Shown piece by piece: positions 1 through 64,000 of a DNA stretch of 64,000 nucleotides. Location of the stretch: the NCBI RefSeq assembly GCF_900113675.1, contig NZ_FOQE01000006.1, positions 1 to 64,000 on the forward strand, written 5' to 3'. The position numbers and the translations under genes are program-made. Numbering within the stretch: the stretch's first letter is position 1; each line of letters opens with the position of its first letter. The notes beneath the pieces are model-generated. The model was not told where the DNA came from and did no database searches. It was given only the letters and a program-made list of their open reading frames with translations. The stretch is from Pisciglobus halotolerans. GTDB lineage: Bacteria > Bacillota > Bacilli > Lactobacillales > Carnobacteriaceae.

Positions 1-1595
1 TAATGTCTGCTGAATAATAAACTATGCTTATTCTGCTGCCTTTTACAACTAATGATTGATATAATAGATGCAAGGGTTTTTATAGGATGTCGAACAAAAC
101 CTTGCACTTTTACTGAAATGAGGACAGAAACGTGTATAAATCACAACCGTATTCACAAATCGCTTTCGAAGACTTCAACCAACCAATGGGACTAAAAATG
201 AACCCGAAAAATAGATGGATTGAAAAAGCAGAATGGATCCCTTGGGCTGAACTGGAAAAGGACTACGCCAAGAACTTTCGCAATCAAAAAGGCAATGTCG
301 CAAAACCGCTTCGCATGGCTATGGGTGCCCTTTTGATCCAAATAGAATACGGTTATTCTGATGAAGAGACTGTCCTTCAGATCCAAGAAAACCCTTATCT
401 TCAATTCTTTATCGGCTTACCCGGCTATCAAGAGGAAAAACCATTCGACTCTTCGACGATGGTTTATTTTCGCAAACGCTTGGACGCTGTAACACTGACC
501 GAGATCAATGAAAAAATTATTGATTACGCCTTAGCCAAAGAAAATCAAGATAACGATAACGACACTGATGACGATGCGGATTCGAATGATTCGGGGAATG
601 CCGGAACATTGATCTTAGATGCAACTTGTGCGCCTCAAAAAATCAAGTATCCTACGGATACAGAACTGCTCAATGAAGCACGTACGCATGCAGAAAAGAT
701 GGTAGACGACATTTGTGATACCAACGGTTTCTCTAAGCCTCGTATGTATCGCAAGAAAGCTAGAAAAGATTACTTGTCAATTGTTCGCCGCAAAAGAAAG
801 TCAGTCAAATGGCTGCGCCCTAAAATACGAAAGTTACTTGGATACGTACGCCGAGATATCGACTACATTAAAGGTTATCTCGAGCAAGGGATCAAACTGA
901 ACGAGAAACAACAAAAAACACTCGACGTCATTTGTCGTATCTATGACCAGCAGAAGGAAATGTTCGATAAAAAGATGCATTCCGTAAAAGACCGCATCGT
1001 CAGCTTTTCTCAACCTTGGCTGCGACCGATTGTTCGAGGGAAATCCAAAACAACAGTTGAATTCGGAGCGAAGCTGGATCTGAGTATCGATTCAAATGGG
1101 ATGGCACGGATTGAAAAGACCAGTTTTGATGCTTACAATGAAGCTTCTGTGTTGGTTCAAGCTGTCCGCCGTTTCTACGATCGAAACGGCTGTTATCCTG
1201 AGCGGATTCTCGCTGATAAGATCTATCGGAATCGAGAAAACAGGTCTTACTGCAAGGCACGAGACATTCGCCTAGCCGGACCATCACTTGGTCGGCCGAA
1301 GAAAGACCAAACTAGAGATAAAAAAATCGAATACCGCGATAATGCAGACCGTGTAGCAGTTGAACGCAGCTTCAGTTTACTGAAGCGCTGTTTCGGTATG
1401 GAAAATATTCGTACCAAACTCCGTGAAACCACCTTGACTACAATTGCCTTATCCGTCATTGCGATGAATGTAGCTAATATTCATCGTAATCACTTGTGCT
1501 CTTTTTTTAGTCAAATAAAGAATCGGATAAAAAGCCGGAAGGTTCTTTTGAACTTTCCTTTATTACAAATTAGCCTAATTGTTCAGTAGACATTA
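1..1595 (+). mobile_element. Insertion sequence (IS5/IS1182-type), left end at window edge
   Basis: One transposase gene is bounded by imperfect inverted repeats. The left end begins TAATGTCTGCTGAATAAT at base 1; the reverse complement of the right end (about 1577-1595) reads TAATGTCTACTGAACAAT, which differs at two of 18 positions. The transposase stop codon TAG lies inside the right repeat. The left flank is outside the window, so a target-site duplication cannot be checked and the true left tip may lie a base or more upstream. The element sits upstream of yitT in the same direction, so read-through into yitT is possible. Confidence 0.8.
132..1589 (+). CDS. DDE transposase, IS5/IS1182-like
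   Basis: This 485-residue protein should catalyse cut-and-paste movement of the surrounding element. The N-terminal third (about residues 20-120, from FEDFNQP through FDSSTMVYFRKRL) resembles the DUF772-type N-terminal domain of IS5/IS1182 transposases. Candidate catalytic acids are the Asp in LILDATCAP, the Asp in ILADKIYRN, and the Glu in ERSFSLLKRCFG near the C-terminus. An acidic Asp/Asn-rich linker lies at about residues 136-155. The start is GTG with a GAGGA ribosome site. The frame is full length with no disruption, so the element may still be active. The family label is from memory of motifs and could be another IS4/IS5-superfamily group. Confidence 0.85.
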   Translation: MYKSQPYSQIAFEDFNQPMGLKMNPKNRWIEKAEWIPWAELEKDYAKNFRNQKGNVAKPLRMAMGALLIQIEYGYSDEETVLQIQENPYLQFFIGLPGYQEEKPFDSSTMVYFRKRLDAVTLTEINEKIIDYALAKENQDNDNDTDDDADSNDSGNAGTLILDATCAPQKIKYPTDTELLNEARTHAEKMVDDICDTNGFSKPRMYRKKARKDYLSIVRRKRKSVKWLRPKIRKLLGYVRRDIDYIKGYLEQGIKLNEKQQKTLDVICRIYDQQKEMFDKKMHSVKDRIVSFSQPWLRPIVRGKSKTTVEFGAKLDLSIDSNGMARIEKTSFDAYNEASVLVQAVRRFYDRNGCYPERILADKIYRNRENRSYCKARDIRLAGPSLGRPKKDQTRDKKIEYRDNADRVAVERSFSLLKRCFGMENIRTKLRETTLTTIALSVIAMNVANIHRNHLCSFFSQIKNRIKSRKVLLNFPLLQISLIVQ

Positions 1596-1693
1596 TATAA
1601 AAAAATCTTCATTTTTTGAATTTTCTGTCTTTATTTGTTTGCAAACGATGATAGAATAAGCAAGATGTGCGTAAAAAGAGAGGATGAAGAAAA

Positions 1694-2566
1694 TTGAAAA
1701 AAGTGGCATCTAAATATACACTAAGTGCGATGGATATTCTTTATGTATTGATAGGATCTCTTATAGCTGGGGTTTCTTTTAAAGTTTTTCTATTGCCGAA
1801 TAATATCGTTTCGGGAGGCGTTAGTGGGATTAGTACGATTTTAAATACTTTATTCTCTTGGGATCCAGCCATGATTCAATTTGCTTTAAATATTCCGCTA
1901 TTGGCGCTTTGTTATGTAGCTTTAGGAAAAGCTTCGTTCTATAAAACGGTTTTAGGAAGCTTAGCTATGCCAGCTTTTATTGGTCTGTTTTCGTTTTTGG
2001 AACCTGTGACTGATTCTCAGTTATTAGCAGCTTTGTTTGGCGGGTTAACTTCAGGGATCGGCATTGGTTTGGTTTATCGAGCAAAAGCTTCAACCGGAGG
2101 AACGAGTATTGTAGCTCAAGTCGTTCACGAATATCTACACCTTCCTTTAGGGTTAAGTGCAGGATTAGTAGATGGGCTTGTTATTGTAGCAGCCTTTGCA
2201 GCCTTTGATGCGGAAACGATCATGTATTCCATGATCGCGTTGTTTATCGTCAGTCGAACGATCGACTTGATCCAAGTTGGTTTGAACCGTTCTAAAAGTG
2301 TGCTCATTATTTCTGATTATCCAAATGAAATTAAAACGGCAATTTTCAAAAATGTTAATCGAGGCGTGACCAACCTTGGAATAAAAGGTGGTTATGGAAA
2401 TACCGATAAAGAAATGATCATGTGTGTGGTTGCAGAACACGAATTTACCTTATTAAAAGATACTATTTTAGCAGTAGATCCTAAAGCTTTTGTTGTCGTC
2501 ACCAGTGCGAGCGAAGTTTGGGGAGCAGGATTCACCTTAGAAAGAGAGTTCAATTTAAATCTCTAA
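1694..2566 (+). CDS. YitT family membrane protein (DUF161 + DUF2179)
   Basis: This is a 290-residue integral membrane protein of the YitT/YpjC family, whose function is unknown. About five hydrophobic segments occupy residues 13-190 (motifs GVSFKVFLLPNNIVSGGVSG and ASTGGTSIVAQ). A soluble C-terminal DUF2179 domain (about residues 200-285) follows. The start is TTG: AGAGAGGA at 1677-1684 is correctly spaced, and the nearby ATG at 1684 is out of frame. The gene stands alone between the insertion sequence and the alaS leader and ends in a small hairpin terminator. Confidence 0.85.
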   Translation: MKKVASKYTLSAMDILYVLIGSLIAGVSFKVFLLPNNIVSGGVSGISTILNTLFSWDPAMIQFALNIPLLALCYVALGKASFYKTVLGSLAMPAFIGLFSFLEPVTDSQLLAALFGGLTSGIGIGLVYRAKASTGGTSIVAQVVHEYLHLPLGLSAGLVDGLVIVAAFAAFDAETIMYSMIALFIVSRTIDLIQVGLNRSKSVLIISDYPNEIKTAIFKNVNRGVTNLGIKGGYGNTDKEMIMCVVAEHEFTLLKDTILAVDPKAFVVVTSASEVWGAGFTLEREFNLNL

Positions 2567-2589
2567 AGACTGAGGTGTCAGCTTTTTTT
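2565..2589 (+). terminator. Intrinsic terminator after yitT
   Basis: AAAG-CTGA pairs with TCAG-CTTT around a GGTG loop, with one bulged A, and runs into seven T residues. It overlaps the yitT stop codon. Confidence 0.6.
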
Positions 2590-2592
2590 AGG

Positions 2593-2621
2593 TTGACTTT
2601 TCATGTGTTTTTTCATATACT
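2593..2621 (+). promoter_or_regulatory. alaS promoter
   Basis: TTGACT (2593-2598) and TATACT (2616-2621) are separated by 17 bp and lie just upstream of the T-box leader. This is a good sigma-A match. Confidence 0.7.
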
Positions 2622-2629
2622 TTTAACGT

Positions 2630-2876
2630 TGAAACAATGTAAAAATGAAGGATATAGCTGTTTATTATTTGCTCAAAGAAAGGTTTTCCTAGGCTGAAAG
2701 AAGACCAGTAAACTAAACAAGTTGCTCCCTTCATCACAAATAGTAGAAATACTATCGGCGCTCCCGTTATTGAGACATAAAGAGGTAATGAAACAGTCTA
2801 TTCTTTTCATTGCAAGCAAGGTGGTACCGCGATTTTTTCGTCCTTGTTCTGCAATAGAGAATAGGCTTTTTATATT
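2630..2876 (+). promoter_or_regulatory. T-box riboswitch of alaS
   Basis: The conserved T-box AAGGTGGTACCGCG is at 2818-2831. It can form an antiterminator with the neighbouring upstream strand. The competing terminator pairs TCTATTC...TTGCAAGCAAGG (about 2797-2820) with TCCTTGTTCTGCAATAGAGA (2841-2860) and the following bases, and ends in a T-run at 2866-2871. Stem I probably spans 2645-2734, with base helix ATGAAGG/CCTTCAT. A GCT at 2724-2726 is a candidate alanine specifier codon, though its loop position is uncertain. By family knowledge, uncharged tRNA-Ala stabilises the antiterminator and raises alaS expression. Confidence 0.9.
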
Positions 2877-2961
2877 TCATCATACGTCTGTTGTTAAAAA
2901 TGACAGGTACCGAAATTGAAAAAACATAAATAAATTCAAAAAACAAAAGGTGAGTGAAAAA

Positions 2962-5607
2962 ATGAAAACATTAAATAGCAGCGAAGTACGTCAAATGTAT
3001 TTAGACTTTTTTAAATCAAAACATCATCAAGTTGAGCCAAGTGCGTCATTGGTACCGGTAGATGATCCTACTTTGCTTTGGATCAATTCAGGAGTTGCCA
3101 CGATGAAAAAATACTTTGATGGATCAGTGATTCCTGACAATCCACGCATGACGAGTGCTCAAAAGAGTATTCGGACAAATGATATTGAGAATGTTGGTAG
3201 AACGGCTCGTCATCATACATTATTTGAAATGTTGGGTAATTTTTCCATTGGAGATTACTTTAAAGAAGAAGCAATCGAATGGGCTTGGGAGTTCTTGACT
3301 AGTGAAAAGTGGTTAGCTTTTGAACCAGAAAAATTATACGTAACGGTTTATCCGGAAGATAAAGAAACAAAACGTATCTGGAAAGAAGACATCGGTTTAG
3401 CTGATGATCATATCATTGAAGTGGAAGACAATTTTTGGGACATCGGTGAAGGCCCATGTGGACCAGATTCAGAAATTTTTTATGATCGTGGAGAAACGTA
3501 TAACAACGTTGCAGCAGATGATCCTGAAAATTACCCTGGCGGCGAAAATGAAAGATGGCTAGAAATTTGGAATTTAGTGTTTTCTGAATTTAATCACAAA
3601 CCAGACGGCTCTTACGAACCACTACCGCATAAGAATATTGATACGGGAATGGGACTTGAAAGAGTGGTTTCTATTATCCAAGATGCACCAACCAATTTTG
3701 AAACGGATTTGTTCTTACCGATCATTCAAGAAGTTGAAAAAATGAGTGATCAAAAGTATGGAAATGATCCTGCAAAGGATGTTTCTTTTAAAGTAATCGC
3801 TGATCATATTCGCGCTGTTGCTTTTGCAGTCGGTGATGGTGCATTGCCTTCAAATGAAGGACGAGGTTATGTCTTAAGACGCTTACTGCGTAGAGCTGTG
3901 ATGCATGGAAAAAAACTGGGGATCCACCAAGCGTTCTTGTATAAACTCGTTCCAGTTGTTGGTCGAATCATGGAAAGCCACTACCCAGAAATTCTTAAGG
4001 AAGAAGCATTTATTGAAAAAGTAATCAAGAATGAAGAAGCTCGCTTTAATGAAACGATCAATGAAGGTTTAGAAATGCTAAACCAATTGATCAAAGCTTT
4101 AAAAGAAAAAGGCCAAAAAAAATTGAACGGAGAAGATATATTCCGTCTTTATGACACTTATGGATTTCCAGTAGAATTAACGGAAGAATATGCGGAAGAA
4201 GAAGGACTAGAAGTTGATCATGAAGGTTTCGAAAAGGAAATGGATAAGCAGCGGGAACGCGCACGTGCAGCACGAAGCGATGATAAATCGATGTCCGTAC
4301 AAACTGGACTTTTTGCTAACGTTACTGAGGAAAGCCGCTTTTTGGGATATGAAGCAGTGGAGGCAAAAGGTAAACTGGTTGTGATCGCAACCTCAGAGGA
4401 GTTAGTTGAACAAGCAGCAGCTGGAACATCCGTTGAAATGATTTTTGATCAAACACCTTTTTATGCTGAAATGGGTGGACAAGTAGGAGATACGGGAGTC
4501 ATTCAGTCTCTTGATGGTACGATCGTTGCAAATGTGACAGACGTACAAAGAGCCCCAGCCGGACAACCGCTGCATAAAGTTGAAGTCGTAGCACCACTAT
4601 CGGTTGGTGAGACGTATATTTTATCTGTTAATAAAGATGCTCGTCGCAAAATCACGCGAAATCATACCGCTACTCACTTGCTGCATCAAGCTTTGAAAGA
4701 CGTTCTCGGCAAACATGCAAATCAAGCTGGTTCTTTAGTAACACCAACCCATTTGCGTTTTGATTTCACTCATTTTGGACAAGTGACGACTGAAGAATTA
4801 GAAAGAATGGAACAAATGGTCAATGAAAAAATATGGGCTTCTATTCCAGTGGTTACACTTGAAACAGATATTGATACTGCAAAAGAAATGGGAGCAATGG
4901 CTTTATTTGGCGAAAAATACGGACACGATGTACGTGTTGTCAATGTAGGAGATTATTCTATCGAATTATGTGGTGGTGTTCATGTCAGAAACACCAGCGA
5001 AATCGGCATCTTTAAAATTGTATCAGAATCTGGAATAGGAGCAGGTGTAAGACGGATCGAAGCCATTACAAGTGAAGCTGTATATGCGTTGCTGGAAGAA
5101 GAACATCAACGTTTAGAAACGATTGCTGGCTTGGTCAAAGCTCAACAAACAAAAGATACTATCCAAAAAGTAGAACAACTTCAAGACGAACTGAAAATGT
5201 TGCGTAAAGAAAATGAATCGTTAGAAGCTAAATTGGCAAATCAACAAGTTGCAAATATCTTTAATGAGCCTCAAGATATTGATGGCGTTTCGGTTATTGC
5301 AGCTCAAGTAGATGTGAAAGATATGAATCAACTGCGTCAACTAGCTGATCAATGGAAACAAAAAGCAGCTTCTAATGTGTTAGTACTTGGCTTGATCACA
5401 AACGGTAAAGTCAACTTGCTAGCAGCTATGGATAAAGAAATGATCAACAAAGGTTTGAAAGCAGGTAACTTGATCAAAGAAATCGCACCGATCGTTGGCG
5501 GTGGTGGCGGCGGACGTCCTGATATGGCACAAGCTGGCGGCAAGAATCCTGAGGGGCTGACAGCTGCTTTGAAAAGAGCTGTTGATTGGATCCAAGAAAA
5601 TGTCTAA
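2962..5607 (+). CDS. alaS: Alanyl-tRNA synthetase
   Basis: This cytoplasmic enzyme charges tRNA-Ala and edits mischarged tRNA. At 881 residues it has the usual bacterial length. The N-terminal class II catalytic domain includes [15 protein letters not shown]. The editing domain carries zinc-ligand motifs H568-xxx-H572 (HTATHLLHQ) and C670-xxx-H674 (CGGVH). A C-terminal coiled coil and C-Ala domain end in a glycine-rich [15 protein letters not shown]. An upstream in-frame GTG at 2950 lies inside the ribosome site AAAGGTGAG, so ATG 2962 is preferred. Expression is controlled by the T-box leader. Confidence 0.98.
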
Positions 5608-5720
5608 CCATTCTAAGATGGCTCATTTAAAATCAGTTGAATCAGGGATGTGTTTTCAAGAAAGACAACAAGCTTTCTTCTAGTAGTCATTGAATTATTC
5701 CAAATGTTTGAGGATAAGCA

Positions 5721-5749
5721 TTGTAGTTTGAAGTGCTTTCTTGTAAAAT
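5721..5749 (+). promoter_or_regulatory. Promoter of ireB-ruvX-DUF1292
   Basis: TTGTAG (5721-5726) and TAAAAT (5744-5749) have a 17-bp spacer, 37 bp upstream of ireB. Confidence 0.55.
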
Positions 5750-5785
5750 AAGAACTGTAGTTAACAGAAATAGAGGTGTAATAAA

Positions 5786-6052
5786 ATGGGGTCATTAGAT
5801 GAAACAGTTCGTTTCAACGTTGGCGACAACAGCAAAAAAGATGTCAAAGAAACATTGTCTATTGTATATACAGCTTTAAATGAAAAAGGATACAACTCAA
5901 TCAACCAAATCGTGGGATATTTGTTATCTGGAGATCCAGCTTACATCCCACGTCACAAAGATGCCAGAAACTTAATCAAAAGGCATGAAAGAGATGAAAT
6001 TGTTGAAGAACTCGTAAAATCTTATCTAAAAAGTGAAAGAAAAGATATATGA
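5786..6052 (+). CDS. ireB: IreB family regulatory phosphoprotein (UPF0297)
   Basis: This 88-residue protein matches UPF0297/YrzL throughout (ETVRFN near the N-terminus, [19 protein letters not shown] in the middle). In Enterococcus faecalis, IreB is phosphorylated by the PASTA kinase IreK and lowers cephalosporin resistance; that role is family knowledge. Threonines lie in the N-terminal stretch, as in IreB. The gene shares a 4-bp ATGA overlap with ruvX, so the two are co-transcribed. The ireB-ruvX-DUF1292 order after alaS is conserved across Firmicutes. Confidence 0.95.
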
Positions 6053-6471
6053 GAACGATGGGGTTAGATGTAGGGTCAAAAACAGTTGGTGTTGCTGTTA
6101 GCGACCCTTTTGGGTGGACAGCACAAGGAATCGAAATTATTCAGATCAATGAAGACGCAGGGGAATACGGATTGGAAAGAGTCGCCGAATTGATCGAACA
6201 ATATGAGATCACAAAAATCGTTGTGGGTTTGCCCAAAAATATGAACAACACGATTGGCCCAAGAGCAGAAGCTTCTATGCTGTATGCAGAGATGCTGGAA
6301 AAGCAATTTCAATTGCCTGTAGCGTTTCAAGATGAACGATTAACGACGGTTCAAGCAGAGCGTATGTTGATCGAAGAAGGAAATGCATCTCGAAGGAAAC
6401 GAAAAAAAGTGATCGATAAACTAGCAGCGGTCATGATTTTGCAGAACCATTTAGATCAGCATCCTAGCTAG
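6049..6471 (+). CDS. ruvX: Putative Holliday junction resolvase RuvX/YqgF
   Basis: This 140-residue protein has the RNase H-like fold of the YqgF family. The first strand, [16 protein letters not shown], carries the first catalytic Asp (D7). VVGLPKNMN follows, and the Glu in [12 protein letters not shown] and the C-terminal VIDKLAA motif complete the active site. The family is linked to Holliday junction resolution and to 16S rRNA maturation, so the exact substrate is uncertain. The start overlaps the ireB stop as ATGA. Confidence 0.95.
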
Positions 6472-6528
6472 TTTATTGATCCATTTAATGAGTTGTAGAA
6501 AAAATAAAAAATAGAAAGGGGTCTTACA

Positions 6529-6831
6529 ATGGCTCACGAACACGATCACGAGCATGGTCATGACCACGAACACATCACGATTGTTGATGAACAAGGAAAC
6601 GAAGAATTATACGAAATTTTATTTACATTTGATTCAGATGATTTTGAAAAATCTTATGTTTTGGTTTATCCGGCTGGTGCAGCTGAAGGAGAAGAAGTGG
6701 AATTGTCTGCATTTTCATTTATCCAAGATGAAAATGGAGAACAAGGACAGTTAAATCCAATCGAAACAGAAGCAGAGTGGGATATGATCGAAGAAGTACT
6801 CAATACTTTTATGGAAGATGAAGAAGAATAA
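6529..6831 (+). CDS. DUF1292 family protein (YrzB-like)
   Basis: This 100-residue acidic protein belongs to DUF1292, of unknown function. The N-terminus is His/Asp/Glu-rich ([15 protein letters not shown]) and could bind metal, which is an inference from composition. The conserved core [19 protein letters not shown] and a C-terminal [17 protein letters not shown] follow. An AGAAAGGGG ribosome site precedes it. It closes the ireB-ruvX operon and is followed by a strong terminator. Confidence 0.9.
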
Positions 6832-6856
6832 AGGATTTAACACACTTTTGCTTTTC

Positions 6857-6890
6857 TAAAAAAGCTAACGATACTGTTAGCTTTTTTTTT
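6857..6890 (+). terminator. Terminator of ireB-ruvX-DUF1292
   Basis: AAAGCTAAC pairs perfectly with GTTAGCTTT and is followed by a run of T residues. Confidence 0.9.
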
Positions 6891-6893
6891 GGG

Positions 6894-6922
6894 TTCTCAT
6901 CAGCTTTGTTTTCATGTATAAT
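6894..6922 (+). promoter_or_regulatory. Candidate mltG promoter
   Basis: A consensus TATAAT is at 6917-6922. The -35 (TTCTCA, 17 bp upstream) is weak. It lies between the preceding terminator and mltG. Confidence 0.45.
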
Positions 6923-6986
6923 AATGAGAGAAAAGCGGGACCAATCAGTATGATCTATACAATTGGTTCAGTTAGGAGGCCTATGA

Positions 6987-8141
6987 TTGGCAAATCGAAA
7001 AAAAGAGGATACTTCAAAGAAAATAAATAGCCAATATATTGGTGAGCGTAATGATCAATATGATCAAAAGAAAGAAAAAAAAGTTGTTCGACGAATTGTT
7101 CTTGGAATCATTACCGTTCTTATCATTCTTGTCTTGGTGCTAGGATTCACTGGCTACCGTTTTTATACAACTTCTCTCGAACCGGTGAACAAGGCGAACA
7201 CTGAAGAAATCCAAATAGAAATTCCTTCTGGGTCTTCTTCGACAGATATCGCGAAGATTTTAGAGAAAAACAACATCATCAAAAGTGCTTCAGTTTTTAA
7301 TATTTATACACGAATTAACCACGAGTCGAATTTTAGAGCAGGATATTATCTTTTTTCTCCTTCTATGGATATTGATCAGATCATTCATCAATTACAGACA
7401 GGCGGAAGCGATGTAGCTTTTGGTTCTTCTAATCCAGTAACGATAAGAGAAGGCGTAGGGATTGATCAAATTGCAGAAGCGATCGAAAAAAGTACCGTTT
7501 ATTCTGCAGATGATTTTCTCGAACTGATCCAGAGCAAAGCATTTTTAAATCAGATGCTGGATAAATATCCAGATCTATTGGAAAGTGCTATGGATGCAAA
7601 AAACACAAAATATGTTCTGGAAGGATACCTTTATCCAGCTACATATGATTACTATGAAGATATGGACTTAGAGACACTTGTTGAAAGCATGTTGGCTAAA
7701 ACGAACAGTATTTTGAAAGATGACTATGCAAAAATTAAAGAGCAAGGACGAACAGTCCAAGAAATATTGACGATTGCTTCATTAGTCGAGAGAGAAGCTA
7801 TTCATGATGAAGATCGTACAAGAGTTGCAGGTGTTTTTTATAATCGTTTAGAAGCAGAAATGCCTTTGCAATCAGATATTTCGGTCCTTTATGCTTTAAA
7901 TCTTCATAAAGAAAAAGTCACGCTTGAAGACTTGAAGGTTGATTCGCCATATAATCTATATGCTCACACTGGGTATGGACCAGGACCTTTTAACAGCCCA
8001 AGCAAAGCAAGTATTCTAGCAGCTTTGAATCCACAAGAATCAAAAGATCTTTATTTCTTAGCGGACTTGAAAACAGGAAAAGTTTATTTTGCAGAGACGT
8101 ATCAAGAACATTTGGAAAATAAAGCAGCTTATCTTGACTAA
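6987..8141 (+). CDS. mltG: Endolytic murein transglycosylase MltG (YceG family)
   Basis: MltG cleaves nascent glycan strands at the membrane and so helps set glycan length. The 384-residue protein has a charged cytoplasmic N-terminus, one membrane helix at about residues 34-56 (RIVLGIITVLIILVLVLGF), a LysM-like region and the YceG domain. The motif ILTIASLVEREA contains the likely catalytic Glu, and GYGPGPFNSPSKASILAAL is the family's C-terminal signature. The start is TTG behind TAGGAGG (6973-6979); the ATG at 6983 is out of frame and soon stops. Confidence 0.95.
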   Translation: MANRKKEDTSKKINSQYIGERNDQYDQKKEKKVVRRIVLGIITVLIILVLVLGFTGYRFYTTSLEPVNKANTEEIQIEIPSGSSSTDIAKILEKNNIIKSASVFNIYTRINHESNFRAGYYLFSPSMDIDQIIHQLQTGGSDVAFGSSNPVTIREGVGIDQIAEAIEKSTVYSADDFLELIQSKAFLNQMLDKYPDLLESAMDAKNTKYVLEGYLYPATYDYYEDMDLETLVESMLAKTNSILKDDYAKIKEQGRTVQEILTIASLVEREAIHDEDRTRVAGVFYNRLEAEMPLQSDISVLYALNLHKEKVTLEDLKVDSPYNLYAHTGYGPGPFNSPSKASILAALNPQESKDLYFLADLKTGKVYFAETYQEHLENKAAYLD

Positions 8142-8170
8142 TAGATAGACAGTTGCATAAGAGAAACAAT

Positions 8171-8205
8171 AAAAGCATTGAACAGAGAGACGTTCAATGC
8201 TTTTA
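8171..8205 (+). terminator. Terminator of mltG
   Basis: AAAAGCATTGAAC pairs perfectly (13 bp) with GTTCAATGCTTTT around an eight-base loop. An in-frame ATG at 8197 for the next gene lies inside this stem, which argues against its use as the udk start. Confidence 0.8.
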
Positions 8206-8226
8206 ACTAAGAAAAGAGGATCAGTT

Positions 8227-8859
8227 ATGTCAATAAAGAAAAAACCTATCGTCATTGGAGTAACAGGAGGATCAGGTAGCGGAAAAACGAGTGTCAGCCA
8301 GGCTGTTTTTAATCACTTTTCAGGACATTCTATTTTAATGCTCGAACAAGATTATTATTACAAAGATCAAAGCCATTTGTCTTTTGAAGAAAGGTTAAAA
8401 ACAAATTATGATCATCCTTTTGCCTTTGATACAGACTTGCTGATCGAACATGTCAAAGAACTGCTTCAATATCAAACCATCCAAAAACCGGTTTATGATT
8501 ATGCGAGACATACAAGAAGCAAGGAAGTCATCATTCAAGAACCAAAAGAAGTAATCATTTTGGAAGGAATATTGATTTTAGATCATCCTGATCTTCGTGA
8601 CTTGATGGATATCAAAGTTTATGTGGACACAGATGATGATATCCGTATCATTCGTCGGATCAAAAGAGACATCGAAGAAAGAGGACGAACCTTAGACTCT
8701 GTCATAGATCAATACTTAACGGTCGTAAAGCCGATGCACAATCAATTCGTTGAGCCAACCAAACGGTATGCAGATATCATCATTCCTGAAGGCGGCCGCA
8801 ATCAAGTGGCTGTTGATTTGATGACGACGAAAATCCACAGCATCCTTGAAAAACGTTGA
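8227..8859 (+). CDS. udk: Uridine kinase
   Basis: Uridine kinase phosphorylates uridine or cytidine to UMP or CMP in pyrimidine salvage. The 210-residue protein has a P-loop [12 protein letters not shown] at its N-terminus, LEQDYYYKD, the YDHPFAFD motif for nucleoside binding and [13 protein letters not shown] in the lid. ATG 8227 is chosen because AAAGAGGA at 8212-8221 is correctly spaced, while the upstream ATG 8197 falls in the mltG terminator. The MltG-Udk-GreA order is common in Firmicutes. Confidence 0.96.
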
Positions 8860-9209
8860 AGCACGATACACGAGGCGAGATTTTTATCAAAAAATAAACT
8901 CATCCGTTAGTTGATTAAAATGGAAAAGAACTTGTAAGAAAGGCAACGTACATGTTCTTTTCCATTCGTTATAGGATCAAGGTGTTCATACAATATTGTA
9001 CAAAATGAAGAAATTTGTTTACGAAAAAAGTATGGTAGTAAAGAAAGCTTTTTATCTTGCAAACATTAAGACAGGCACTTATGTTGATTTGACAAGGGAT
9101 TAAGAGACAAAATCCATAACTGAAGGAAATAGAAAGAAACGAATGAAAAATAAAATAACGAAAGATCGCTAATTTTTTCACAAATATTTCAAAAATATAA
9201 AATAAAGTA
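8860..9209 (+). other. Non-coding stretch between udk and greA
   Basis: No convincing gene was seen in these 350 bases. They contain a perfect 13-bp hairpin at 8919-8966 (AATGGAAAAGAAC with GTTCTTTTCCATT), lacking a clear U-run, and a 12-bp palindrome TACAATATTGTA at 8989-9000. The rest is A-rich. Confidence 0.6.
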
Positions 9210-9238
9210 TTTACTTTTTAATAAGGGCATGGTATCTT
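9210..9238 (+). promoter_or_regulatory. greA promoter
   Basis: TTTACT (9210-9215), a 17-bp spacer and an extended -10, TGG-TATCTT (-10 at 9233-9238), lie 82 bp upstream of greA. Confidence 0.6.
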
Positions 9239-9319
9239 GTCACTATTAAAATTATTAGCAAATGAGTACGCTACCACTTTTAAAAGAAAGGTAGTTTAAC
9301 CACTGAAGGAGAGAGAAAC

Positions 9320-9793
9320 ATGATTGAACGCACATACCCTATGACTATTGAAGGGAAAAAGAAATTAGAAGAAGAATTAGAAGAACTAAAAACAGTTAAA
9401 AGAGGAGAAGTCATTGAAAGAATCAAAATTGCTCGCAGTTTTGGTGATTTATCTGAGAACTCTGAATATGAATCTGCAAAAGATGAACAAGCTTTTGTAG
9501 AAGGTCGCATTACAAAAATCGAAAATATGCTTCGTTTTTCAGAAATTATTGATAATTCTACATCAGCAGCTGATGAAGTTTCAATCGGAAAAACTGTTAC
9601 ATTTATTGAACTGCCCGATGGAGATGAAGAAGAATATACAATCGTCGGCAGTGCAGAAGCAGATCCGTTCAACGGAAAAATTTCGAATGATTCTCCTATC
9701 GCTAAGTCATTGATTGGTAAAAAAGTCGATGATGAAGTAGTGATTGAAACACCTGGTGGAGACATGAAAATCAAAATCACAACTGTTCAATAA
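9320..9793 (+). CDS. greA: Transcription elongation factor GreA
   Basis: GreA stimulates RNA cleavage by backtracked RNA polymerase. The 157-residue length is typical. The N-terminal coiled coil (residues 10-75) includes the tip acids of [18 protein letters not shown], which reach the active site. The C-terminal FKBP-like domain contains [16 protein letters not shown]. The GAAGGAGAG ribosome site precedes ATG 9320. It is transcribed alone from its own promoter and is followed by a long hairpin. Confidence 0.98.
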
Positions 9794-9841
9794 ACAATGA
9801 TAGATACTTTTCTGTTGTTGCCTAAATTGTGATTGGTGAAC

Positions 9842-9894
9842 AAACAAGGAGCGTTAAAACAAGTCAGTCGGCTTTGTTTTAACGCTCCTTGTTT
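9842..9894. terminator. Long perfect hairpin after greA
   Basis: A 21-bp perfect stem (9842-9862 with 9874-9894; core GGAGCGTTAAAACAA) encloses an 11-base loop. Only short T-runs follow, so termination efficiency is uncertain although position fits greA's terminator. Confidence 0.65.
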
Positions 9895-10054
9895 GTCTCT
9901 TATGAAAATACTAGGAGAGGTGAAAGAAGTCTTTTTTAGACTTATTTTTCGGACTTTAGTTGTAGAGGCAATTCATGCTTAAGCAGCTGTATTTTGATGA
10001 AAAAAGAGCTATACTGTTAGATGAGGAATAATAGCAAGAAGGAGGTTCGTATTA

Positions 10055-10789
10055 GTGAAGAATAGGTGGAGGGCTTTTTTATTCATTGAGGCTGTATTAG
10101 TATTATGGCTGATTTATCAAATTACAACACACCTTTTTATACTGGGAATGATCATTTTAGGGTTATTTATTTTTTTCTCGGTTCAAAGTAGCAAAAAAGA
10201 AAATAAAACTCCTTATTATTTAATTTCACTATTTTTGATTTTATTTTCATTATTTTCTTTGACATCTTTCTGGGTATTCCTTATTGTGAACGGTGTATGG
10301 TTATTATCAGAAGGAAAATCCCACTTAAAAAAAATGGATAACCGTCTTTTTAAACATGCGCCTTGGAATAAAAAAGACATGATCGTCGTAGATACAGTAG
10401 AAAAAATGCCTAAAAATGGGAAAAAAATAAAATATGAATGGCTTGGCAATACAAAAATAGGTGACCAAGTCTATGAGTGGGATGATATCAACCTTTCTGT
10501 TTTGGCTGGCGATACCATCATTGACTTAGGAAATACCTTTTTGCCCAAATCAGAAAACTTCGTCGTTTTGCGTAAAGGGTTTGGAAAAACAAGAATTCTT
10601 GTCCCAACTGGAACAGGGATTTTATTAGAGCACCATACTTTAAACGGAAAAGTTATATTTGAAGGAGAAACGATTTCCTTATCAAATGAGACTTTAAAAA
10701 TCTATAGTAAGGATTATGATGAGAGCACTAGAAAATTAAAGATCATTACCTCTGTTTTTCTAGGAGATCTGGAGGTGATCTCTGTATAA
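10055..10789 (+). CDS. liaF: LiaF-like membrane regulator
   Basis: LiaF family proteins restrain the LiaS kinase until the envelope is damaged. This 244-residue protein has about four hydrophobic segments in residues 5-90 (FIEAVLVLWLIYQITTHLF; YLISLFLILFSLFSLTSFWV) and a soluble C-terminal DUF2154-type beta domain at about residues 125-244 (YEWDDINLSVLAGDTIIDLG). The start is GTG with AAGGAGG about eight bases upstream. The stop overlaps the liaS start (TAATG), so the three genes form one operon. The gene name rests on the order liaF-liaS-liaR; VraT would be the staphylococcal equivalent. Confidence 0.9.
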   Translation: MKNRWRAFLFIEAVLVLWLIYQITTHLFILGMIILGLFIFFSVQSSKKENKTPYYLISLFLILFSLFSLTSFWVFLIVNGVWLLSEGKSHLKKMDNRLFKHAPWNKKDMIVVDTVEKMPKNGKKIKYEWLGNTKIGDQVYEWDDINLSVLAGDTIIDLGNTFLPKSENFVVLRKGFGKTRILVPTGTGILLEHHTLNGKVIFEGETISLSNETLKIYSKDYDESTRKLKIITSVFLGDLEVISV

Positions 10790-11877
10790 TGGGCAGAAAA
10801 TTAAAGACCTATTTTTTCCCGACTTTTTTGTTTATCTTTATCCTGCTTTTATTTATCACAATTTCGTTCAGCTATGCTTCCAATGATCATGAATGGTATT
10901 TAACGGTGTTTACTCATCGCTTTTTATACATCCCGTTTGTTTTTTATGAATTAGCAATAGCTGCCATCCTTTCAGGAATTCTGATTTTCTTTAGTTATTT
11001 TCGCTCTCGAAGACAAGCAGAAAAAATCCAACAAGCATTGGAAGATTTAGCTAAAGGAAACTACTATGCAGGTGAAAGTATCAGCAGGATCCCTTTAGAG
11101 GATTTTAAAGAAACTGTTGTGATCCAAAATATTAGTCGAGATGTCGTCACTATTCAGCAAAAGCTTATTCAGTTGTCTAAAGAAGTTCAAGAATACAGCA
11201 GTCAACCTTTGATGGTTGATCAACTGACAAAAGAGGAGATCTTGGAAAAAGAACGGCACCGGCTTGCAAGAGAACTTCATGATTCTGTCAGCCAACAATT
11301 ATTCGCAGCTATGATGATGTTGTCAGCATTAAGTGAACAGATGAAAGATGGCGATCCAGTTATTAAAAGCCAGCTGGAACGGGTGGAGATGATCATTAAT
11401 GAGTCTCAATCTGAAATGCGTGCATTGCTGCTACATTTGCGTCCTGTGAAATTAGAAGGTAAGAGTTTAAAAGATGGGATCGTGCAATTGTTAAAGGAAC
11501 TGCGCACAAAAATCCAAATGAAACTGACTTGGTCGATCGAAGATGTTTCCTTGCCAAAAGGAATAGAAGACCATCTTTTTCGGATTATCCAAGAGTTGCT
11601 GTCCAATACATTAAGACACAGTAAAGCAAAAGAATTGGAAGTTTATTTAGATCAAATTGATCAAACGATTTCTTTGCGTGTATTAGACGATGGTGTGGGA
11701 TTTGACCCAAACATAAAAAAAGCGGGTAGTTATGGTCTGGAAAACATCCGCGAAAGAGTTTCTGGCATGGGTGGGACATGCAAAATCATTAGTTTTAAAA
11801 ATAAAGGAACAAGTATAGAGATCAAAATACCGCTTGTAAAAGGAAGTGAAACGAATGATAAAGGTGTTATTAGTTGA
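10789..11877 (+). CDS. liaS: Sensor histidine kinase LiaS/VraS
   Basis: This membrane kinase senses cell-wall or membrane stress with LiaF and phosphorylates LiaR. The 362-residue protein has two N-terminal membrane helices (about residues 10-30 and 45-65) with a short external loop, as in the intramembrane-sensing family. A HAMP-like linker and a HisKA_3 domain follow, with phospho-acceptor H164 in [13 protein letters not shown]. The HATPase_c domain contains [11 protein letters not shown] (N box), DDGVGFDP (G1) and [12 protein letters not shown] (G2). It overlaps liaF by one base and liaR by 23 bases. Confidence 0.95.
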
Positions 11878-12487
11878 TGATCATGAAATGGTGAGATTAG
11901 GTGTTTCTTCTTATTTAATGGTTCAACCAGATATGGAAGTGGTCGGTGAGGCTGAAAATGGCCAAATAGGATTTGAAAAGGCTGTAGAGCTGCGACCAGA
12001 TATTATTCTGATGGATCTGGTCATGGATGAAATGGATGGCATAGCATCGACTAAAGCCATCTTGAAAGAATGGCCAGAAGCAAAAATCATTATTTTAACA
12101 AGTTTTATTGATGATGAGAAAGTCTATCCTGCTTTAGAAGCAGGAGCAGCCAGCTATATCTTGAAAACATCAACGGCCAGTGAGATAGCAGATGCTATTC
12201 GGTCTACATATCAAGGAGAAACGGTGTTAGAACCTGAAGTAACAGGTAAGATGATGGAACACTTTTCTAAGCAGCATCAGCCTCAGTTACATGACGAATT
12301 AACGAGTCGAGAACATGAGATTTTGCTGCTGATAGCCCAAGGGAAATCAAATCAAGAGATAGCAGATGAATTGTTTATTACACTAAAAACGGTTAAAACC
12401 CATGTATCAAATATACTGGCTAAATTAAACGTTGAAGATCGTACTCAAGCCACCATCTACGCTTTTAGAAATCAGTTGATTGAATAG
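11855..12487 (+). CDS. liaR: Response regulator LiaR/VraR
   Basis: This is a NarL/FixJ-family response regulator of 210 residues. The receiver domain has acidic pocket D8-D9, phospho-acceptor D54 ([14 protein letters not shown]), a conserved Thr/Ser in IIILTSF and Lys in SYILKTS. The C-terminal LuxR-type helix-turn-helix is [20 protein letters not shown] onward. ATG 11855 is chosen because the upstream GTG 11846 is only about two bases from the AGGA site. In enterococci, LiaR activates envelope genes and drives daptomycin resistance; that role here is family knowledge. Confidence 0.95.
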
Positions 12488-12536
12488 GGGATTGTTTCTT
12501 TAAGTTGATTCATCCTCTTTGTCTGGTGAAAGCACG

Positions 12537-12570
12537 GTTACACTTTTTAGAAGTGTAATCTTATTTTATC
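12537..12570 (+). terminator. Probable liaFSR terminator
   Basis: TTACACTT pairs perfectly with AAGTGTAA around a four-base loop, followed by a T-rich tail (TCTTATTTTA). Confidence 0.55.
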
Positions 12571-12634
12571 TGTGCTAAACTAGTTGTAGTGAGGAAATGA
12601 GAGGAGGCAACACAGATTTATTCTGTGAATCATC

Positions 12635-12931
12635 ATGAAGATAACGATAAGCGATCAAGCTCAACAATGGTTTGAAGACGAGTTAGGAATTCCTGAAGGG
12701 TATGGTATCCGTTTTTTAGGGAAAGTATATGGGAAAACGGAAATCCATGAAGGCTTCTCAGTAGCAATGAATGTTGAAGAACCTGGTGGAGATTTGCTAG
12801 CATCCACAACCAAAGGTGGTATTTTATACTTCATCAATCATTCTGATGAATGGTTTTTTAGCGGACATGACTTAGAAGTAGATTTTGATCAAGAAAGAGA
12901 AGAACCAATTTACCACTTTCATGAGCAATAA
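12635..12931 (+). CDS. HesB/YneR-like protein lacking the IscA cysteines
   Basis: This 98-residue protein resembles the HesB-like YneR family (MKITISDQAQQWFEDELG; GYGIRFLGKVYGKTEIHEGF; DEWFFSGHDLEVDF). The fold is that of IscA/HesB iron-sulfur carriers, but no cysteine is present, so cluster binding by the classical three cysteines is impossible. Its function is unknown. An extended -10 (TG-C-TAAACT, about 12576-12584) lies upstream. It is convergent with rnjA and shares a bidirectional terminator. Confidence 0.85.
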   Translation: MKITISDQAQQWFEDELGIPEGYGIRFLGKVYGKTEIHEGFSVAMNVEEPGGDLLASTTKGGILYFINHSDEWFFSGHDLEVDFDQEREEPIYHFHEQ

Positions 12932-12951
12932 AAAAAAATAATAGACTTCAT

Positions 12952-12990
12952 AAAAAAAGGAATCCGGAAATTTTCCGGATTCCTTTTTTT
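12952..12990. terminator. Bidirectional terminator between the HesB-like gene and rnjA
   Basis: A stem of AAAGGAATCCGGAAA pairs with TTTTCCGGATTCCTTT and is flanked by A-run and T-run on the two sides, so it can stop transcription from both convergent genes. Confidence 0.9.
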
Positions 12991-12991
12991 A

Positions 12992-14662
12992 TTAAACTGG
13001 CATAATAATGGGTAGAATCATTGGGTTTCTTTCTGTACGTTCATATAAGAAAGGCTTTAATGATTGAATAATAGAAGTTTTGATCATTTGCTCAGTGACT
13101 TGTTCTTCTTTAAAGACTTTCTTTAAGTTTCTTGTCACGACTCTTTGGGCATCATGGATCAGCTGACCAGATTCTCTCATGTAAATAAAACCTCTTGAAA
13201 GAATATCCGGTCCGGCTAAAATAAGACGGGATTTAAAATCAACTGTTACAACTACGACCAACAAACCTTCTTCAGAAAGAAGTTTACGATCGCGTAACAC
13301 GATATTCCCGATATCTCCAATACCCTTGCCATCCACGTATACGTCTCCGGCTTCAAAGTGACCAGCTTGGCGCGCGGTGTCTTCTGTTAGCGCAAGGACG
13401 TCACCATTATTAAGAATAAAGCAATTGTCTTTCGGTACACCAACTTGTTGAGCCAATCCTGTGTGGATCTTCAACATACGATATTCTCCGTGAACAGGAA
13501 CAAAGTATTTAGGTTTCATCAAACGCAACATCAATTTTTGTTCTTGTTGACCGCCATGTCCAGAAGTATGAATATTGTTGACTTTGCCATGAACGACGTT
13601 GGCGCCGGCTTCAGTCAGCAAGTTGATCAAACGATTGACGCTTGTCGTATTACCTGGAATAGGTGAGCTGGAGAAAATAACTGTGTCTCCAGGCAGAATA
13701 GAGATCTGGCGATGCGTACCATTTGCTATTCTGCTTAAAGCAGCCATAGGTTCCCCTTGAGAACCAGTACATAAAATAATGGTTTCTTCAGCAGGAAGCT
13801 TATTGATTTCTCTTGGTTCTACAAAAGTATCTTCTGGAGCTGTAATATAACCTAATTCTTTCCCAGTTTTTACTGAGGATTCCATGCTCCGACCAAATAC
13901 AGCGATTTTTCTACCAGTTTTGATAGCAGCATTGGCCACTTGTTGAATACGCGAAATGTTTGAAGCGAATGTGGCAAAGATGATTCTGCCTTCAACTTTT
14001 TGCATGATATTTGCAATGGAATCGCCAACGATTTGTTCAGATTGAGTAAAGGTTGGAACTTCAGCATTTGTACTATCTGAAAGTAGAGCTAAAACGCCTT
14101 CTTCACCGATCTTAGCTATTTTATGCAAGTTAGCCGGCAATCCGACAGGCGTAAAGTCAAATTTATAGTCTCCTGTTAGAACGATGTTGCCTGGCGGTGT
14201 TTTTACAACAACACCAAATGCTTCTGGAATACTATGAGTGGTTCGGTAAAAGCTCACACTGGTTTTTCTAAACTTGATTACATCATCTTCACGAATTTCA
14301 TGAAGTTCTGCATCTCGTAACAATCCTCGCTCATTCAATTTATTTTTGATCAGTGCTAACGCTAACGGACCAGCATAAATTGGGATATTCGCTTGTTGTA
14401 AAAGGAAAGGGATCCCACCGATATGGTCTTCGTGACCATGAGTAATGAATAAACCTTTCACTTTATTGATGTTTTGAACAATATAACTATAATCGGGAAT
14501 GACATAATCAATACCTAGCAAATCATCTTCAGGGAATTTTATTCCTGCATCTAAAAGAATAATCTCATCCTGAAATTGAACGCCGTAAGTATTTTTCCCG
14601 ATCTCATCTAATCCCCCTATCGCAAAAACGGCAGCTTCATTATTTTTGATATTTGGTTTCAT
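12992..14662 (-). CDS. rnjA: Ribonuclease J1
   Basis: RNase J1 is a 5'-to-3' exoribonuclease and endonuclease of the metallo-beta-lactamase/beta-CASP family, central to mRNA decay and rRNA maturation. The 556-residue protein has an intact metal motif H75-G-H77-E-D79-H80, [16 protein letters not shown] and a C-terminal domain ending MILPIIMPV. Assignment as J1 rests on its place directly after rpoY (the rpoY stop abuts this ATG), as in Bacillus subtilis ykzG-rnjA, and on the complete metal site. A second RNase J at 50148 is J2. Confidence 0.96.
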
Positions 14663-14878
14663 CTAGTTGAACTCCGTTAATTTGAAATCAGGACTTTTTT
14701 GTTCATAAGCCAAATATTTTTCATCTAAAAGTTGAACGTATTCGATATTGTAGGGGGTATTTTGTTCAACTAAATAGCGTGCTTCTACAGCGCTCTCTGT
14801 TTCAATATATAAAGCTTTCGTTTTTTCTCTTTTTGGGTTGGAAATTTTGTCTTCTTGATAAGTGACTTTAAAAATCAT
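14663..14878 (-). CDS. rpoY: RNA polymerase epsilon subunit RpoY
   Basis: This 71-residue protein matches the DUF1447/YkzG family ([41 protein letters not shown]-terminal [10 protein letters not shown]). The family is a small subunit of Firmicute RNA polymerase. GGAGAGAAAAAA precedes the ATG on the minus strand. Its stop directly abuts the rnjA start, so the two are translationally linked. Confidence 0.95.
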
Positions 14879-15202
14879 TTTTTTCTCTCCTTTGATGATT
14901 CAATTTTGTTTTTCGCGTCGTCATGTACGGGGTAAAACATACCTGTATAGATAAAAAGCGAAGCAGTTCTCTCCAAACGATGTCAATATGGAGCAGATAC
15001 TGAAACGCAAAAACAAGTTTTATAAATGAATAGAATCTTCTCTTCATTAATAACGCATCATTATTTTTCCCGAACTTTTTGTTGCAGCTTACCGCAACGG
15101 CTATCATTAGTTTAACACAATTTGGTGATGAAGTATAGAAGTTAACTTTTGCTCCTCTTCCTTAAAAAGAAGGACATTTGCACTTCTTTATTGTAAATTG
15201 TT
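14879..15202. other. Divergent intergenic region rpoY / HAD gene
   Basis: These 324 bases hold the rpoY-rnjA leader on the minus strand and the upstream region of the HAD gene on the plus strand. An inverted pair GTTGC/GCAAC (about 15082-15099) is visible. An open frame of 79 codons on the minus strand lacks a ribosome site and family resemblance, so it was not called. Confidence 0.5.
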
Positions 15203-15231
15203 TTGCTTATCCTTCGTTTGTTCGCTAAAAT
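15203..15231 (+). promoter_or_regulatory. Promoter of the HAD phosphatase gene
   Basis: TTGCTT (15203-15208), 17 bp and TAAAAT (15226-15231). The longest possible reading frame would begin inside this -35, supporting a downstream translation start. Confidence 0.55.
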
Positions 15232-15274
15232 AAAAGCGGTTAATCAAATTTTGAGAGGCAGGTACGTATTGGTA

Positions 15275-16057
15275 ATGAAAAGCAAAATGATTTTTTTTGA
15301 TATTGATGGAACACTCCTTGATGACAGTAAACAAGTTTTGCCGAGTACAAAAGCAGCTATTCGGGAATTAGAAGCAAATGGTCATCAGGTCGTCATTGCA
15401 ACTGGAAGAAACCTGTCTATGGCGAGAATCGTTATTGAAGAATTGGAACTAAAGCATTACATTGTCTGTAATGGAGCTGCCGGCTATTTTGATCATGAGA
15501 TGATCTACGAAAATCCATTGGATAGGTACGAACTAGATCGCTTAATACAGCTAGCTGACAAAAATGGTCATGGCTTAGCCTATGAAACGCCTGAAAAAGT
15601 TAGAAGAAGAACGGAAGAAGCGGGAGCTAGAATGGAATCAGCTATGCGAGAAGTTGGTTTTGGTGTTCCTGAATATGATCGTGACTTCTATCAACATCAT
15701 TCTCTTGTTCAAGCCTTGTTGTTTTATAGAGAAGAAGAAAAAGGAGACTACGAAAATGGACAGTTTTCGAAATTTCGATTTGTCCGTTGGAACGAAAATG
15801 GGGTAGACGTGTTGCCGCATGATGGATCTAAAGCAAACACAGTGATGCATTTTGCGAAGAAAAAAGGATTCAATAGAGAAGACACGATTGCTTTTGGAGA
15901 CGGTATGAACGATGAGGAAATGCTGACCAAGGTAGGAACAGGAGTAGCCATGGGAAATGCATTGGAATCGATCAAGCTGAGAGCAGACAGGACAACTGCT
16001 TCCAACAACGAAGATGGTATCGCACTTGCGTTAAAAGAGCTTGAACTTATCTCATAG
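15275..16057 (+). CDS. Cof-type HAD superfamily phosphatase
   Basis: This is a haloacid dehalogenase-type hydrolase of the Cof/YwpJ group, probably acting on sugar phosphates or flavin/nucleotide phosphates. The 260-residue protein shows motif I FFDIDGTLLD (nucleophile Asp), motif II VIATGRN, a C2B cap (about residues 80-180) and motif IV FGDGMNDEEML. ATG 15275 gives MKSKMIFFDIDG. TTG 15269 is an alternative because AGAGGCAGG at 15254-15262 sits somewhat far from the ATG. It is convergent with def, with a shared terminator. Confidence 0.9.
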   Translation: MKSKMIFFDIDGTLLDDSKQVLPSTKAAIRELEANGHQVVIATGRNLSMARIVIEELELKHYIVCNGAAGYFDHEMIYENPLDRYELDRLIQLADKNGHGLAYETPEKVRRRTEEAGARMESAMREVGFGVPEYDRDFYQHHSLVQALLFYREEEKGDYENGQFSKFRFVRWNENGVDVLPHDGSKANTVMHFAKKKGFNREDTIAFGDGMNDEEMLTKVGTGVAMGNALESIKLRADRTTASNNEDGIALALKELELIS

Positions 16058-16095
16058 AAAATAATTTCATAATAAGTTTGAAAAAATCCCATCAT

Positions 16096-16125
16096 AAAAA
16101 GCCGAGATGTTTGTCTCGGCTCTTT
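16096..16125. terminator. Bidirectional terminator between the HAD gene and def
   Basis: AGCCGAGA pairs with TCTCGGCT around a six-base loop, with an A-run before and T-rich bases after. Confidence 0.85.
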
Positions 16126-16146
16126 ATTGTTTGTGGGTTTATTATA

Positions 16147-16710
16147 TTAAGAAATAACATCCATACCTTCTTCAAGGTAGTAAGGAGATTCTTCATTGAT
16201 ATGATCATAAAACATGATGCCGTTTATATGGTCGATTTCGTGTTGGACAACGATAGCAGGATAGTTTTTCAATCGTTTTTTATGTTTGTTGCCTTCTAAA
16301 TCATAATAAGTCACCGTTACTCGACTGTGTCTTGGAACGTATCCAGGAACATCTCGGTCCACAGATAAACATCCTTCTCCTTCAGCAAGACAAGCATTTT
16401 GAACGGAATGGCTAACAATTTTCGGGTTGATCATAACAGTACTTAAAATGGGTTCATCTATGCCTTCTTCTATACCAGGGATATGAACAGCAATCATACG
16501 AATAGATTGATTAACCTGAGGAGCAGCTAATCCTACACCAGCTCTTAGTTGGTATTTTTCTGCCAATTCAGGATCTTGACTATTGATCAAAAATGTCAAC
16601 ATATCTTTGCCAAGTTGTTTGACTTCCGGTGAAACTGGAATAGGCAGCTCTTCTGCTGTCAAACGCAATGTCGGATGCCCTTCTTTAATTATATCTTTCA
16701 TAGTAATCAT
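16147..16710 (-). CDS. def: Peptide deformylase (type 2)
   Basis: Peptide deformylase removes the formyl group from nascent proteins using a bound metal ion. At 187 residues with an extended N-terminal region, it fits the Gram-positive type 2 class. The three family motifs are present: [13 protein letters not shown] (metal Cys) and [12 protein letters not shown] (two metal His and catalytic Glu). ATG 16710 has GAGG seven bases upstream; a second ATG three codons in is also possible. Confidence 0.97.
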
Positions 16711-16771
16711 TTTACTGCCTCGCTCCTATCATTCTTTCCAAAAACGCTAACTTTTTATCTATAACTACTCT

Positions 16772-16800
16772 ATTTTAACAAAAAAAAGAAGATATTGCAC
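16772..16800 (-). promoter_or_regulatory. Candidate def promoter
   Basis: On the minus strand an extended -10, TG-T-TAAAAT (hexamer at 16772-16777), lies 17 bp from a weak -35, GTGCAA. Confidence 0.45.
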
Positions 16801-16887
16801 GTTGAAAAAAAGCTTTCTTTCTGATAGAGATTATGAGATAATGGTGTGCAAAAAGTTAGTATGTTTTCATTTGATGGAGGTACCTTT

Positions 16888-18234
16888 ATGGTTGAGACTA
16901 AAAAATATATTGCATCTATTTACCAGCTGACATGTGAACGAGACGAGTATCAGCCAGAATTTTTACAAGCCGTTAAAGAATTTTTAGATACGATTGAACC
17001 GGCATTAGACAAACATCCAGAATGGATCGATCAAAATATTTTAGGAAGAATCCTTGAACCAGAAAAGATTCTTCAATTTAGAGTTCCTTGGGTAACAGAC
17101 GAAGGAAAAGCAGAAGTCAATCGCGGTTTTCGTGTACAGTTCAATTCGGCGATCGGTCCATATAAAGGTGGTTTGCGATTTCATCCAACGGTTAACCAAA
17201 GCATTATCAAGTTTCTTGGGTTTGAACAGATTTTTAAAAATAGCTTAACGGGATTGCCGATTGGCGGCGGAAAAGGCGGCAGTGACTTTAACCCTAAAGG
17301 AAAATCTGATGCAGAAATCATGCGTTTTTGTCAAAGTTTTATGACTGAACTGCAAAAGTATATCGGGCCTGACATCGATGTGCCTGCTGGAGATATAGGA
17401 GTAGGGGCTAGAGAAATCGGCTATTTATTTGGGCAATATAAAAGATTGAATGGCTTTCAGAATGGCGTCTTGACTGGCAAACCTCTATTATATGGTGGAA
17501 GTTTAGGCCGGACAGAAGCAACTGGCTATGGATTAGTTTATTTTACTAAAGCGATGATCGAAGATGCAGGAAAATCTTTTAAAGGACAAAAAGTCATGGT
17601 TTCAGGTAGCGGCAATGTAGCTCAGTATGCAATTGAAAAAGTCACTGCATTCGGCGGAACAGTTATTGGCTGTTCTGATTCAAATGGCTATATTATCGAT
17701 GAAAAAGGGATTCGCTTAGAAACCATTAAACACCTCAAAGAAGTAAAGAGGGAAAGAATAAAAGAATACGCAGAGATTCATCGCGAAGCGAACTATTATG
17801 AAGGAAATATCTGGGATCACGAGATTGCTTTTGATATTGCTCTTCCTTGTGCAACGCAAAATGAAATCATGAAAGAACAAGCAGAGAAATTAATTGCACA
17901 AGGCGTTTTTGCTGTTGCAGAAGGGGCTAACATGCCAAGTGACCTGGATAGCATTCAGCTGTACAAAAAAGCTGGGTTATTATATGGACCGGCTAAGGCT
18001 GCGAATGCAGGAGGAGTAGCAGTTTCAGCTTTAGAGATGAGCCAGAACAGTCAACGTCTGAGCTGGTCCTTTGAAGAAGTAGATAGTCAACTGAAAGAGA
18101 TCATGCAGCAAATCTATCAAAAAGTTAGAGATACAGCTGCTCAATACGGATATCCTGGAGATTTTACATTAGGAGCAAACATTGCTGGATTTGAAAAAGT
18201 TGCTCAAGCTATGTTGACGCAAGGCATCATTTAA
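16888..18234 (+). CDS. gdhA: NADP-specific glutamate dehydrogenase
   Basis: This enzyme reductively aminates 2-oxoglutarate to glutamate. The 448-residue length is typical of hexameric bacterial NADPH enzymes. Substrate motifs are GPYKGGLRFHP and LPIGGGKGGSDFNPKGKS (catalytic Lys); the dinucleotide-binding domain has GSGNVAQYAIEK. ATG 16888 has GGAGG (16875-16879) upstream; the longer frame from 16846 has no ribosome site. It is a single-gene unit ending in a complex hairpin. Confidence 0.96.
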   Translation: MVETKKYIASIYQLTCERDEYQPEFLQAVKEFLDTIEPALDKHPEWIDQNILGRILEPEKILQFRVPWVTDEGKAEVNRGFRVQFNSAIGPYKGGLRFHPTVNQSIIKFLGFEQIFKNSLTGLPIGGGKGGSDFNPKGKSDAEIMRFCQSFMTELQKYIGPDIDVPAGDIGVGAREIGYLFGQYKRLNGFQNGVLTGKPLLYGGSLGRTEATGYGLVYFTKAMIEDAGKSFKGQKVMVSGSGNVAQYAIEKVTAFGGTVIGCSDSNGYIIDEKGIRLETIKHLKEVKRERIKEYAEIHREANYYEGNIWDHEIAFDIALPCATQNEIMKEQAEKLIAQGVFAVAEGANMPSDLDSIQLYKKAGLLYGPAKAANAGGVAVSALEMSQNSQRLSWSFEEVDSQLKEIMQQIYQKVRDTAAQYGYPGDFTLGANIAGFEKVAQAMLTQGII

Positions 18235-18250
18235 ATGAAATGAATAGATA

Positions 18251-18338
18251 AAAAAGGATCAGTATCTAGGTGTACAGTCCCCAAAAAGTAAGAATGAAAA
18301 ATTCCAACTTACGGGGCAGCTTAGATACGGTCCTTTTT
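18251..18338 (+). terminator. Compound hairpin terminator of gdhA
   Basis: The outer stem pairs AAAAAGGA with TCCTTTTT and GTATCTA with TAGATAC. The inner stem pairs CCCC and GTAAG with CTTAC and GGGG, with bulges. A T-run forms the right outer arm. It is larger than an ordinary terminator. Confidence 0.75.
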
Positions 18339-18795
18339 GATTTGCAAAAAGATAGATGAGATAGCAAATGGACTATATAAAAGATAGCTTAGATTCTGAA
18401 GAAGTTTGCGCTGCTGCTTTTTGAATGAAAGGATTGGACCCGTGCTTTGCGACATTGACCATGATTGAAAGGTGATTTTTACATAAAATATAAAATACAA
18501 AATTGTACTACTTAAAAAAACGAAAAAAGCAGAAGGGTAAAAGGATTCTTGTGAAAAATAGGAAAATAACGAAACAGAAGTGTTACAGTTTTTTAGCAAT
18601 TATATAACAGTTTTTCATTTAAAAAGTATTTTTCGTTCTGTCTGTTTGTTAGCCGTGATTTAAAAAATGCAATGCGGATATGAATGCAAAAGGGGAAGAA
18701 AAAGCGCTGTGCTGCTTATTTTTGAGGAAAATAAAAAGGGAATGATGAGAATAAAATGAAAAAAAGCAGAGGATAATAAAAAAAATAGTAACGGC
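18339..18795. other. AT-rich non-coding region upstream of pdh
   Basis: No supported gene lies in these 457 bases. The plus strand is A-rich. A 92-codon frame on the minus strand (18321-18599) has no ribosome site or recognisable domain and ends inside the gdhA terminator. The region may hold long-range regulatory sites for pdh, but none was identified. Confidence 0.5.
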
Positions 18796-18871
18796 TTGCA
18801 AAATCAGCGGAACCGTGGTAAATTTGTAAGGTAAACGATGTAGATTAATACAGTTTAATGAACTGTGTTAA
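18796..18871 (+). promoter_or_regulatory. pdh operon promoter with downstream inverted repeat
   Basis: TTGCAA (18796-18801), a 17-bp spacer and an extended -10, TGG-TAAATT (-10 at 18819-18824). An inverted repeat follows at 18845-18871: TTAATACAGTT and AACTGTGTTAA, 10 of 11 positions matching, with a five-base spacer. It would start about 15-20 bases into the transcript and could be an operator or an RNA hairpin. Confidence 0.65.
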
Positions 18872-18895
18872 CAATAAACTACACAAGGAACCTAA

Positions 18896-20026
<1,131 letters not shown>

Positions 20027-20028
20027 TC

Positions 20029-21006
20029 ATGGCACAAAAAACAATGATCCAAGCGATTACTGAAGCTCTTGATCAAGAAATGGAAAAAGATGAAAAAGTA
20101 ATGATTTTTGGTGAAGACGTTGGTAAAAACGGCGGCGTTTTCCGTGCTACAGCTGGTCTATCCGACAAATATGGCGATGACCGTGTGAGTGATACACCAC
20201 TTTCTGAATCAGCTATCGGTGGAATGGCTATTGGATTATCATTACAAGGTTTCCGTCCTGTTCCAGAAATTCAATTCTTCGGTTTCGTTTTTGAAGTAAT
20301 GGATTCTATTTCAGGTCAAATGTCTCGTACACGTTACCGCATGGGCTCAACACGTAATATGCCAATTACGATTCGCTCACCATTCGGCGGTGGTGTTCAC
20401 ACTCCAGAATTGCACTCTGATAACTTAGAAGGATTGATCGCACAATCACCTGGTATCAAAGTTGTTATTCCATCAAACCCATACGATGCAAAAGGTTTAT
20501 TGACTTCCGCTATCCGCGACAATGATCCTGTTGTATTCTTAGAACACATGAAATTGTATCGTTCTTTCCGTGAAGAAGTTCCAGAAGAACAATATACTGT
20601 TCCATTAGGCAAAGCTGCTGTTACACGTGAAGGTAAAGATGTTTCAATCATCACTTACGGCGCTATGGTTCGCGAAGCAATCAAAGCAGCAGACCAACTT
20701 GAAAAAGATGGCATTTCTGCAGAAATCATTGACTTGAGAACTGTTTCTCCTTTAGATATCGAAACTATCATCGCTTCAGTTGAAAAAACAGGACGTGCTG
20801 TAGTGGTTCAAGAAGCTCAGCGTCAAGCTGGTGTCGGAGCTACAGTTATTTCTGAAATTTCTCAACGTGCAGTTCTTTCATTAGAAGCACCAGTAGCGTT
20901 TGTAGCTGCTCCAGATACAGTCTTCCCATTTGGTCTTGCAGAAAATGACTGGTTACCAAATGCAAATGATATTATCGAAAAAGTCAAAAATACTGTAAAT
21001 TTCTAA
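20029..21006 (+). CDS. pdhB: Pyruvate dehydrogenase E1 component, beta subunit
   Basis: This 325-residue transketolase-like subunit pairs with PdhA. It shows [28 protein letters not shown] with the conserved Glu near Th[18 protein letters not shown]-like sequence (here [19 protein letters not shown]) and a C-terminal transketolase domain. AAAGGAGA lies 10 bases before the ATG. Its stop precedes pdhC by 128 bases, the longest gap in the operon; no clear terminator is seen there. Confidence 0.97.
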
Positions 21007-21134
21007 TTTAGGACAATGAACTTGAACGAATACAATCGATAGACGTTTCAGGGTCAAGAGATTGTATTTGTTCTTGTACAGTATAAAATGCCTATCTAAT
21101 AAATGAACAAAAGAAGAGAAGGGAAGAAATTTTC

Positions 21135-22775
21135 ATGGCTTATAAATTCAAAATGCCCGATGTCGGCGAAGGAATGGCAGAAGGCGAAATCGTAAAATGG
21201 TTAGTTGCTGAAGGCGACACGATCGAAGAAGAAGATTCTATAGCAGAAATCCAAAATGATAAATCTGTAGAAGAAATCGCATCTCCAGTTTCTGGTACAG
21301 TGAAGAAAATCTTAGTATCAGAAGGAACAGTTGCAAATATTGGCGACGTATTGATGGAAATCGATGCTCCAGGACATGAAGACGAAGAAGAAGCTGCAGA
21401 AGCACCAGCTGAATCAGCACCAGCTCAATCAGCTGCACCTGCTGGCGGAAGCAATGCATTGTACGAATTCAGAATGCCTGACGTAGGTGAAGGAATGGCA
21501 GAAGGCGAAATCGTAAAATGGTTAGTTGCTGAAGGCGACACGATCGAAGAAGAAGATTCTATAGCAGAAATCCAAAATGATAAATCTGTAGAAGAAATCT
21601 CATCTCCAGTTTCTGGTACAGTGAAGAAAATCTTAGTATCAGAAGGAACAGTTGCAAATGTTGGTGACGTATTGATGCAAATCGATGCACCTGACTACGT
21701 CTCAGAACAAACAGCTCCTGCAGAAGATCAAACACCTGCTGCTCCAGCTTCAACTGCAGCAATGAAAGAAGACCCTGCTAAAGGTGCTACAACTTCATCT
21801 GCAAGTTCAGCTGAAGTAGATCCTAACAAACGCGTATTAGCTATGCCATCTGTACGTCAATTTGCACGTGAAAATGACATTGATATCCGTTTGGTTAACG
21901 CTACAGGCAAAGGCGGACGTACAACAAAAGAAGACGTTCAAAACTTTGTTCAAAACGGCGGTTCTGCTGCAGAAGCAAAACCAGCAGAAACAAAACAAAC
22001 GGCAGCAAAACCAGCAGAAGCAAAACAAGAAAAAGCAGCTCCTGCAAAACCATTCTCTTCTTCTATGGAAGATCAAGAACGTCGTGAAAAAATGTCAGCG
22101 ACAAGAAAAGCTATTGCTAAAGCAATGGTCAACAGCAAGCATACAGCTCCTCATGTTACTTTACATGATGAAGTTGAAGTGTCTAAACTTTGGGATCACC
22201 GTAAGAAATTTAAAGCAGTGGCAGCTGAAAAAGGTACAAAATTGACCTTCTTGCCATATGTTGTTAAAGCTTTGTCTTCAACAGTACAAATGTTCCCTGT
22301 ATTGAATGCGTCAATCGATGATGCATCTCAAGAAATCGTATATAAAGATTACATCAACATTGGTATTGCTACAGATACAGACCATGGTTTGTATGTACCA
22401 AACGTTAAGAACGCAAATGCAAAAGGTATGTTTACAATTGCAGATGAAATCAATGAAAAAGCAGCTCAAGCACATGAAGGTAAATTAGCTGCAGCAGATA
22501 TGAGAAACGGCTCTATTTCAATCAGTAACATTGGTTCAGTTGGTGGCGGCTGGTTCACACCAGTTATCAACTATCCTGAAGTAGCTATTTTAGGTGTTGG
22601 AACAATCAGCCAAGAACCAGTAGTAAATGCAGATGGCGAAATTGTTGTTGGCCGTATGATGAAACTTTCACTAAGTTTTGACCATCGTATCGTTGATGGA
22701 GCTACAGCTCAAAAAGCAATGAACAATATCAAGAGATTGTTAGCAGATCCAGAATTATTATTAATGGAAGGTTAA
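21135..22775 (+). CDS. pdhC: Dihydrolipoamide acetyltransferase (E2) with two lipoyl domains
   Basis: The core of the complex transfers acetyl groups from E1 to CoA. The 546-residue order is lipoyl domain 1 (residues 1-80, lipoyl Lys K43 in NDKSVEE), an Ala/Pro/Glu linker, lipoyl domain 2 (108-187, K150), a linker, the E1/E3-binding domain (about 233-270; [15 protein letters not shown]), an Ala/Lys-rich linker and the catalytic domain ending with [10 protein letters not shown] (H517). The two lipoyl coding segments are almost identical in DNA. AGAAGGGAAG lies upstream of the ATG. Confidence 0.97.
21171..21688 (+). repeat. Tandem duplication of lipoyl-domain DNA in pdhC
   Basis: Bases 21171-21367 and 21492-21688 (197 bp each, 321 bp apart, in frame) differ at only four positions by eye. 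They encode the core of lipoyl domains 1 and 2. The shared synonymous positions point to recent duplication or gene conversion. Confidence 0.9.
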
Positions 22776-22787
22776 GGTGAGAGTAGA

Positions 22788-24194
22788 ATGGTAGTAGGAG
22801 ATTTCGCAATCGAATTAGATACAGTAGTCGTAGGTGCCGGTCCTGGTGGATACGTAGCAGCGATCCGTGCTTCTCAAATGGGTCAAAAAGTGGCTATTGT
22901 TGAAAAAGAATATATCGGTGGAGTATGCTTGAACGTGGGTTGTATTCCTTCTAAAGCATTGATCAGCGCTGGTCACCGTTACCAAGAAGCTCTGGATTCC
23001 TCTGTCTTCGGTGTATCTACTGAAAATGTTTCTTTAGACTTCTCAAAAACACAAGAATGGAAAGACAAACAAGTTGTTGGTAAATTAACAAGCGGTGTTG
23101 AAATGCTGCTTAAAAAGAACAAAGTTGAAATTCTACGTGGAGAAGCTTACTTTAATGATGGAAATACATTGCGTGTAATGACTGAGTCAAGTGCTCAAAC
23201 CTATACATTCAATAATGCCATCATTGCTACAGGAAGCCGCCCAATCGAAATCAAAGGCTTCAAATTTGGCGGACGCGTGTTAGATTCAACAGGTGCGTTG
23301 AACCTTAAAGATGTTCCGAAAAAATTAGTTGTTGTAGGTGGCGGCTACATTGGTAGCGAATTAGCTGGTGCTTTTGCTAACTTAGGAACAGAAGTTACAA
23401 TCTTAGAAGGTTTAGATACGATCTTAAACGGCTTTGAAAAAGACATGGTTAAAATCGTTGAAAAGAACTTCAAGAAAAAAGGCGTTAACATTGTAACAAA
23501 AGCAATGGCTAAAGAAGCTGTTGAAACAGATAATGGCGTTACGGTTAAATATGAAGTAAACGGCAAAGAAGAATCTATTGATGCTGATTACGTCATGGTA
23601 ACTGTTGGTCGTCGTCCTAATACTGATGAACTTGGCTTAGAAGCTTGCGGTATCGAAATGACTGACCGCGGTTTAGTTAAAGTAGATGAACAAGGACGTA
23701 CAACTGCAGGTCATATCTTTGCAATCGGTGATATCGTTCCTGGCGCTGCTTTGGCTCATAAAGCTAGTTATGAAGCTAAAATCGCTGCAGAAGCAATCTC
23801 AGGTAAGAAAGTTGCGGTTGACTACCGTGCTCTTCCAGCTGTAGCCTTTACAGACCCAGAAATTGCAATGGTTGGTTTAACTGAAAAACAAGCTAAAGAA
23901 CAAGGTTTAGATGTTAAAGCTGTTAAATTTACTTTAGCAGGTAATGGACGTGCACTTTCATTGAATGCAACAGAAGGTTTCGTGCGTTTAGTAACAACTA
24001 AAGATGACAATGTTTTGGTTGGAGCACAAGTAGCTGGAATCAGCGCAAGTGACTTAATCGCAGAATTAAGCTTAGCTGTAGAAAGCGGCATGAATGCTGA
24101 AGATATCGCTTTGACGATCCACGCTCATCCTTCATTAGGTGAATCTGTTATGGATGCTGCTGAAGCTGCTTTAGGCATGCCTATCCACATGTAA
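22788..24194 (+). CDS. lpdA: Dihydrolipoamide dehydrogenase (E3)
   Basis: E3 is a flavoprotein that reoxidises lipoamide with NAD+. The 468-residue protein has the FAD site [16 protein letters not shown], redox disulfide C47-xxxx-C52 ([14 protein letters not shown]), the NAD site [12 protein letters not shown], a second FAD motif [11 protein letters not shown] and the catalytic His-Glu region [10 protein letters not shown]. It starts 12 bases after pdhC behind AAGGTGAGAG and ends the operon (also called pdhD). Confidence 0.97.
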
Positions 24195-24216
24195 GACAAA
24201 CTAAACAATCAAGTTT

Positions 24217-24250
24217 AAAAAAGAATGGGATTTTCCCATTCTTTTTTTTT
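24217..24250 (+). terminator. pdh operon terminator
   Basis: AAAGAATGGGA pairs with TCCCATTCTTT, followed by a run of T residues. Confidence 0.9.
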
Positions 24251-24258
24251 GGTGATTC

Positions 24259-24539
24259 GGTTCTACAATATTTAACGTTGGTCTGTAAAATATCAATTTT
24301 TTAATGCTAAGCTCGTCAGAATCCTATTTCTAGAAATTTCAGGAAGCGCATAGGGCTACTGATAGCCATGAAAAGAGATGCAATGTGAATCACTTAGCGT
24401 TAAGCTTTAGCCGTTACACTAAGTTTGAAGCTTGCAAGCATTGAGACGCGATTTTCGGCTCAATGTGTTCTCATGGCTTTCCATCAGTAGTCCACCGACC
24501 GTAGGAAATTTCTTTACCAACGTTAAAAAAGGAAGACCC
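24259..24539 (+). repeat. MITE-like structured repeat, copy 1
   Basis: This 281-bp copy shares roughly 90% or more identity with copies at 47332 and 54182. Its left tip is GGTTCT and its right tip GAAGACCC (GAAGAACC in the others). Subterminal TTTAACGTTGGT and ACCAACGTTAAA are exact inverted repeats. The interior folds into several hairpins, including GCTACTGATAGCCATGA against TCATGGCTTTCCATCAGTAG. Flanking octamers GGTGATTC and GCTTATTC agree at six of eight positions, as expected for a decayed target duplication. It has no coding capacity. This copy lies after the pdh terminator. Confidence 0.85.
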
Positions 24540-24620
24540 GCTTATTCAATACCAATTTGATAGAGAAAACAAAAAAGATATCCAAGGCAAAGCTTTAGCT
24601 TCAAACTTGAGACCAAATTT

Positions 24621-24629
24621 TGTTATAAT
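24621..24629 (+). promoter_or_regulatory. Extended -10 promoter of the UPF0223 gene
   Basis: TG-T-TATAAT, 34 bp upstream of the gene; no good -35 was seen. Confidence 0.5.
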
Positions 24630-24662
24630 AAAAGTAATCATAAAAAATAGCGAGGGCTGTAT

Positions 24663-24938
24663 ATGGAAAAAAGTTACGCCTATCCAATCGATTATGACTG
24701 GACTAGAGAAGAAATGATCACAGTCGTTGATTTATGGAGAATGGTAGAGAATGCATACGAAAAAGAAATTGACCGTAAGCTTTTTTTAGATCAATATAGA
24801 AAGTTTAAAGCAGTTGTTCCATCAAAAGGAGAAGAAAAGAAATGGGATAGTGCTTTTGAAAATGTATCTGGTTATTCTCTTTATCGTACAGTACAAGAGG
24901 CAAAGAATGGAAAGAAAGAAAAAATAAAAATGAAATAA
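24663..24938 (+). CDS. UPF0223 family protein
   Basis: This 91-residue protein matches UPF0223 (YktA-like; YPIDYDWTREEMITVVDLWR near the N-terminus and a YRKFKAVVPSKGEEKKWD core). Its function is unknown. It lies directly upstream of an inositol-monophosphatase-family gene, an arrangement also seen for yktA-yktC in Bacillus. The C-terminus is Lys-rich. GCGAGGG is a modest ribosome site. Confidence 0.9.
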   Translation: MEKSYAYPIDYDWTREEMITVVDLWRMVENAYEKEIDRKLFLDQYRKFKAVVPSKGEEKKWDSAFENVSGYSLYRTVQEAKNGKKEKIKMK

Positions 24939-25001
24939 AAGAGACAGGCTCGCTTCTTTGTCAAAAAATGAAGAAATAATGAAAAGAAAGGACGAAGAGG
25001 A

Positions 25002-25796
25002 TTGGAACAACAAGATAAAGCAAATCGTCATCAGCTGATCCAAAATTGGATTTATCAAGCTGCGGATCATATCAGATCCTCAATGCAAGATCCGCTTCAA
25101 GTCAGTGAGAAAACAAGTCGAAAAGATTTAGTGACCAATATGGATAAAGAAACAGAAAGCTTTTTGGTCGAAAAAATCCAACAATCTTTTCCAAATGAAA
25201 GAATTTTAGCTGAAGAAAGTTCAAATCAAAATACACAAGATTTAAACGGAGTGGTATGGATTATCGATCCCATTGATGGAACATTAAATTTTGTCAAACA
25301 AAAACACGACTTCGCGATTATGATCGCAGTCTATGAAGATGGAATAGGTCAAATGGGATATATCTATGATGTGATCAAAGATGAAATGTATGTTGGCATA
25401 AAAGATCAAGGAGTAAAATGCAATCAAAAACAGCTATCTAAAGTAGATGATACGTCACTTGCAAAAGGACTTGTTGCCATTAGCGGTCTTCTGTTGGCAG
25501 AAGGAAACGAAGCTGCAAAACAAGTTGCAAAAAGAAGCAGTGGAGTCCGTATTGTAGGATCTGCTGGTATTGAAACCATTTATGCTGTGACTGGAAGAAT
25601 CGTTGCTTACGTGGCAGCTTCACTCGCACCATGGGATATTGCAGCAGGGAAAGTGATTGCTGAAGAACTAGGGTTAATGTATACACAGCAAAATGGAGAA
25701 CCTATTCAATTGTTAAAGAAAAACCCTGTACTGATCGCTACACCTTCTGCACATAAAGAAATTTTTGAACTGCTACAAGGTGTATCAAGTAAGTGA
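25002..25796 (+). CDS. Inositol monophosphatase family protein
   Basis: This 264-residue Mg2+-dependent, lithium-sensitive-type phosphatase resembles SuhB/YktC. Metal motifs are visible: ILAEESS (Glu), WIIDPIDGTLNF (Asp-Pro-Ile-Asp-Gly-Thr) and LAPWDIAAGKVIAEE (WDxAAG). The natural substrate may be inositol-1-phosphate, NADP or another small phosphate, which sequence cannot settle. The start is TTG with AAAGGA nine bases upstream. It ends before a hairpin at 25862. Confidence 0.92.
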   Translation: MEQQDKANRHQLIQNWIYQAADHIRSSMQDPLQVSEKTSRKDLVTNMDKETESFLVEKIQQSFPNERILAEESSNQNTQDLNGVVWIIDPIDGTLNFVKQKHDFAIMIAVYEDGIGQMGYIYDVIKDEMYVGIKDQGVKCNQKQLSKVDDTSLAKGLVAISGLLLAEGNEAAKQVAKRSSGVRIVGSAGIETIYAVTGRIVAYVAASLAPWDIAAGKVIAEELGLMYTQQNGEPIQLLKKNPVLIATPSAHKEIFELLQGVSSK

Positions 25797-25861
25797 TGGT
25801 CTGATTCTATAACTCAACACTTGGTTCAAATGTAAAGGAAATATCCAAATAGAAAAGTTGC

Positions 25862-25900
25862 AGGAATGTGTGGATAGTGAACAGCATTCCTCTTCTTTTT
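25862..25900 (+). terminator. Terminator after the inositol-monophosphatase-family gene
   Basis: AGGAATG pairs with CATTCCT around a 17-base loop, then CTTCTTTTT. Confidence 0.7.
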
Positions 25901-25952
25901 GTCTGTTTTTCGTCTAAAGATGAAAAAAATGATTTGTATAGAAAAAATTTCT

Positions 25953-25980
25953 TTGCAAATTTCTTTTAACGTGGTAGACT
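25953..25980 (+). promoter_or_regulatory. typA promoter
   Basis: TTGCAA (25953-25958), a 16-bp spacer and TGG-TAGACT (-10 at 25975-25980). A leader of about 150 bases follows, with a hairpin CTACA...TGTAG at about 26001-26033. Confidence 0.6.
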
Positions 25981-26137
25981 AGATAAGTTGAAAGTTGAGT
26001 CTACAAGTTTTCATAGCGTTTTCAAAATGTAGGATCAACAGAACCCTTTAAATAGAAAGCAACGAAACACTTTCAGCTGCTGTTTAAAGATGGCCATACT
26101 AGACTTGAAAGATAAGATTAATCTTGGAGGAATAAAA

Positions 26138-27973
26138 ATGAACAAAAGAGAAGATATTAGAAATGTTGCCATTATCGCTCACGTTGACCATGGTAAAACA
26201 ACATTAGTAGATGAACTCTTAAAACAATCAGATACTTTAGACACGCATAAAGAGTTAGCTGAACGTGCAATGGACTCAAATGATATCGAAAAAGAACGTG
26301 GGATCACGATCCTTGCCAAAAACACAGCTGTTAAATATAAAGACCACCACATCAATATCATGGATACCCCAGGACATGCGGACTTCGGCGGTGAAGTTGA
26401 ACGAATCATGAAAATGGTAGACGGTGTTTTATTAGTAGTAGATGCATATGAAGGAACAATGCCGCAAACGCGCTTTGTATTGAAAAAAGCATTAGAACAA
26501 AAATTGACACCGATCGTCGTTGTCAATAAAATCGACAAACCTTCAGCACGTCCTGAAGAAGTAGTAGACGAAGTATTGGAATTATTTATTGAACTTGGAG
26601 CAGATGATGACCAATTGGAATTCCCAGTGGTGTATACATCTGCTGTTAATGGCACAAGTAGTGTGTCTGATGATCCTGCTGATCAAGAAGAATCCATGAA
26701 TCCCGTTTTTGATACGATCTTAAAAGAAATCCCTGCACCAGAGGACAACAGTGAAGAACCATTACAATTCCAAGTAGCCCTATTAGACTATAATGACTAT
26801 GTTGGAAGAATCGGGATCGGACGTGTTTTCCGTGGTACTATGAAAGTCGGCGACCAAGTAACGTTAAGCAAGTTAGACGGATCTACTAAGAATTTCCGTG
26901 TAACCAAATTATTTGGTTTCTTAGGACTAGAACGAGTTGAAATTAAAGAAGCTAAAGCTGGCGACTTGATTGCTGTTTCAGGAATGGAAGATATTTTCGT
27001 CGGCGAAACGGTTACACCAGTTGATCATGTTGAGCCGCTTCCTGTTTTACACATCGATGAACCGACACTACAAATGACTTTCTTAGTTAACAACTCACCA
27101 TTTGCTGGTCGCGAAGGGAAATGGGTAACATCAAGAAAATTAGAAGAACGCTTGATGTCTGAATTGCATACCGATGTGTCATTGCGAGTAGAAAATACTG
27201 AATCTCCAGATGCTTGGATTGTTTCAGGTCGTGGAGAACTTCATTTGTCTATTCTAGTTGAAAACATGCGACGTGAAGGCTATGAGTTACAAGTTTCTCG
27301 TCCAGAAGTTATCGTAAAAGAATTTGACGGAAAGAAATGTGAACCATTCGAACGTGTACAAATCGATACTCCTGAAGAATATATGGGGTCAGTGATCGAA
27401 ACATTAAGCTTACGTAAAGGCGAAATGCAAGATATGGTCAATAATGGAAATGGACAAGTTCGTTTAGTTTTCCTTGTACCTGCACGTGGAATGATCGGCT
27501 ATTCTACTGAATTCTTATCGCTGACTCATGGTTATGGAATCATGAACCACACGTTTGATCAATACTTGCCGGTGATTGCCGGCAGCATTGGCGGACGTCG
27601 TAATGGTGCATTGGTTTCAACTGAAACAGGAAAAGCTTCAACATATGGCATTATGGGTGTTGAAGATCGTGGAACGATTTTCGTTGAACCAGGTACTGAA
27701 ATTTATGAAGGCATGATCGTTGGTGAAAATTCTCGTGAAAATGACATTACTGTTAACATCACAAAAGAAAAACAAAAAACAAACGTTCGTTCTGCTAACA
27801 AGGATCAAACTTCTGTTATCAAGGCGCCGCGTAAGTTAAGCTTGGAAGAATCATTGGAATTCCTAGGCGATGATGAATATTGCGAAATCACACCTGAACA
27901 TGTTCGCTTGCGTAAACAAGTTTTGAACAAAGGCGAGCGTGAAAAAGCATCTAAAAAGAAAAAGAAAGCCTAA
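26138..27973 (+). CDS. typA: Ribosome-associated GTPase TypA/BipA
   Basis: TypA is a translational GTPase of the EF-G family that acts in ribosome assembly and stress or cold adaptation. The 611-residue protein has G1 AHVDHGKTT, G2 RGITI, G3 DTPGHADFGGEVERI and G4 NKIDKP, then domains II, III and V and the BipA-specific C-terminal domain (GRGELHLSILVENMRREGYE). ATG 26138 follows CTTGGAGGAATAAAA; the longer frame from 26090 has no ribosome site. The lysine-rich tail KASKKKKKA is notable. Confidence 0.97.
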   Translation: MNKREDIRNVAIIAHVDHGKTTLVDELLKQSDTLDTHKELAERAMDSNDIEKERGITILAKNTAVKYKDHHINIMDTPGHADFGGEVERIMKMVDGVLLVVDAYEGTMPQTRFVLKKALEQKLTPIVVVNKIDKPSARPEEVVDEVLELFIELGADDDQLEFPVVYTSAVNGTSSVSDDPADQEESMNPVFDTILKEIPAPEDNSEEPLQFQVALLDYNDYVGRIGIGRVFRGTMKVGDQVTLSKLDGSTKNFRVTKLFGFLGLERVEIKEAKAGDLIAVSGMEDIFVGETVTPVDHVEPLPVLHIDEPTLQMTFLVNNSPFAGREGKWVTSRKLEERLMSELHTDVSLRVENTESPDAWIVSGRGELHLSILVENMRREGYELQVSRPEVIVKEFDGKKCEPFERVQIDTPEEYMGSVIETLSLRKGEMQDMVNNGNGQVRLVFLVPARGMIGYSTEFLSLTHGYGIMNHTFDQYLPVIAGSIGGRRNGALVSTETGKASTYGIMGVEDRGTIFVEPGTEIYEGMIVGENSRENDITVNITKEKQKTNVRSANKDQTSVIKAPRKLSLEESLEFLGDDEYCEITPEHVRLRKQVLNKGEREKASKKKKKA

Positions 27974-28067
27974 TAAAGTATCTCGAGTAAAAGTTGATAA
28001 AGATAACCATTAGGTGTTCCACAATAGATGTTGAGTGGCTAGCTGCTTGAGAAATACTGGGAACGAG

Positions 28068-28114
28068 AAAGAAGAGGGAACTGACGTCTATTTCAGTTCC
28101 TTCTTCTTTTTTTT
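28068..28114 (+). terminator. typA terminator
   Basis: AAGAAGAGGGAACTGA pairs with TCAGTTCCTTCTTC (one bulge), followed by a long T-run. Confidence 0.85.
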
Positions 28115-28142
28115 GTAAAATGATTAAGGTTAGGGTTACATA

Positions 28143-28171
28143 TTGTTGGATAAGATTTTTGTTGCTATAAT
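28143..28171 (+). promoter_or_regulatory. ftsW promoter
   Basis: TTGTTG (28143-28148), 17 bp and TG-C-TATAAT (-10 at 28166-28171). Confidence 0.65.
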
Positions 28172-28301
28172 GTGTATATTGGTCTTGTGGTATACATAAA
28201 GGACCAATCATTTCGGCAACAGACAAAGAGAACCCGATCTGTTGGCAGTTCAAAAAAATAGACAGATAGGAGGCTAAAGGGCTGGTATTTAGCCAAAAGA
28301 A

Positions 28302-29471
28302 ATGAAAAAAATCAAATATTTGGATTATTATATTCTGATCCCGTATTTATTGCTTACTTGTATAGGGATTTTGATGGTTTACAGTGCCAGCAGCTATATT
28401 GCCTTGCAAAACTTTGACCAAGCACAATATTATTTTATTCGCCAAACGATTTTTTCGATCATAGGTTTTATTAGTTGTTTTATTGTGTTTCGTTTTCGAT
28501 ACGCGCTCTTAAAGAATAAGGGCATTGTGAGTATGGCTGTTATTGGGATTGGTATCGTTCTGTATCTCTTGCTTATTTTTGGACAAGAAAAGAATGGTGC
28601 TAAAGGCTGGATATCGATTGGATCGATTGGAATTCAACCGGCTGAATTTGCTAAAATCATTGTTATTTTGTATTTTTCTTATTTCTTCTCAAGGAAACAA
28701 AAAGAACTGATCAATGATTATAAGCGAACGCTCCTGACTCCTTCCATTTTATTTTTTGCTTTGATTATTTTTCCAGTGATGTTGCAACCAGATGTTGGTG
28801 GTGCATTGATTATTTTATCGATCGGTGTAACATTGATTTTTACAAGTGGCGTATCTTATGCATTGGGGCTTACAGTTGGAGCAATTGGAATTGGAAGTAT
28901 CATGGGGCTTGTAGGCTTGGTATATAAGTTTGGAACGCGTTTGCCTTTCCTTGCTGAATATCAATACAATCGTTTCTTAGCTTTCTGGGATCCATTTGCA
29001 TTGTCACAGACGTCAGGAATGCAATTGGTAAATTCCTACTATGCCTTGAACCGAGGTGGATTGTTCGGTGTTGGTATAGGTGGAAGTGTTCAAAAAACTG
29101 GATATTTGCCAGAACCTTATACTGATTTCATTATCTCAATCATAGGCGAAGAACTGGGTTTATTTGGTATTTTGATTGTTCTCTTCCTGATCATTTTCCT
29201 TATCTTGAGGATTTATTTGATCGGTATCCGCTCTAAGGATACATTTGGAGCATTATTATGTATTGGTATTGCGACGATGTTGCTAATCCAGAGTTCAATC
29301 AATTTAGGCGGTGTTTTAGGATTGCTTCCGATAACTGGAGTGACTTTTCCTTTTATTAGTTATGGCGGATCAAGTACGATCGTGCTTGCTTTCTCAATAG
29401 GACTTGTATTGAATGTCAGTGCGACTGATAAGATGGATAAAGAGAGAATGGTCATCAGTAAGTTAAAATAA
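28302..29471 (+). CDS. ftsW: SEDS glycosyltransferase FtsW
   Basis: FtsW is a peptidoglycan polymerase of the SEDS family that acts with a class B PBP at the septum. The 389-residue protein has about ten membrane segments. Family motifs include MVYSAS near the N-terminus, GWISIGSIGIQPAEFAK, LQPDVGGALIIL, and the C-terminal TGVTFPFISYGGSS. FtsW is preferred over RodA because of the typA-ftsW-pyc order, but the two are hard to separate by sequence alone. Confidence 0.9.
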   Translation: MKKIKYLDYYILIPYLLLTCIGILMVYSASSYIALQNFDQAQYYFIRQTIFSIIGFISCFIVFRFRYALLKNKGIVSMAVIGIGIVLYLLLIFGQEKNGAKGWISIGSIGIQPAEFAKIIVILYFSYFFSRKQKELINDYKRTLLTPSILFFALIIFPVMLQPDVGGALIILSIGVTLIFTSGVSYALGLTVGAIGIGSIMGLVGLVYKFGTRLPFLAEYQYNRFLAFWDPFALSQTSGMQLVNSYYALNRGGLFGVGIGGSVQKTGYLPEPYTDFIISIIGEELGLFGILIVLFLIIFLILRIYLIGIRSKDTFGALLCIGIATMLLIQSSINLGGVLGLLPITGVTFPFISYGGSSTIVLAFSIGLVLNVSATDKMDKERMVISKLK

Positions 29472-29512
29472 AATAAACCATCAGATAAAGGAAAGTTGAT
29501 GAATGACTTTGG

Positions 29513-29547
29513 AGCAGCTGGATCATAAAAGTATTCAGCTGCTTTTC
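29513..29547 (+). terminator. Terminator-like hairpin between ftsW and pyc
   Basis: AGCAGCTG pairs with CAGCTGCT, followed by TTTC; a short U-run suggests only partial termination. Confidence 0.6.
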
Positions 29548-29592
29548 AATCAATTGAAAGGTCATTGATCAGAAATAGGAGGAAAATTTAGG

Positions 29593-32500
29593 ATGAAAAA
29601 AGTTTTAGTGGCTAACCGCGGAGAAATTGCCATTCGTATTTTTAGAGCATTGACGGAATTAAATATTCACACTGTAGGCATTTATGCTCAAGAAGACGAA
29701 GGTTCGGTCCATCGATTCAAAGCTGATGAGGCTTATTTGGTTGGGAAAGGAAAGAAACCCATTGAAGCCTATCTTGATATAGAAGACATCATTCGTATCG
29801 CCAAAGATAGTGGAGCAGAAGCTGTTCATCCTGGTTATGGATTTTTATCAGAGAATATTGACTTTGCTAAACGTTGTCAAGAGGAAGGCCTCATTTTTAT
29901 TGGCCCAACTTTGCATCATTTAGATATATTCGGAGATAAAATAAAAGCAAAAAAAGCAGCTGTAGAAGCTGGTATCCCAAGCATACCTGGTTCTGATGGA
30001 CCTGTTTCTTCTATTGAAGAAGTGAAAACATTCGGAGCGACTTTTGGTTATCCTATCATGGTGAAAGCAGCTTTAGGCGGCGGAGGCCGTGGCATGCGGG
30101 TGATTTACCAAGAAGCCGAAATCGAAGAAAGTTATAAGCGAGCCCAAAGCGAAGCGAAAGCAGCTTTTGGAAACGATGAGATTTATGTAGAACGTTATAT
30201 ACAAGATCCAAAGCATATCGAAGTGCAAATTCTTGGAGATCATCATGGAAATGTGGTTCATCTGTATGAGCGTGATTGTTCTGTTCAGCGCCGACATCAA
30301 AAAGTTGTAGAAGTTGCACCGTGTGTCTCAGTATCGAAAGAAATACGTGAAGAACTTTGTCAGGCAGCTGTCCAACTCATGCAACATGTGGGTTATGAAA
30401 ATGCAGGAACGGTAGAATTCTTGTTAGAAGAAGATCGTTTTTATTTTATTGAAGTGAATCCTCGTGTGCAAGTTGAACACACGATCACCGAAATGATCAC
30501 AGGAATTGATATCGTGCAAGCACAGATTCAAATTGCAGAAGGCAAAGATCTGCATAAAGATATCCATATTCCAATTCAAAACGATATTCCTTTGATTGGA
30601 GCGGCTATTCAATGTCGTGTGACCACAGAAGATCCATTGAATAATTTCTTTCCAGATACTGGAAAAATCAATACGTATCGTTCTCCAGGTGGTTTTGGTG
30701 TCAGATTGGACGTTGGAAATGGATTCCAAGGATCAGTGATCACCCCTTATTTTGATTCCTTGTTAGTTAAGGCTTGCGTTCATGCAGCTACTTTTCAAAT
30801 GGCGGCTCAAAAAATGGAACGGGTTCTAAAAGAATTTCGTATTCGCGGGGTGAAAACCAATATTCCTTTCTTGCAAAATGTTATTTCTCATCCTGTTTTT
30901 GTTTCTGGAAATGCGAAAACAACTTTCATTGATCAAACACCTGAACTGTTTCAATTTTCTGCTCTCCGTGATAGAGGAAACAAAACAATGGCTTATATCG
31001 GAAATACTACAGTAAATGGTTTTCCAGGTATTGAGAAACGGAAAAAACGCTTTTTTGATGCGCCAAGAAAACCAAAATCTTTGATTTTACCTGATAAAAC
31101 ATTGAAGAGTGCGAAACAAATTTTAGATGAAGATGGACCAGAAGCAGTAGCTGACTGGGTCAAAGCACAAAAGGCTGTTCAATTAACGGATACTACTTTT
31201 AGAGATGCCCATCAGAGTTTATTGGCAACTCGTGTACGAACACAAGATTTTCTCAATATTGCAGAAGAAACACAAAAAGGACTGCCGCAATTGTTTTCAA
31301 CTGAGATGTGGGGCGGAGCTACGTTTGATGTAGCATACCGTTTCTTAAATGAAGACCCTTGGGAACGGTTGAAAAAACTGCGTGAAAAGATGCCCAATAT
31401 GCTGTTCCAGATGTTGTTCAGAGGTTCGAATGGTGTGGGTTATCAGAATTACCCTGATAATGTTTTAGAAGCTTTTATCAAACAAGCTGCAAAAGATGGA
31501 ATCGATGTGTTTAGAATTTTTGACAGTCTCAATTGGGTGCCTCAAGTCGAAAAAAGTATTCAGTATGTACGTGATGCTGGAAAAATCGCTGAAGCTACCA
31601 TGTGTTATACAGGAGATATTTTAGATCCTGCGCAACATAAATATACCATTGACTACTATAAGAACTTAGCGAAAGAATTGGAAAAATTGGGTGCACATAT
31701 CATTGCAATCAAAGATATGTCCGGTATCTTGCGACCTCAAGGAGCTTATCGTTTGATCAGCGAGTTAAAAGAAACTGTGGATTTACCTATCCATCTGCAT
31801 ACGCATGACACAAGTGGAAATGGATTATATACCTATGCAGCTGCCATCCGAGCAGGAGTAGATATCGTGGATGTAGCAACTAGCGCAATGAGCAGCACCA
31901 CTAGCCAACCAAGTATGAGCAGTTTGTATTACGCTTTTGAAGGCGATGAAAGATGTCCGCAATTGAATATCGAAAATGCTGAGCAAATTGATCATTACTG
32001 GTCTGATGTACGTCGGTTGTATAGTGATTTTGAAGTGGGGATCAAAGGACCGCAAACAGAGGTTTATCAGCACGAAATGCCAGGCGGACAATACACGAAT
32101 TTGTTGCAGCAGGCAAAAGCAGTCGGTCTGGAAGAACAATGGGATGAAATCAAAAAGGTTTATGCTGAAGTCAATCAATTATTTGGAGACATCATCAAAG
32201 TTACCCCTTCTTCTAAAGTCGTTGGTGATATGGCATTGTTTATGGTTCAAAATCAACTTTCTGAAAAGGATATTTATGAACGAGGAATGGACATTGATTT
32301 TCCAGATTCCGTCATCCATTTCTTTATGGGGAACCTTGGACAACCAGTAGGCGGCTTTCCTGAAAAACTGCAGCGTTTGATCTTGAAAGGAAAAGAACCA
32401 CTGACGGTCAGACCGGGAAGCTTAGCCGAGCCGGTAGATTTTAAAGCAATAAAAGAGGAGCTGACAGAAATCTTTGCGAAGGAACCTGCCGATGAAGAAG

Positions 32501-33018
32501 TATTGAGTTATATTATGTATCCGCAAGTTTTCTTAAACTACAGACAAAATGTTGAAAAGTATGGAGATGTCACCATGCTAGATACAGCCACTTTCTTCCA
32601 TGGCATGCGAACAGGCGAATCTATCGAAGTTCAGATTGAAAAAGGAAAAACACTGATCGTTAAACTCAACCAAATCGGTGAGCCAAATTCTGACGGTGTC
32701 CGACCTCTTTACTTTGAATTGAATGGACAAGGACGAGAAATTGAAGTGAAAGATGCTAGTGTCACGAGCACAAGTGCTGTAAGGAAAAAGGCTGAGCCGA
32801 CCAATAAGCACCATATTAGTGCAACCATGTCAGGGTCTGTGTTAGAGATTGCTGTTAAAAAAGGTGATCCTGTTGTTAAAGGCCAAGCATTGATCACAAC
32901 AGAAGCCATGAAGATGGAAACGACGATCAAAGCTACAGTAGATGGTATCGTGGACCAAATTTACGTGACAGATGGAGATATCATCGAATCAGGCGACTTA
33001 CTGATAGAAATTAAATAA
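29593..33018 (+). CDS. pyc: Pyruvate carboxylase
   Basis: Pyruvate carboxylase makes oxaloacetate from pyruvate, bicarbonate and ATP, feeding aspartate, and so the asd-dapA branch elsewhere in this window. The 1141-residue chain is a full single-polypeptide enzyme: biotin carboxylase (about 1-450; KAALGGGGRGMRV, EVNPRVQVEHT), carboxyltransferase (about 530-800; TDTTFRDAHQSLLATR, HLHTHDTSGNG), an allosteric linker and the C-terminal biotin carrier with EAMKMET (biotin Lys K1107). AGGAGGAAAA precedes the ATG. Confidence 0.98.
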   Translation: MKKVLVANRGEIAIRIFRALTELNIHTVGIYAQEDEGSVHRFKADEAYLVGKGKKPIEAYLDIEDIIRIAKDSGAEAVHPGYGFLSENIDFAKRCQEEGLIFIGPTLHHLDIFGDKIKAKKAAVEAGIPSIPGSDGPVSSIEEVKTFGATFGYPIMVKAALGGGGRGMRVIYQEAEIEESYKRAQSEAKAAFGNDEIYVERYIQDPKHIEVQILGDHHGNVVHLYERDCSVQRRHQKVVEVAPCVSVSKEIREELCQAAVQLMQHVGYENAGTVEFLLEEDRFYFIEVNPRVQVEHTITEMITGIDIVQAQIQIAEGKDLHKDIHIPIQNDIPLIGAAIQCRVTTEDPLNNFFPDTGKINTYRSPGGFGVRLDVGNGFQGSVITPYFDSLLVKACVHAATFQMAAQKMERVLKEFRIRGVKTNIPFLQNVISHPVFVSGNAKTTFIDQTPELFQFSALRDRGNKTMAYIGNTTVNGFPGIEKRKKRFFDAPRKPKSLILPDKTLKSAKQILDEDGPEAVADWVKAQKAVQLTDTTFRDAHQSLLATRVRTQDFLNIAEETQKGLPQLFSTEMWGGATFDVAYRFLNEDPWERLKKLREKMPNMLFQMLFRGSNGVGYQNYPDNVLEAFIKQAAKDGIDVFRIFDSLNWVPQVEKSIQYVRDAGKIAEATMCYTGDILDPAQHKYTIDYYKNLAKELEKLGAHIIAIKDMSGILRPQGAYRLISELKETVDLPIHLHTHDTSGNGLYTYAAAIRAGVDIVDVATSAMSSTTSQPSMSSLYYAFEGDERCPQLNIENAEQIDHYWSDVRRLYSDFEVGIKGPQTEVYQHEMPGGQYTNLLQQAKAVGLEEQWDEIKKVYAEVNQLFGDIIKVTPSSKVVGDMALFMVQNQLSEKDIYERGMDIDFPDSVIHFFMGNLGQPVGGFPEKLQRLILKGKEPLTVRPGSLAEPVDFKAIKEELTEIFAKEPADEEVLSYIMYPQVFLNYRQNVEKYGDVTMLDTATFFHGMRTGESIEVQIEKGKTLIVKLNQIGEPNSDGVRPLYFELNGQGREIEVKDASVTSTSAVRKKAEPTNKHHISATMSGSVLEIAVKKGDPVVKGQALITTEAMKMETTIKATVDGIVDQIYVTDGDIIESGDLLIEIK

Positions 33019-33064
33019 AGTTCGATTCATCGCGCATTAAAAAATAAAAAGGAGGCAGAGAGTA

Positions 33065-34270
33065 ATGAAGACCATCATGAGGGTTATACCGCTATTTGTT
33101 TTATTTATGGTGGGAACTTACTTTTTGCCTCGCTTTTTTGATAATGAACAAGCTGGATCGATCGTAACCAAAGAAAACATTGTATCTGAAAAAGCAATGG
33201 ATTCATTTCCTAAAGAATCCACTGAAATGGAACAAACGGAATTGCCAGCAGAGGGCTATGCTTATTATATCAATCAGCCGGTCGATGACTTTATTGAAAT
33301 TTTCGGCCAACCTGAAAAAAAAGAAGCCGAATCGAATGGCAAACAAAGATGGATGTATGGGAAAGACAACCAGCATGCTTTTCAAATTGGGATAGAACAT
33401 GAGCAGATCCAAGATATTCTTGTTACTGGCAGCGATTTAGATGTAGCGCCCTTTAAAATCAATATGAGCAGAGGAGAAATGTATCAGAGTGCTTCTTTTT
33501 ATCTAACTTTTGAATTGAATGTCCAGCAACAAACGTATCAATTGGAACTATCTGAGAACCAATTGCATCATTTCCCACTAGTTGCGTTTGACAATCAAGC
33601 CTATGCTGCTATATACATGGATGGTTCAACGAATGAGATCAATGCGATTCACTATATGTCAGCCGCTAATTTATTGTATGCTGGCTTATATGATAGTACC
33701 CCTGTCATTCCAGAAAAAGAACAGCAATCTTTTGTTGATGCGACGGCTAAGGAACAGAACATCATTGAACAAGTAATTGTTATGTTGAATAACTTTAGAG
33801 AAAAAGCAGAATTGGCTCCTTTGACCATTGATCTCACCATGTCTGCAATGGGGTATGCTGTTTTTGACTACCAGCAGGAACACCGAGAAGAAATGGAAAA
33901 TAGCAAAGAAACACCAGAAGAGGATAGTTCAAAAAGAAATGTGATCGTTCATGATTTTTCTGATAGAGAACAAGAAAACCAAACTTCACAAGAAAGTAGT
34001 CAAGACTCTTCTAGCGACCAAAATGCTGAGACACTATTAGATGAAGCACTATTGAAACAATTTTTAAAAGAAAAACAGATCGATCAGCAGAAAGTAAGGT
34101 TATTTTATGCGCCATTAAATCAAGAACCTGCAACGCTTGTACCTTATTGGTTTACTTATAAGCAAATGCAAGCTTTGTTAATGGATCATAAGATGTCGAG
34201 AATTGGCATCGCGATCAAACAACAACACATTTTACTGTTATTGGATGATGGATCAGTGACCGCTTATTAA
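33065..34270 (+). CDS. CAP-associated / SCP-like extracellular protein (YlbC-like)
   Basis: This 401-residue protein has an N-terminal hydrophobic segment at about residues 4-22 (signal anchor), a CAP-associated N-terminal domain (about 60-190; INQPVDDFIEIFGQPEK) and a C-terminal CAP/SCP-like domain (about 225-395; EQVIVMLNNFREKAELAPL). A Ser/Glu/Gln-rich insert (about 275-325) breaks the CAP domain. The function is unknown. It leads into ylbG-rsmD-coaD, matching the ylb cluster of Bacillus. AAGGAGG lies well placed before the ATG. Confidence 0.85.
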   Translation: MKTIMRVIPLFVLFMVGTYFLPRFFDNEQAGSIVTKENIVSEKAMDSFPKESTEMEQTELPAEGYAYYINQPVDDFIEIFGQPEKKEAESNGKQRWMYGKDNQHAFQIGIEHEQIQDILVTGSDLDVAPFKINMSRGEMYQSASFYLTFELNVQQQTYQLELSENQLHHFPLVAFDNQAYAAIYMDGSTNEINAIHYMSAANLLYAGLYDSTPVIPEKEQQSFVDATAKEQNIIEQVIVMLNNFREKAELAPLTIDLTMSAMGYAVFDYQQEHREEMENSKETPEEDSSKRNVIVHDFSDREQENQTSQESSQDSSSDQNAETLLDEALLKQFLKEKQIDQQKVRLFYAPLNQEPATLVPYWFTYKQMQALLMDHKMSRIGIAIKQQHILLLLDDGSVTAY

Positions 34271-34294
34271 ACAAAGCAGAAAGGAGAGGGACAG

Positions 34295-34597
34295 TTGAAT
34301 TTTATTGAACGTCAAGGAATCATTGTATGGGTCTACACTTTGAAGCCGCTCAAACAATTGAAACGTTATGGATTGATTCATTATGTATCAAGAAGAATGA
34401 AATATGTTGTCCTATATGTCAATCAATTCGAGCTCAATGAAACGGAAAAGAAATTAAAACAATTGCATTTTGTTAGAAAAGTGGAAGTTTCTCACCGTCC
34501 AGAAATCAATATGGATTTTGATCACGCGCTTGATGAACTTCAAAATACAGAGCAGACAGAAGAAAGATCTATCGAAAGAGAAAATATAGAAAAATAA
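34295..34597 (+). CDS. DUF2129 family protein YlbG (UPF0298)
   Basis: This 100-residue cytoplasmic protein matches UPF0298/YlbG (RQGIIVWVYTLKPLKQLKRY; RMKYVVLYVNQFE; KKLKQLHFVRKVEVSHRPEI). Its function is unknown. The start is TTG, eight bases after GAAAGGAGAGGG. The C-terminal 25 residues are acidic and probably disordered. Confidence 0.9.
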   Translation: MNFIERQGIIVWVYTLKPLKQLKRYGLIHYVSRRMKYVVLYVNQFELNETEKKLKQLHFVRKVEVSHRPEINMDFDHALDELQNTEQTEERSIERENIEK

Positions 34598-34685
34598 TGA
34601 AGATACTAGCTTGATACTTTAAGTGTTTTTTTGGTCTTGCTCAGTGTTGATTGCTAGTGATAATTGAATAAGAAAGGATGATCTG

Positions 34686-35270
34686 ATGAGGATCATATCA
34701 GGTGAGTATCGCGGAAGAAAGTTGAAAGCTGTTCCTGGAAAACATACGAGACCAACGACAGATAAGGTGAAAGAATCAATTTTTAATATGATTGGTCCTT
34801 ACTTTAACGGGGGCCATTGTTTAGACTTATTTTCAGGTTCTGGTTCTCTAGGGATCGAAGCTGTATCTAGAGGAATGGAAAGAGCTGTCCTTGTCGACAA
34901 AGCGGCTCCAGCTATTCAAACCATTCGCGATAATGTCGCAATGACGAAAGAACCAGAGAAGTTTGTGATCATGCGCAGTAGTGCAAATCAAACCGTCAAT
35001 AAATTGTCTGAAACAAACCAAACCTTTGAACTGGTTTTTCTTGATCCACCTTATGCTAAGCAACAGATCGTTAAACAAATTGAGTTGATGTTGACAAAAA
35101 ATTTGCTGACTCATGATGCTTTGATCGTTTGTGAAGTGGATAAAGACATCGAACTTCCAGAAAATGTTTCCTCGGCATACGCAATTAAAAATGTGGTGTA
35201 TGGTATTACTCGTATTGTGGTCTATAAGTTGACATTACAAACTGATGGAGGTAAAGAGGACGATGACTAA
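34686..35270 (+). CDS. rsmD: 16S rRNA (guanine966-N2)-methyltransferase RsmD
   Basis: RsmD methylates G966 of 16S rRNA during 30S assembly. The 194-residue protein has MRIISGEYRGRKLKAVPG at the N-terminus, SAM-binding CLDLFSGSGSLGIEAVSRG and the catalytic motif FLDPPYAK. GAAAGGATGATC precedes the ATG. It overlaps coaD by eight bases, so the pair is translationally coupled. Confidence 0.96.
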   Translation: MRIISGEYRGRKLKAVPGKHTRPTTDKVKESIFNMIGPYFNGGHCLDLFSGSGSLGIEAVSRGMERAVLVDKAAPAIQTIRDNVAMTKEPEKFVIMRSSANQTVNKLSETNQTFELVFLDPPYAKQQIVKQIELMLTKNLLTHDALIVCEVDKDIELPENVSSAYAIKNVVYGITRIVVYKLTLQTDGGKEDDD

Positions 35271-35760
35271 AATTGCTCTTTTTCCTGGGAGCTTTGATCC
35301 CATGACAAACGGACATCTATCTACGATCAAAAGTGCTTGTAAGTTGTTTGATCAAGTGGTGATCGCTGTTTCAACAAATTCATCAAAAACATCCTTGTTT
35401 TCAGCTGAAGAAAAAATGACATTGATCGAAACAGCCACAAAAGATCTCCCGAATACAAAAGTGATTGAACATACGGGAGGTTTAACAGTAGAACTTGCGA
35501 GAAAAATCAATGCCACTTCTTTGATTCGCGGCTTGCGTAATACTCAAGATTTTGAATATGAAGCAGCAATCGCTGCTATGAATAAAACCCAACTTCCTGA
35601 ACTGGATACAGTCTTTTTTATGGCTGATGAACGTTATCGTTTCGTCAGTTCATCTTTGATCAAAGAAGTTGCAATGTTTGGCGGAGATGTGAGTCATCTC
35701 GTTCCTGAACAGATCAACGATGCCATCATTGAAAAATACAAGAGGGATAAGATCCGTTAA
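35263..35760 (+). CDS. coaD: Phosphopantetheine adenylyltransferase
   Basis: CoaD catalyses the penultimate step of coenzyme A synthesis, adding AMP to 4'-phosphopantetheine. The 165-residue protein shows the nucleotidyltransferase motif GSFDPMTNGH, RGLRNTQDFEYE and the ISSS-type phosphate loop (here FVSSSLIKEV). ATG 35263 follows GGTAAAGAGGACG; the upstream ATG at 35245 overlaps the ribosome site. It is coupled to rsmD. Confidence 0.97.
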   Translation: MTKIALFPGSFDPMTNGHLSTIKSACKLFDQVVIAVSTNSSKTSLFSAEEKMTLIETATKDLPNTKVIEHTGGLTVELARKINATSLIRGLRNTQDFEYEAAIAAMNKTQLPELDTVFFMADERYRFVSSSLIKEVAMFGGDVSHLVPEQINDAIIEKYKRDKIR

Positions 35761-35795
35761 TATCAGAGTGAATAAACGAAATGAAGGTGGCTGTG

Positions 35796-36845
35796 TTGAA
35801 AAAAAGATGGTCTAGCAAGTGGATTATTCTTCTTGCGGTTATATTGTTGTGTCTCGGCTTTTTAATACCGATTCCTTATTATATTGAAGGCCCGGGAGCT
35901 GCGGTTTCCTTAAACCAATTGATAACAGTCGATGGCAAAGAGGACCAAGAAAAAGGAAGGTACATGTTGACAACAGTTGCGATTCGCCACGCGACGCCTA
36001 TTACTTATTTTATGAAGTATTTGCCTTTTCATGAAGGGGTAACAGAAAAAGAATTATTTGGAACGATGGAAACGTCTCAAGAATATAACCAGCTTCAGAA
36101 ATACTATATGATCAGCTCAATCAATGGAGCCATTCAGGCAGCCTATGAACAAGCTGGTGAACAATATGATCTACAATATAATGGTGTTTATGTCATGTCT
36201 CTTTTAGAGGGTTCTCAGTTTAAGGATCTTTTGCAGCCTGGGGACACGATCATAGCATTAGACGGAAAGTCTTTTGATAGCTCACAGGAATTTATCGATT
36301 ATGTTCAACAGCAAAAAGAAGGACAAAAAGTTACCGTGACCTATCAGCGTGACGATAAAGAACAAACAGCTGCAGCTAAGTTAATGAAAATGAAAGAGAC
36401 AGGGAAACCTGGTTTAGGCATCAGTTTAGTGGATGATACAACCATCACAACAGACATTCCTGTTTCTATAGATGCTGGTTCTATTGGGGGACCATCAGCT
36501 GGTTTTATGTTTGCTTTACAGATCTATACACAATTGACGGACAAACAACTCCGCAATGGAAATGATATCGCCGGTACAGGAACAATCTCTCCTGATGGAA
36601 CGATCGGCAGAATTGGCGGGATCGATAAAAAAGTAGTAGCAGCTGATAAAGAAGGTGCTCAAATCTTCTTTGCTCCCGATGATGAGATACCTAAAGAAAT
36701 TGCAAAACATTTTCCTGAAATGAAATCAAATTATGAAGAAGCAGTTGCAGCAGCGAAGAAAATCGATACAGATATGACGATTGTGCCAGTTAAACATTTT
36801 CAAGATGCAGTCGACTATTTGGAAAAAATAGAATCAATAAGATAA
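35796..36845 (+). CDS. PDZ/Lon-type membrane serine protease (SepM/YlbL family)
   Basis: This 349-residue protein has one N-terminal membrane helix (about residues 8-26), an extracellular PDZ domain (about 120-200) and an S16 Lon-type protease domain (about 220-330). The Ser-Lys dyad is visible: Ser in IGGPSAGFMFAL, Lys in IGGIDKKVVAA. In streptococci SepM trims the competence pheromone; YlbL is the Bacillus relative. TTG 35796 sits five bases after AAGGTGG, while the in-frame ATG 35781 precedes that site, so TTG is preferred. Confidence 0.9.
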   Translation: MKKRWSSKWIILLAVILLCLGFLIPIPYYIEGPGAAVSLNQLITVDGKEDQEKGRYMLTTVAIRHATPITYFMKYLPFHEGVTEKELFGTMETSQEYNQLQKYYMISSINGAIQAAYEQAGEQYDLQYNGVYVMSLLEGSQFKDLLQPGDTIIALDGKSFDSSQEFIDYVQQQKEGQKVTVTYQRDDKEQTAAAKLMKMKETGKPGLGISLVDDTTITTDIPVSIDAGSIGGPSAGFMFALQIYTQLTDKQLRNGNDIAGTGTISPDGTIGRIGGIDKKVVAADKEGAQIFFAPDDEIPKEIAKHFPEMKSNYEEAVAAAKKIDTDMTIVPVKHFQDAVDYLEKIESIR

Positions 36846-36849
36846 TCAT

Positions 36850-36882
36850 TAAGAGCTGAGAGTAAAATCTCGCTCTTTTTTT
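36850..36882 (+). terminator. Terminator after the SepM-like gene
   Basis: AAGAGC-GAGA pairs with TCTC-GCTCTT (one bulge), then a T-run. Confidence 0.75.
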
Positions 36883-36956
36883 ATTTAAAAAACAGAGTGC
36901 TCACTTTTCTGCGTAAGATACTCATGATAAATAAAAGAGCAAAGGGGGATCTTTTG

Positions 36957-37628
36957 ATGGGTGATAGATTCAAGCAATGGACAAAATCAAAACCAGTGAT
37001 CATTTTGAGCGTCAGTCTGATCATGGTATTTAGCAGTCTGTTGATCGTCATTTTTCTCTTATTATCAAATAATGGATCTTATGAGGAGGAGTCAGAATTA
37101 GACAATTACTTAGAAAGTGAACAAATGAAAAGCAACTCAAGTGAGGAAGACTCATCTATTCAATCTGCACAGGTAGAGAATGAGACCATGTATGTGGATG
37201 TAAAAGGAGCTGTTCATGATCCGGGCGTCTATCAGATAAAAGAAGGAATGCGTTTAATGGATGCAATTGAATCTGCAGGCGGTTTTCTTGTTTCAGCGGA
37301 TCAATCTTCTATCAACTTGGCTTTAAGATTGACGGATCAGATGGTGATTTATGTTCCGCAGGTAGGGGAAACAATCGAAACAGCGACACTTCATTCTGCT
37401 CTTTCTACTCAAAGCGACGAGACAGCATCTGATTTGATCAATATCAATACCGCTGATTTAGCGCAATTGCAGACCTTGAATGGAATCGGTGAAAAAAAGG
37501 CTCAAGAAATTATTCGTTATCGAGAAGAAAATGGCTCTTTTCAAAAAATTGAAGAAATATTAGAAGTGTCTGGTATTGGCGACAAAACGTTTGAATCTTT
37601 AAAAGCGTTCATCACGGTGGGGCAATAA
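36957..37628 (+). CDS. comEA: Competence protein ComEA
   Basis: ComEA is the membrane-anchored double-stranded DNA receptor for transformation. The 223-residue protein has a single N-terminal membrane helix (about 17-40), an acidic Ser/Glu-rich stalk, a SLBB domain (about 80-140; VDVKGAVHDPGVYQIKEG) and a C-terminal helix-hairpin-helix DNA-binding domain (ININTADLAQLQTLNGIGEK). ATG 36957 follows AAAGGGGGATC. It precedes comEB and comEC as in Bacillus. Confidence 0.95.
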   Translation: MGDRFKQWTKSKPVIILSVSLIMVFSSLLIVIFLLLSNNGSYEEESELDNYLESEQMKSNSSEEDSSIQSAQVENETMYVDVKGAVHDPGVYQIKEGMRLMDAIESAGGFLVSADQSSINLALRLTDQMVIYVPQVGETIETATLHSALSTQSDETASDLININTADLAQLQTLNGIGEKKAQEIIRYREENGSFQKIEEILEVSGIGDKTFESLKAFITVGQ

Positions 37629-37636
37629 AGAGGTCA

Positions 37637-37666
37637 TTGCAAGTTCATCAAAGCTTCATGTATACT
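37637..37666 (+). promoter_or_regulatory. Candidate comEB-comEC promoter
   Basis: TTGCAA (37637-37642), 18 bp and TATACT (37661-37666) lie between comEA and comEB. Vegetative-type transcription of comEBC independent of comEA is possible. Confidence 0.5.
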
Positions 37667-37698
37667 AAAAGAAATTTAAAATGGGAGGTGTCTAAAGA

Positions 37699-38208
37699 AT
37701 GGAAAGAATCCCTTGGAATCAGTACTTTATGGCTCAAAGTGTGTTGCTGGCCCAAAGAAGTACATGTACACGTTTAATGGTCGGGGCAACGATCGTCAGA
37801 GAAAAAAGAGTTATCGCTGGCGGATATAATGGTTCAGTAAGTGGAGAGACGCATTGTACAGATGAAGGATGCTATCTTGTTAATGGGCACTGTGCGAGAA
37901 CGATCCATGCTGAGATGAATGCTATTCTCCAATGTGCTAAATTTGGCGCATCTACAAAGGATGCAGAAATATATGTCACTCATTTTCCTTGCTTGCAATG
38001 TACGAAGATGATCATTCAAGCGGGCATTAAGAAGATTTATTATTTACATGATTATAAAAATGATGAATATGGTATGCATTTGATTAAACAAGCCCACGTA
38101 GCCTGTGAGAAGGTTGAACTGCCTGGTGATTTCTTTGGGCAATTAGATCATGCAGTGAAAGAACAAACAGAAATGCCGCAACACAACAGACACACGATTT
38201 CTCATTAG
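37699..38208 (+). CDS. comEB: dCMP/cytidine deaminase family protein ComEB
   Basis: This 169-residue zinc deaminase belongs to the ComEB group of dCMP deaminases. The zinc motifs HAEMNAIL and PCLQCTKMI are intact, so it is probably active, making dUMP from dCMP. It sits in the comE operon, but in Bacillus it is dispensable for transformation. The stop codon TAG overlaps the GTG start of comEC by one base. Confidence 0.93.
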   Translation: MERIPWNQYFMAQSVLLAQRSTCTRLMVGATIVREKRVIAGGYNGSVSGETHCTDEGCYLVNGHCARTIHAEMNAILQCAKFGASTKDAEIYVTHFPCLQCTKMIIQAGIKKIYYLHDYKNDEYGMHLIKQAHVACEKVELPGDFFGQLDHAVKEQTEMPQHNRHTISH

Positions 38209-40553
38209 TGAAAGGATTTTTCCTTTTTCCAGCCATTTTCAGCTTTATTTGTGTTTGGATCATCTTAACCCATGGATATTGGTTGAGTATTGCAGCAGGG
38301 GTTTATTTTCTCTTCCGTTTATACTGGACAAAAAACACCCCTATCTTTTTTTTCAGCTGCATTTTTGCGGTTTTGATCAGCGGTGTAACAGTATTGGAAG
38401 ATGTCCACAATCAAACCAGCCTTTCAGGAAACGAGCAGCATTTTCAAGTTTATTTTAAAAAAAGTGAGACAAAAATGGACGGAAATCTCTTGCAATTTTA
38501 CGGAACGGTTAAACAAACGGATCATAAAAAGTCGATTTCTGAACGAATCGTTGTGTTTTATTCTTTTCAATCGGAAGCTGAAAAAGAAAAATGGCAGAAT
38601 GAGATTGAAGCTGATCGGGTAGTTATTTCTGGTCAGCTGATAGAACCCGAAAATAATCGCAACTTCGGCCAATTTAATTATCGAAATTTTCTCTATCGAA
38701 AAAAGATCCATTGGATACTGCAAGCTACTGATGTTCACTTTTCTTCAGCAAAACAACTTAAAAAGAGGAACGATCATTTCTTTGAAACAGCAAAAGCAAG
38801 TGTCAGTGAACATATTGATGCTATTTTTCCGATTAAGATCGGCGGGTATATCAAGACACTATGGCTAGGTGAAAGAGGTTCTTTTGACCAGGATATGTCA
38901 GATGATTTCAAAAATCTCGGCATCCTCCATTTACTTAGCATTTCAGGTCTGCACATACAATTTATTTTTGCTGGCTTATCTTTTTTCTTACTCCGTTTAG
39001 GACTGTCGAAAGAAAAAACGTACGGTATCCTAATGATTAGTTTGTTTGCTTTTGGTTCTTTCATTGGTTGGGGAACAAGTTCTTTTCGGGCAGTTTTGAC
39101 AACCATGATTTCCATCACAACAAAAAGGTTTTACTTACCATTAACTAGCTTGGATGCCTGGTCGGTTACCCTGTTACTTGCTTTATGGATTGATCCTTAT
39201 CAAATTTTTTTAGTCGGATTTCAGTTGAGCTACCTATTGAGCCTTACTTTATTGTTATTTTCTCCATCTTATTTGAAAGCTCGTACTTCCTATCTTTTAG
39301 ATAATCTTAAGTTATCTATGTTAATGACAGTGAGCTCGATTCCGATTTTGATATTACATTTTTATGAATTTCCTTGGATCGGTATTCTAGCCAATTTGTT
39401 ATTTGTTCCATTTTTCTCCTGGCTTTTGTTTCCGCTGCTTATCCTTTTACTGCTGTCTTATATGGTGTCCACGACTAAAATCTTTCACTTTTTTGTGGCT
39501 ATTTTTTCTTACAGCATAACAGGAATCGAAAAATTGGCATCTTGGATGAGTGCCATTCCTTTTAGTGTCATTGTGACAGGCAAAGTGTCTGCATTTGTGC
39601 TTGTTATTTTAACGATTGCATTACTCAACTGGTTGCTGGCGTTAGAGTCTGGTAAAAAAAGAAAAACAACTACAGCCGTCTTAGTGATTCTATTAGGCTT
39701 GATATTGTTTTTTAAACACTATCCGTTTTTAGGGAAAATCGTTATGATCGACATAGGACAAGGAGAGGCTATTCTTATCAAATCTCCTGGCAGTAAAGGT
39801 AACTATTTGATCGATACTGGCGGGAAAATCCAGTATGAACAAGAGAACTGGAAAGTAAGAAAGCAAGCTGCATCTCTTACAGAAAAAACACTTATACCAG
39901 TTCTAAAAGCTTATGGTGTGACGTCTCTTGACCAAGTTCTCATTACACATGGCGATATGGATCATTTTGGAGAATTGGCAGAGCTATCAGAGAATATTCC
40001 GATCAAAGCGTTGGTTTATCCAGAGGGTGTAAGAAAAAAAGCGCTCTTTGACGTTTCAGCTGGAAAGCTTGCAACAACAGGGACACGTTTGATCGAAGTT
40101 TTAGCGGATCAAGCGAAAACGAAGCAAATTGGGCCAGGATTAATCATTTTATGGCCGCTGGAAGAAGGAAAAGGAGAAAACAATGATTCATTAGTGCTGT
40201 ATGGAAAATTTGGTGAGCATTATTGGTTGTTTACCGGAGATTTAGAAGAAGCTGGTGAACGAGCCATCATAAAACAATATCCACATTTAAAAGTTGATGT
40301 TTTAAAGGTGGGACATCATGGCAGTCATACTTCTACAAGCAAAGAATGGGTAGATTTTTTAAAACCAACTTTCAGCTTGATTTCGGTCGGAAAAAATAAT
40401 TCTTTTGGACATCCGCATCCTGAAATCCTTAAGAGATTGGAAAAACAGCAGTGTACCATTTACCGAACAGATCAAGATGGTTCGATCATTTTTACTTATC
40501 GAGAATGGCCTATGTTTAAGAAGACAGGTGTCTTTACAACCTTACTCAAATGA
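38208..40553 (+). CDS. comEC: DNA internalisation channel ComEC/Rec2
   Basis: ComEC forms the membrane channel that passes single-stranded DNA into the cell. The 781-residue protein has two N-terminal hydrophobic segments, a DUF4131/OB-like domain, the Competence domain (about 230-480) with many membrane helices (HLLSISGLHIQFIFAGLSFF) and a C-terminal beta-lactamase-like domain with LITHGDMDHFGEL and VLKVGHHGSHTSTS. The start is GTG, overlapping the comEB stop. No frame damage is seen. Confidence 0.95.
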   Translation: MKGFFLFPAIFSFICVWIILTHGYWLSIAAGVYFLFRLYWTKNTPIFFFSCIFAVLISGVTVLEDVHNQTSLSGNEQHFQVYFKKSETKMDGNLLQFYGTVKQTDHKKSISERIVVFYSFQSEAEKEKWQNEIEADRVVISGQLIEPENNRNFGQFNYRNFLYRKKIHWILQATDVHFSSAKQLKKRNDHFFETAKASVSEHIDAIFPIKIGGYIKTLWLGERGSFDQDMSDDFKNLGILHLLSISGLHIQFIFAGLSFFLLRLGLSKEKTYGILMISLFAFGSFIGWGTSSFRAVLTTMISITTKRFYLPLTSLDAWSVTLLLALWIDPYQIFLVGFQLSYLLSLTLLLFSPSYLKARTSYLLDNLKLSMLMTVSSIPILILHFYEFPWIGILANLLFVPFFSWLLFPLLILLLLSYMVSTTKIFHFFVAIFSYSITGIEKLASWMSAIPFSVIVTGKVSAFVLVILTIALLNWLLALESGKKRKTTTAVLVILLGLILFFKHYPFLGKIVMIDIGQGEAILIKSPGSKGNYLIDTGGKIQYEQENWKVRKQAASLTEKTLIPVLKAYGVTSLDQVLITHGDMDHFGELAELSENIPIKALVYPEGVRKKALFDVSAGKLATTGTRLIEVLADQAKTKQIGPGLIILWPLEEGKGENNDSLVLYGKFGEHYWLFTGDLEEAGERAIIKQYPHLKVDVLKVGHHGSHTSTSKEWVDFLKPTFSLISVGKNNSFGHPHPEILKRLEKQQCTIYRTDQDGSIIFTYREWPMFKKTGVFTTLLK

Positions 40554-40622
40554 AAAATCAGCTTGCTTTCAGGTAAATAACTTTGTACCATAGAAAGATG
40601 AGAGCAAAGGAAGGTGTTTGAA

Positions 40623-41669
40623 GTGAGCTTTTCAACTGAATTAGCCAAAATAAAGAAAAAAGAGTTTGCACCTGTTTACTTAGTGTTTGGAACTGAAGCC
40701 TATTTGATTGATACGTTAAGAAAAACTTTAATGGAAAATGTTATTGGGCCAGATGAAATAGATTTAAATTTCAGCTCTTTTGATATGGAAGAAGTTTCCT
40801 TAGGGACCGTCTTAGCTGATGCAGAAAGCATACCTTTTTTCGGTGAACGCCGATTGATTTTTATGAATCGATCTGTTTTTTTATCCACCGAAAAAAGCAA
40901 ACAAAAAAACGATCCTGACTTAGCAGACTTTGAGCATTATTTACAACAACCTTCCGAATCGACTGTTTTGGTGATTTATGCTCCTTATGAAAAATTAGAT
41001 CAGCGTAAAAAAATCAATAAGCTTTTAAAAAAATCAGCTGTATTGATTGATGTACAGCCTTTAAAAGAACGGGATGTTCAAAAATACATTCGTGATACAA
41101 TCAACAACGAAGGATACAATATTTCTCCAGAGGCTTTTGAAAAGCTGATTCAATTGACCGATGCCAACTTATCAACCGCTATTGGAGAGTTGCCCAAGCT
41201 GTTTCTTTATGCACAGGAAAATAGAAAAATCACGGTGGCTGCAGTGGAGGCATTGGTACCAAAATCATTGGAACAAAATATTTTTGCATTAAATGAAAGT
41301 GTATTAAAAAAAGATACTGCTCATGCCTTAAGTCTTTATCAAGACCTATTACTGCAAAAAGAAGATCCAATAAAAATCAATGCGATTATGGCTGGACAAT
41401 TTCGGCTGCTCATACAAGTCCAAATGTTGTTAAAAAAAGGGTTTCAACAAAGTGAAATAGGCAAGATGTTAAAAGTACACCCTTACAGAATTAAATTGGC
41501 TGCTCAACAAATTCGAAAATTTGATTCAAAAACATTGCTGAGCGCCTATGAAGGGCTGATCGAAACAGAATATCACTTAAAAACTGGTCAAGGAGATCGT
41601 AAAATGCAATTTGAATTATTTGTGCTTTCATTTGCAAATAAAGGAAATAGTAAGAAGATATTCAGCTAA
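40623..41669 (+). CDS. holA: DNA polymerase III delta subunit
   Basis: HolA is the clamp-loader subunit that opens the beta sliding clamp. The 348-residue protein has the AAA+-like N-terminal region (APVYLVFGTEAYLIDTLRKT) and the three-domain architecture of the family, with the collar domain in the C-terminal third. GTG 40623 is about ten bases after AAAGGAAGG; an upstream GTG at 40614 touches that site. The comEC-holA-rpsT order is common in Firmicutes. Confidence 0.94.
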   Translation: MSFSTELAKIKKKEFAPVYLVFGTEAYLIDTLRKTLMENVIGPDEIDLNFSSFDMEEVSLGTVLADAESIPFFGERRLIFMNRSVFLSTEKSKQKNDPDLADFEHYLQQPSESTVLVIYAPYEKLDQRKKINKLLKKSAVLIDVQPLKERDVQKYIRDTINNEGYNISPEAFEKLIQLTDANLSTAIGELPKLFLYAQENRKITVAAVEALVPKSLEQNIFALNESVLKKDTAHALSLYQDLLLQKEDPIKINAIMAGQFRLLIQVQMLLKKGFQQSEIGKMLKVHPYRIKLAAQQIRKFDSKTLLSAYEGLIETEYHLKTGQGDRKMQFELFVLSFANKGNSKKIFS

Positions 41670-41710
41670 TAAAAGATTACTATCAAGTAAAAAAACTTTA
41701 CAGCTTTTTG

Positions 41711-41739
41711 TTGCAATACGCTACGAACTTCTGTATAAT
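41711..41739 (+). promoter_or_regulatory. rpsT promoter
   Basis: TTGCAA (41711-41716), 17 bp and consensus TATAAT (41734-41739). Confidence 0.75.
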
Positions 41740-41805
41740 AAAAAACGTTGAAATAATTAAAAATGATTATTTTATTTGTTCTAAAGGGAAAGAGGGGTGT
41801 ATGTA

Positions 41806-42060
41806 ATGCCAAACATCGAATCCGCAGTTAAACGTGTTCGCACTGCTGAAAAATCAACTGCTCAAAACAATGTTCAAAAAAGTTCTATGCGTACAGCAAT
41901 GAAAAAATTTGAAAAAGCTTCTGAAACTGGAGAAGGAAACCTAGAATCTCTATACAACGAAGCTGCTAAAGCCATTGATATGGCTGCTGCTAAAGGTTTA
42001 ATCCACAAAAATAAAGCAGCGCGCGACAAAGCTCGTTTATCAAAAAAATTAGCTAAATAA
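41806..42060 (+). CDS. rpsT: 30S ribosomal protein S20
   Basis: This 84-residue basic protein binds the 5' and 3' minor domains of 16S rRNA. Family sequence is clear ([47 protein letters not shown]). ATG 41806 follows AAAGAGGGG; the in-frame GTG nine bases earlier is too close to that site. It is a single-gene unit with its own promoter and terminator. Confidence 0.98.
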
Positions 42061-42074
42061 AGTATTGCAACTGT

Positions 42075-42106
42075 CACTCATTTCTTTTGAAATGGGTGTT
42101 TTTTTT
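42075..42106 (+). terminator. rpsT terminator
   Basis: CACTCATTTC pairs with GAAATGGGTG around a four-base loop, followed by a T-run. Confidence 0.9.
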
Positions 42107-42175
42107 GCTTGCTGTATCAGTATAAGTCTGAACTTTTCCCGCAACTGAAATGATGTTGTTTATTTTTCTTCGCAT

Positions 42176-42204
42176 TTGTAAGAACGTATGTTCCGTGGTA
42201 AAAT
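42176..42204 (+). promoter_or_regulatory. uvrB promoter with LexA (SOS) box
   Basis: TTGTAA (42176-42181), 17 bp and TGG-TAAAAT (-10 at 42199-42204). The spacer holds AGAACGTATGTTCC (42181-42194), matching GAAC-N4-GTTC of the Gram-positive LexA/DinR box CGAAC-N4-GTTCG. LexA bound here would block polymerase, so uvrB should be damage-inducible. Confidence 0.85.
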
Positions 42205-42267
42205 AAGGAAGAATGAAGATTAAAAACAAAACTTAAAAGAAATGAATAAAAGAAATGAGGATGCTGC

Positions 42268-44253
42268 ATGGCAGATGAAAAGTTTGAATTGGTTTCGCAA
42301 TATCAGCCTGAAGGTGATCAGCCCGAAGCCATTAAACAACTGGTCAATGGCTTGAATGAGGGAACAAAAGAACAAACACTGCTAGGTGCTACAGGTACAG
42401 GAAAGACATTTACAGTATCGAATGTCATAAAGGAAGTTAACAAACCAACATTGGTGATTGCCCACAATAAAACATTGGCAGGGCAGCTTTATGGAGAATT
42501 TAAAGAGTTTTTCCCAAACAATGCTGTAGAATATTTTGTCAGCTACTATGATTATTATCAGCCTGAGGCATATGTCCCGCAAACCGATACATTTATTGAA
42601 AAAGAAGCTAGCATTAATGATGAAATCGACAAATTGCGTCATTCTGCTACAAGCGCTTTGCTAGAAAGACGAGACGTTATTGTCATTGCTTCTGTTTCGT
42701 GTATTTATGGACTTGTTAATCCGCTCGATTATCGCGATCACGTGCTTTCTTTGCGTGTAGGTGCCCAAATGGACCGCAATGCCATGCTGAGAAAACTGGT
42801 AGATATGCAATTTGAACGAAATGATATCGATTTTCAGCGTGGTCGTTTTAGAGTACGAGGAGATGTAGTGGAAATTTTCTTGGCTTCTCGGGATGCAGAA
42901 GCCATTAGAGTAGAATTTTTTGGCGACGAGATTGATCGTATTCGTGAAGTCGATGTATTAACTGGGGAAGTAAAAGCAGATGTTCAACATGTTTCTGTTT
43001 TTCCGGCTACTCACTTTGTAGCAAATGACGAGCAAACGAGACATGCCGTTCAAACCATACAAAAAGAACTGGATGGACGTTTGGAAGAATTGAGAGCAGA
43101 AGGCAAACTTTTAGAAGCGCAACGTTTAGAGCAGCGAACAAACTATGATATTGAAATGTTGCTTGAAATGGGCTATTGTCCAGGGATAGAGAACTATTCA
43201 AGACACATGGATGGAAGAAAGCCGGGTGAACCGCCATATACGTTAATTGACTTTTTCCCAGATGATTTTTTGATCGTAGTAGATGAATCTCACATCACGA
43301 TGTCGCAAATTCGAGGAATGTTTAATGGAGATAAAGCCCGTAAAGAGCGTTTGATCGACCATGGTTTTCGCTTGCCGAGCGCCTTGGATAATCGTCCTTT
43401 ACGTTTGGAAGAATTTGAAAAGCATGTTAATCAAATCGTTTATATATCAGCCACTCCTGGACCATATGAGTTGGAACGAACGTCGGGAGTAGTGGAACAA
43501 ATCATTCGTCCGACTGGCTTGTTGGATCCGGTAGTAGAAGTGAGACCGATTAAGGGACAAATCGATGACCTGATCGGTGAAATCAATGAACGGATCGAGA
43601 AAAATGAGCGTGTGTTTATTACGACATTGACTAAAAAAATGTCTGAAGATTTGTCTGATTATTTGAAAGAAGTGGGACTGAAAGTAAAGTATCTTCATAG
43701 TGACATCAAAACTTTGGAACGGACAGAAATTATTCGCGACTTGCGCTTAGGTGAATTTGACGTATTGATCGGGATCAACCTATTGAGAGAAGGACTTGAC
43801 GTGCCTGAAGTTTCCTTAGTTGCGATTTTAGATGCTGATAAGGAAGGCTTTTTAAGAAGCGAACGTTCACTTGTCCAAACGATCGGGAGAGCCGCTCGAA
43901 ATGAGAATGGGAAAGTTATTATGTATGCTGACAAAGTAACAGACTCTATGAGACATGCTCTTGATGAAACTGAGCGTCGGCGTTCTGTACAGCAAGCTTA
44001 TAATAAAGAGCACGGGATCGTTCCACGCACCATTAAGAAAGAAATACGTGATCTTATTTCCATCACTTCTGCTGTTGAAAGTGAAGAACTGACACCAGCT
44101 GAAAAAATGGCAAGCCTATCACGAGAAGAAAAAGCAGCAGTTATTGACGGAATGGAATTGGAAATGCGAGCTGCTGCTAAGTCGCTTGATTTTGAAAAAG
44201 CTGCTCACTTAAGAGATGTTGTTTTAGAACTGAAAGCAGAATACAAGTTATAA
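42268..44253 (+). CDS. uvrB: UvrABC system protein B
   Basis: UvrB verifies DNA damage and recruits UvrC in nucleotide excision repair. The 661-residue protein has Walker A GATGTGKT (residues 40-47), the beta-hairpin region [20 protein letters not shown], helicase motifs ([39 protein letters not shown]) and a C-terminal UVR domain ([15 protein letters not shown]). GAAATGAGGATGCTGC precedes the ATG. uvrA, the usual downstream partner, is not adjacent. Confidence 0.98.
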
Positions 44254-44482
44254 TCAATAGTTGCTGAACAAAGAGAAAACAAGGTACTGAACAAACGAAA
44301 ATAACGGTATGGATCCTGATTCAACTAGTACCAAACAACGTTAGCAGTGGCAAACCAGCTGTTCGTTGCCTTTTAGAAATTGTAGAATAGGCAGGCGTTT
44401 CATCCATGTCTTTATTTGCTTGTTCATCTAATGGGCATGCGTAAAAAACAGTTATAAATTACTGGAAAAGCTCGATTTAATC
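44254..44482. other. Non-coding region downstream of uvrB
   Basis: No gene is supported. A weak hairpin (GGCAA...TTGCC then TTTT, about 44349-44375) may be the uvrB terminator. The rest shows no recognised feature. Confidence 0.45.
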
Positions 44483-44511
44483 TTGCAATTTAGTCGTGGC
44501 TCCTGTATGCT
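44483..44511 (+). promoter_or_regulatory. rpsO promoter
   Basis: TTGCAA (44483-44488), 17 bp and TATGCT (44506-44511). A perfect 9-bp inverted repeat, TATGCTTTA / TAAAGCATA (44506-44531), starts at the -10. Downstream, TTCAC/GTGAA (about 44550-44577) could form a leader hairpin, a candidate S15 autoregulatory site. Confidence 0.6.
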
Positions 44512-44606
44512 TTAAGGTGTGCTAAAGCATATACCTTTTACTTGGATGTACGATTCACCAACGTTTTCTCAGTGAAAGGAAAAATAGAAGGAAGAGGTGT
44601 TTAGAA

Positions 44607-44876
44607 ATGGCAATTTCTAAAGAACGCAAAAACGAAATCATCAAACAATTTGCAAGACACGAAGGAGATACTGGCTCTCCAGAAGTTCAAATCGCTGTAT
44701 TGACTGAAGAAATCAATCATTTGAACGAACATGCTCGTGTTCACAAAAAAGACCACCATTCTTACCGTGGTTTAATGAAAAAAATCGGTCACCGTCGTAA
44801 CTTGTTGGCATACTTGCGTAACAAAGACGTTACACGTTACCGTGAATTGATTCAAAGCTTAGGCTTACGTCGTTAA
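44607..44876 (+). CDS. rpsO: 30S ribosomal protein S15
   Basis: S15 binds the central domain of 16S rRNA. The 89-residue protein shows [33 protein letters not shown] and the C-terminal [28 protein letters not shown] is upstream of the ATG. The rpsO-pnp order is widely conserved. Confidence 0.98.
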
Positions 44877-44893
44877 GAGCCGTTTGTCTACCA

Positions 44894-44928
44894 AAAAGCG
44901 GGGTTCTTTTGGAATCTCGCTTTATTTT
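44894..44928 (+). terminator. rpsO terminator
   Basis: AAAGCGGGGTTC pairs with GAATCTCGCTTT (with G-U pairs), followed by ATTTTG. Confidence 0.75.
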
Positions 44929-44941
44929 GTATCAATCATGG

Positions 44942-44972
44942 GCAATCGATTGAGAATCGTTGATTTTTTTGC
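44942..44972 (+). terminator. Second terminator-like hairpin before pnp
   Basis: CAATCGATT pairs with AATCGTTG (one bulge), followed by a run of T residues. Confidence 0.6.
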
Positions 44973-45066
44973 AAACAAATGATCATGGAAACAAAGCATA
45001 ATGAAATGTTGCAAGCATCAATGGTAATGGCAGATTAAACTTGATAGATGAGAAAAATCAAAATAA

Positions 45067-45175
45067 GAGAACATTGTTTTATTCGCTTGCTACTATGCAA
45101 ATGTGAACTTTCAGAATAAAAAATATTCAGAAAGCTGACATTTGTTTAGTAGAATGTAGAGTCAACAATGTTCTC
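45067..45175 (+). promoter_or_regulatory. Long hairpin in the pnp leader
   Basis: GAGAACATTGTT (45067-45078) is perfectly complementary to AACAATGTTCTC (45164-45175). Inside, about 17 of 20 bases pair again (AAATGTGAACTTTCAGAATA with the strand around 45123-45142). It ends five bases before the pnp ribosome site and has no U-run, so it is not a terminator. By analogy with Escherichia coli, where RNase III and PNPase act on a pnp leader hairpin, autoregulation is a reasonable inference. Confidence 0.75.
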
Positions 45176-45194
45176 AAAAAAAGGAGAACAAAAT

Positions 45195-47318
45195 ATGTCA
45201 GAGAAACAAGTATTTACTCAAGACTTTGGCGGACGTCCGCTGACAGTCGAAATTGGCCAGCTTGCTAAACAAGCAAATGGGGCTGTGCTCGTTCGTTACG
45301 GTGATACAGTTGTTTTAACAGCAGCAGTTGCAAGTAAGGATGCATTAGATACTGACTTTTTCCCGTTAACAGTCAATTATGAAGAAAAGATGTATGCTGT
45401 AGGAAAAATTCCTGGCGGCTTTATTAAAAGAGAGGGTCGTCCAAGTGAACAAGCAACATTAACTGCTAGATTGATCGACCGTCCGATTCGTCCGATGTTT
45501 GAAGAAGGATTTCGTAATGAAGTTCAAATCACCAACACTGTTCTTTCTGTTGAGCAAGACTGCTCGCCAGCTATCGCAGCAATGTTCGGTTCTTCATTAG
45601 CTTTGGGAGTATCTGATATTCCGTTCAATGGACCCATTGCAGGTGTAGATGTTGGACGTGTAGACGGAGAATTTATTTTAAATCCTACGTCTGCACAGGC
45701 TGAACAATCGGATATCCATTTAACAGTTGCAGGAAGCAAAGATGCTATCAATATGGTGGAAAGCGGAGCAAAAGAAGTTTCGGAAGAAGATATGTTGCAA
45801 GCTTTGTTGTTCGGACATGAAGCCATTAAAGCAATCAATCAGTTCCAAGAAGAAATCATAGCTAAAGCCGGAAAAGAAAAAATGACGGTCAAATTGTTAG
45901 AGATCGATGCTGAATTACGGACAGAAGTTCAAGATGCATTCAAGGAAAAAATGGTTCAAGCCATTCAAGTCCAAGAAAAATTAGCACGTGCTGAACAAAC
46001 AGAAGCCGTTAAAGAAGAAGCTGTAGCTTATTTTGAAGAAAAATATGCTGAGCATGAAGAAGCAGATCGTATCCGCAAAGAAGTGAAACAAATTGTGGAA
46101 GATTTGGAAAAAGATGAAGTGCGTCGCCTCATCACAGCTGAAAAAGTTCGTCCGGATGGTCGTAAGATCGATGAGATTCGTCCTTTATCTTCTGAAGTCA
46201 GTATATTACCAAGAACACATGGATCAGGTCTCTTTACTCGTGGACAAACGCAAGCTTTATCTATCGCTACATTAGCTCCGCTTGGAGAACACCAAATCAT
46301 AGATGGATTAGGTGCAGAAGAAAGCAAACGTTTCATCCATCATTATAATTTCCCGCAGTTTTCAGTAGGCAGCACAGGACGCAGCCGTGCACCTGGTCGC
46401 CGCGAGATCGGCCATGGCGCTCTTGGAGAACGTGCATTAGCGCAAGTTATTCCTAGCGAAAAGGATTTTCCTTATACCATTCGTCTTGTAGCTGAAGTTT
46501 TAGAATCTAATGGTTCTTCTTCACAAGCAAGTATCTGTGCCGGAACTTTGGCATTAATGGATGCCGGTGTACCGATCAAAGCTCCAGTAGCCGGGATAGC
46601 AATGGGTCTAGTAATGGAAAACGAAAACTATACAGTATTAACAGATATCCAAGGACTAGAAGACCACTTAGGAGATATGGACTTTAAGGTTGCAGGAACA
46701 AGCGAAGGAATCACAGCTTTGCAAATGGATATCAAAATTCAAGGGATCACTACAGCAATCTTGAAAGAAGCACTGCAACAAGCTAAAAAAGCGCGTATGG
46801 AAATTTTGGAAGAATTGACTTCAACGATTGCTGAACCACGTCAATCGCTAAGCAAATATGCTCCGAAAATTGAAATGATGCAAATCAATCCAGATAAGAT
46901 CAAAGTCGTTATTGGTCGCGGCGGTGATCAAATCAATGCCATCATTGAAGAAACAGGCGTTAAGATCGATATTGATCAAGATGGAAAAGTCAGCATTGCT
47001 TCAGATGATGCTGAAATGATTCAACGTGCAAAAGAAATCATTGAAGAACTGACAAAAGAAATTGAAGTCGGTCAAGTCTACAACGGAACAGTCAAACGAA
47101 TTGAAAAGTTTGGTACATTTGTTGAAATCGCAAAAGGCAAAGATGGTTTGGTGCATATTTCACAATTAGATAAAAAACGTGTGGGCAAAGTCGAAGATGT
47201 TGTGAGTGTGGGCGACAAGTTAAAAGTTAAAGTTATTGAGATTGATCGCCAAGGACGGATCAACCTTTCGCACAAAGATGTCATGACTGACAGCGAAAAT
47301 GAGAATGAAAAAGCTTAA
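45195..47318 (+). CDS. pnp: Polynucleotide phosphorylase
   Basis: PNPase is the trimeric 3'-to-5' phosphorolytic exoribonuclease. The 707-residue protein has two RNase PH domains (first about 10-140; second about 305-540 with [19 protein letters not shown]), an all-alpha linker, a KH domain (about 555-615; [15 protein letters not shown]) and an S1 domain (about 620-690; [20 protein letters not shown]). ATG 45195 follows AAAAAGGAGAACAAAAT. The MITE-like repeat begins 14 bases after its stop. Confidence 0.98.
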
Positions 47319-47331
47319 CATGATGAAAAAG

Positions 47332-47613
47332 GGTTCTACAATATTTAACGTTGGTCTGTAAAAAATCAATTTTTTTAATGCTAAGCTCGTTAGAATCCTA
47401 TTTCTAAAAATTTCAAGAGGCGCATAGAGTTACTGATAGCCATGAAAAAAGATGCAATGTGAATCACTTAGTGTTAGGCTTTAGCCGTTACATTAAGTTT
47501 GAAGCTTGCAAGCATTGAGACGCGATTTTCGGCTCAATGTGTTCTCATGGCTTTCCATCAGTAGCCCATCGACCGTAGGAAATTTCTTTACCAACGTTAA
47601 AAGAGGAAGAACC
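47332..47613 (+). repeat. MITE-like structured repeat, copy 2
   Basis: This 282-bp copy has tips GGTTCT and AGAACC that are exact inverted repeats, with subterminal TTTAACGTTGGT and ACCAACGTTAAA. Flanking octamers TGAAAAAG (left) and GAAAAAAG (right) agree at seven of eight positions, consistent with a target duplication. Internal hairpins include CTTAGTGT/ACATTAAG and CATTGAG/CTCAATG. It is inserted between the pnp stop and a terminator at 47684. Confidence 0.9.
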
Positions 47614-47683
47614 GAAAAAAGTTGCCGGAAGTTTCCAATTGAGGTAAATGGAAGCGACACATGCTGAGCAAACATTAAAATAC

Positions 47684-47718
47684 AAAAGACTTGGTCAAAA
47701 AATAGACCAAGTCTTTTT
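47684..47718 (+). terminator. Terminator, probably original pnp terminator
   Basis: AAAAGACTTGGTC pairs with GACCAAGTCTTTT, followed by T. It lies 366 bases after pnp, separated from it mostly by the repeat copy. Confidence 0.85.
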
Positions 47719-48042
47719 ATTATGACTTTTCATCTTCTAACGTTGGTAAAAAAATGTGTTTCTAAGAAATTTAGCATCAAAAGAAAGGGTTTTTTACTGC
47801 CCAACATTCATTATTGTGGCTCCTTTATTGTTTTGAGAATGAATAGATTAGGGTTGACCAATTCTTATTTAAAAGAAAATAGTAGCATAAAGCCTCATTT
47901 TGTATGGGTTTGCTAAAATGCAATGAAGTGCAATAGAAAAGCAAAAAAATACCCTTTGAATAGGGCCGCTCACTATAGAAGCAAGCAGAATCAAAAATTG
48001 AAAACATTATCAGCGCAAGTTTAAAAAATTTCAACCCTCCAT
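47719..48042. other. Non-coding stretch upstream of asd
   Basis: No supported gene. Bases 47737-47757 (CTAACGTTGGTAAA and following) resemble the reverse-complemented right end of the MITE-like repeat, a possible remnant. No lysine riboswitch was recognised here, although asd/dapA operons sometimes have one. Confidence 0.5.
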
Positions 48043-48098
48043 TGACACGAGCTGTTTATTTCGTTTGATAGGATTTCAGACATAATTGTGCTAAAATG
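48043..48098 (+). promoter_or_regulatory. asd-dapA-rnjB promoter region
   Basis: Two candidates. P1: TTGACA (48043-48048), 17 bp, TTGATA (48066-48071). P2: extended -10 TG-C-TAAAAT (48090-48098) without a clear -35. Confidence 0.6.
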
Positions 48099-48165
48099 GG
48101 TAATGGTACAGGTTGTACAGATAAATTAAACGACGAGATAGGAAAGTATATAAGGAGAGATCAGC

Positions 48166-49224
48166 ATGAATGGTTATGCAGTTGCTGTAGTAGGTGCTAC
48201 AGGAGCAGTTGGAACAAAAATGATTAAAATGTTAGAAACGGCAGATTTTCCAATTAAAGAAGTGAAATTTTTAGCTTCTAAACGCTCTGCAGGAAAAACA
48301 GTATCCTTTAAAGATCAAACAATGACGATTGAAGAAACGACACCTGAAAGTTTTGAAGGGATCGATATTGCATTGTTTAGTGCAGGGGGAGAAGTCTCAA
48401 AAAAATTCGCACCAGAAGCAGTCAAACGAGGCGCTATCGTTATCGACAATACAAGTGCGTACCGAATGGATCCAGAAGTTCCTTTAGTTGTGCCGGAAGT
48501 AAATGAAGCAGCTTTGAAAGAAAACAAAGGAATTATTGCCAATCCAAATTGTTCCACTATTCAAATGATGGTGGCACTTGAACCGATCAGAAGAAAATTT
48601 GGATTAAAACGGGTCATTGTTTCTACCTATCAAGCTGTTAGCGGTGCAGGCAATGAAGCGGTAAAAGAAATGAATGAACAAGCCCAAAAAATGCTTGATG
48701 AAGAGTCGATCGAAGCTGCGATCTTACCTGTTAGCGGCGATAAAAAACATTTTCCGATTGCGTTTAATGTTCTTCCACAAATCGATGTATTCGCTGAAGA
48801 AGGCTATACAAAAGAAGAATGGAAAATGACTAATGAGACGAAAAAAATTATGGGAGATCCGCAAATCAAAGTTTCTGCAACTTGTGTGCGTGTTCCTGTC
48901 GCTTCAGGTCATTCTGAGTCTATCTATATAGAAGTTGAAAATGAAGAAGCTGCATCTGTAGAAGCAATGCGAGATGTTCTAAGAAATGCTCCAGGTGTGG
49001 TTTTGATGGATGACGTTGCAGATCAAGTTTACCCAACACCTTTAGAAGCAAAAGATAAGAAAGAAACTTTTGTTGGTAGAATCAGAAAAGATTTAGATGC
49101 AAAAGATGGCTACCATCTTTGGGTTGTTTCTGACAACTTATTAAAAGGCGCGGCATGGAATTCAGTACAAATTGCTGAACGTCTACATCATCTTAATATG
49201 GTCAAATCAGAAGCAACAAAATAA
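48166..49224 (+). CDS. asd: Aspartate-semialdehyde dehydrogenase
   Basis: This enzyme reduces aspartyl phosphate to aspartate semialdehyde, for lysine/diaminopimelate, threonine and methionine. The 352-residue protein has NADP motif [13 protein letters not shown], active-site C129 in [10 protein letters not shown] and substrate His in [22 protein letters not shown] precedes the ATG. dapA follows 20 bases downstream, so the product is channelled to diaminopimelate for the cell wall. Confidence 0.97.
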
Positions 49225-49244
49225 GAATTGAAAGGAGTTTTAAA

Positions 49245-50123
49245 ATGGAATTAAAAAAAGCTAGAATTTATACAGCCATGGTTACACCTTTTAATGAAGA
49301 AAAAAAAGTAGATATAGAACGATTGGAAAAGCTGATCAATCATTTACTTGAAAATGGAACAGAAGGAATCTTAGCAGGTGGAACAACTGGTGAGTCCCCA
49401 ACATTGAATCACGATGAAAAACTGGACTTATATCGGGAAACCGTTAGAATCGTAGACGGAAGAGTTCCAGTGATCGTCGGTACAGGTTCAAATAATACTC
49501 AGGAAACGGTCGCTTTTACAAAAGAAGTTGAAAACATTTCAGGGATTGATGGTGTGTTGGTCGTTGCACCCTATTACAACAAACCGAACCAATCTGGAAT
49601 TTTTGCTCACTTCGAAGCTGTTGCAAAAGCAGTTTCTTTACCGATTATGATGTATAATGTGCCAGGCCGGACAGGCATCTCGATCGATCCACAAACAACG
49701 ATACAATTATCAAAAATCAAAAATATCGTTGCCATCAAAGAATGTGCCAGTTTGGAAGCTGTCAGTGAGATCATTGAGCATACAGACGAAAATTTTCTTG
49801 TATATAGTGGAGAAGATGCTGCAGCCTTTCCAGCCAAATGCATTGGAGCAAATGGCATTGTTTCAGTTGCTAGCCATGCGGTTGGAAAAGATATGGCTAA
49901 AATGTATGATTTATTAGAAGATGGGCAGCTCCAAGCAGCAGCGGCCATTCATCGCAAACTCGTACCAAAAATGAATAGCTTATTTTCTGTTCCCTCACCG
50001 GCACCAACAAAAATGTACCTCAACCATATCAATATTGAAACCGGTGGCGTACGTTTACCGCTTGTGCCTTGTACAGAGGAAGAAAAGAAGAATATTTTAG
50101 AAGTAATAAAAAAGGATTATTAA
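49245..50123 (+). CDS. dapA: 4-hydroxy-tetrahydrodipicolinate synthase
   Basis: DapA condenses aspartate semialdehyde with pyruvate, the first committed step to diaminopimelate and lysine. The 292-residue TIM barrel has Schiff-base K165 (IVAIKECA), Tyr137 in MMYNVPGRTG and the motif GGTTGESPTL. GAAAGGAG precedes the ATG. It is between asd and rnjB in one operon. Confidence 0.97.
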   Translation: MELKKARIYTAMVTPFNEEKKVDIERLEKLINHLLENGTEGILAGGTTGESPTLNHDEKLDLYRETVRIVDGRVPVIVGTGSNNTQETVAFTKEVENISGIDGVLVVAPYYNKPNQSGIFAHFEAVAKAVSLPIMMYNVPGRTGISIDPQTTIQLSKIKNIVAIKECASLEAVSEIIEHTDENFLVYSGEDAAAFPAKCIGANGIVSVASHAVGKDMAKMYDLLEDGQLQAAAAIHRKLVPKMNSLFSVPSPAPTKMYLNHINIETGGVRLPLVPCTEEEKKNILEVIKKDY

Positions 50124-50147
50124 AAAAAACGAAATAGAGGTGAAGAA

Positions 50148-51824
50148 ATGAGTGAAATTAAACTGATTCCCTTAGGCGGCGTTCGTGAGAATGGTAAAAA
50201 CCTTTACGTTGTCGAAGTGGATGAAGAAATCTTTATATTAGATTGTGGATTAATGTATCCAGAATCTGAACTATATGGGATCGATGTTGTCATCCCTGAT
50301 TTTAGTTATTTAGAAGAAAATCGTGAAAGAATCGCAGGTGTTTTCTTAACACATGGTCATGAAGACGCTATAGGTGCTTTGCCTTATTTCCTTCAAAAAT
50401 TTGATGTTCCTGTTTTTGGGACTGAATTAACGATTGCATTGGCAAAATTATTGGTCGAAAAAAATAGCCTAGTCAAAGGATACGATGACTTCCATGTGAT
50501 CGATGAGCAAACTGAGATCGAATTTGATAAAGCTGTGATACGTTTCTTTAAAACCACACATACGATACCTGACTCTGTAGGGATCGTGGTAAAGACAGAA
50601 GAAGGTAGTATCGTTTATACAGGAGATTTTAAGTTTGATCAAAGTGCTACGTCTATGTATCGAACTGATTTCTCTAAAATCAGTGATATCGGCAAAGAAA
50701 AAGTTTTGGCTTTACTAAGTGATTCAAGCGAAGCAGAAAGTTATGTAGAAAACGTTAGCGATCTAAAAGTGTCTGAAGAAGTTTTAGAAACTTTCCAGAA
50801 TACGGATGGGCGGATCATTGTTGCAGCGGTAGCCAGCAATATTTTGAGGATCCAACAAGTAATGGATGCAGCTTACCGTTCTTGGCGCAAAGTTTTTATC
50901 ACTGGTAAAAATTTAGAAGAAATCGTTGAAACGGCTTTAAATTTGAATAAGCTGCAATTGCCAAGCGAAGACCTCATCAAGCCTGTCAAAGACATTGATA
51001 AATATCGTGATGAAGAAATCGTCGTGCTGGAAACTGGAAGTACGGGCGAACCTATCCAGACTTTGCAACGAATGGCAAAAGGAAACCATCCGCAAGTCAA
51101 TATCAAAGATGGAGATTTGGTTTATATCGTTACAAGTCCTTCCACTAAAATGGAAGTCATCTTGTCTACAACTGAAAATATGATTTACAGAGCTGGCGGA
51201 ACGGTGAAAAAAATCACTGATCACTTAAAAGCTTCTGGACATGCAACGCCAAATGACTTAAAACTATTGATCAATTTGATCCATCCTGAATATGTCGTCC
51301 CAGTTCAAGGAGAGTACCGAATGCTAGCCGCTCATGCTGAATTGGCACATGAAGTTGGCATGTCTTACAAAAATATTCTGATTCCTGGTAAAGGAGATGT
51401 TATCGAATATAAAAACAAACGTATTCATATGTCTGGCCAAGTCAGCGCAGGCGATACGATGGTGGATGGCATCGGAATTGGCGATATTGGGAATATTGTT
51501 TTAAGAGACCGTAAATTGTTGTCAGAAGACGGTATCTTTATTATTGTTGTAACGATCGATCGTAAAAAACAAAAAATCGTTTCTGGGCCGACTGTCATGA
51601 CTCGCGGCTTTGTTTATGTTAAAGAAAATACGCAGTTAATTGAGCAAAGCAGTGAGGAAGTACGGGAAGTAGTAGAAGAAAACCTAGAACATAATAAATT
51701 TGAATGGGGTACTTTGAAACAGGAAATGCGGGATGCTTTGAGCAAATTTTTATTTGACCGCACGCGCAGAAGACCTGTAATACTGCCGATCATCATGGAA
51801 GTCAGCAATAAAAAAAGAAAATAA
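50148..51824 (+). CDS. rnjB: Ribonuclease J2
   Basis: This is the second beta-CASP RNase J in the window, at 558 residues. The metal motif reads H69-G-H71-E-D73-A74: the final His found in J1 is Ala, and SDSTNAE of J1 is SDSSEAE here. A weakened or inactive nuclease site is typical of J2, which forms a complex with J1. The position after dapA matches ymfA/rnjB in Bacillus. AGAGGTGAAG precedes the ATG, and a hairpin terminator follows. Confidence 0.93.
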   Translation: MSEIKLIPLGGVRENGKNLYVVEVDEEIFILDCGLMYPESELYGIDVVIPDFSYLEENRERIAGVFLTHGHEDAIGALPYFLQKFDVPVFGTELTIALAKLLVEKNSLVKGYDDFHVIDEQTEIEFDKAVIRFFKTTHTIPDSVGIVVKTEEGSIVYTGDFKFDQSATSMYRTDFSKISDIGKEKVLALLSDSSEAESYVENVSDLKVSEEVLETFQNTDGRIIVAAVASNILRIQQVMDAAYRSWRKVFITGKNLEEIVETALNLNKLQLPSEDLIKPVKDIDKYRDEEIVVLETGSTGEPIQTLQRMAKGNHPQVNIKDGDLVYIVTSPSTKMEVILSTTENMIYRAGGTVKKITDHLKASGHATPNDLKLLINLIHPEYVVPVQGEYRMLAAHAELAHEVGMSYKNILIPGKGDVIEYKNKRIHMSGQVSAGDTMVDGIGIGDIGNIVLRDRKLLSEDGIFIIVVTIDRKKQKIVSGPTVMTRGFVYVKENTQLIEQSSEEVREVVEENLEHNKFEWGTLKQEMRDALSKFLFDRTRRRPVILPIIMEVSNKKRK

Positions 51825-51849
51825 AAGATGATTTGAATACATCAAGATA

Positions 51850-51880
51850 AAAGGTTGAGGAGTGTCTTCTCAGCCTTTTG
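51850..51880 (+). terminator. asd-dapA-rnjB terminator
   Basis: AAAAGGTTGAG pairs with CTCAGCCTTTT (one G-U) around a nine-base loop. Confidence 0.75.
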
Positions 51881-51909
51881 TGTTACCTGAAAAAGGAAGT
51901 GGAAAGAAA

Positions 51910-52575
51910 ATGAAACGACAGGAACAACTGATGATCCAAAAAACTGAAAGATACGTTCGAAAGGAATTGGAAAATGAGGCATCAGGGCATGATTGGTGGC
52001 ATATCCACCGTGTCAGAAACCTGGCGCTGACTATAGCTGCTCATGAAAAAGAATCGACGATCGATCCATTCGTTTGCGAAATGTCGGCTTTACTTCACGA
52101 TATACCCGATGAAAAGCTAAATGAAAGCTTGGAGGCAGGTGAAAGAAAAGTCAGAAACTGGCTTGAAGAATTAAAGCTGGAAAAAAGGAAAAGTGATGAG
52201 ATTCTAGCTATTGTTTTGCATCTTTCTTATAAAGGCGGAACCAATAAAGTCGAGTTGCAAACAATTGAAGGGAAGATCGTTCAAGACGCAGATCGGCTGG
52301 ATGCAATCGGAGCAATCGGTATCGCTCGTACTATGGCTTATTCTGGCGCTCATGGTCGCTTGATTCATGATCCAAACAAAAAGCCGCGAGAAGAAATGAC
52401 ACTTGAAGAATATCGTTCAGGAAATGATACGGCGATCCTCCATTTTTATGAAAAGTTATTGAAGTTGAAAGAGACGATCCATACAAACTACGGTAAAAAA
52501 ATAGCAGCAGATCGACACCGGTACATGGAACTTTTCTTGGAAGAGTTTTATCAAGAATGGGATGGGAAAAAATAA
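51910..52575 (+). CDS. HD-domain phosphohydrolase
   Basis: This 221-residue protein has the HD superfamily metal motifs: His34 in HDWWHIHRVRN, H63-D64 in ALLHDIPDE and Asp in QDADRLDAIGAIG. It resembles the YedJ group, whose substrate is unsettled. ATG 51910 follows AAAAGGAAGTGG; an upstream frame from 51862 begins inside the rnjB terminator and was rejected. The gene is probably a separate unit read partly through that terminator. Confidence 0.85.
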   Translation: MKRQEQLMIQKTERYVRKELENEASGHDWWHIHRVRNLALTIAAHEKESTIDPFVCEMSALLHDIPDEKLNESLEAGERKVRNWLEELKLEKRKSDEILAIVLHLSYKGGTNKVELQTIEGKIVQDADRLDAIGAIGIARTMAYSGAHGRLIHDPNKKPREEMTLEEYRSGNDTAILHFYEKLLKLKETIHTNYGKKIAADRHRYMELFLEEFYQEWDGKK

Positions 52576-52637
52576 ACAGTTAGTGATAAAAAAATATTTT
52601 GTCGATATTCATTTAAAAAGGGAAAAAAAGATTTTTG

Positions 52638-52646
52638 TGCTATAAT
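52638..52646 (+). promoter_or_regulatory. Extended -10 promoter of the GNAT gene
   Basis: TG-C-TATAAT, a consensus extended -10, lies 27 bp upstream of the gene; no good -35 is seen. Confidence 0.6.
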
Positions 52647-52673
52647 GCAGAAAAAGGAAGGAAGTGCGCAAAC

Positions 52674-53165
52674 ATGGAAAAAATCGAACCGACAACACCA
52701 ATTGAACTAAGAGAAGCAACGATAGGAGATGCAGACCTGATCAGTGGTTATCATATAGAGACTCATCTTTTGATGACGAACCCCATGGATGCCATAACAG
52801 AGAACCTTCATGAAACGGAAAAGCATTTGATCTTGATCCTTGAGAATCAGTTGATGATTGGCTTCTTTATCTTGCAGACAGGATCTGTCTTGTCCTTATA
52901 CACCTCCAATCCGCATGCTATCTTATTTAAAGACCATTCGATCGATCGATTATATCAGCAGAAAGGTTATGCAAAAAGATCTTTAGAACTTCTTCCGCTT
53001 TATATCAAGCAACACTTTCCTTCTGTCAACGAAATTGTTTTAGCTGTTGAACTCGATCATTTAGGTGCACAAACCCTTTACATGAGAGCTGGTTTTGAAA
53101 ACACAAAGAGAAAGTTGCATATCAATGACCACTTTTACTTTATTTTTTCAAAAGGAATCAGTTGA
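52674..53165 (+). CDS. GNAT family N-acetyltransferase
   Basis: This 163-residue protein fits the GNAT fold: IELREATIGDADLISGYHI at the N-terminus, a central strand ENQLMIGFFIL, and the CoA-binding region YQQKGYAKRSLELLPLYI (the QKGYAK loop). AVELDHLGAQTLYMRAGFE is the C-terminal motif. The substrate is unknown. ATG 52674 follows AAAGGAAGGAAG at good spacing. Confidence 0.88.
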   Translation: MEKIEPTTPIELREATIGDADLISGYHIETHLLMTNPMDAITENLHETEKHLILILENQLMIGFFILQTGSVLSLYTSNPHAILFKDHSIDRLYQQKGYAKRSLELLPLYIKQHFPSVNEIVLAVELDHLGAQTLYMRAGFENTKRKLHINDHFYFIFSKGIS

Positions 53166-53383
53166 TTATAAAAGAAAACATTTCCCTACACTTACTCAAA
53201 AAGATAGTGAAAAAACTTACTAAAGCAGGAAGAACAACCAAAGATTATTGTTCATTCCTGTAGAACAAAGTGACTAAGCTGTGCATGTCATCACTTGTTA
53301 AAAGCAAAAGTAGAAAACAGTATCAGCATAAACGCGAATGTTTGCTAACAATTGATCGATATAACCTCTTTTGTTTTCTGCCA

Positions 53384-53412
53384 TTGACAAAAGAAAGAGC
53401 TTTAGGTATAGT
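53384..53412 (+). promoter_or_regulatory. thiT promoter
   Basis: TTGACA (53384-53389), 17 bp and TATAGT (53407-53412), just upstream of the riboswitch. Confidence 0.75.
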
Positions 53413-53443
53413 GAAATGGCAAGGAAAATTAAATGAACACCCA

Positions 53444-53531
53444 TCACAAAGGGGAGCTGTTAAAGCTGAGATTGAATCTTTTGATTCTGACCCTTCGAAC
53501 CTGTTCGTTAGTACGAGCGTAGGAATTGTGA
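53444..53531 (+). promoter_or_regulatory. TPP riboswitch (thi box)
   Basis: Core elements are clear: GGGGAGC, GCTGAGATTGAA, TGACCCTTCGAACCTG and GCGTAGG. The closing helix P1 is TCACAA (53444-53449) with TTGTGA (53526-53531). The P3 hairpin is ATTGAATC/GATTCTGA. Thiamine pyrophosphate binding should turn off the downstream thiamine transporter gene. Confidence 0.92.
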
Positions 53532-53568
53532 CGGAACGCGAAAGTAGTTTTTCAATTACTCCAGTGAT

Positions 53569-53616
53569 CCTCCTTTTTTGTGTGGCCCTGTTCAACACAA
53601 TAGAGGAGGTTTTTTA
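53569..53616 (+). promoter_or_regulatory. Expression platform: SD-sequestering hairpin / terminator
   Basis: CCTCCTTTTTTGTG (53569-53582) pairs with CACAATAGAGGAGG (53596-53609), 12 of 14 positions. The 3' arm is the thiT Shine-Dalgarno itself, and six T residues follow at once. The structure can block translation, end transcription, or both, when TPP is bound. Confidence 0.7.
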
Positions 53617-53617
53617 T

Positions 53618-54175
53618 ATGCAAGGAATAAGATTTAAAGTAGCTGTTGAAGGAACGATTTTTGCTGCATTGGCCATTGTGTTATCGTTGGTTCCTACGAA
53701 CATAGGGCCTTCCATCACCGTTTCTCTGGGGACCATCCCTTTAACACTTTTTGCTTTAAGAAGAGGAACAAAAGCGGCGATTTTTTCAGGATTTTTGTGG
53801 GGAATCCTTCATTTTTTGATAGGAAATGCTTACATTTTAAGTTTTGTTCAAGGTTTTATTGAGTATTTTATCGCGTTTGCTTTTATTGGATTTGCTGGAT
53901 TGTTTTCAAATAAATTGCAAAGCGCCATCAAGAATGGTAAACAAAAAGATTTGTATCTGATCGTCTGTCTCAGCGCTTTTACTGGAACATTTGCCCGTTT
54001 TTTCTGGCATTTTTGGGCAGGCTATGTTTATTGGGGAAGTTATGCTCCTGAAGGAATGGGTGCTTTTCTTTATTCATTTTTGACTAACGGTGCCAGTGGT
54101 TTAATGACAGCGATAGTAGCGAGCATCGTACTTGTCCTTTTGATCAAGTCTTCTAAACGCTTATTTGTACCTTAA
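53618..54175 (+). CDS. thiT: Thiamine transporter ThiT (ECF S-component)
   Basis: ThiT is the membrane substrate-binding subunit of an energy-coupling factor transporter for thiamine. The 185-residue protein has about six hydrophobic helices, GFLWGILHFLIGNAY in the middle and RFFWHFWAGYVYWGSYAPEG, whose aromatics contact thiamine in ThiT structures. ATG 53618 follows GAGGAGG; longer frames run back through the riboswitch and are not real. ECF ATPases are not in this window. Confidence 0.95.
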   Translation: MQGIRFKVAVEGTIFAALAIVLSLVPTNIGPSITVSLGTIPLTLFALRRGTKAAIFSGFLWGILHFLIGNAYILSFVQGFIEYFIAFAFIGFAGLFSNKLQSAIKNGKQKDLYLIVCLSAFTGTFARFFWHFWAGYVYWGSYAPEGMGAFLYSFLTNGASGLMTAIVASIVLVLLIKSSKRLFVP

Positions 54176-54181
54176 AAAATG

Positions 54182-54463
54182 GGTTCTACAATATTTAACG
54201 TTGGTCTGTAAAAAATCAATTTTTTTAATGCTGAACTCGTTAGAATCCTATTTCTAAAAATTTCAGGAAGCGCATAAGGCTACTGATAACCATGAAAAAA
54301 GATGCAATGTGAATCACTTAGTGTTAGGCTTTAGCCGTTACACTAAGTTTGAAGCTTGCAAGCATTGAGACGCGATTTTCGGCTCAATGTGTTCTCATGG
54401 CTTTCCATCAGTAGCCCATCGATCATAGGAAATTTCTTTACCAACGTTAAAAGAGGAAGAACC
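54182..54463 (+). repeat. MITE-like structured repeat, copy 3
   Basis: This 282-bp copy is about 95% identical to copy 2 by eye and in the same orientation. Tips GGTTCT and AGAACC are exact inverted repeats. It is bordered on both sides by AAAAATG (7 bp exact), strong evidence of a target duplication and hence of transposition. It begins six bases after the thiT stop and lies before a terminator at 54483. Confidence 0.92.
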
Positions 54464-54482
54464 AAAAATGTTCAAAGCATTG

Positions 54483-54521
54483 AAACTCAGCAGATATTTT
54501 TACTGCTGAGTTTTATTTTTT
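54483..54521 (+). terminator. Terminator, probably original thiT terminator
   Basis: AAACTCAGCAG pairs with CTGCTGAGTTT, followed by a T-rich run; separated from thiT by the repeat copy. Confidence 0.88.
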
Positions 54522-54587
54522 GTTAGTAATTTAAGCAGGAACATAGTATGATGATAGAGATAATTTATGAAAGTAGTGTGAAGCTGG

Positions 54588-56039
54588 ATGACGATTTTTA
54601 GGAATATCCTAGTATCTTTGTTATTGATCAATACTGTATTTGCCATCGTAACAGTATTTAAAGAAAAACGCGATATCGCTGCTACATGGGCATGGCTATT
54701 ATTGTTAAACTTACTTCCTGGAGTAGGATTTATCATTTACTTTTTCTTAGGGAAAAAAATCTCAAGAGAACAGATTTTTGATATTAAAGCTCAAGAAAAT
54801 ATCGGGATGCCTGAACTAGTTGAAGCGCAAAAAGCGTTATTAGCGGAAGACGAAGATTTGTTGTCTGCATCACAATCTAATGAAAATACTAATGAAATGG
54901 CAAGTTTGTTTTTAGAAAGCAGCGAATCCATTTTGACAAAAGGGAATAAAGTGTCCATTTTCGTAGACGGGAAAGAAAAGTTTAAACAACTGATTCGGGA
55001 TATTTATAAAGCTGAACATCATATACATATGATTTATTATATCTTTCATAACGACCAAATAGGAAAATTGGTCTTGAAAGCACTGGAAGATCGCGCAGCT
55101 GCTGGAGTAGAAGTTTTAGTTATTTACGATGCTCTAGGTTCTCGGAGATTAGGTCACCACTTTTTTGATCAATTAAAAAAGCTGGGCGGACAAGCAGAAC
55201 CGTTTTTTGGTTCTAAATACAGTTTTATCAACTTGCGCGTCAATTTCCGTAATCACCGAAAAATCGTTGTTATTGATGGTAAAATCGGCTATGTGGGCGG
55301 ATTTAATGTGGGCGATGAATACTTAGGAAAATATAAAAAATTCGGATACTGGCGTGATACTCATTTACGTATTGAAGGAAATGGCGTTTTAGCTTTACAA
55401 AGTCGTTTTTTGATGGACTGGAATGCTGCTGTTCCTAAGCAAAAGTTAGAGTACACTGAAAATTATTTCCCTTTGATCGGAAAAAAAGGAAAGACCAATT
55501 TACAAATCGTTTCGAGCGGTCCAGACACAGAAGTCCAACAAATCAAAAAGGGTTATTTAAAAATGATCAGTATGGCAAAAGAATCCATCTACATTCAAAC
55601 GCCTTATTTTGTTCCAGATGAAGGGGTGCTGGAAGCTTTAGAGATCGCAGTGATGTCGGGCATTGATGTTAAAATTATGATTCCAAATAAGCCAGATCAT
55701 CCATTTATTTATCGCGCAACTTTATATTACGCGTCAGATATGGTCGATATTGGAGCCAAAGTTTATATTTACGATAATGGTTTTCTACACAGCAAGACAA
55801 TCGTTATTGATGATGAAATTTGTTCGATCGGTACAGCTAACTTCGACATTAGGAGTTTTAAGCTGAACTTTGAAGTTAATGCTTTTATGTATGATAAGAT
55901 TATCGCTGAGAAACAAGTGCATTATTTTAAAGAAGATATGAAAAAAAGTTATTTATTAACAAAAGAGATACTAGATCAACAATCTTGGTGGCTGAAATTC
56001 AAACAAACTTTTTCTCGTCTGTTTTCGCCTATTCTCTAA
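54588..56039 (+). CDS. cls: Cardiolipin synthase
   Basis: Cls makes cardiolipin from two phosphatidylglycerols at the membrane. The 483-residue protein has two N-terminal membrane helices (about 5-25 and 35-55), then two phospholipase D domains with HKD motifs at H223 (HRKIVVIDGKIGYVGG) and H401 (HSKTIVIDDEICSIGTANFD). In enterococci, cls mutations accompany liaFSR changes in daptomycin resistance. The ribosome site before ATG is weak (GAAGCTGG). Confidence 0.95.
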   Translation: MTIFRNILVSLLLINTVFAIVTVFKEKRDIAATWAWLLLLNLLPGVGFIIYFFLGKKISREQIFDIKAQENIGMPELVEAQKALLAEDEDLLSASQSNENTNEMASLFLESSESILTKGNKVSIFVDGKEKFKQLIRDIYKAEHHIHMIYYIFHNDQIGKLVLKALEDRAAAGVEVLVIYDALGSRRLGHHFFDQLKKLGGQAEPFFGSKYSFINLRVNFRNHRKIVVIDGKIGYVGGFNVGDEYLGKYKKFGYWRDTHLRIEGNGVLALQSRFLMDWNAAVPKQKLEYTENYFPLIGKKGKTNLQIVSSGPDTEVQQIKKGYLKMISMAKESIYIQTPYFVPDEGVLEALEIAVMSGIDVKIMIPNKPDHPFIYRATLYYASDMVDIGAKVYIYDNGFLHSKTIVIDDEICSIGTANFDIRSFKLNFEVNAFMYDKIIAEKQVHYFKEDMKKSYLLTKEILDQQSWWLKFKQTFSRLFSPIL

Positions 56040-56132
56040 AGAAGAACTAGATGAAGCGCGGCGCGGGAATGTCGTTTCCTTGTTTTCTGCAGATATCTTG
56101 TATGATCTCTAGACGCTCCATAATAAATGAAG

Positions 56133-56190
56133 AAAAAGCTCATTGCTAAAATTGATGTCAGTTGACATTAAACTTGGCCATGAGCTTTTT
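56133..56190 (+). terminator. cls terminator
   Basis: AAAAAGCTCAT pairs with ATGAGCTTTTT; inner bases TTGATGTC/GACATTAA extend the stem. Confidence 0.85.
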
Positions 56191-56329
56191 GTATTCTCTT
56201 ATTTTGATCTAGAAAATCCATGTGAATGTTTAAGCTTGATAGAGAAGATAAATAGAAAGGCTGACTAAAAAGGACTATTCAGTGTTCTGATGAGACATCT
56301 TTTTTTAGTCTGAAAAGGCATTACTGATA
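56191..56329. other. Spacer upstream of opuC
   Basis: Contains a hairpin with GACTAAAAA and TTTTTAGTC arms (about 56263-56310) with a T-run in its right arm, perhaps a second weak terminator. No gene is seen. Confidence 0.45.
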
Positions 56330-56398
56330 GTAAAACTTTACAAAGAAGTAGGACAAAATTTGTAAAATTTTACAATTTCTGTAATAATTGAGTAATGT
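56330..56398 (+). promoter_or_regulatory. opuC promoter with twin palindromic operators
   Basis: The promoter is TTTACA (56369-56374), 18 bp, TAATGT (56393-56398). A perfect 16-bp palindrome TTGTAAAATTTTACAA (56360-56375) covers the -35. A near copy, GTAAAACTTTACAA (56330-56343), differs at one of 14 positions and lies 32 bp upstream, about three helical turns. This arrangement suggests a dimeric repressor binding two sites on one DNA face. Confidence 0.65.
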
Positions 56399-56434
56399 AA
56401 ACAAATCAAACGAAATAATAAAAGAGGTGTCGTA

Positions 56435-57604
56435 ATGATTGAATTTAAAAAAGTTTCAAAAGTATATGATGATTTTGTTGCTGTTGATGATCTAAATTTA
56501 AAGTTCAATGATGGAGAATTTATTTGTTTCATTGGGACAAGTGGAAGTGGGAAAACGACTTCGATGCGGATGATCAACCGTATGGAAGAACCATCTTCAG
56601 GACAAATTTTAATCGACAACGAAGATATCATGGATAAAAACCCCGTAGAATTAAGAAGAAGAATCGGTTATGTGATCCAACAAATCGGTTTAATGCCGCA
56701 TATGACAGTGTACGAAAATATTACACTTGTACCAAAATTACTGAAGTGGCCAGAAGAAAAAAAACGTGAGCGGGCAGAAAAACTGATCAGACGTGTTGAC
56801 CTTCCCTTAGAATTCTTAGATCGTTATCCACAGGAATTATCCGGCGGGCAGCAACAACGTATTGGTGTTATCCGTGCGCTTGCAGCTGACCAAGATATTA
56901 TTTTGATGGATGAACCATTTGGTGCTTTAGACCCGATCACAAGAGATGCTTTACAAGAATTGGTGAAACATCTTCAATCAGAAATGGGACGGACCGTTAT
57001 TTTTGTTACACATGATATGGATGAAGCAATCAAACTTGCAGACCGTATTGTGATCATGCAAAAAGGGAAAGTGGTTCAGTTTGATACGCCTGACAACATA
57101 CTGGCAAACCCAGCGAATCAGTTCGTTGAAGATTTCATTGGAGAAGACCGCTTGTTACAAGCTCGTCCTTCACTTCAAACAGTCGATCAAATTATGATCA
57201 AAGACCCTGTTAGTGTCACTCCTGGAAAAACATTGCAAGAAGCCATCAAGTTGATGCGGAACCGCAAAGTTGATACTTTATATGTTACCGATGACTCAGG
57301 TGTTCTTAAAGGTATCGTTGATCTTGAAGACTTCGATCGAAACCGTAGAAGAGCAACGAGTGTAGGAGATGTGATGTCTCCGGAAGTTTACTTTGTCCGC
57401 ACTGGTACGTTGTTAAGAGATACTGTACAACGTATTCTTAAACGGGGTTTCAAGAGTATCCCAGTTGTTGATGAAAAGGATCGTCTAATCGGACTGGTCA
57501 CTCGAAGCTCACTAGCCGAAATCGTTTATGATAATATTTGGGGCGATATGGATGACGCCAAAGATATTCCTCTTGAAACGACAGCAGTTTCAGAAGACCA
57601 GTAA
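56435..57604 (+). CDS. opuCA: Glycine betaine/carnitine/choline ABC transporter, ATP-binding protein
   Basis: This ATPase powers uptake of compatible solutes under osmotic stress. The 389-residue protein has Walker A GTSGSGKT, signature ELSGGQQQRIGVIRA, Walker B IILMDEPFGALDP and a C-terminal pair of CBS domains (about 250-370), the osmosensing feature of OpuCA/OpuA-type ATPases. AGAGGTG precedes the ATG. It heads a four-gene operon whose gene order matches opuCABCD. Confidence 0.93.
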   Translation: MIEFKKVSKVYDDFVAVDDLNLKFNDGEFICFIGTSGSGKTTSMRMINRMEEPSSGQILIDNEDIMDKNPVELRRRIGYVIQQIGLMPHMTVYENITLVPKLLKWPEEKKRERAEKLIRRVDLPLEFLDRYPQELSGGQQQRIGVIRALAADQDIILMDEPFGALDPITRDALQELVKHLQSEMGRTVIFVTHDMDEAIKLADRIVIMQKGKVVQFDTPDNILANPANQFVEDFIGEDRLLQARPSLQTVDQIMIKDPVSVTPGKTLQEAIKLMRNRKVDTLYVTDDSGVLKGIVDLEDFDRNRRRATSVGDVMSPEVYFVRTGTLLRDTVQRILKRGFKSIPVVDEKDRLIGLVTRSSLAEIVYDNIWGDMDDAKDIPLETTAVSEDQ

Positions 57605-57622
57605 TAGAAAGGATTGACGAAT

Positions 57623-58258
57623 ATGATAGACTTTTTATCACAAAACGGCTCACAAATGCTGCTGTTAACTTGGGAACATTTGTATATTTCAGCGATTTCC
57701 TTAGTTCTCGGAATCATTGTAGCTGTTCCACTTGGAATTTTGTTGACTAGATTTGATCGAGCAGCAACAGCTATTATTAGCATCATTACAATTCTACAGA
57801 CGATTCCTTCCCTTGCGTTGCTGGCTTTGATGATTCCTTTGTTTGGAATAGGAAAAGTACCTGCGATCGTCGCTTTGTTCTTATATTCTTTGATGCCGAT
57901 TTTACGGAATACGTATATTGGGATGAAGGGGGTAAAAGGTGACTTAGTAGATGCAGCTAAAGGAATGGGGATGACCAGCCTGCAATCTATTTTTACCGTC
58001 GAATTGCCTCAAGCTGCACCGGTCATTATGGCAGGCATTCGCTTATCAGGTGTTTATGTTGTTGCATGGGCAACGTTGGCTTCCTACATTGGCGGTGGCG
58101 GTTTAGGTGATTTTATTTTTAATGGATTAAATTTATATGTACCTGAGTTGATCATTGGAGGAACGATTCCCGTTACTTTGCTGGCTTTGCTAGTGGACTT
58201 CCTTTTGGGAAAAGTAGAACAAAAAGTTACTCCGATCAATTTGCGTGACGAGAGATAG
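57623..58258 (+). CDS. opuCB: Compatible-solute ABC transporter permease
   Basis: This 211-residue permease has about five to six membrane helices and the binding-protein-dependent transport motif AAKGMGMTSLQSIFTVELPQ that docks with the ATPase. ATG 57623 follows AAAGGA at nine bases; a TTG at 57614 directly after that site is too close. It pairs with OpuCD to form the channel. Confidence 0.92.
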   Translation: MIDFLSQNGSQMLLLTWEHLYISAISLVLGIIVAVPLGILLTRFDRAATAIISIITILQTIPSLALLALMIPLFGIGKVPAIVALFLYSLMPILRNTYIGMKGVKGDLVDAAKGMGMTSLQSIFTVELPQAAPVIMAGIRLSGVYVVAWATLASYIGGGGLGDFIFNGLNLYVPELIIGGTIPVTLLALLVDFLLGKVEQKVTPINLRDER

Positions 58259-58270
58259 GAGGACAGCAGA

Positions 58271-59215
58271 ATGAATTTGAAAAAAGAGATCAAATTAGTT
58301 TTTCTACTTTTTAGCGTCTTTCTATTGTCAGCTTGTTCTTTGCCGGGGCTAGGAGGAACAGGTGATCAAGAAGGAATCAAAATAGCCGGTTTAGCAACAA
58401 CTGAAGGACAAATTATGAGCTTTATAGTAGAAGGAATGATTGAGCATTACCTTGATGTAGATACGCAAGTGATTAATAACTTAGGATCTTCGTCTGTAAA
58501 TGAGCGTGCGCTGCTGAATGGAGATGCAGATGTTTCAGGTGTGAAATATACTGGAACTTCTTTGACAGGTGAACTGAACCAAGAACCGATCACTGATCCA
58601 GAACTGGCTTTAGAAAAAGTTATTGAAGGATTTGACAAGCAATTTAACCAAAAATGGTTCCCTTCTTATGGGTTTGCCAACTCTTATGCATTTATGGTGA
58701 CTCAAGAAACAGCTGAAAAGTATCATCTTGAAAAAATAAGCGACTTGGAACCATATGCCGATCAGTTGAACGCTGGAGCTGACACTTCATGGCTTAAACG
58801 TGAAGGAGACGGATATGCAGCCTTCTTAGATCTTTACAACTTTGACTTTAAACGTGTTTATCCAATGCAGATCGGATTAGTTTACGATGCTTTAGCAGCC
58901 GGCGAGATGGATATAGTGTTAGGGTACTCGACTGATGGAAGAATTGCTAGTTATGATCTTGTCGTATTAGAAGATGATCTAAACTTGTTCCCGCCATATG
59001 ATGCTAGTCCTGTTGCTACGAAAGAAATATTGGAAAAATATCCTGACTTGGAAGGCGTGCTCTTAAAACTTCAAGGACAGATCGATGACGAGCAAATGCA
59101 AAACTTGAACTATCAAGCAGATAATAATTTACTTGAACCTCAAGTTGTTGCCCAAGACTTTTTAAAAGAACACAACTTTTTTGAAGATGTTCAAACTAGT
59201 GAAGGAGGCGAATAA
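58271..59215 (+). CDS. opuCC: Compatible-solute-binding lipoprotein
   Basis: This 314-residue extracellular receptor binds the osmoprotectant. A signal peptide ends with lipobox LLSAC, giving lipidated C22. The OpuAC-type domain (about 35-305) follows, with INNLGSSSVNERALLNGDAD and WFPSYGFANSYAFMVTQE. Which solute (betaine, carnitine or choline) cannot be told from sequence. GATAGGAGGACAGC precedes the ATG. Confidence 0.92.
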   Translation: MNLKKEIKLVFLLFSVFLLSACSLPGLGGTGDQEGIKIAGLATTEGQIMSFIVEGMIEHYLDVDTQVINNLGSSSVNERALLNGDADVSGVKYTGTSLTGELNQEPITDPELALEKVIEGFDKQFNQKWFPSYGFANSYAFMVTQETAEKYHLEKISDLEPYADQLNAGADTSWLKREGDGYAAFLDLYNFDFKRVYPMQIGLVYDALAAGEMDIVLGYSTDGRIASYDLVVLEDDLNLFPPYDASPVATKEILEKYPDLEGVLLKLQGQIDDEQMQNLNYQADNNLLEPQVVAQDFLKEHNFFEDVQTSEGGE

Positions 59216-59217
59216 AG

Positions 59218-59901
59218 ATGGAAATTACAGATATGAGCCTTTTCAATCAACTGATCTACTATTTTTCTGAAAACGGGCAATATGTATTAAATCAATTTTT
59301 CCGTCATTTTCTGATGTCGATTTATGGTGTATTGTTTGCCGCTATTATTGGGATCCCATTAGGTTTTTGGATCTCTCGACATGGAAAATTAGCCAACTGG
59401 GTATTGGGGATCGCCAATGTCTTACAAACGATTCCTTCATTAGCGATGTTGTCCATCTTGATGTTAGGACTTGGATTAGGCGCTAATACTGTAGTAGCGA
59501 CTATTTTTCTCTATTCCTTACTGCCTATTTTGAAAAACACTTATGCTGGTGTTCGAAGTGTTGATGAAAACTTACTAGACAGCGGAAAAGGAATGGGGAT
59601 GACGCGAAGCCAAGTAACAAGAATGGTTGAACTGCCTTTAGCTTTATCCGTCATTATGGGCGGTATCCGTAATGCTCTTGTAGTTGGGATCGGAATTGCT
59701 GCAATAGGAACGTTTATTGGGGCTGGCGGTTTAGGAGATATTATCACAAGAGGGGTCAATGCAACAGATGGAGGTGCCATTATTTTAGCTGGAGCGATAC
59801 CGACAGCTTTGATGGCCGTTATTTCAGATATTATTCTTGGTTGGATCGAAAAGAAATTGGATCCTACACGGTCTACTCGTTTTTCTGGAAGAAAAGAATA
59901 A
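59218..59901 (+). CDS. opuCD: Compatible-solute ABC transporter permease
   Basis: This 227-residue permease has about six membrane helices and the coupling motif GKGMGMTRSQVTRMVELPLA. It is paralogous to OpuCB. The start is two bases after opuCC, behind GGAGGCG. The operon ends in a long bidirectional terminator shared with the convergent YolD-like gene. Confidence 0.92.
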   Translation: MEITDMSLFNQLIYYFSENGQYVLNQFFRHFLMSIYGVLFAAIIGIPLGFWISRHGKLANWVLGIANVLQTIPSLAMLSILMLGLGLGANTVVATIFLYSLLPILKNTYAGVRSVDENLLDSGKGMGMTRSQVTRMVELPLALSVIMGGIRNALVVGIGIAAIGTFIGAGGLGDIITRGVNATDGGAIILAGAIPTALMAVISDIILGWIEKKLDPTRSTRFSGRKE

Positions 59902-59962
59902 TCCATTTGTTTCATAGATTCCAATACAGTGGCGAAAGTAGTCAAGTAGAGAAACGCTAACG

Positions 59963-60032
59963 AAAAAGGAATCAGATTTGATGTACGGTGCTTAAATGCG
60001 GCACCAAAGTCATCAAATCTGATTCCTTTTTT
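59963..60032. terminator. Bidirectional terminator, opuC / YolD-like gene
   Basis: A 21-bp perfect stem (59963-59983 with 60010-60030; core GGAATCAGATTTGATG) has A-run and T-run flanks. A small GGTGC/GCACC hairpin sits in its loop. Confidence 0.9.
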
Positions 60033-60066
60033 AATGGCAAAGATAAAAAAAGAATAATTTTCAACC

Positions 60067-60405
60067 TTATACGGCCACATTTTCAGCAAGGCGTATGTAG
60101 CGGATATCAGCAAGATTGATCAAAGCGGTTGTTTTTTGATCAGGATTTTCTAAAACAATTCTTTTATCCTCATCTACTGCTGCAGTGACTGTTCCATAAT
60201 ATTCATAAAAGTGATTCATATTTTGTTTGTCTGATATTTGAATAATAACTAATGATGATCTTTGAAAGGCTTGGTTTAGGAAAAAGCGGATTTGATAAAG
60301 TGGCATCTGAGAGAGTGGCTTTTCAGTATGGATTTCTTTTACCAATTGTTTCGTTTTTTGAAAAAAAGTAACTGTTGTGTTTTTAACAGCATTCGATCTA
60401 GACAT
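60067..60405 (-). CDS. YolD-like protein, LexA-controlled
   Basis: This 112-residue protein has a basic helical N-terminal half and a C-terminal beta-rich segment (about 65-108) with YYGTVTAAVDEDKRIVLENP and INLADIRYIRL. The pattern resembles YolD-like (PF08863) proteins, which are often encoded beside Y-family DNA polymerases (UvrX/UmuC type) and induced by DNA damage. No polymerase gene is adjacent here. ATG 60405 follows GGAGG at eight bases; a TTG at 60420 precedes that site. Two LexA boxes in its promoter support the assignment. The molecular function is unknown. Confidence 0.7.
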   Translation of the reverse strand: MSRSNAVKNTTVTFFQKTKQLVKEIHTEKPLSQMPLYQIRFFLNQAFQRSSLVIIQISDKQNMNHFYEYYGTVTAAVDEDKRIVLENPDQKTTALINLADIRYIRLAENVAV

Positions 60406-60417
60406 TTTCCGTTCCTC

Positions 60418-60468
60418 CAAACGTTTGTTCGTTGCTCTTATTATACGAACAAACGTTCAAAAATGCAA
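60418..60468 (-). promoter_or_regulatory. SOS promoter of the YolD-like gene with two LexA boxes
   Basis: On the minus strand, TTGCAT (60463-60468), 17 bp and TATAAT (60440-60445). Box 1, CGAACAAACGTTCA (60446-60459), fills most of the spacer. Box 2, CAAACGTTTGTTCG (60418-60431), lies over the start region. Both fit CGAAC-N4-GTTCG with one mismatch. Together they form a 12-bp perfect inverted repeat around the -10. Confidence 0.85.
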
Positions 60469-60568
60469 GAGCTTTACAGCTTTTATTTTTTAAAAGACAG
60501 AAAGGTATAAAATGGCTTGTACTGATTTGCAAAAGTCTTGAAAATCCCGTTGTCAACGCTTTTATATC

Positions 60569-60607
60569 GAAAACGAGATTGACATCGTTTTCTATTTTTG
60601 ATAAATT
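60569..60607 (+). promoter_or_regulatory. ntp operon promoter with inverted repeat over the -35
   Basis: TTGACA (60579-60584), 17 bp and TGA-TAAATT (-10 at 60602-60607), a strong promoter. GAAAACGA (60569-60576) and TCGTTTTC (60585-60592) are a perfect 8-bp inverted repeat with eight-base spacer centred on the -35, a likely operator. Confidence 0.75.
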
Positions 60608-60634
60608 AGGAGTAGTTAAATAATAAAAACGGTT

Positions 60635-60702
60635 GGGCATTAGCTTTCAAGGTATTTTCTTCTGGGGTGAGGAGAAATTTGATAAGATAATGCCCTTTTT
60701 TC
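60635..60702 (+). terminator. Intrinsic terminator in the ntp leader (attenuator)
   Basis: GGGCATTA (60635-60642) pairs with TAATGCCC (60688-60695), followed by TTTTTT. Inner helices CTTTCAA/TTGATAAG (one bulge) and ATTTTCTTC/GAGGAGAAAT extend it. It lies between the promoter and the first gene, so transcription must be antiterminated, or it leaks, for the V-ATPase to be made. Confidence 0.8.
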
Positions 60703-60726
60703 GTTTTAAGCAAAGGAGGTGCTGAA

Positions 60727-61053
60727 ATGGGATTGGAAGCAGTTGAATATGTGAAAGAGGCTGAAGAAAGAATAGAAGAGCTGAAAAAAGAAACTGATAA
60801 GAAAGCAGCAGATGTTCTTTCTGAAGCTGAACAAACAATCCAACAAAAGAGAGATCGTTTAAATCAAGAACTTGCTGAATATCGAGATGCAAAGGGAAAA
60901 GAATTTGCACATCAATTGAACCAAGATCAAGAGCAAGAAAATATGCAATTGACTCAGGATATACGACAAATGGAAGAAACAGTCGATAAAAACACAAATG
61001 ATGTGGTTAACGATATAGTGAAGGTGGTGGTTAAACGCTATGGCAATAGCTAA
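60727..61053 (+). CDS. ntpF: V-type Na+-ATPase peripheral-stalk subunit (NtpF, subunit G/H)
   Basis: This 108-residue, highly charged coiled-coil protein forms the peripheral stalk with NtpE. Heptad-rich sequence runs from residue 5 to 95 (EYVKEAEERIEELKKETDKK). Its first place in ntpF-I-K-E matches the Enterococcus hirae ntp operon. AAAGGAGGTG precedes the ATG. It overlaps ntpI by 14 bases. Confidence 0.9.
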   Translation: MGLEAVEYVKEAEERIEELKKETDKKAADVLSEAEQTIQQKRDRLNQELAEYRDAKGKEFAHQLNQDQEQENMQLTQDIRQMEETVDKNTNDVVNDIVKVVVKRYGNS

Positions 61054-62995
61054 AATGAAACAAATCACTTTACTGGCAGAACAAAGCCGTAAAGATCAAC
61101 TGTTGAAAGCCGTGCAGGAACTGCAAAAGCTAGAATTGTTTGATTTATCGACTCTAGAAGAAAATGAGCTGCTCCAATACTATTCTCAAGAAACGCACCC
61201 TAAAAAACGCAGTGAGTATGAAGAAAAATTGAAAGACGTGCAGAGCACGCTAGCTTATCTTTCACAATATGTCCCACAACCAGGTCTATTGAAAAAGATG
61301 AAACAAGGAAGAAAAGAGTTGACGCTGAAAGAACTTGAACAACAAGTACAGCATTTTTCTAGTGATGAAGTTGTTGGAGAAGTAAAAGCTTTAGAAAAGC
61401 AAATCACGTCTTTAAATCAAAAAAGAAAAGAATTGACAGATGCCGAAAATTATTTGCGAAACTGGGAAGCGCTAGATTTTAACCCGAATGATTTAAAAAC
61501 ATTCAAGGCAACAACTGGAAGACTAGGAATCGTTCCTTCTGGAAATGTACTTGCGTTTAAAGAGGCGATCAAAGATGTTGGATCAGCTTATCTGGAAGAA
61601 ATTTTCCAGCATAGAGATGAAGCAGCTTACTTAGTGATCACACCAGCGGAACATTTTGAAGACGTGGAGAAAGTATTGAAGAAATACCAATTCACAAATG
61701 TAAATTATCCTTATGCGTCTAAACCAGATGAAGAATTAAAAAAAATTCTGGCTTCAAAAAAGGCGCTTGATAAAAATGAAAAAGACATAAAGGATCGTCT
61801 GCGTCAATTCAAAACATCCATCACTGATTTAGAGTTGACTGAAGAGTATTATTACAATTTAGTCCAACGCGAGAATGCAAAAGTGTTGTTGATGAATGGA
61901 ACAAACCTGTTTATTTTGAATGGATGGTTAGAAGAAGAGCAAGTGTCTTCTTTGAAAAGCTTGTTGACCGAAGAACTGGGCGAAGAACATTATGCGATCA
62001 TCGATGATGAAATCAAAATGAAAGATTATGATGCTGTTCCAGTGGTGCTGAAAAACAATGCGTTAGTCGAACCTTTCGAAAGTGTTACTGAAATGTACAG
62101 TCTGCCGAAATACAATGACATCGACCCCACACCTCATATGACGCCATTTTATTTGGTTTTCTTTGGGATGATGAGTGCTGACTTTGGATATGGATTATTG
62201 TTGTGGCTTGGTTCACTTGTGGCATTGAAAGGACTCAATCTAGACCGTGGAGCAAGAAGATTTATTAAATTCTTCCATTTGCTTTCTTATGCAGTAATGG
62301 TTTGGGGACTGATCTATGGCAGCTTCTTAGGATATACTATGCCCATTCAGCTTCTCTCAACAACAGATGATGTGATTACCATATTACTGTTATCAGTTGT
62401 TTTTGGATTTATCCAAATGGTGTATGGGCTGTTCTTGAATGGAAAAATCAAATGGCAGCAAGAGCAAAGAGCATCGAGCTACATTGATGGAACAGCTTGG
62501 GCTGGTATATTGATCGGTATTGCATTACTGGTTGTTGATATGATGGTTTACAGCAATCCTGTCTTAAGAATGGCTAGCTATCTGCTCATCGGCGTAAACG
62601 TGGTTGGTATTCTTGCCATTTCTACATTGGCTTCGAAGAATAAAGGACTAGGTTTTGCGCTAGGTCTTTATAACTTGTACGGTGTGACAGGTTATGTCGG
62701 CGACCTTGTTAGTTATACTCGACTGATGGCATTAGGTGTATCCGGCGGAAGTATCGCGTTAGCGTTTAACATGATTGTTGATTTTCTTCCGCCAATCGCT
62801 AAGTTTACAGTGGGTATCCTACTCTTTGTCTTCTTGCATGCATTAAATATGTTCCTCACTTACTTGAGTGCATATGTGCATACAGCACGTTTGCAATACG
62901 TCGAATTCTTTGGGAAATTTTATGAAGGTGGCGGAAGAGCTTTGCAACCATTGAAGACACTTGAAAAAAATATTTATCTTAAACAAGAAAAATAA
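61040..62995 (+). CDS. ntpI: V-type Na+-ATPase membrane subunit a (NtpI)
   Basis: NtpI is the stator subunit that gives ions access to the rotor ring. The 651-residue protein has a soluble, coiled-coil-rich N-terminal half (1-330) and a C-terminal domain with about seven to eight membrane helices, beginning near PFYLVFFGMMSADFGYGLLL. The helix with GDLVSYTRLMALGVSGGSIA carries the conserved Arg needed for ion transfer. The start overlaps ntpF out of frame. Confidence 0.95.
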   Translation: MAIAKMKQITLLAEQSRKDQLLKAVQELQKLELFDLSTLEENELLQYYSQETHPKKRSEYEEKLKDVQSTLAYLSQYVPQPGLLKKMKQGRKELTLKELEQQVQHFSSDEVVGEVKALEKQITSLNQKRKELTDAENYLRNWEALDFNPNDLKTFKATTGRLGIVPSGNVLAFKEAIKDVGSAYLEEIFQHRDEAAYLVITPAEHFEDVEKVLKKYQFTNVNYPYASKPDEELKKILASKKALDKNEKDIKDRLRQFKTSITDLELTEEYYYNLVQRENAKVLLMNGTNLFILNGWLEEEQVSSLKSLLTEELGEEHYAIIDDEIKMKDYDAVPVVLKNNALVEPFESVTEMYSLPKYNDIDPTPHMTPFYLVFFGMMSADFGYGLLLWLGSLVALKGLNLDRGARRFIKFFHLLSYAVMVWGLIYGSFLGYTMPIQLLSTTDDVITILLLSVVFGFIQMVYGLFLNGKIKWQQEQRASSYIDGTAWAGILIGIALLVVDMMVYSNPVLRMASYLLIGVNVVGILAISTLASKNKGLGFALGLYNLYGVTGYVGDLVSYTRLMALGVSGGSIALAFNMIVDFLPPIAKFTVGILLFVFLHALNMFLTYLSAYVHTARLQYVEFFGKFYEGGGRALQPLKTLEKNIYLKQEK

Positions 62996-63505
<510 letters not shown>

Positions 63506-63549
63506 TCATTCATTCTAATTAAACGACAAAAAAAGAATGGAGGGACATT

Positions 63550-64000
63550 ATGGCAGAGTTGAAGTTGCTTACGGATCGATTGATTGAAAATAAAAGGTTA
63601 GAGATGCAAAAAAAGATTCAAGAAGCTCAAGCCCAAGCTGCTGAAAAAGTAGCAGAAACTGAAAAAGCGCTAGAGGAAGACAAGCTGCATAAAAGTGCTC
63701 AAATCGATCAACAATTACAAACCCAATACGAACAAGACAAAAATGCTTTAGCTGTTAAAAAGAGAAACCAGTTGCTTGCAGAGAAACAAAAAGCACTCAC
63801 ACTGGTATTTGACCAAGCAAAAGCACAAATGGAAAATTGGGATGATACTCAATTTAAAGCTTTTTTACTCGGTGTTCTACAGCAATTTGAAGCAGATGAA
63901 GGAATAACACTAGTGTTAGGTGAAAAGTCAACGGACAAATTGACAGCTGACTGGCTGAAAGAAGAAACAGCAGATCTTTATCCTATCGACTTGTCGAAAG
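63550..64000 (+). CDS. ntpE: V-type ATPase subunit E (NtpE), partial
   Basis: The first 150 codons of subunit E are present; the window ends mid-gene. It starts MAELKLLTDRLIENKRLEMQ and is a long Glu/Lys/Gln-rich helix to about residue 85, then a globular C-terminal domain begins (FDQAKAQMENWDD). It forms the peripheral stalk with NtpF. AATGGAGGGAC precedes the ATG, 44 bases after ntpK. Confidence 0.9.
   Translation, partial: MAELKLLTDRLIENKRLEMQKKIQEAQAQAAEKVAETEKALEEDKLHKSAQIDQQLQTQYEQDKNALAVKKRNQLLAEKQKALTLVFDQAKAQMENWDDTQFKAFLLGVLQQFEADEGITLVLGEKSTDKLTADWLKEETADLYPIDLSK

Follow-up and report, generated by a model that had tools for sequence, protein, structure and literature searches.

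RF03071 ("Sodium") is the Na+-I riboswitch, which was earlier named the "DUF1646 motif". This class has been described in front of enterococcal and clostridial V-type ATPase genes (White et al. 2022, PMC9337991). The C. acetobutylicum kefB representative has been proven to bind Na+, selectively and in the millimolar range, and to activate a reporter, and its read-through depends on Na+; Na+ binding has also been published for a representative from L. garvieae (PMC9337991). The leader of E. faecalis EF1492 (ntpF) had been seen earlier by Term-seq (PMC9337991), and E. faecalis ntp is about sixfold upregulated in 6.5% NaCl (PMC3995695).

Here, the leader of the ntp operon of Pisciglobus halotolerans was analyzed in a window of 64,000 nucleotides, i.e. 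the whole stretch of DNA under study. An earlier, sequence-only reading of this DNA had guessed that the leader contains a Na+-controlled attenuator, and the RF03071 match, a strand shared by two folds and the conserved structure now back such a predicted switch. We estimate the probability that the leader is a Na+-I riboswitch acting as a transcriptional ON switch at about 94%. The aptamer match, the exclusivity of the folds, the conservation and the gene context were computed here, and Na+ binding and Na+-dependent read-through are known from publications on other representatives of the class; by analogy, the response to Na+ and its ON direction would be expected at the P. halotolerans locus as well. 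The features of the locus are the following:

60569-60592, no strand: perfect inverted repeat GAAAACGA-N8-TCGTTTTC around the -35 (unique in the genome, not conserved, chance-level)
60579-60607, plus strand: sigma-A promoter TTGACA-17-TAAATT with extended -10 (TGa), from the sequence and a layout that recurs in several related ntp promoters
60631-60676, plus strand: Na+-I riboswitch aptamer (RF03071), covariance-model match of 51.0 bits
60633-60638 and 60643-60650, plus strand: aptamer P1 strands, UUGGGC / GCU-UU-CAA
60657-60663 and 60670-60676, plus strand: aptamer P2 strands, with the loop GGGGUG at 60664-60669
60635-60701, plus strand: intrinsic terminator as expression platform, from folding and a comparison of 23 leaders
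60713-60722, plus strand: Shine-Dalgarno region AAAGGAGGTG, from the sequence
60727-61053, plus strand: ntpF (V-ATPase_G-like), the first regulated gene, with a weak V-ATPase_G match and kept at the same place in relatives
61040-62995, plus strand: ntpI (PF01496)
63026-63505, plus strand: ntpK (PF00137; 2bl2), rotor subunit close to the K ring of the E. hirae Na+ V-ATPase
63550-64000, plus strand: ntpE (locus L171), cut at the window end

The gene order is that of a V-type Na+-ATPase, ntpF-I-K-E-C-G-A-B-D, with C, G, A, B and D beyond the window, followed by gmk and coaBC. NtpK is closest to subunit K of the E. hirae sodium ATPase (PDB 2bl2, E 1.9e-72). Judging from its sequence, the operon encodes a Na+ V-ATPase, and the aptamer is accordingly followed by genes of Na+ transport and bioenergetics (ntpFIKECGABD). 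On the other side, the ntp promoter adjoins an ORF on the minus strand (60067-60420, 112-117 amino acids), for which all family matches were below the cut-off. Just upstream of this ORF, at 60418-60459, two LexA-like sites are present (CAAACGTTTGTTCG and CGAACAAACGTTCA), each with one mismatch to CGAACNNNNGTTCG, the consensus of the Gram-positive LexA (SOS) box; the ORF may be SOS-regulated. Elsewhere in the window, a match to the Listeria sRNA rliD (RF01494) was found at 45072-45372 on the minus strand (72.2 bits) of this non-Listeria genome, and a TPP riboswitch at 53440-53542 on the plus strand (61.9 bits).

The sequence-only reading had described a strong promoter with a perfect repeat over its -35, and a leader of about 115 nt that carries a terminator before ntpF. 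All of these elements were found. The -35 element TTGACA (60579-60584) and the -10 element TAAATT (60602-60607) are separated by a 17-nt spacer, and a TG is located one base ahead of the -10 element; the arrangement TTGACA-17-TGnTAAATT is shared with several related ntp promoters. Transcription would thus be expected to start at about 60614, resulting in a leader of about 113 nt ahead of the ATG at 60727. The main text of the paper on the E. faecalis/E. faecium RNA map gives no start for the ntp transcript. The folding energy of the 113-nt leader (about 60614-60726) is -32 kcal/mol, with a z-score of -3.1 versus dinucleotide shuffles.

A scan of the whole 64-kb window with Rfam 15, which included the proposed search for Na+ riboswitches, placed RF03071 at 60631-60676 with 51.0 bits, above the gathering score of 40.5 (E 1.4e-7 in 64 kb). 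The match spans the full model (1-55) and agrees with its strongly conserved core. P1 has the invariant core GGUUGGGC / GCUUUCAAG at its base and P2 the loop GGGGUG, and the bases that are essential according to White et al., AA at the P1 base and GG in the P2 loop, are retained. In the RNA tested in that study, the core-base mutations M1 and M2 abolish binding (PMC9337991). P1 is minimal in P. halotolerans, with a loop of 4 nt. Its pairs are formed in 97.8% of the cells in an alignment of 23 related leaders and are almost invariant; because the P1 core never varies, P1 yields no covariation of its own.

This site is the sole match to RF03071 in the entire genome. Within the family, 17 of 18 genomes had a match with E <= 0.001, which exceeded the cut-off in 16 cases; of 395 genomes sampled from the order, 156 had a match with E <= 0.001. 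At 36 NtpI-anchored loci, which were chosen irrespective of their leaders, the aptamer was above the cut-off in 12 cases, about 400 bases upstream of ntpI. Among the relatives are Desemzia, Carnobacterium, Lacticigenium, Alkalibacterium and several Enterococcus species. One related genome (G013) contains two Na+-I riboswitches, one of which precedes ntp (L018) and the other a different gene (L010).

The position of the terminator had been given correctly before (60635-60702), and we found the hairpin and the U-run at 60635-60701. In the outer stem, GGGCATTA (60635-60642) pairs with TAATGCCC (60688-60695), P2 is enclosed, and a U-run of six T (60696-60701) follows directly. The 5' arm of the terminator, GGGCATTA, doubles as the 5' strand of P1, such that the GGGC strand is common to both folds while P2 is paired in either state. 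Because this strand is shared and P2 lies inside the terminator, the aptamer and the terminator are mutually exclusive, both by folding and in the 23 leaders; an ON switch is therefore predicted, in which Na+ permits read-through. The earlier argument that any aptamer must overlap the terminator stem was thus borne out, and the arrangement is kept in relatives. In step-wise folding, P1 and P2 had formed by nucleotide 64 (-9.8 kcal/mol), when the terminator arm was not yet made. The terminator took over only with the synthesis of UAAUGCCC, with -13.8 at nucleotide 79 and -23.6 at nucleotide 82.

An alignment of the leaders of relatives, which had been suggested as a check, revealed that the hairpin is kept and that its outer helix covaries (23 leaders). 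In this helix, 82.6% of the cells are paired, compared to 38.6-57.1% after a shift of 1-3 columns. Changes on both sides occur in 17 cells, a number that none of 500 shuffles reached. At column pair 10/66, G-C in 11 leaders, A-U in nine and G-U in two represent compensatory change. The two innermost pairs of the outer helix are frequently non-standard (9/23 and 15/23 unpaired), for which bulges are partly responsible. All 23 leaders fold into a hairpin with a U tail that has the GGC arm of the aptamer at its base, and in most of a wider set of ntp leaders the aptamer arm is the 5' arm of the terminator. In a consensus fold by RNAalifold from a MAFFT alignment, the outer terminator helix was present, but the P2 pairs were implausible owing to P2 loops that are offset by 2-3 columns; therefore, pairs were counted for named structures.

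Nine leaders of the enterococcal type (L052, L055, L068, L133, L135, L138, L146, L150 and L168) contain the same aptamer and a separate terminator further downstream. The intervening segment, e.g. TTTGAAGT, can pair with CTTCAAG of the aptamer or with the 5' arm of the terminator. For some of these leaders a relay antiterminator platform is conceivable, the pairing in comparison with shuffles being only suggestive.

In the proposed mechanism, RNA synthesis would begin near 60614 and P1 and P2 of the aptamer would fold first. At low cellular Na+, UAAUGCCC, once made, would capture the 5' strand of P1 (GGGCAUUA), and the hairpin around P2 together with the U-run would halt RNA polymerase before ntpF. 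At high Na+, the bound ion would lock P1 to the P2 loop and GGGC would be retained in P1; the terminator would be unable to close, and ntpFIKECGABD would be transcribed.

The sequence-only reading had added a DNA-binding repressor at GAAAACGA/TCGTTTTC as a second layer of control on top of the riboswitch. The perfect repeat lies across the -35, and E. hirae ntp is reportedly responsive to both Na+ and pH (according to the title of reference 47 in PMC9337991), so that a second regulator would be conceivable. However, when the intergenic region 60421-60726 was subjected to 2000 dinucleotide shuffles, 268 of the resulting sequences (about 13%) contained one or more perfect 8-bp repeats with spacers of 3-12; with 2000 mononucleotide shuffles of the upstream 110 nt, 88 had such a repeat with a spacer of at most 12. 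The repeat is not clearly beyond chance. A whole-genome scan yielded no further GAAAACGA-N8-TCGTTTTC site with 0 or 1 mismatch, and a reversed control pattern had more genome matches than the real one. The repeat is not kept in the related ntp promoters examined, which are from other genera and whose best repeats differ in sequence and placement. The site thus neither recurs in the orthologous promoters examined nor has further copies that would suggest a regulon. In addition, no regulator gene adjoins, the neighbor at 60067-60420 (minus strand) being without a family match above the cut-off. Neither the genome scan nor the relatives nor the shuffles support a repressor, most likely the repeat is not functional, and two layers of control are quite unlikely. 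A two-input gate, in which a lineage-specific repressor bound to the repeat would control initiation, perhaps in response to pH or K+, in combination with Na+-dependent termination, is very unlikely.

Alternatively, the terminator in the leader could be constitutive, or an attenuator for a signal other than Na+ (e.g. Li+, pH or a protein). A strong terminator does precede ntpF, and cation transporters also have lithium riboswitches (PMC9646797). Yet, the entire RF03071 core is present above the curated cut-off, a mere terminator would not keep GGUUGGGC...GCUUUCAAG...GGGGUG across genera, and the tested Na+-I members reject Li+, K+ and divalent ions (PMC9337991), making this explanation highly improbable. 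Hardly credible is that the repeat at 60569-60592 terminates upstream transcription, as, although a scan lists it as terminator-like with the tail TATTTTTGAT, it overlaps the conserved promoter, its 8-nt loop contains the -35, and four terminator-like sites were found versus 4.0 expected in shuffles.

The Na+-I riboswitch in the ntp leader offers a sequence-level account of the sodium induction of Na+-pumping V-ATPase operons. The system is known, and the P. halotolerans genome, which is Carnobacteriaceae-like, adds another case upstream of this type of operon. Of the two-layer control that had been considered noteworthy, the Na+ attenuator stands, but belongs to a published class (PMC9337991), and the repressor finds no support. 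The published enterococcal and clostridial observation is extended to the Carnobacteriaceae, with a conserved, covarying terminator and no new class. E. faecalis EF1492 has the same aptamer class, the same first gene ntpF and the same operon type. The enterococcal case differs in genus, and here the operon ends at ntpD, followed by gmk and coaBC; ntpJ was not found. As in the HMP-PP riboswitch, judged from the title of a reference, the aptamer is partly inside the terminator stem; sequence and ligand are unrelated, and the similarity is one of analogy only. C. acetobutylicum kefB resembles the ntp leader in the core, the P1/P2 layout and an aptamer-exclusive terminator that implies an ON switch. 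However, the kefB terminator has been described as costing P2, whereas that of P. halotolerans ntp uses the 5' strand of P1 and contains P2 intact. The useful detail is this platform, in which P2 is retained and P1 is exchanged for the terminator.
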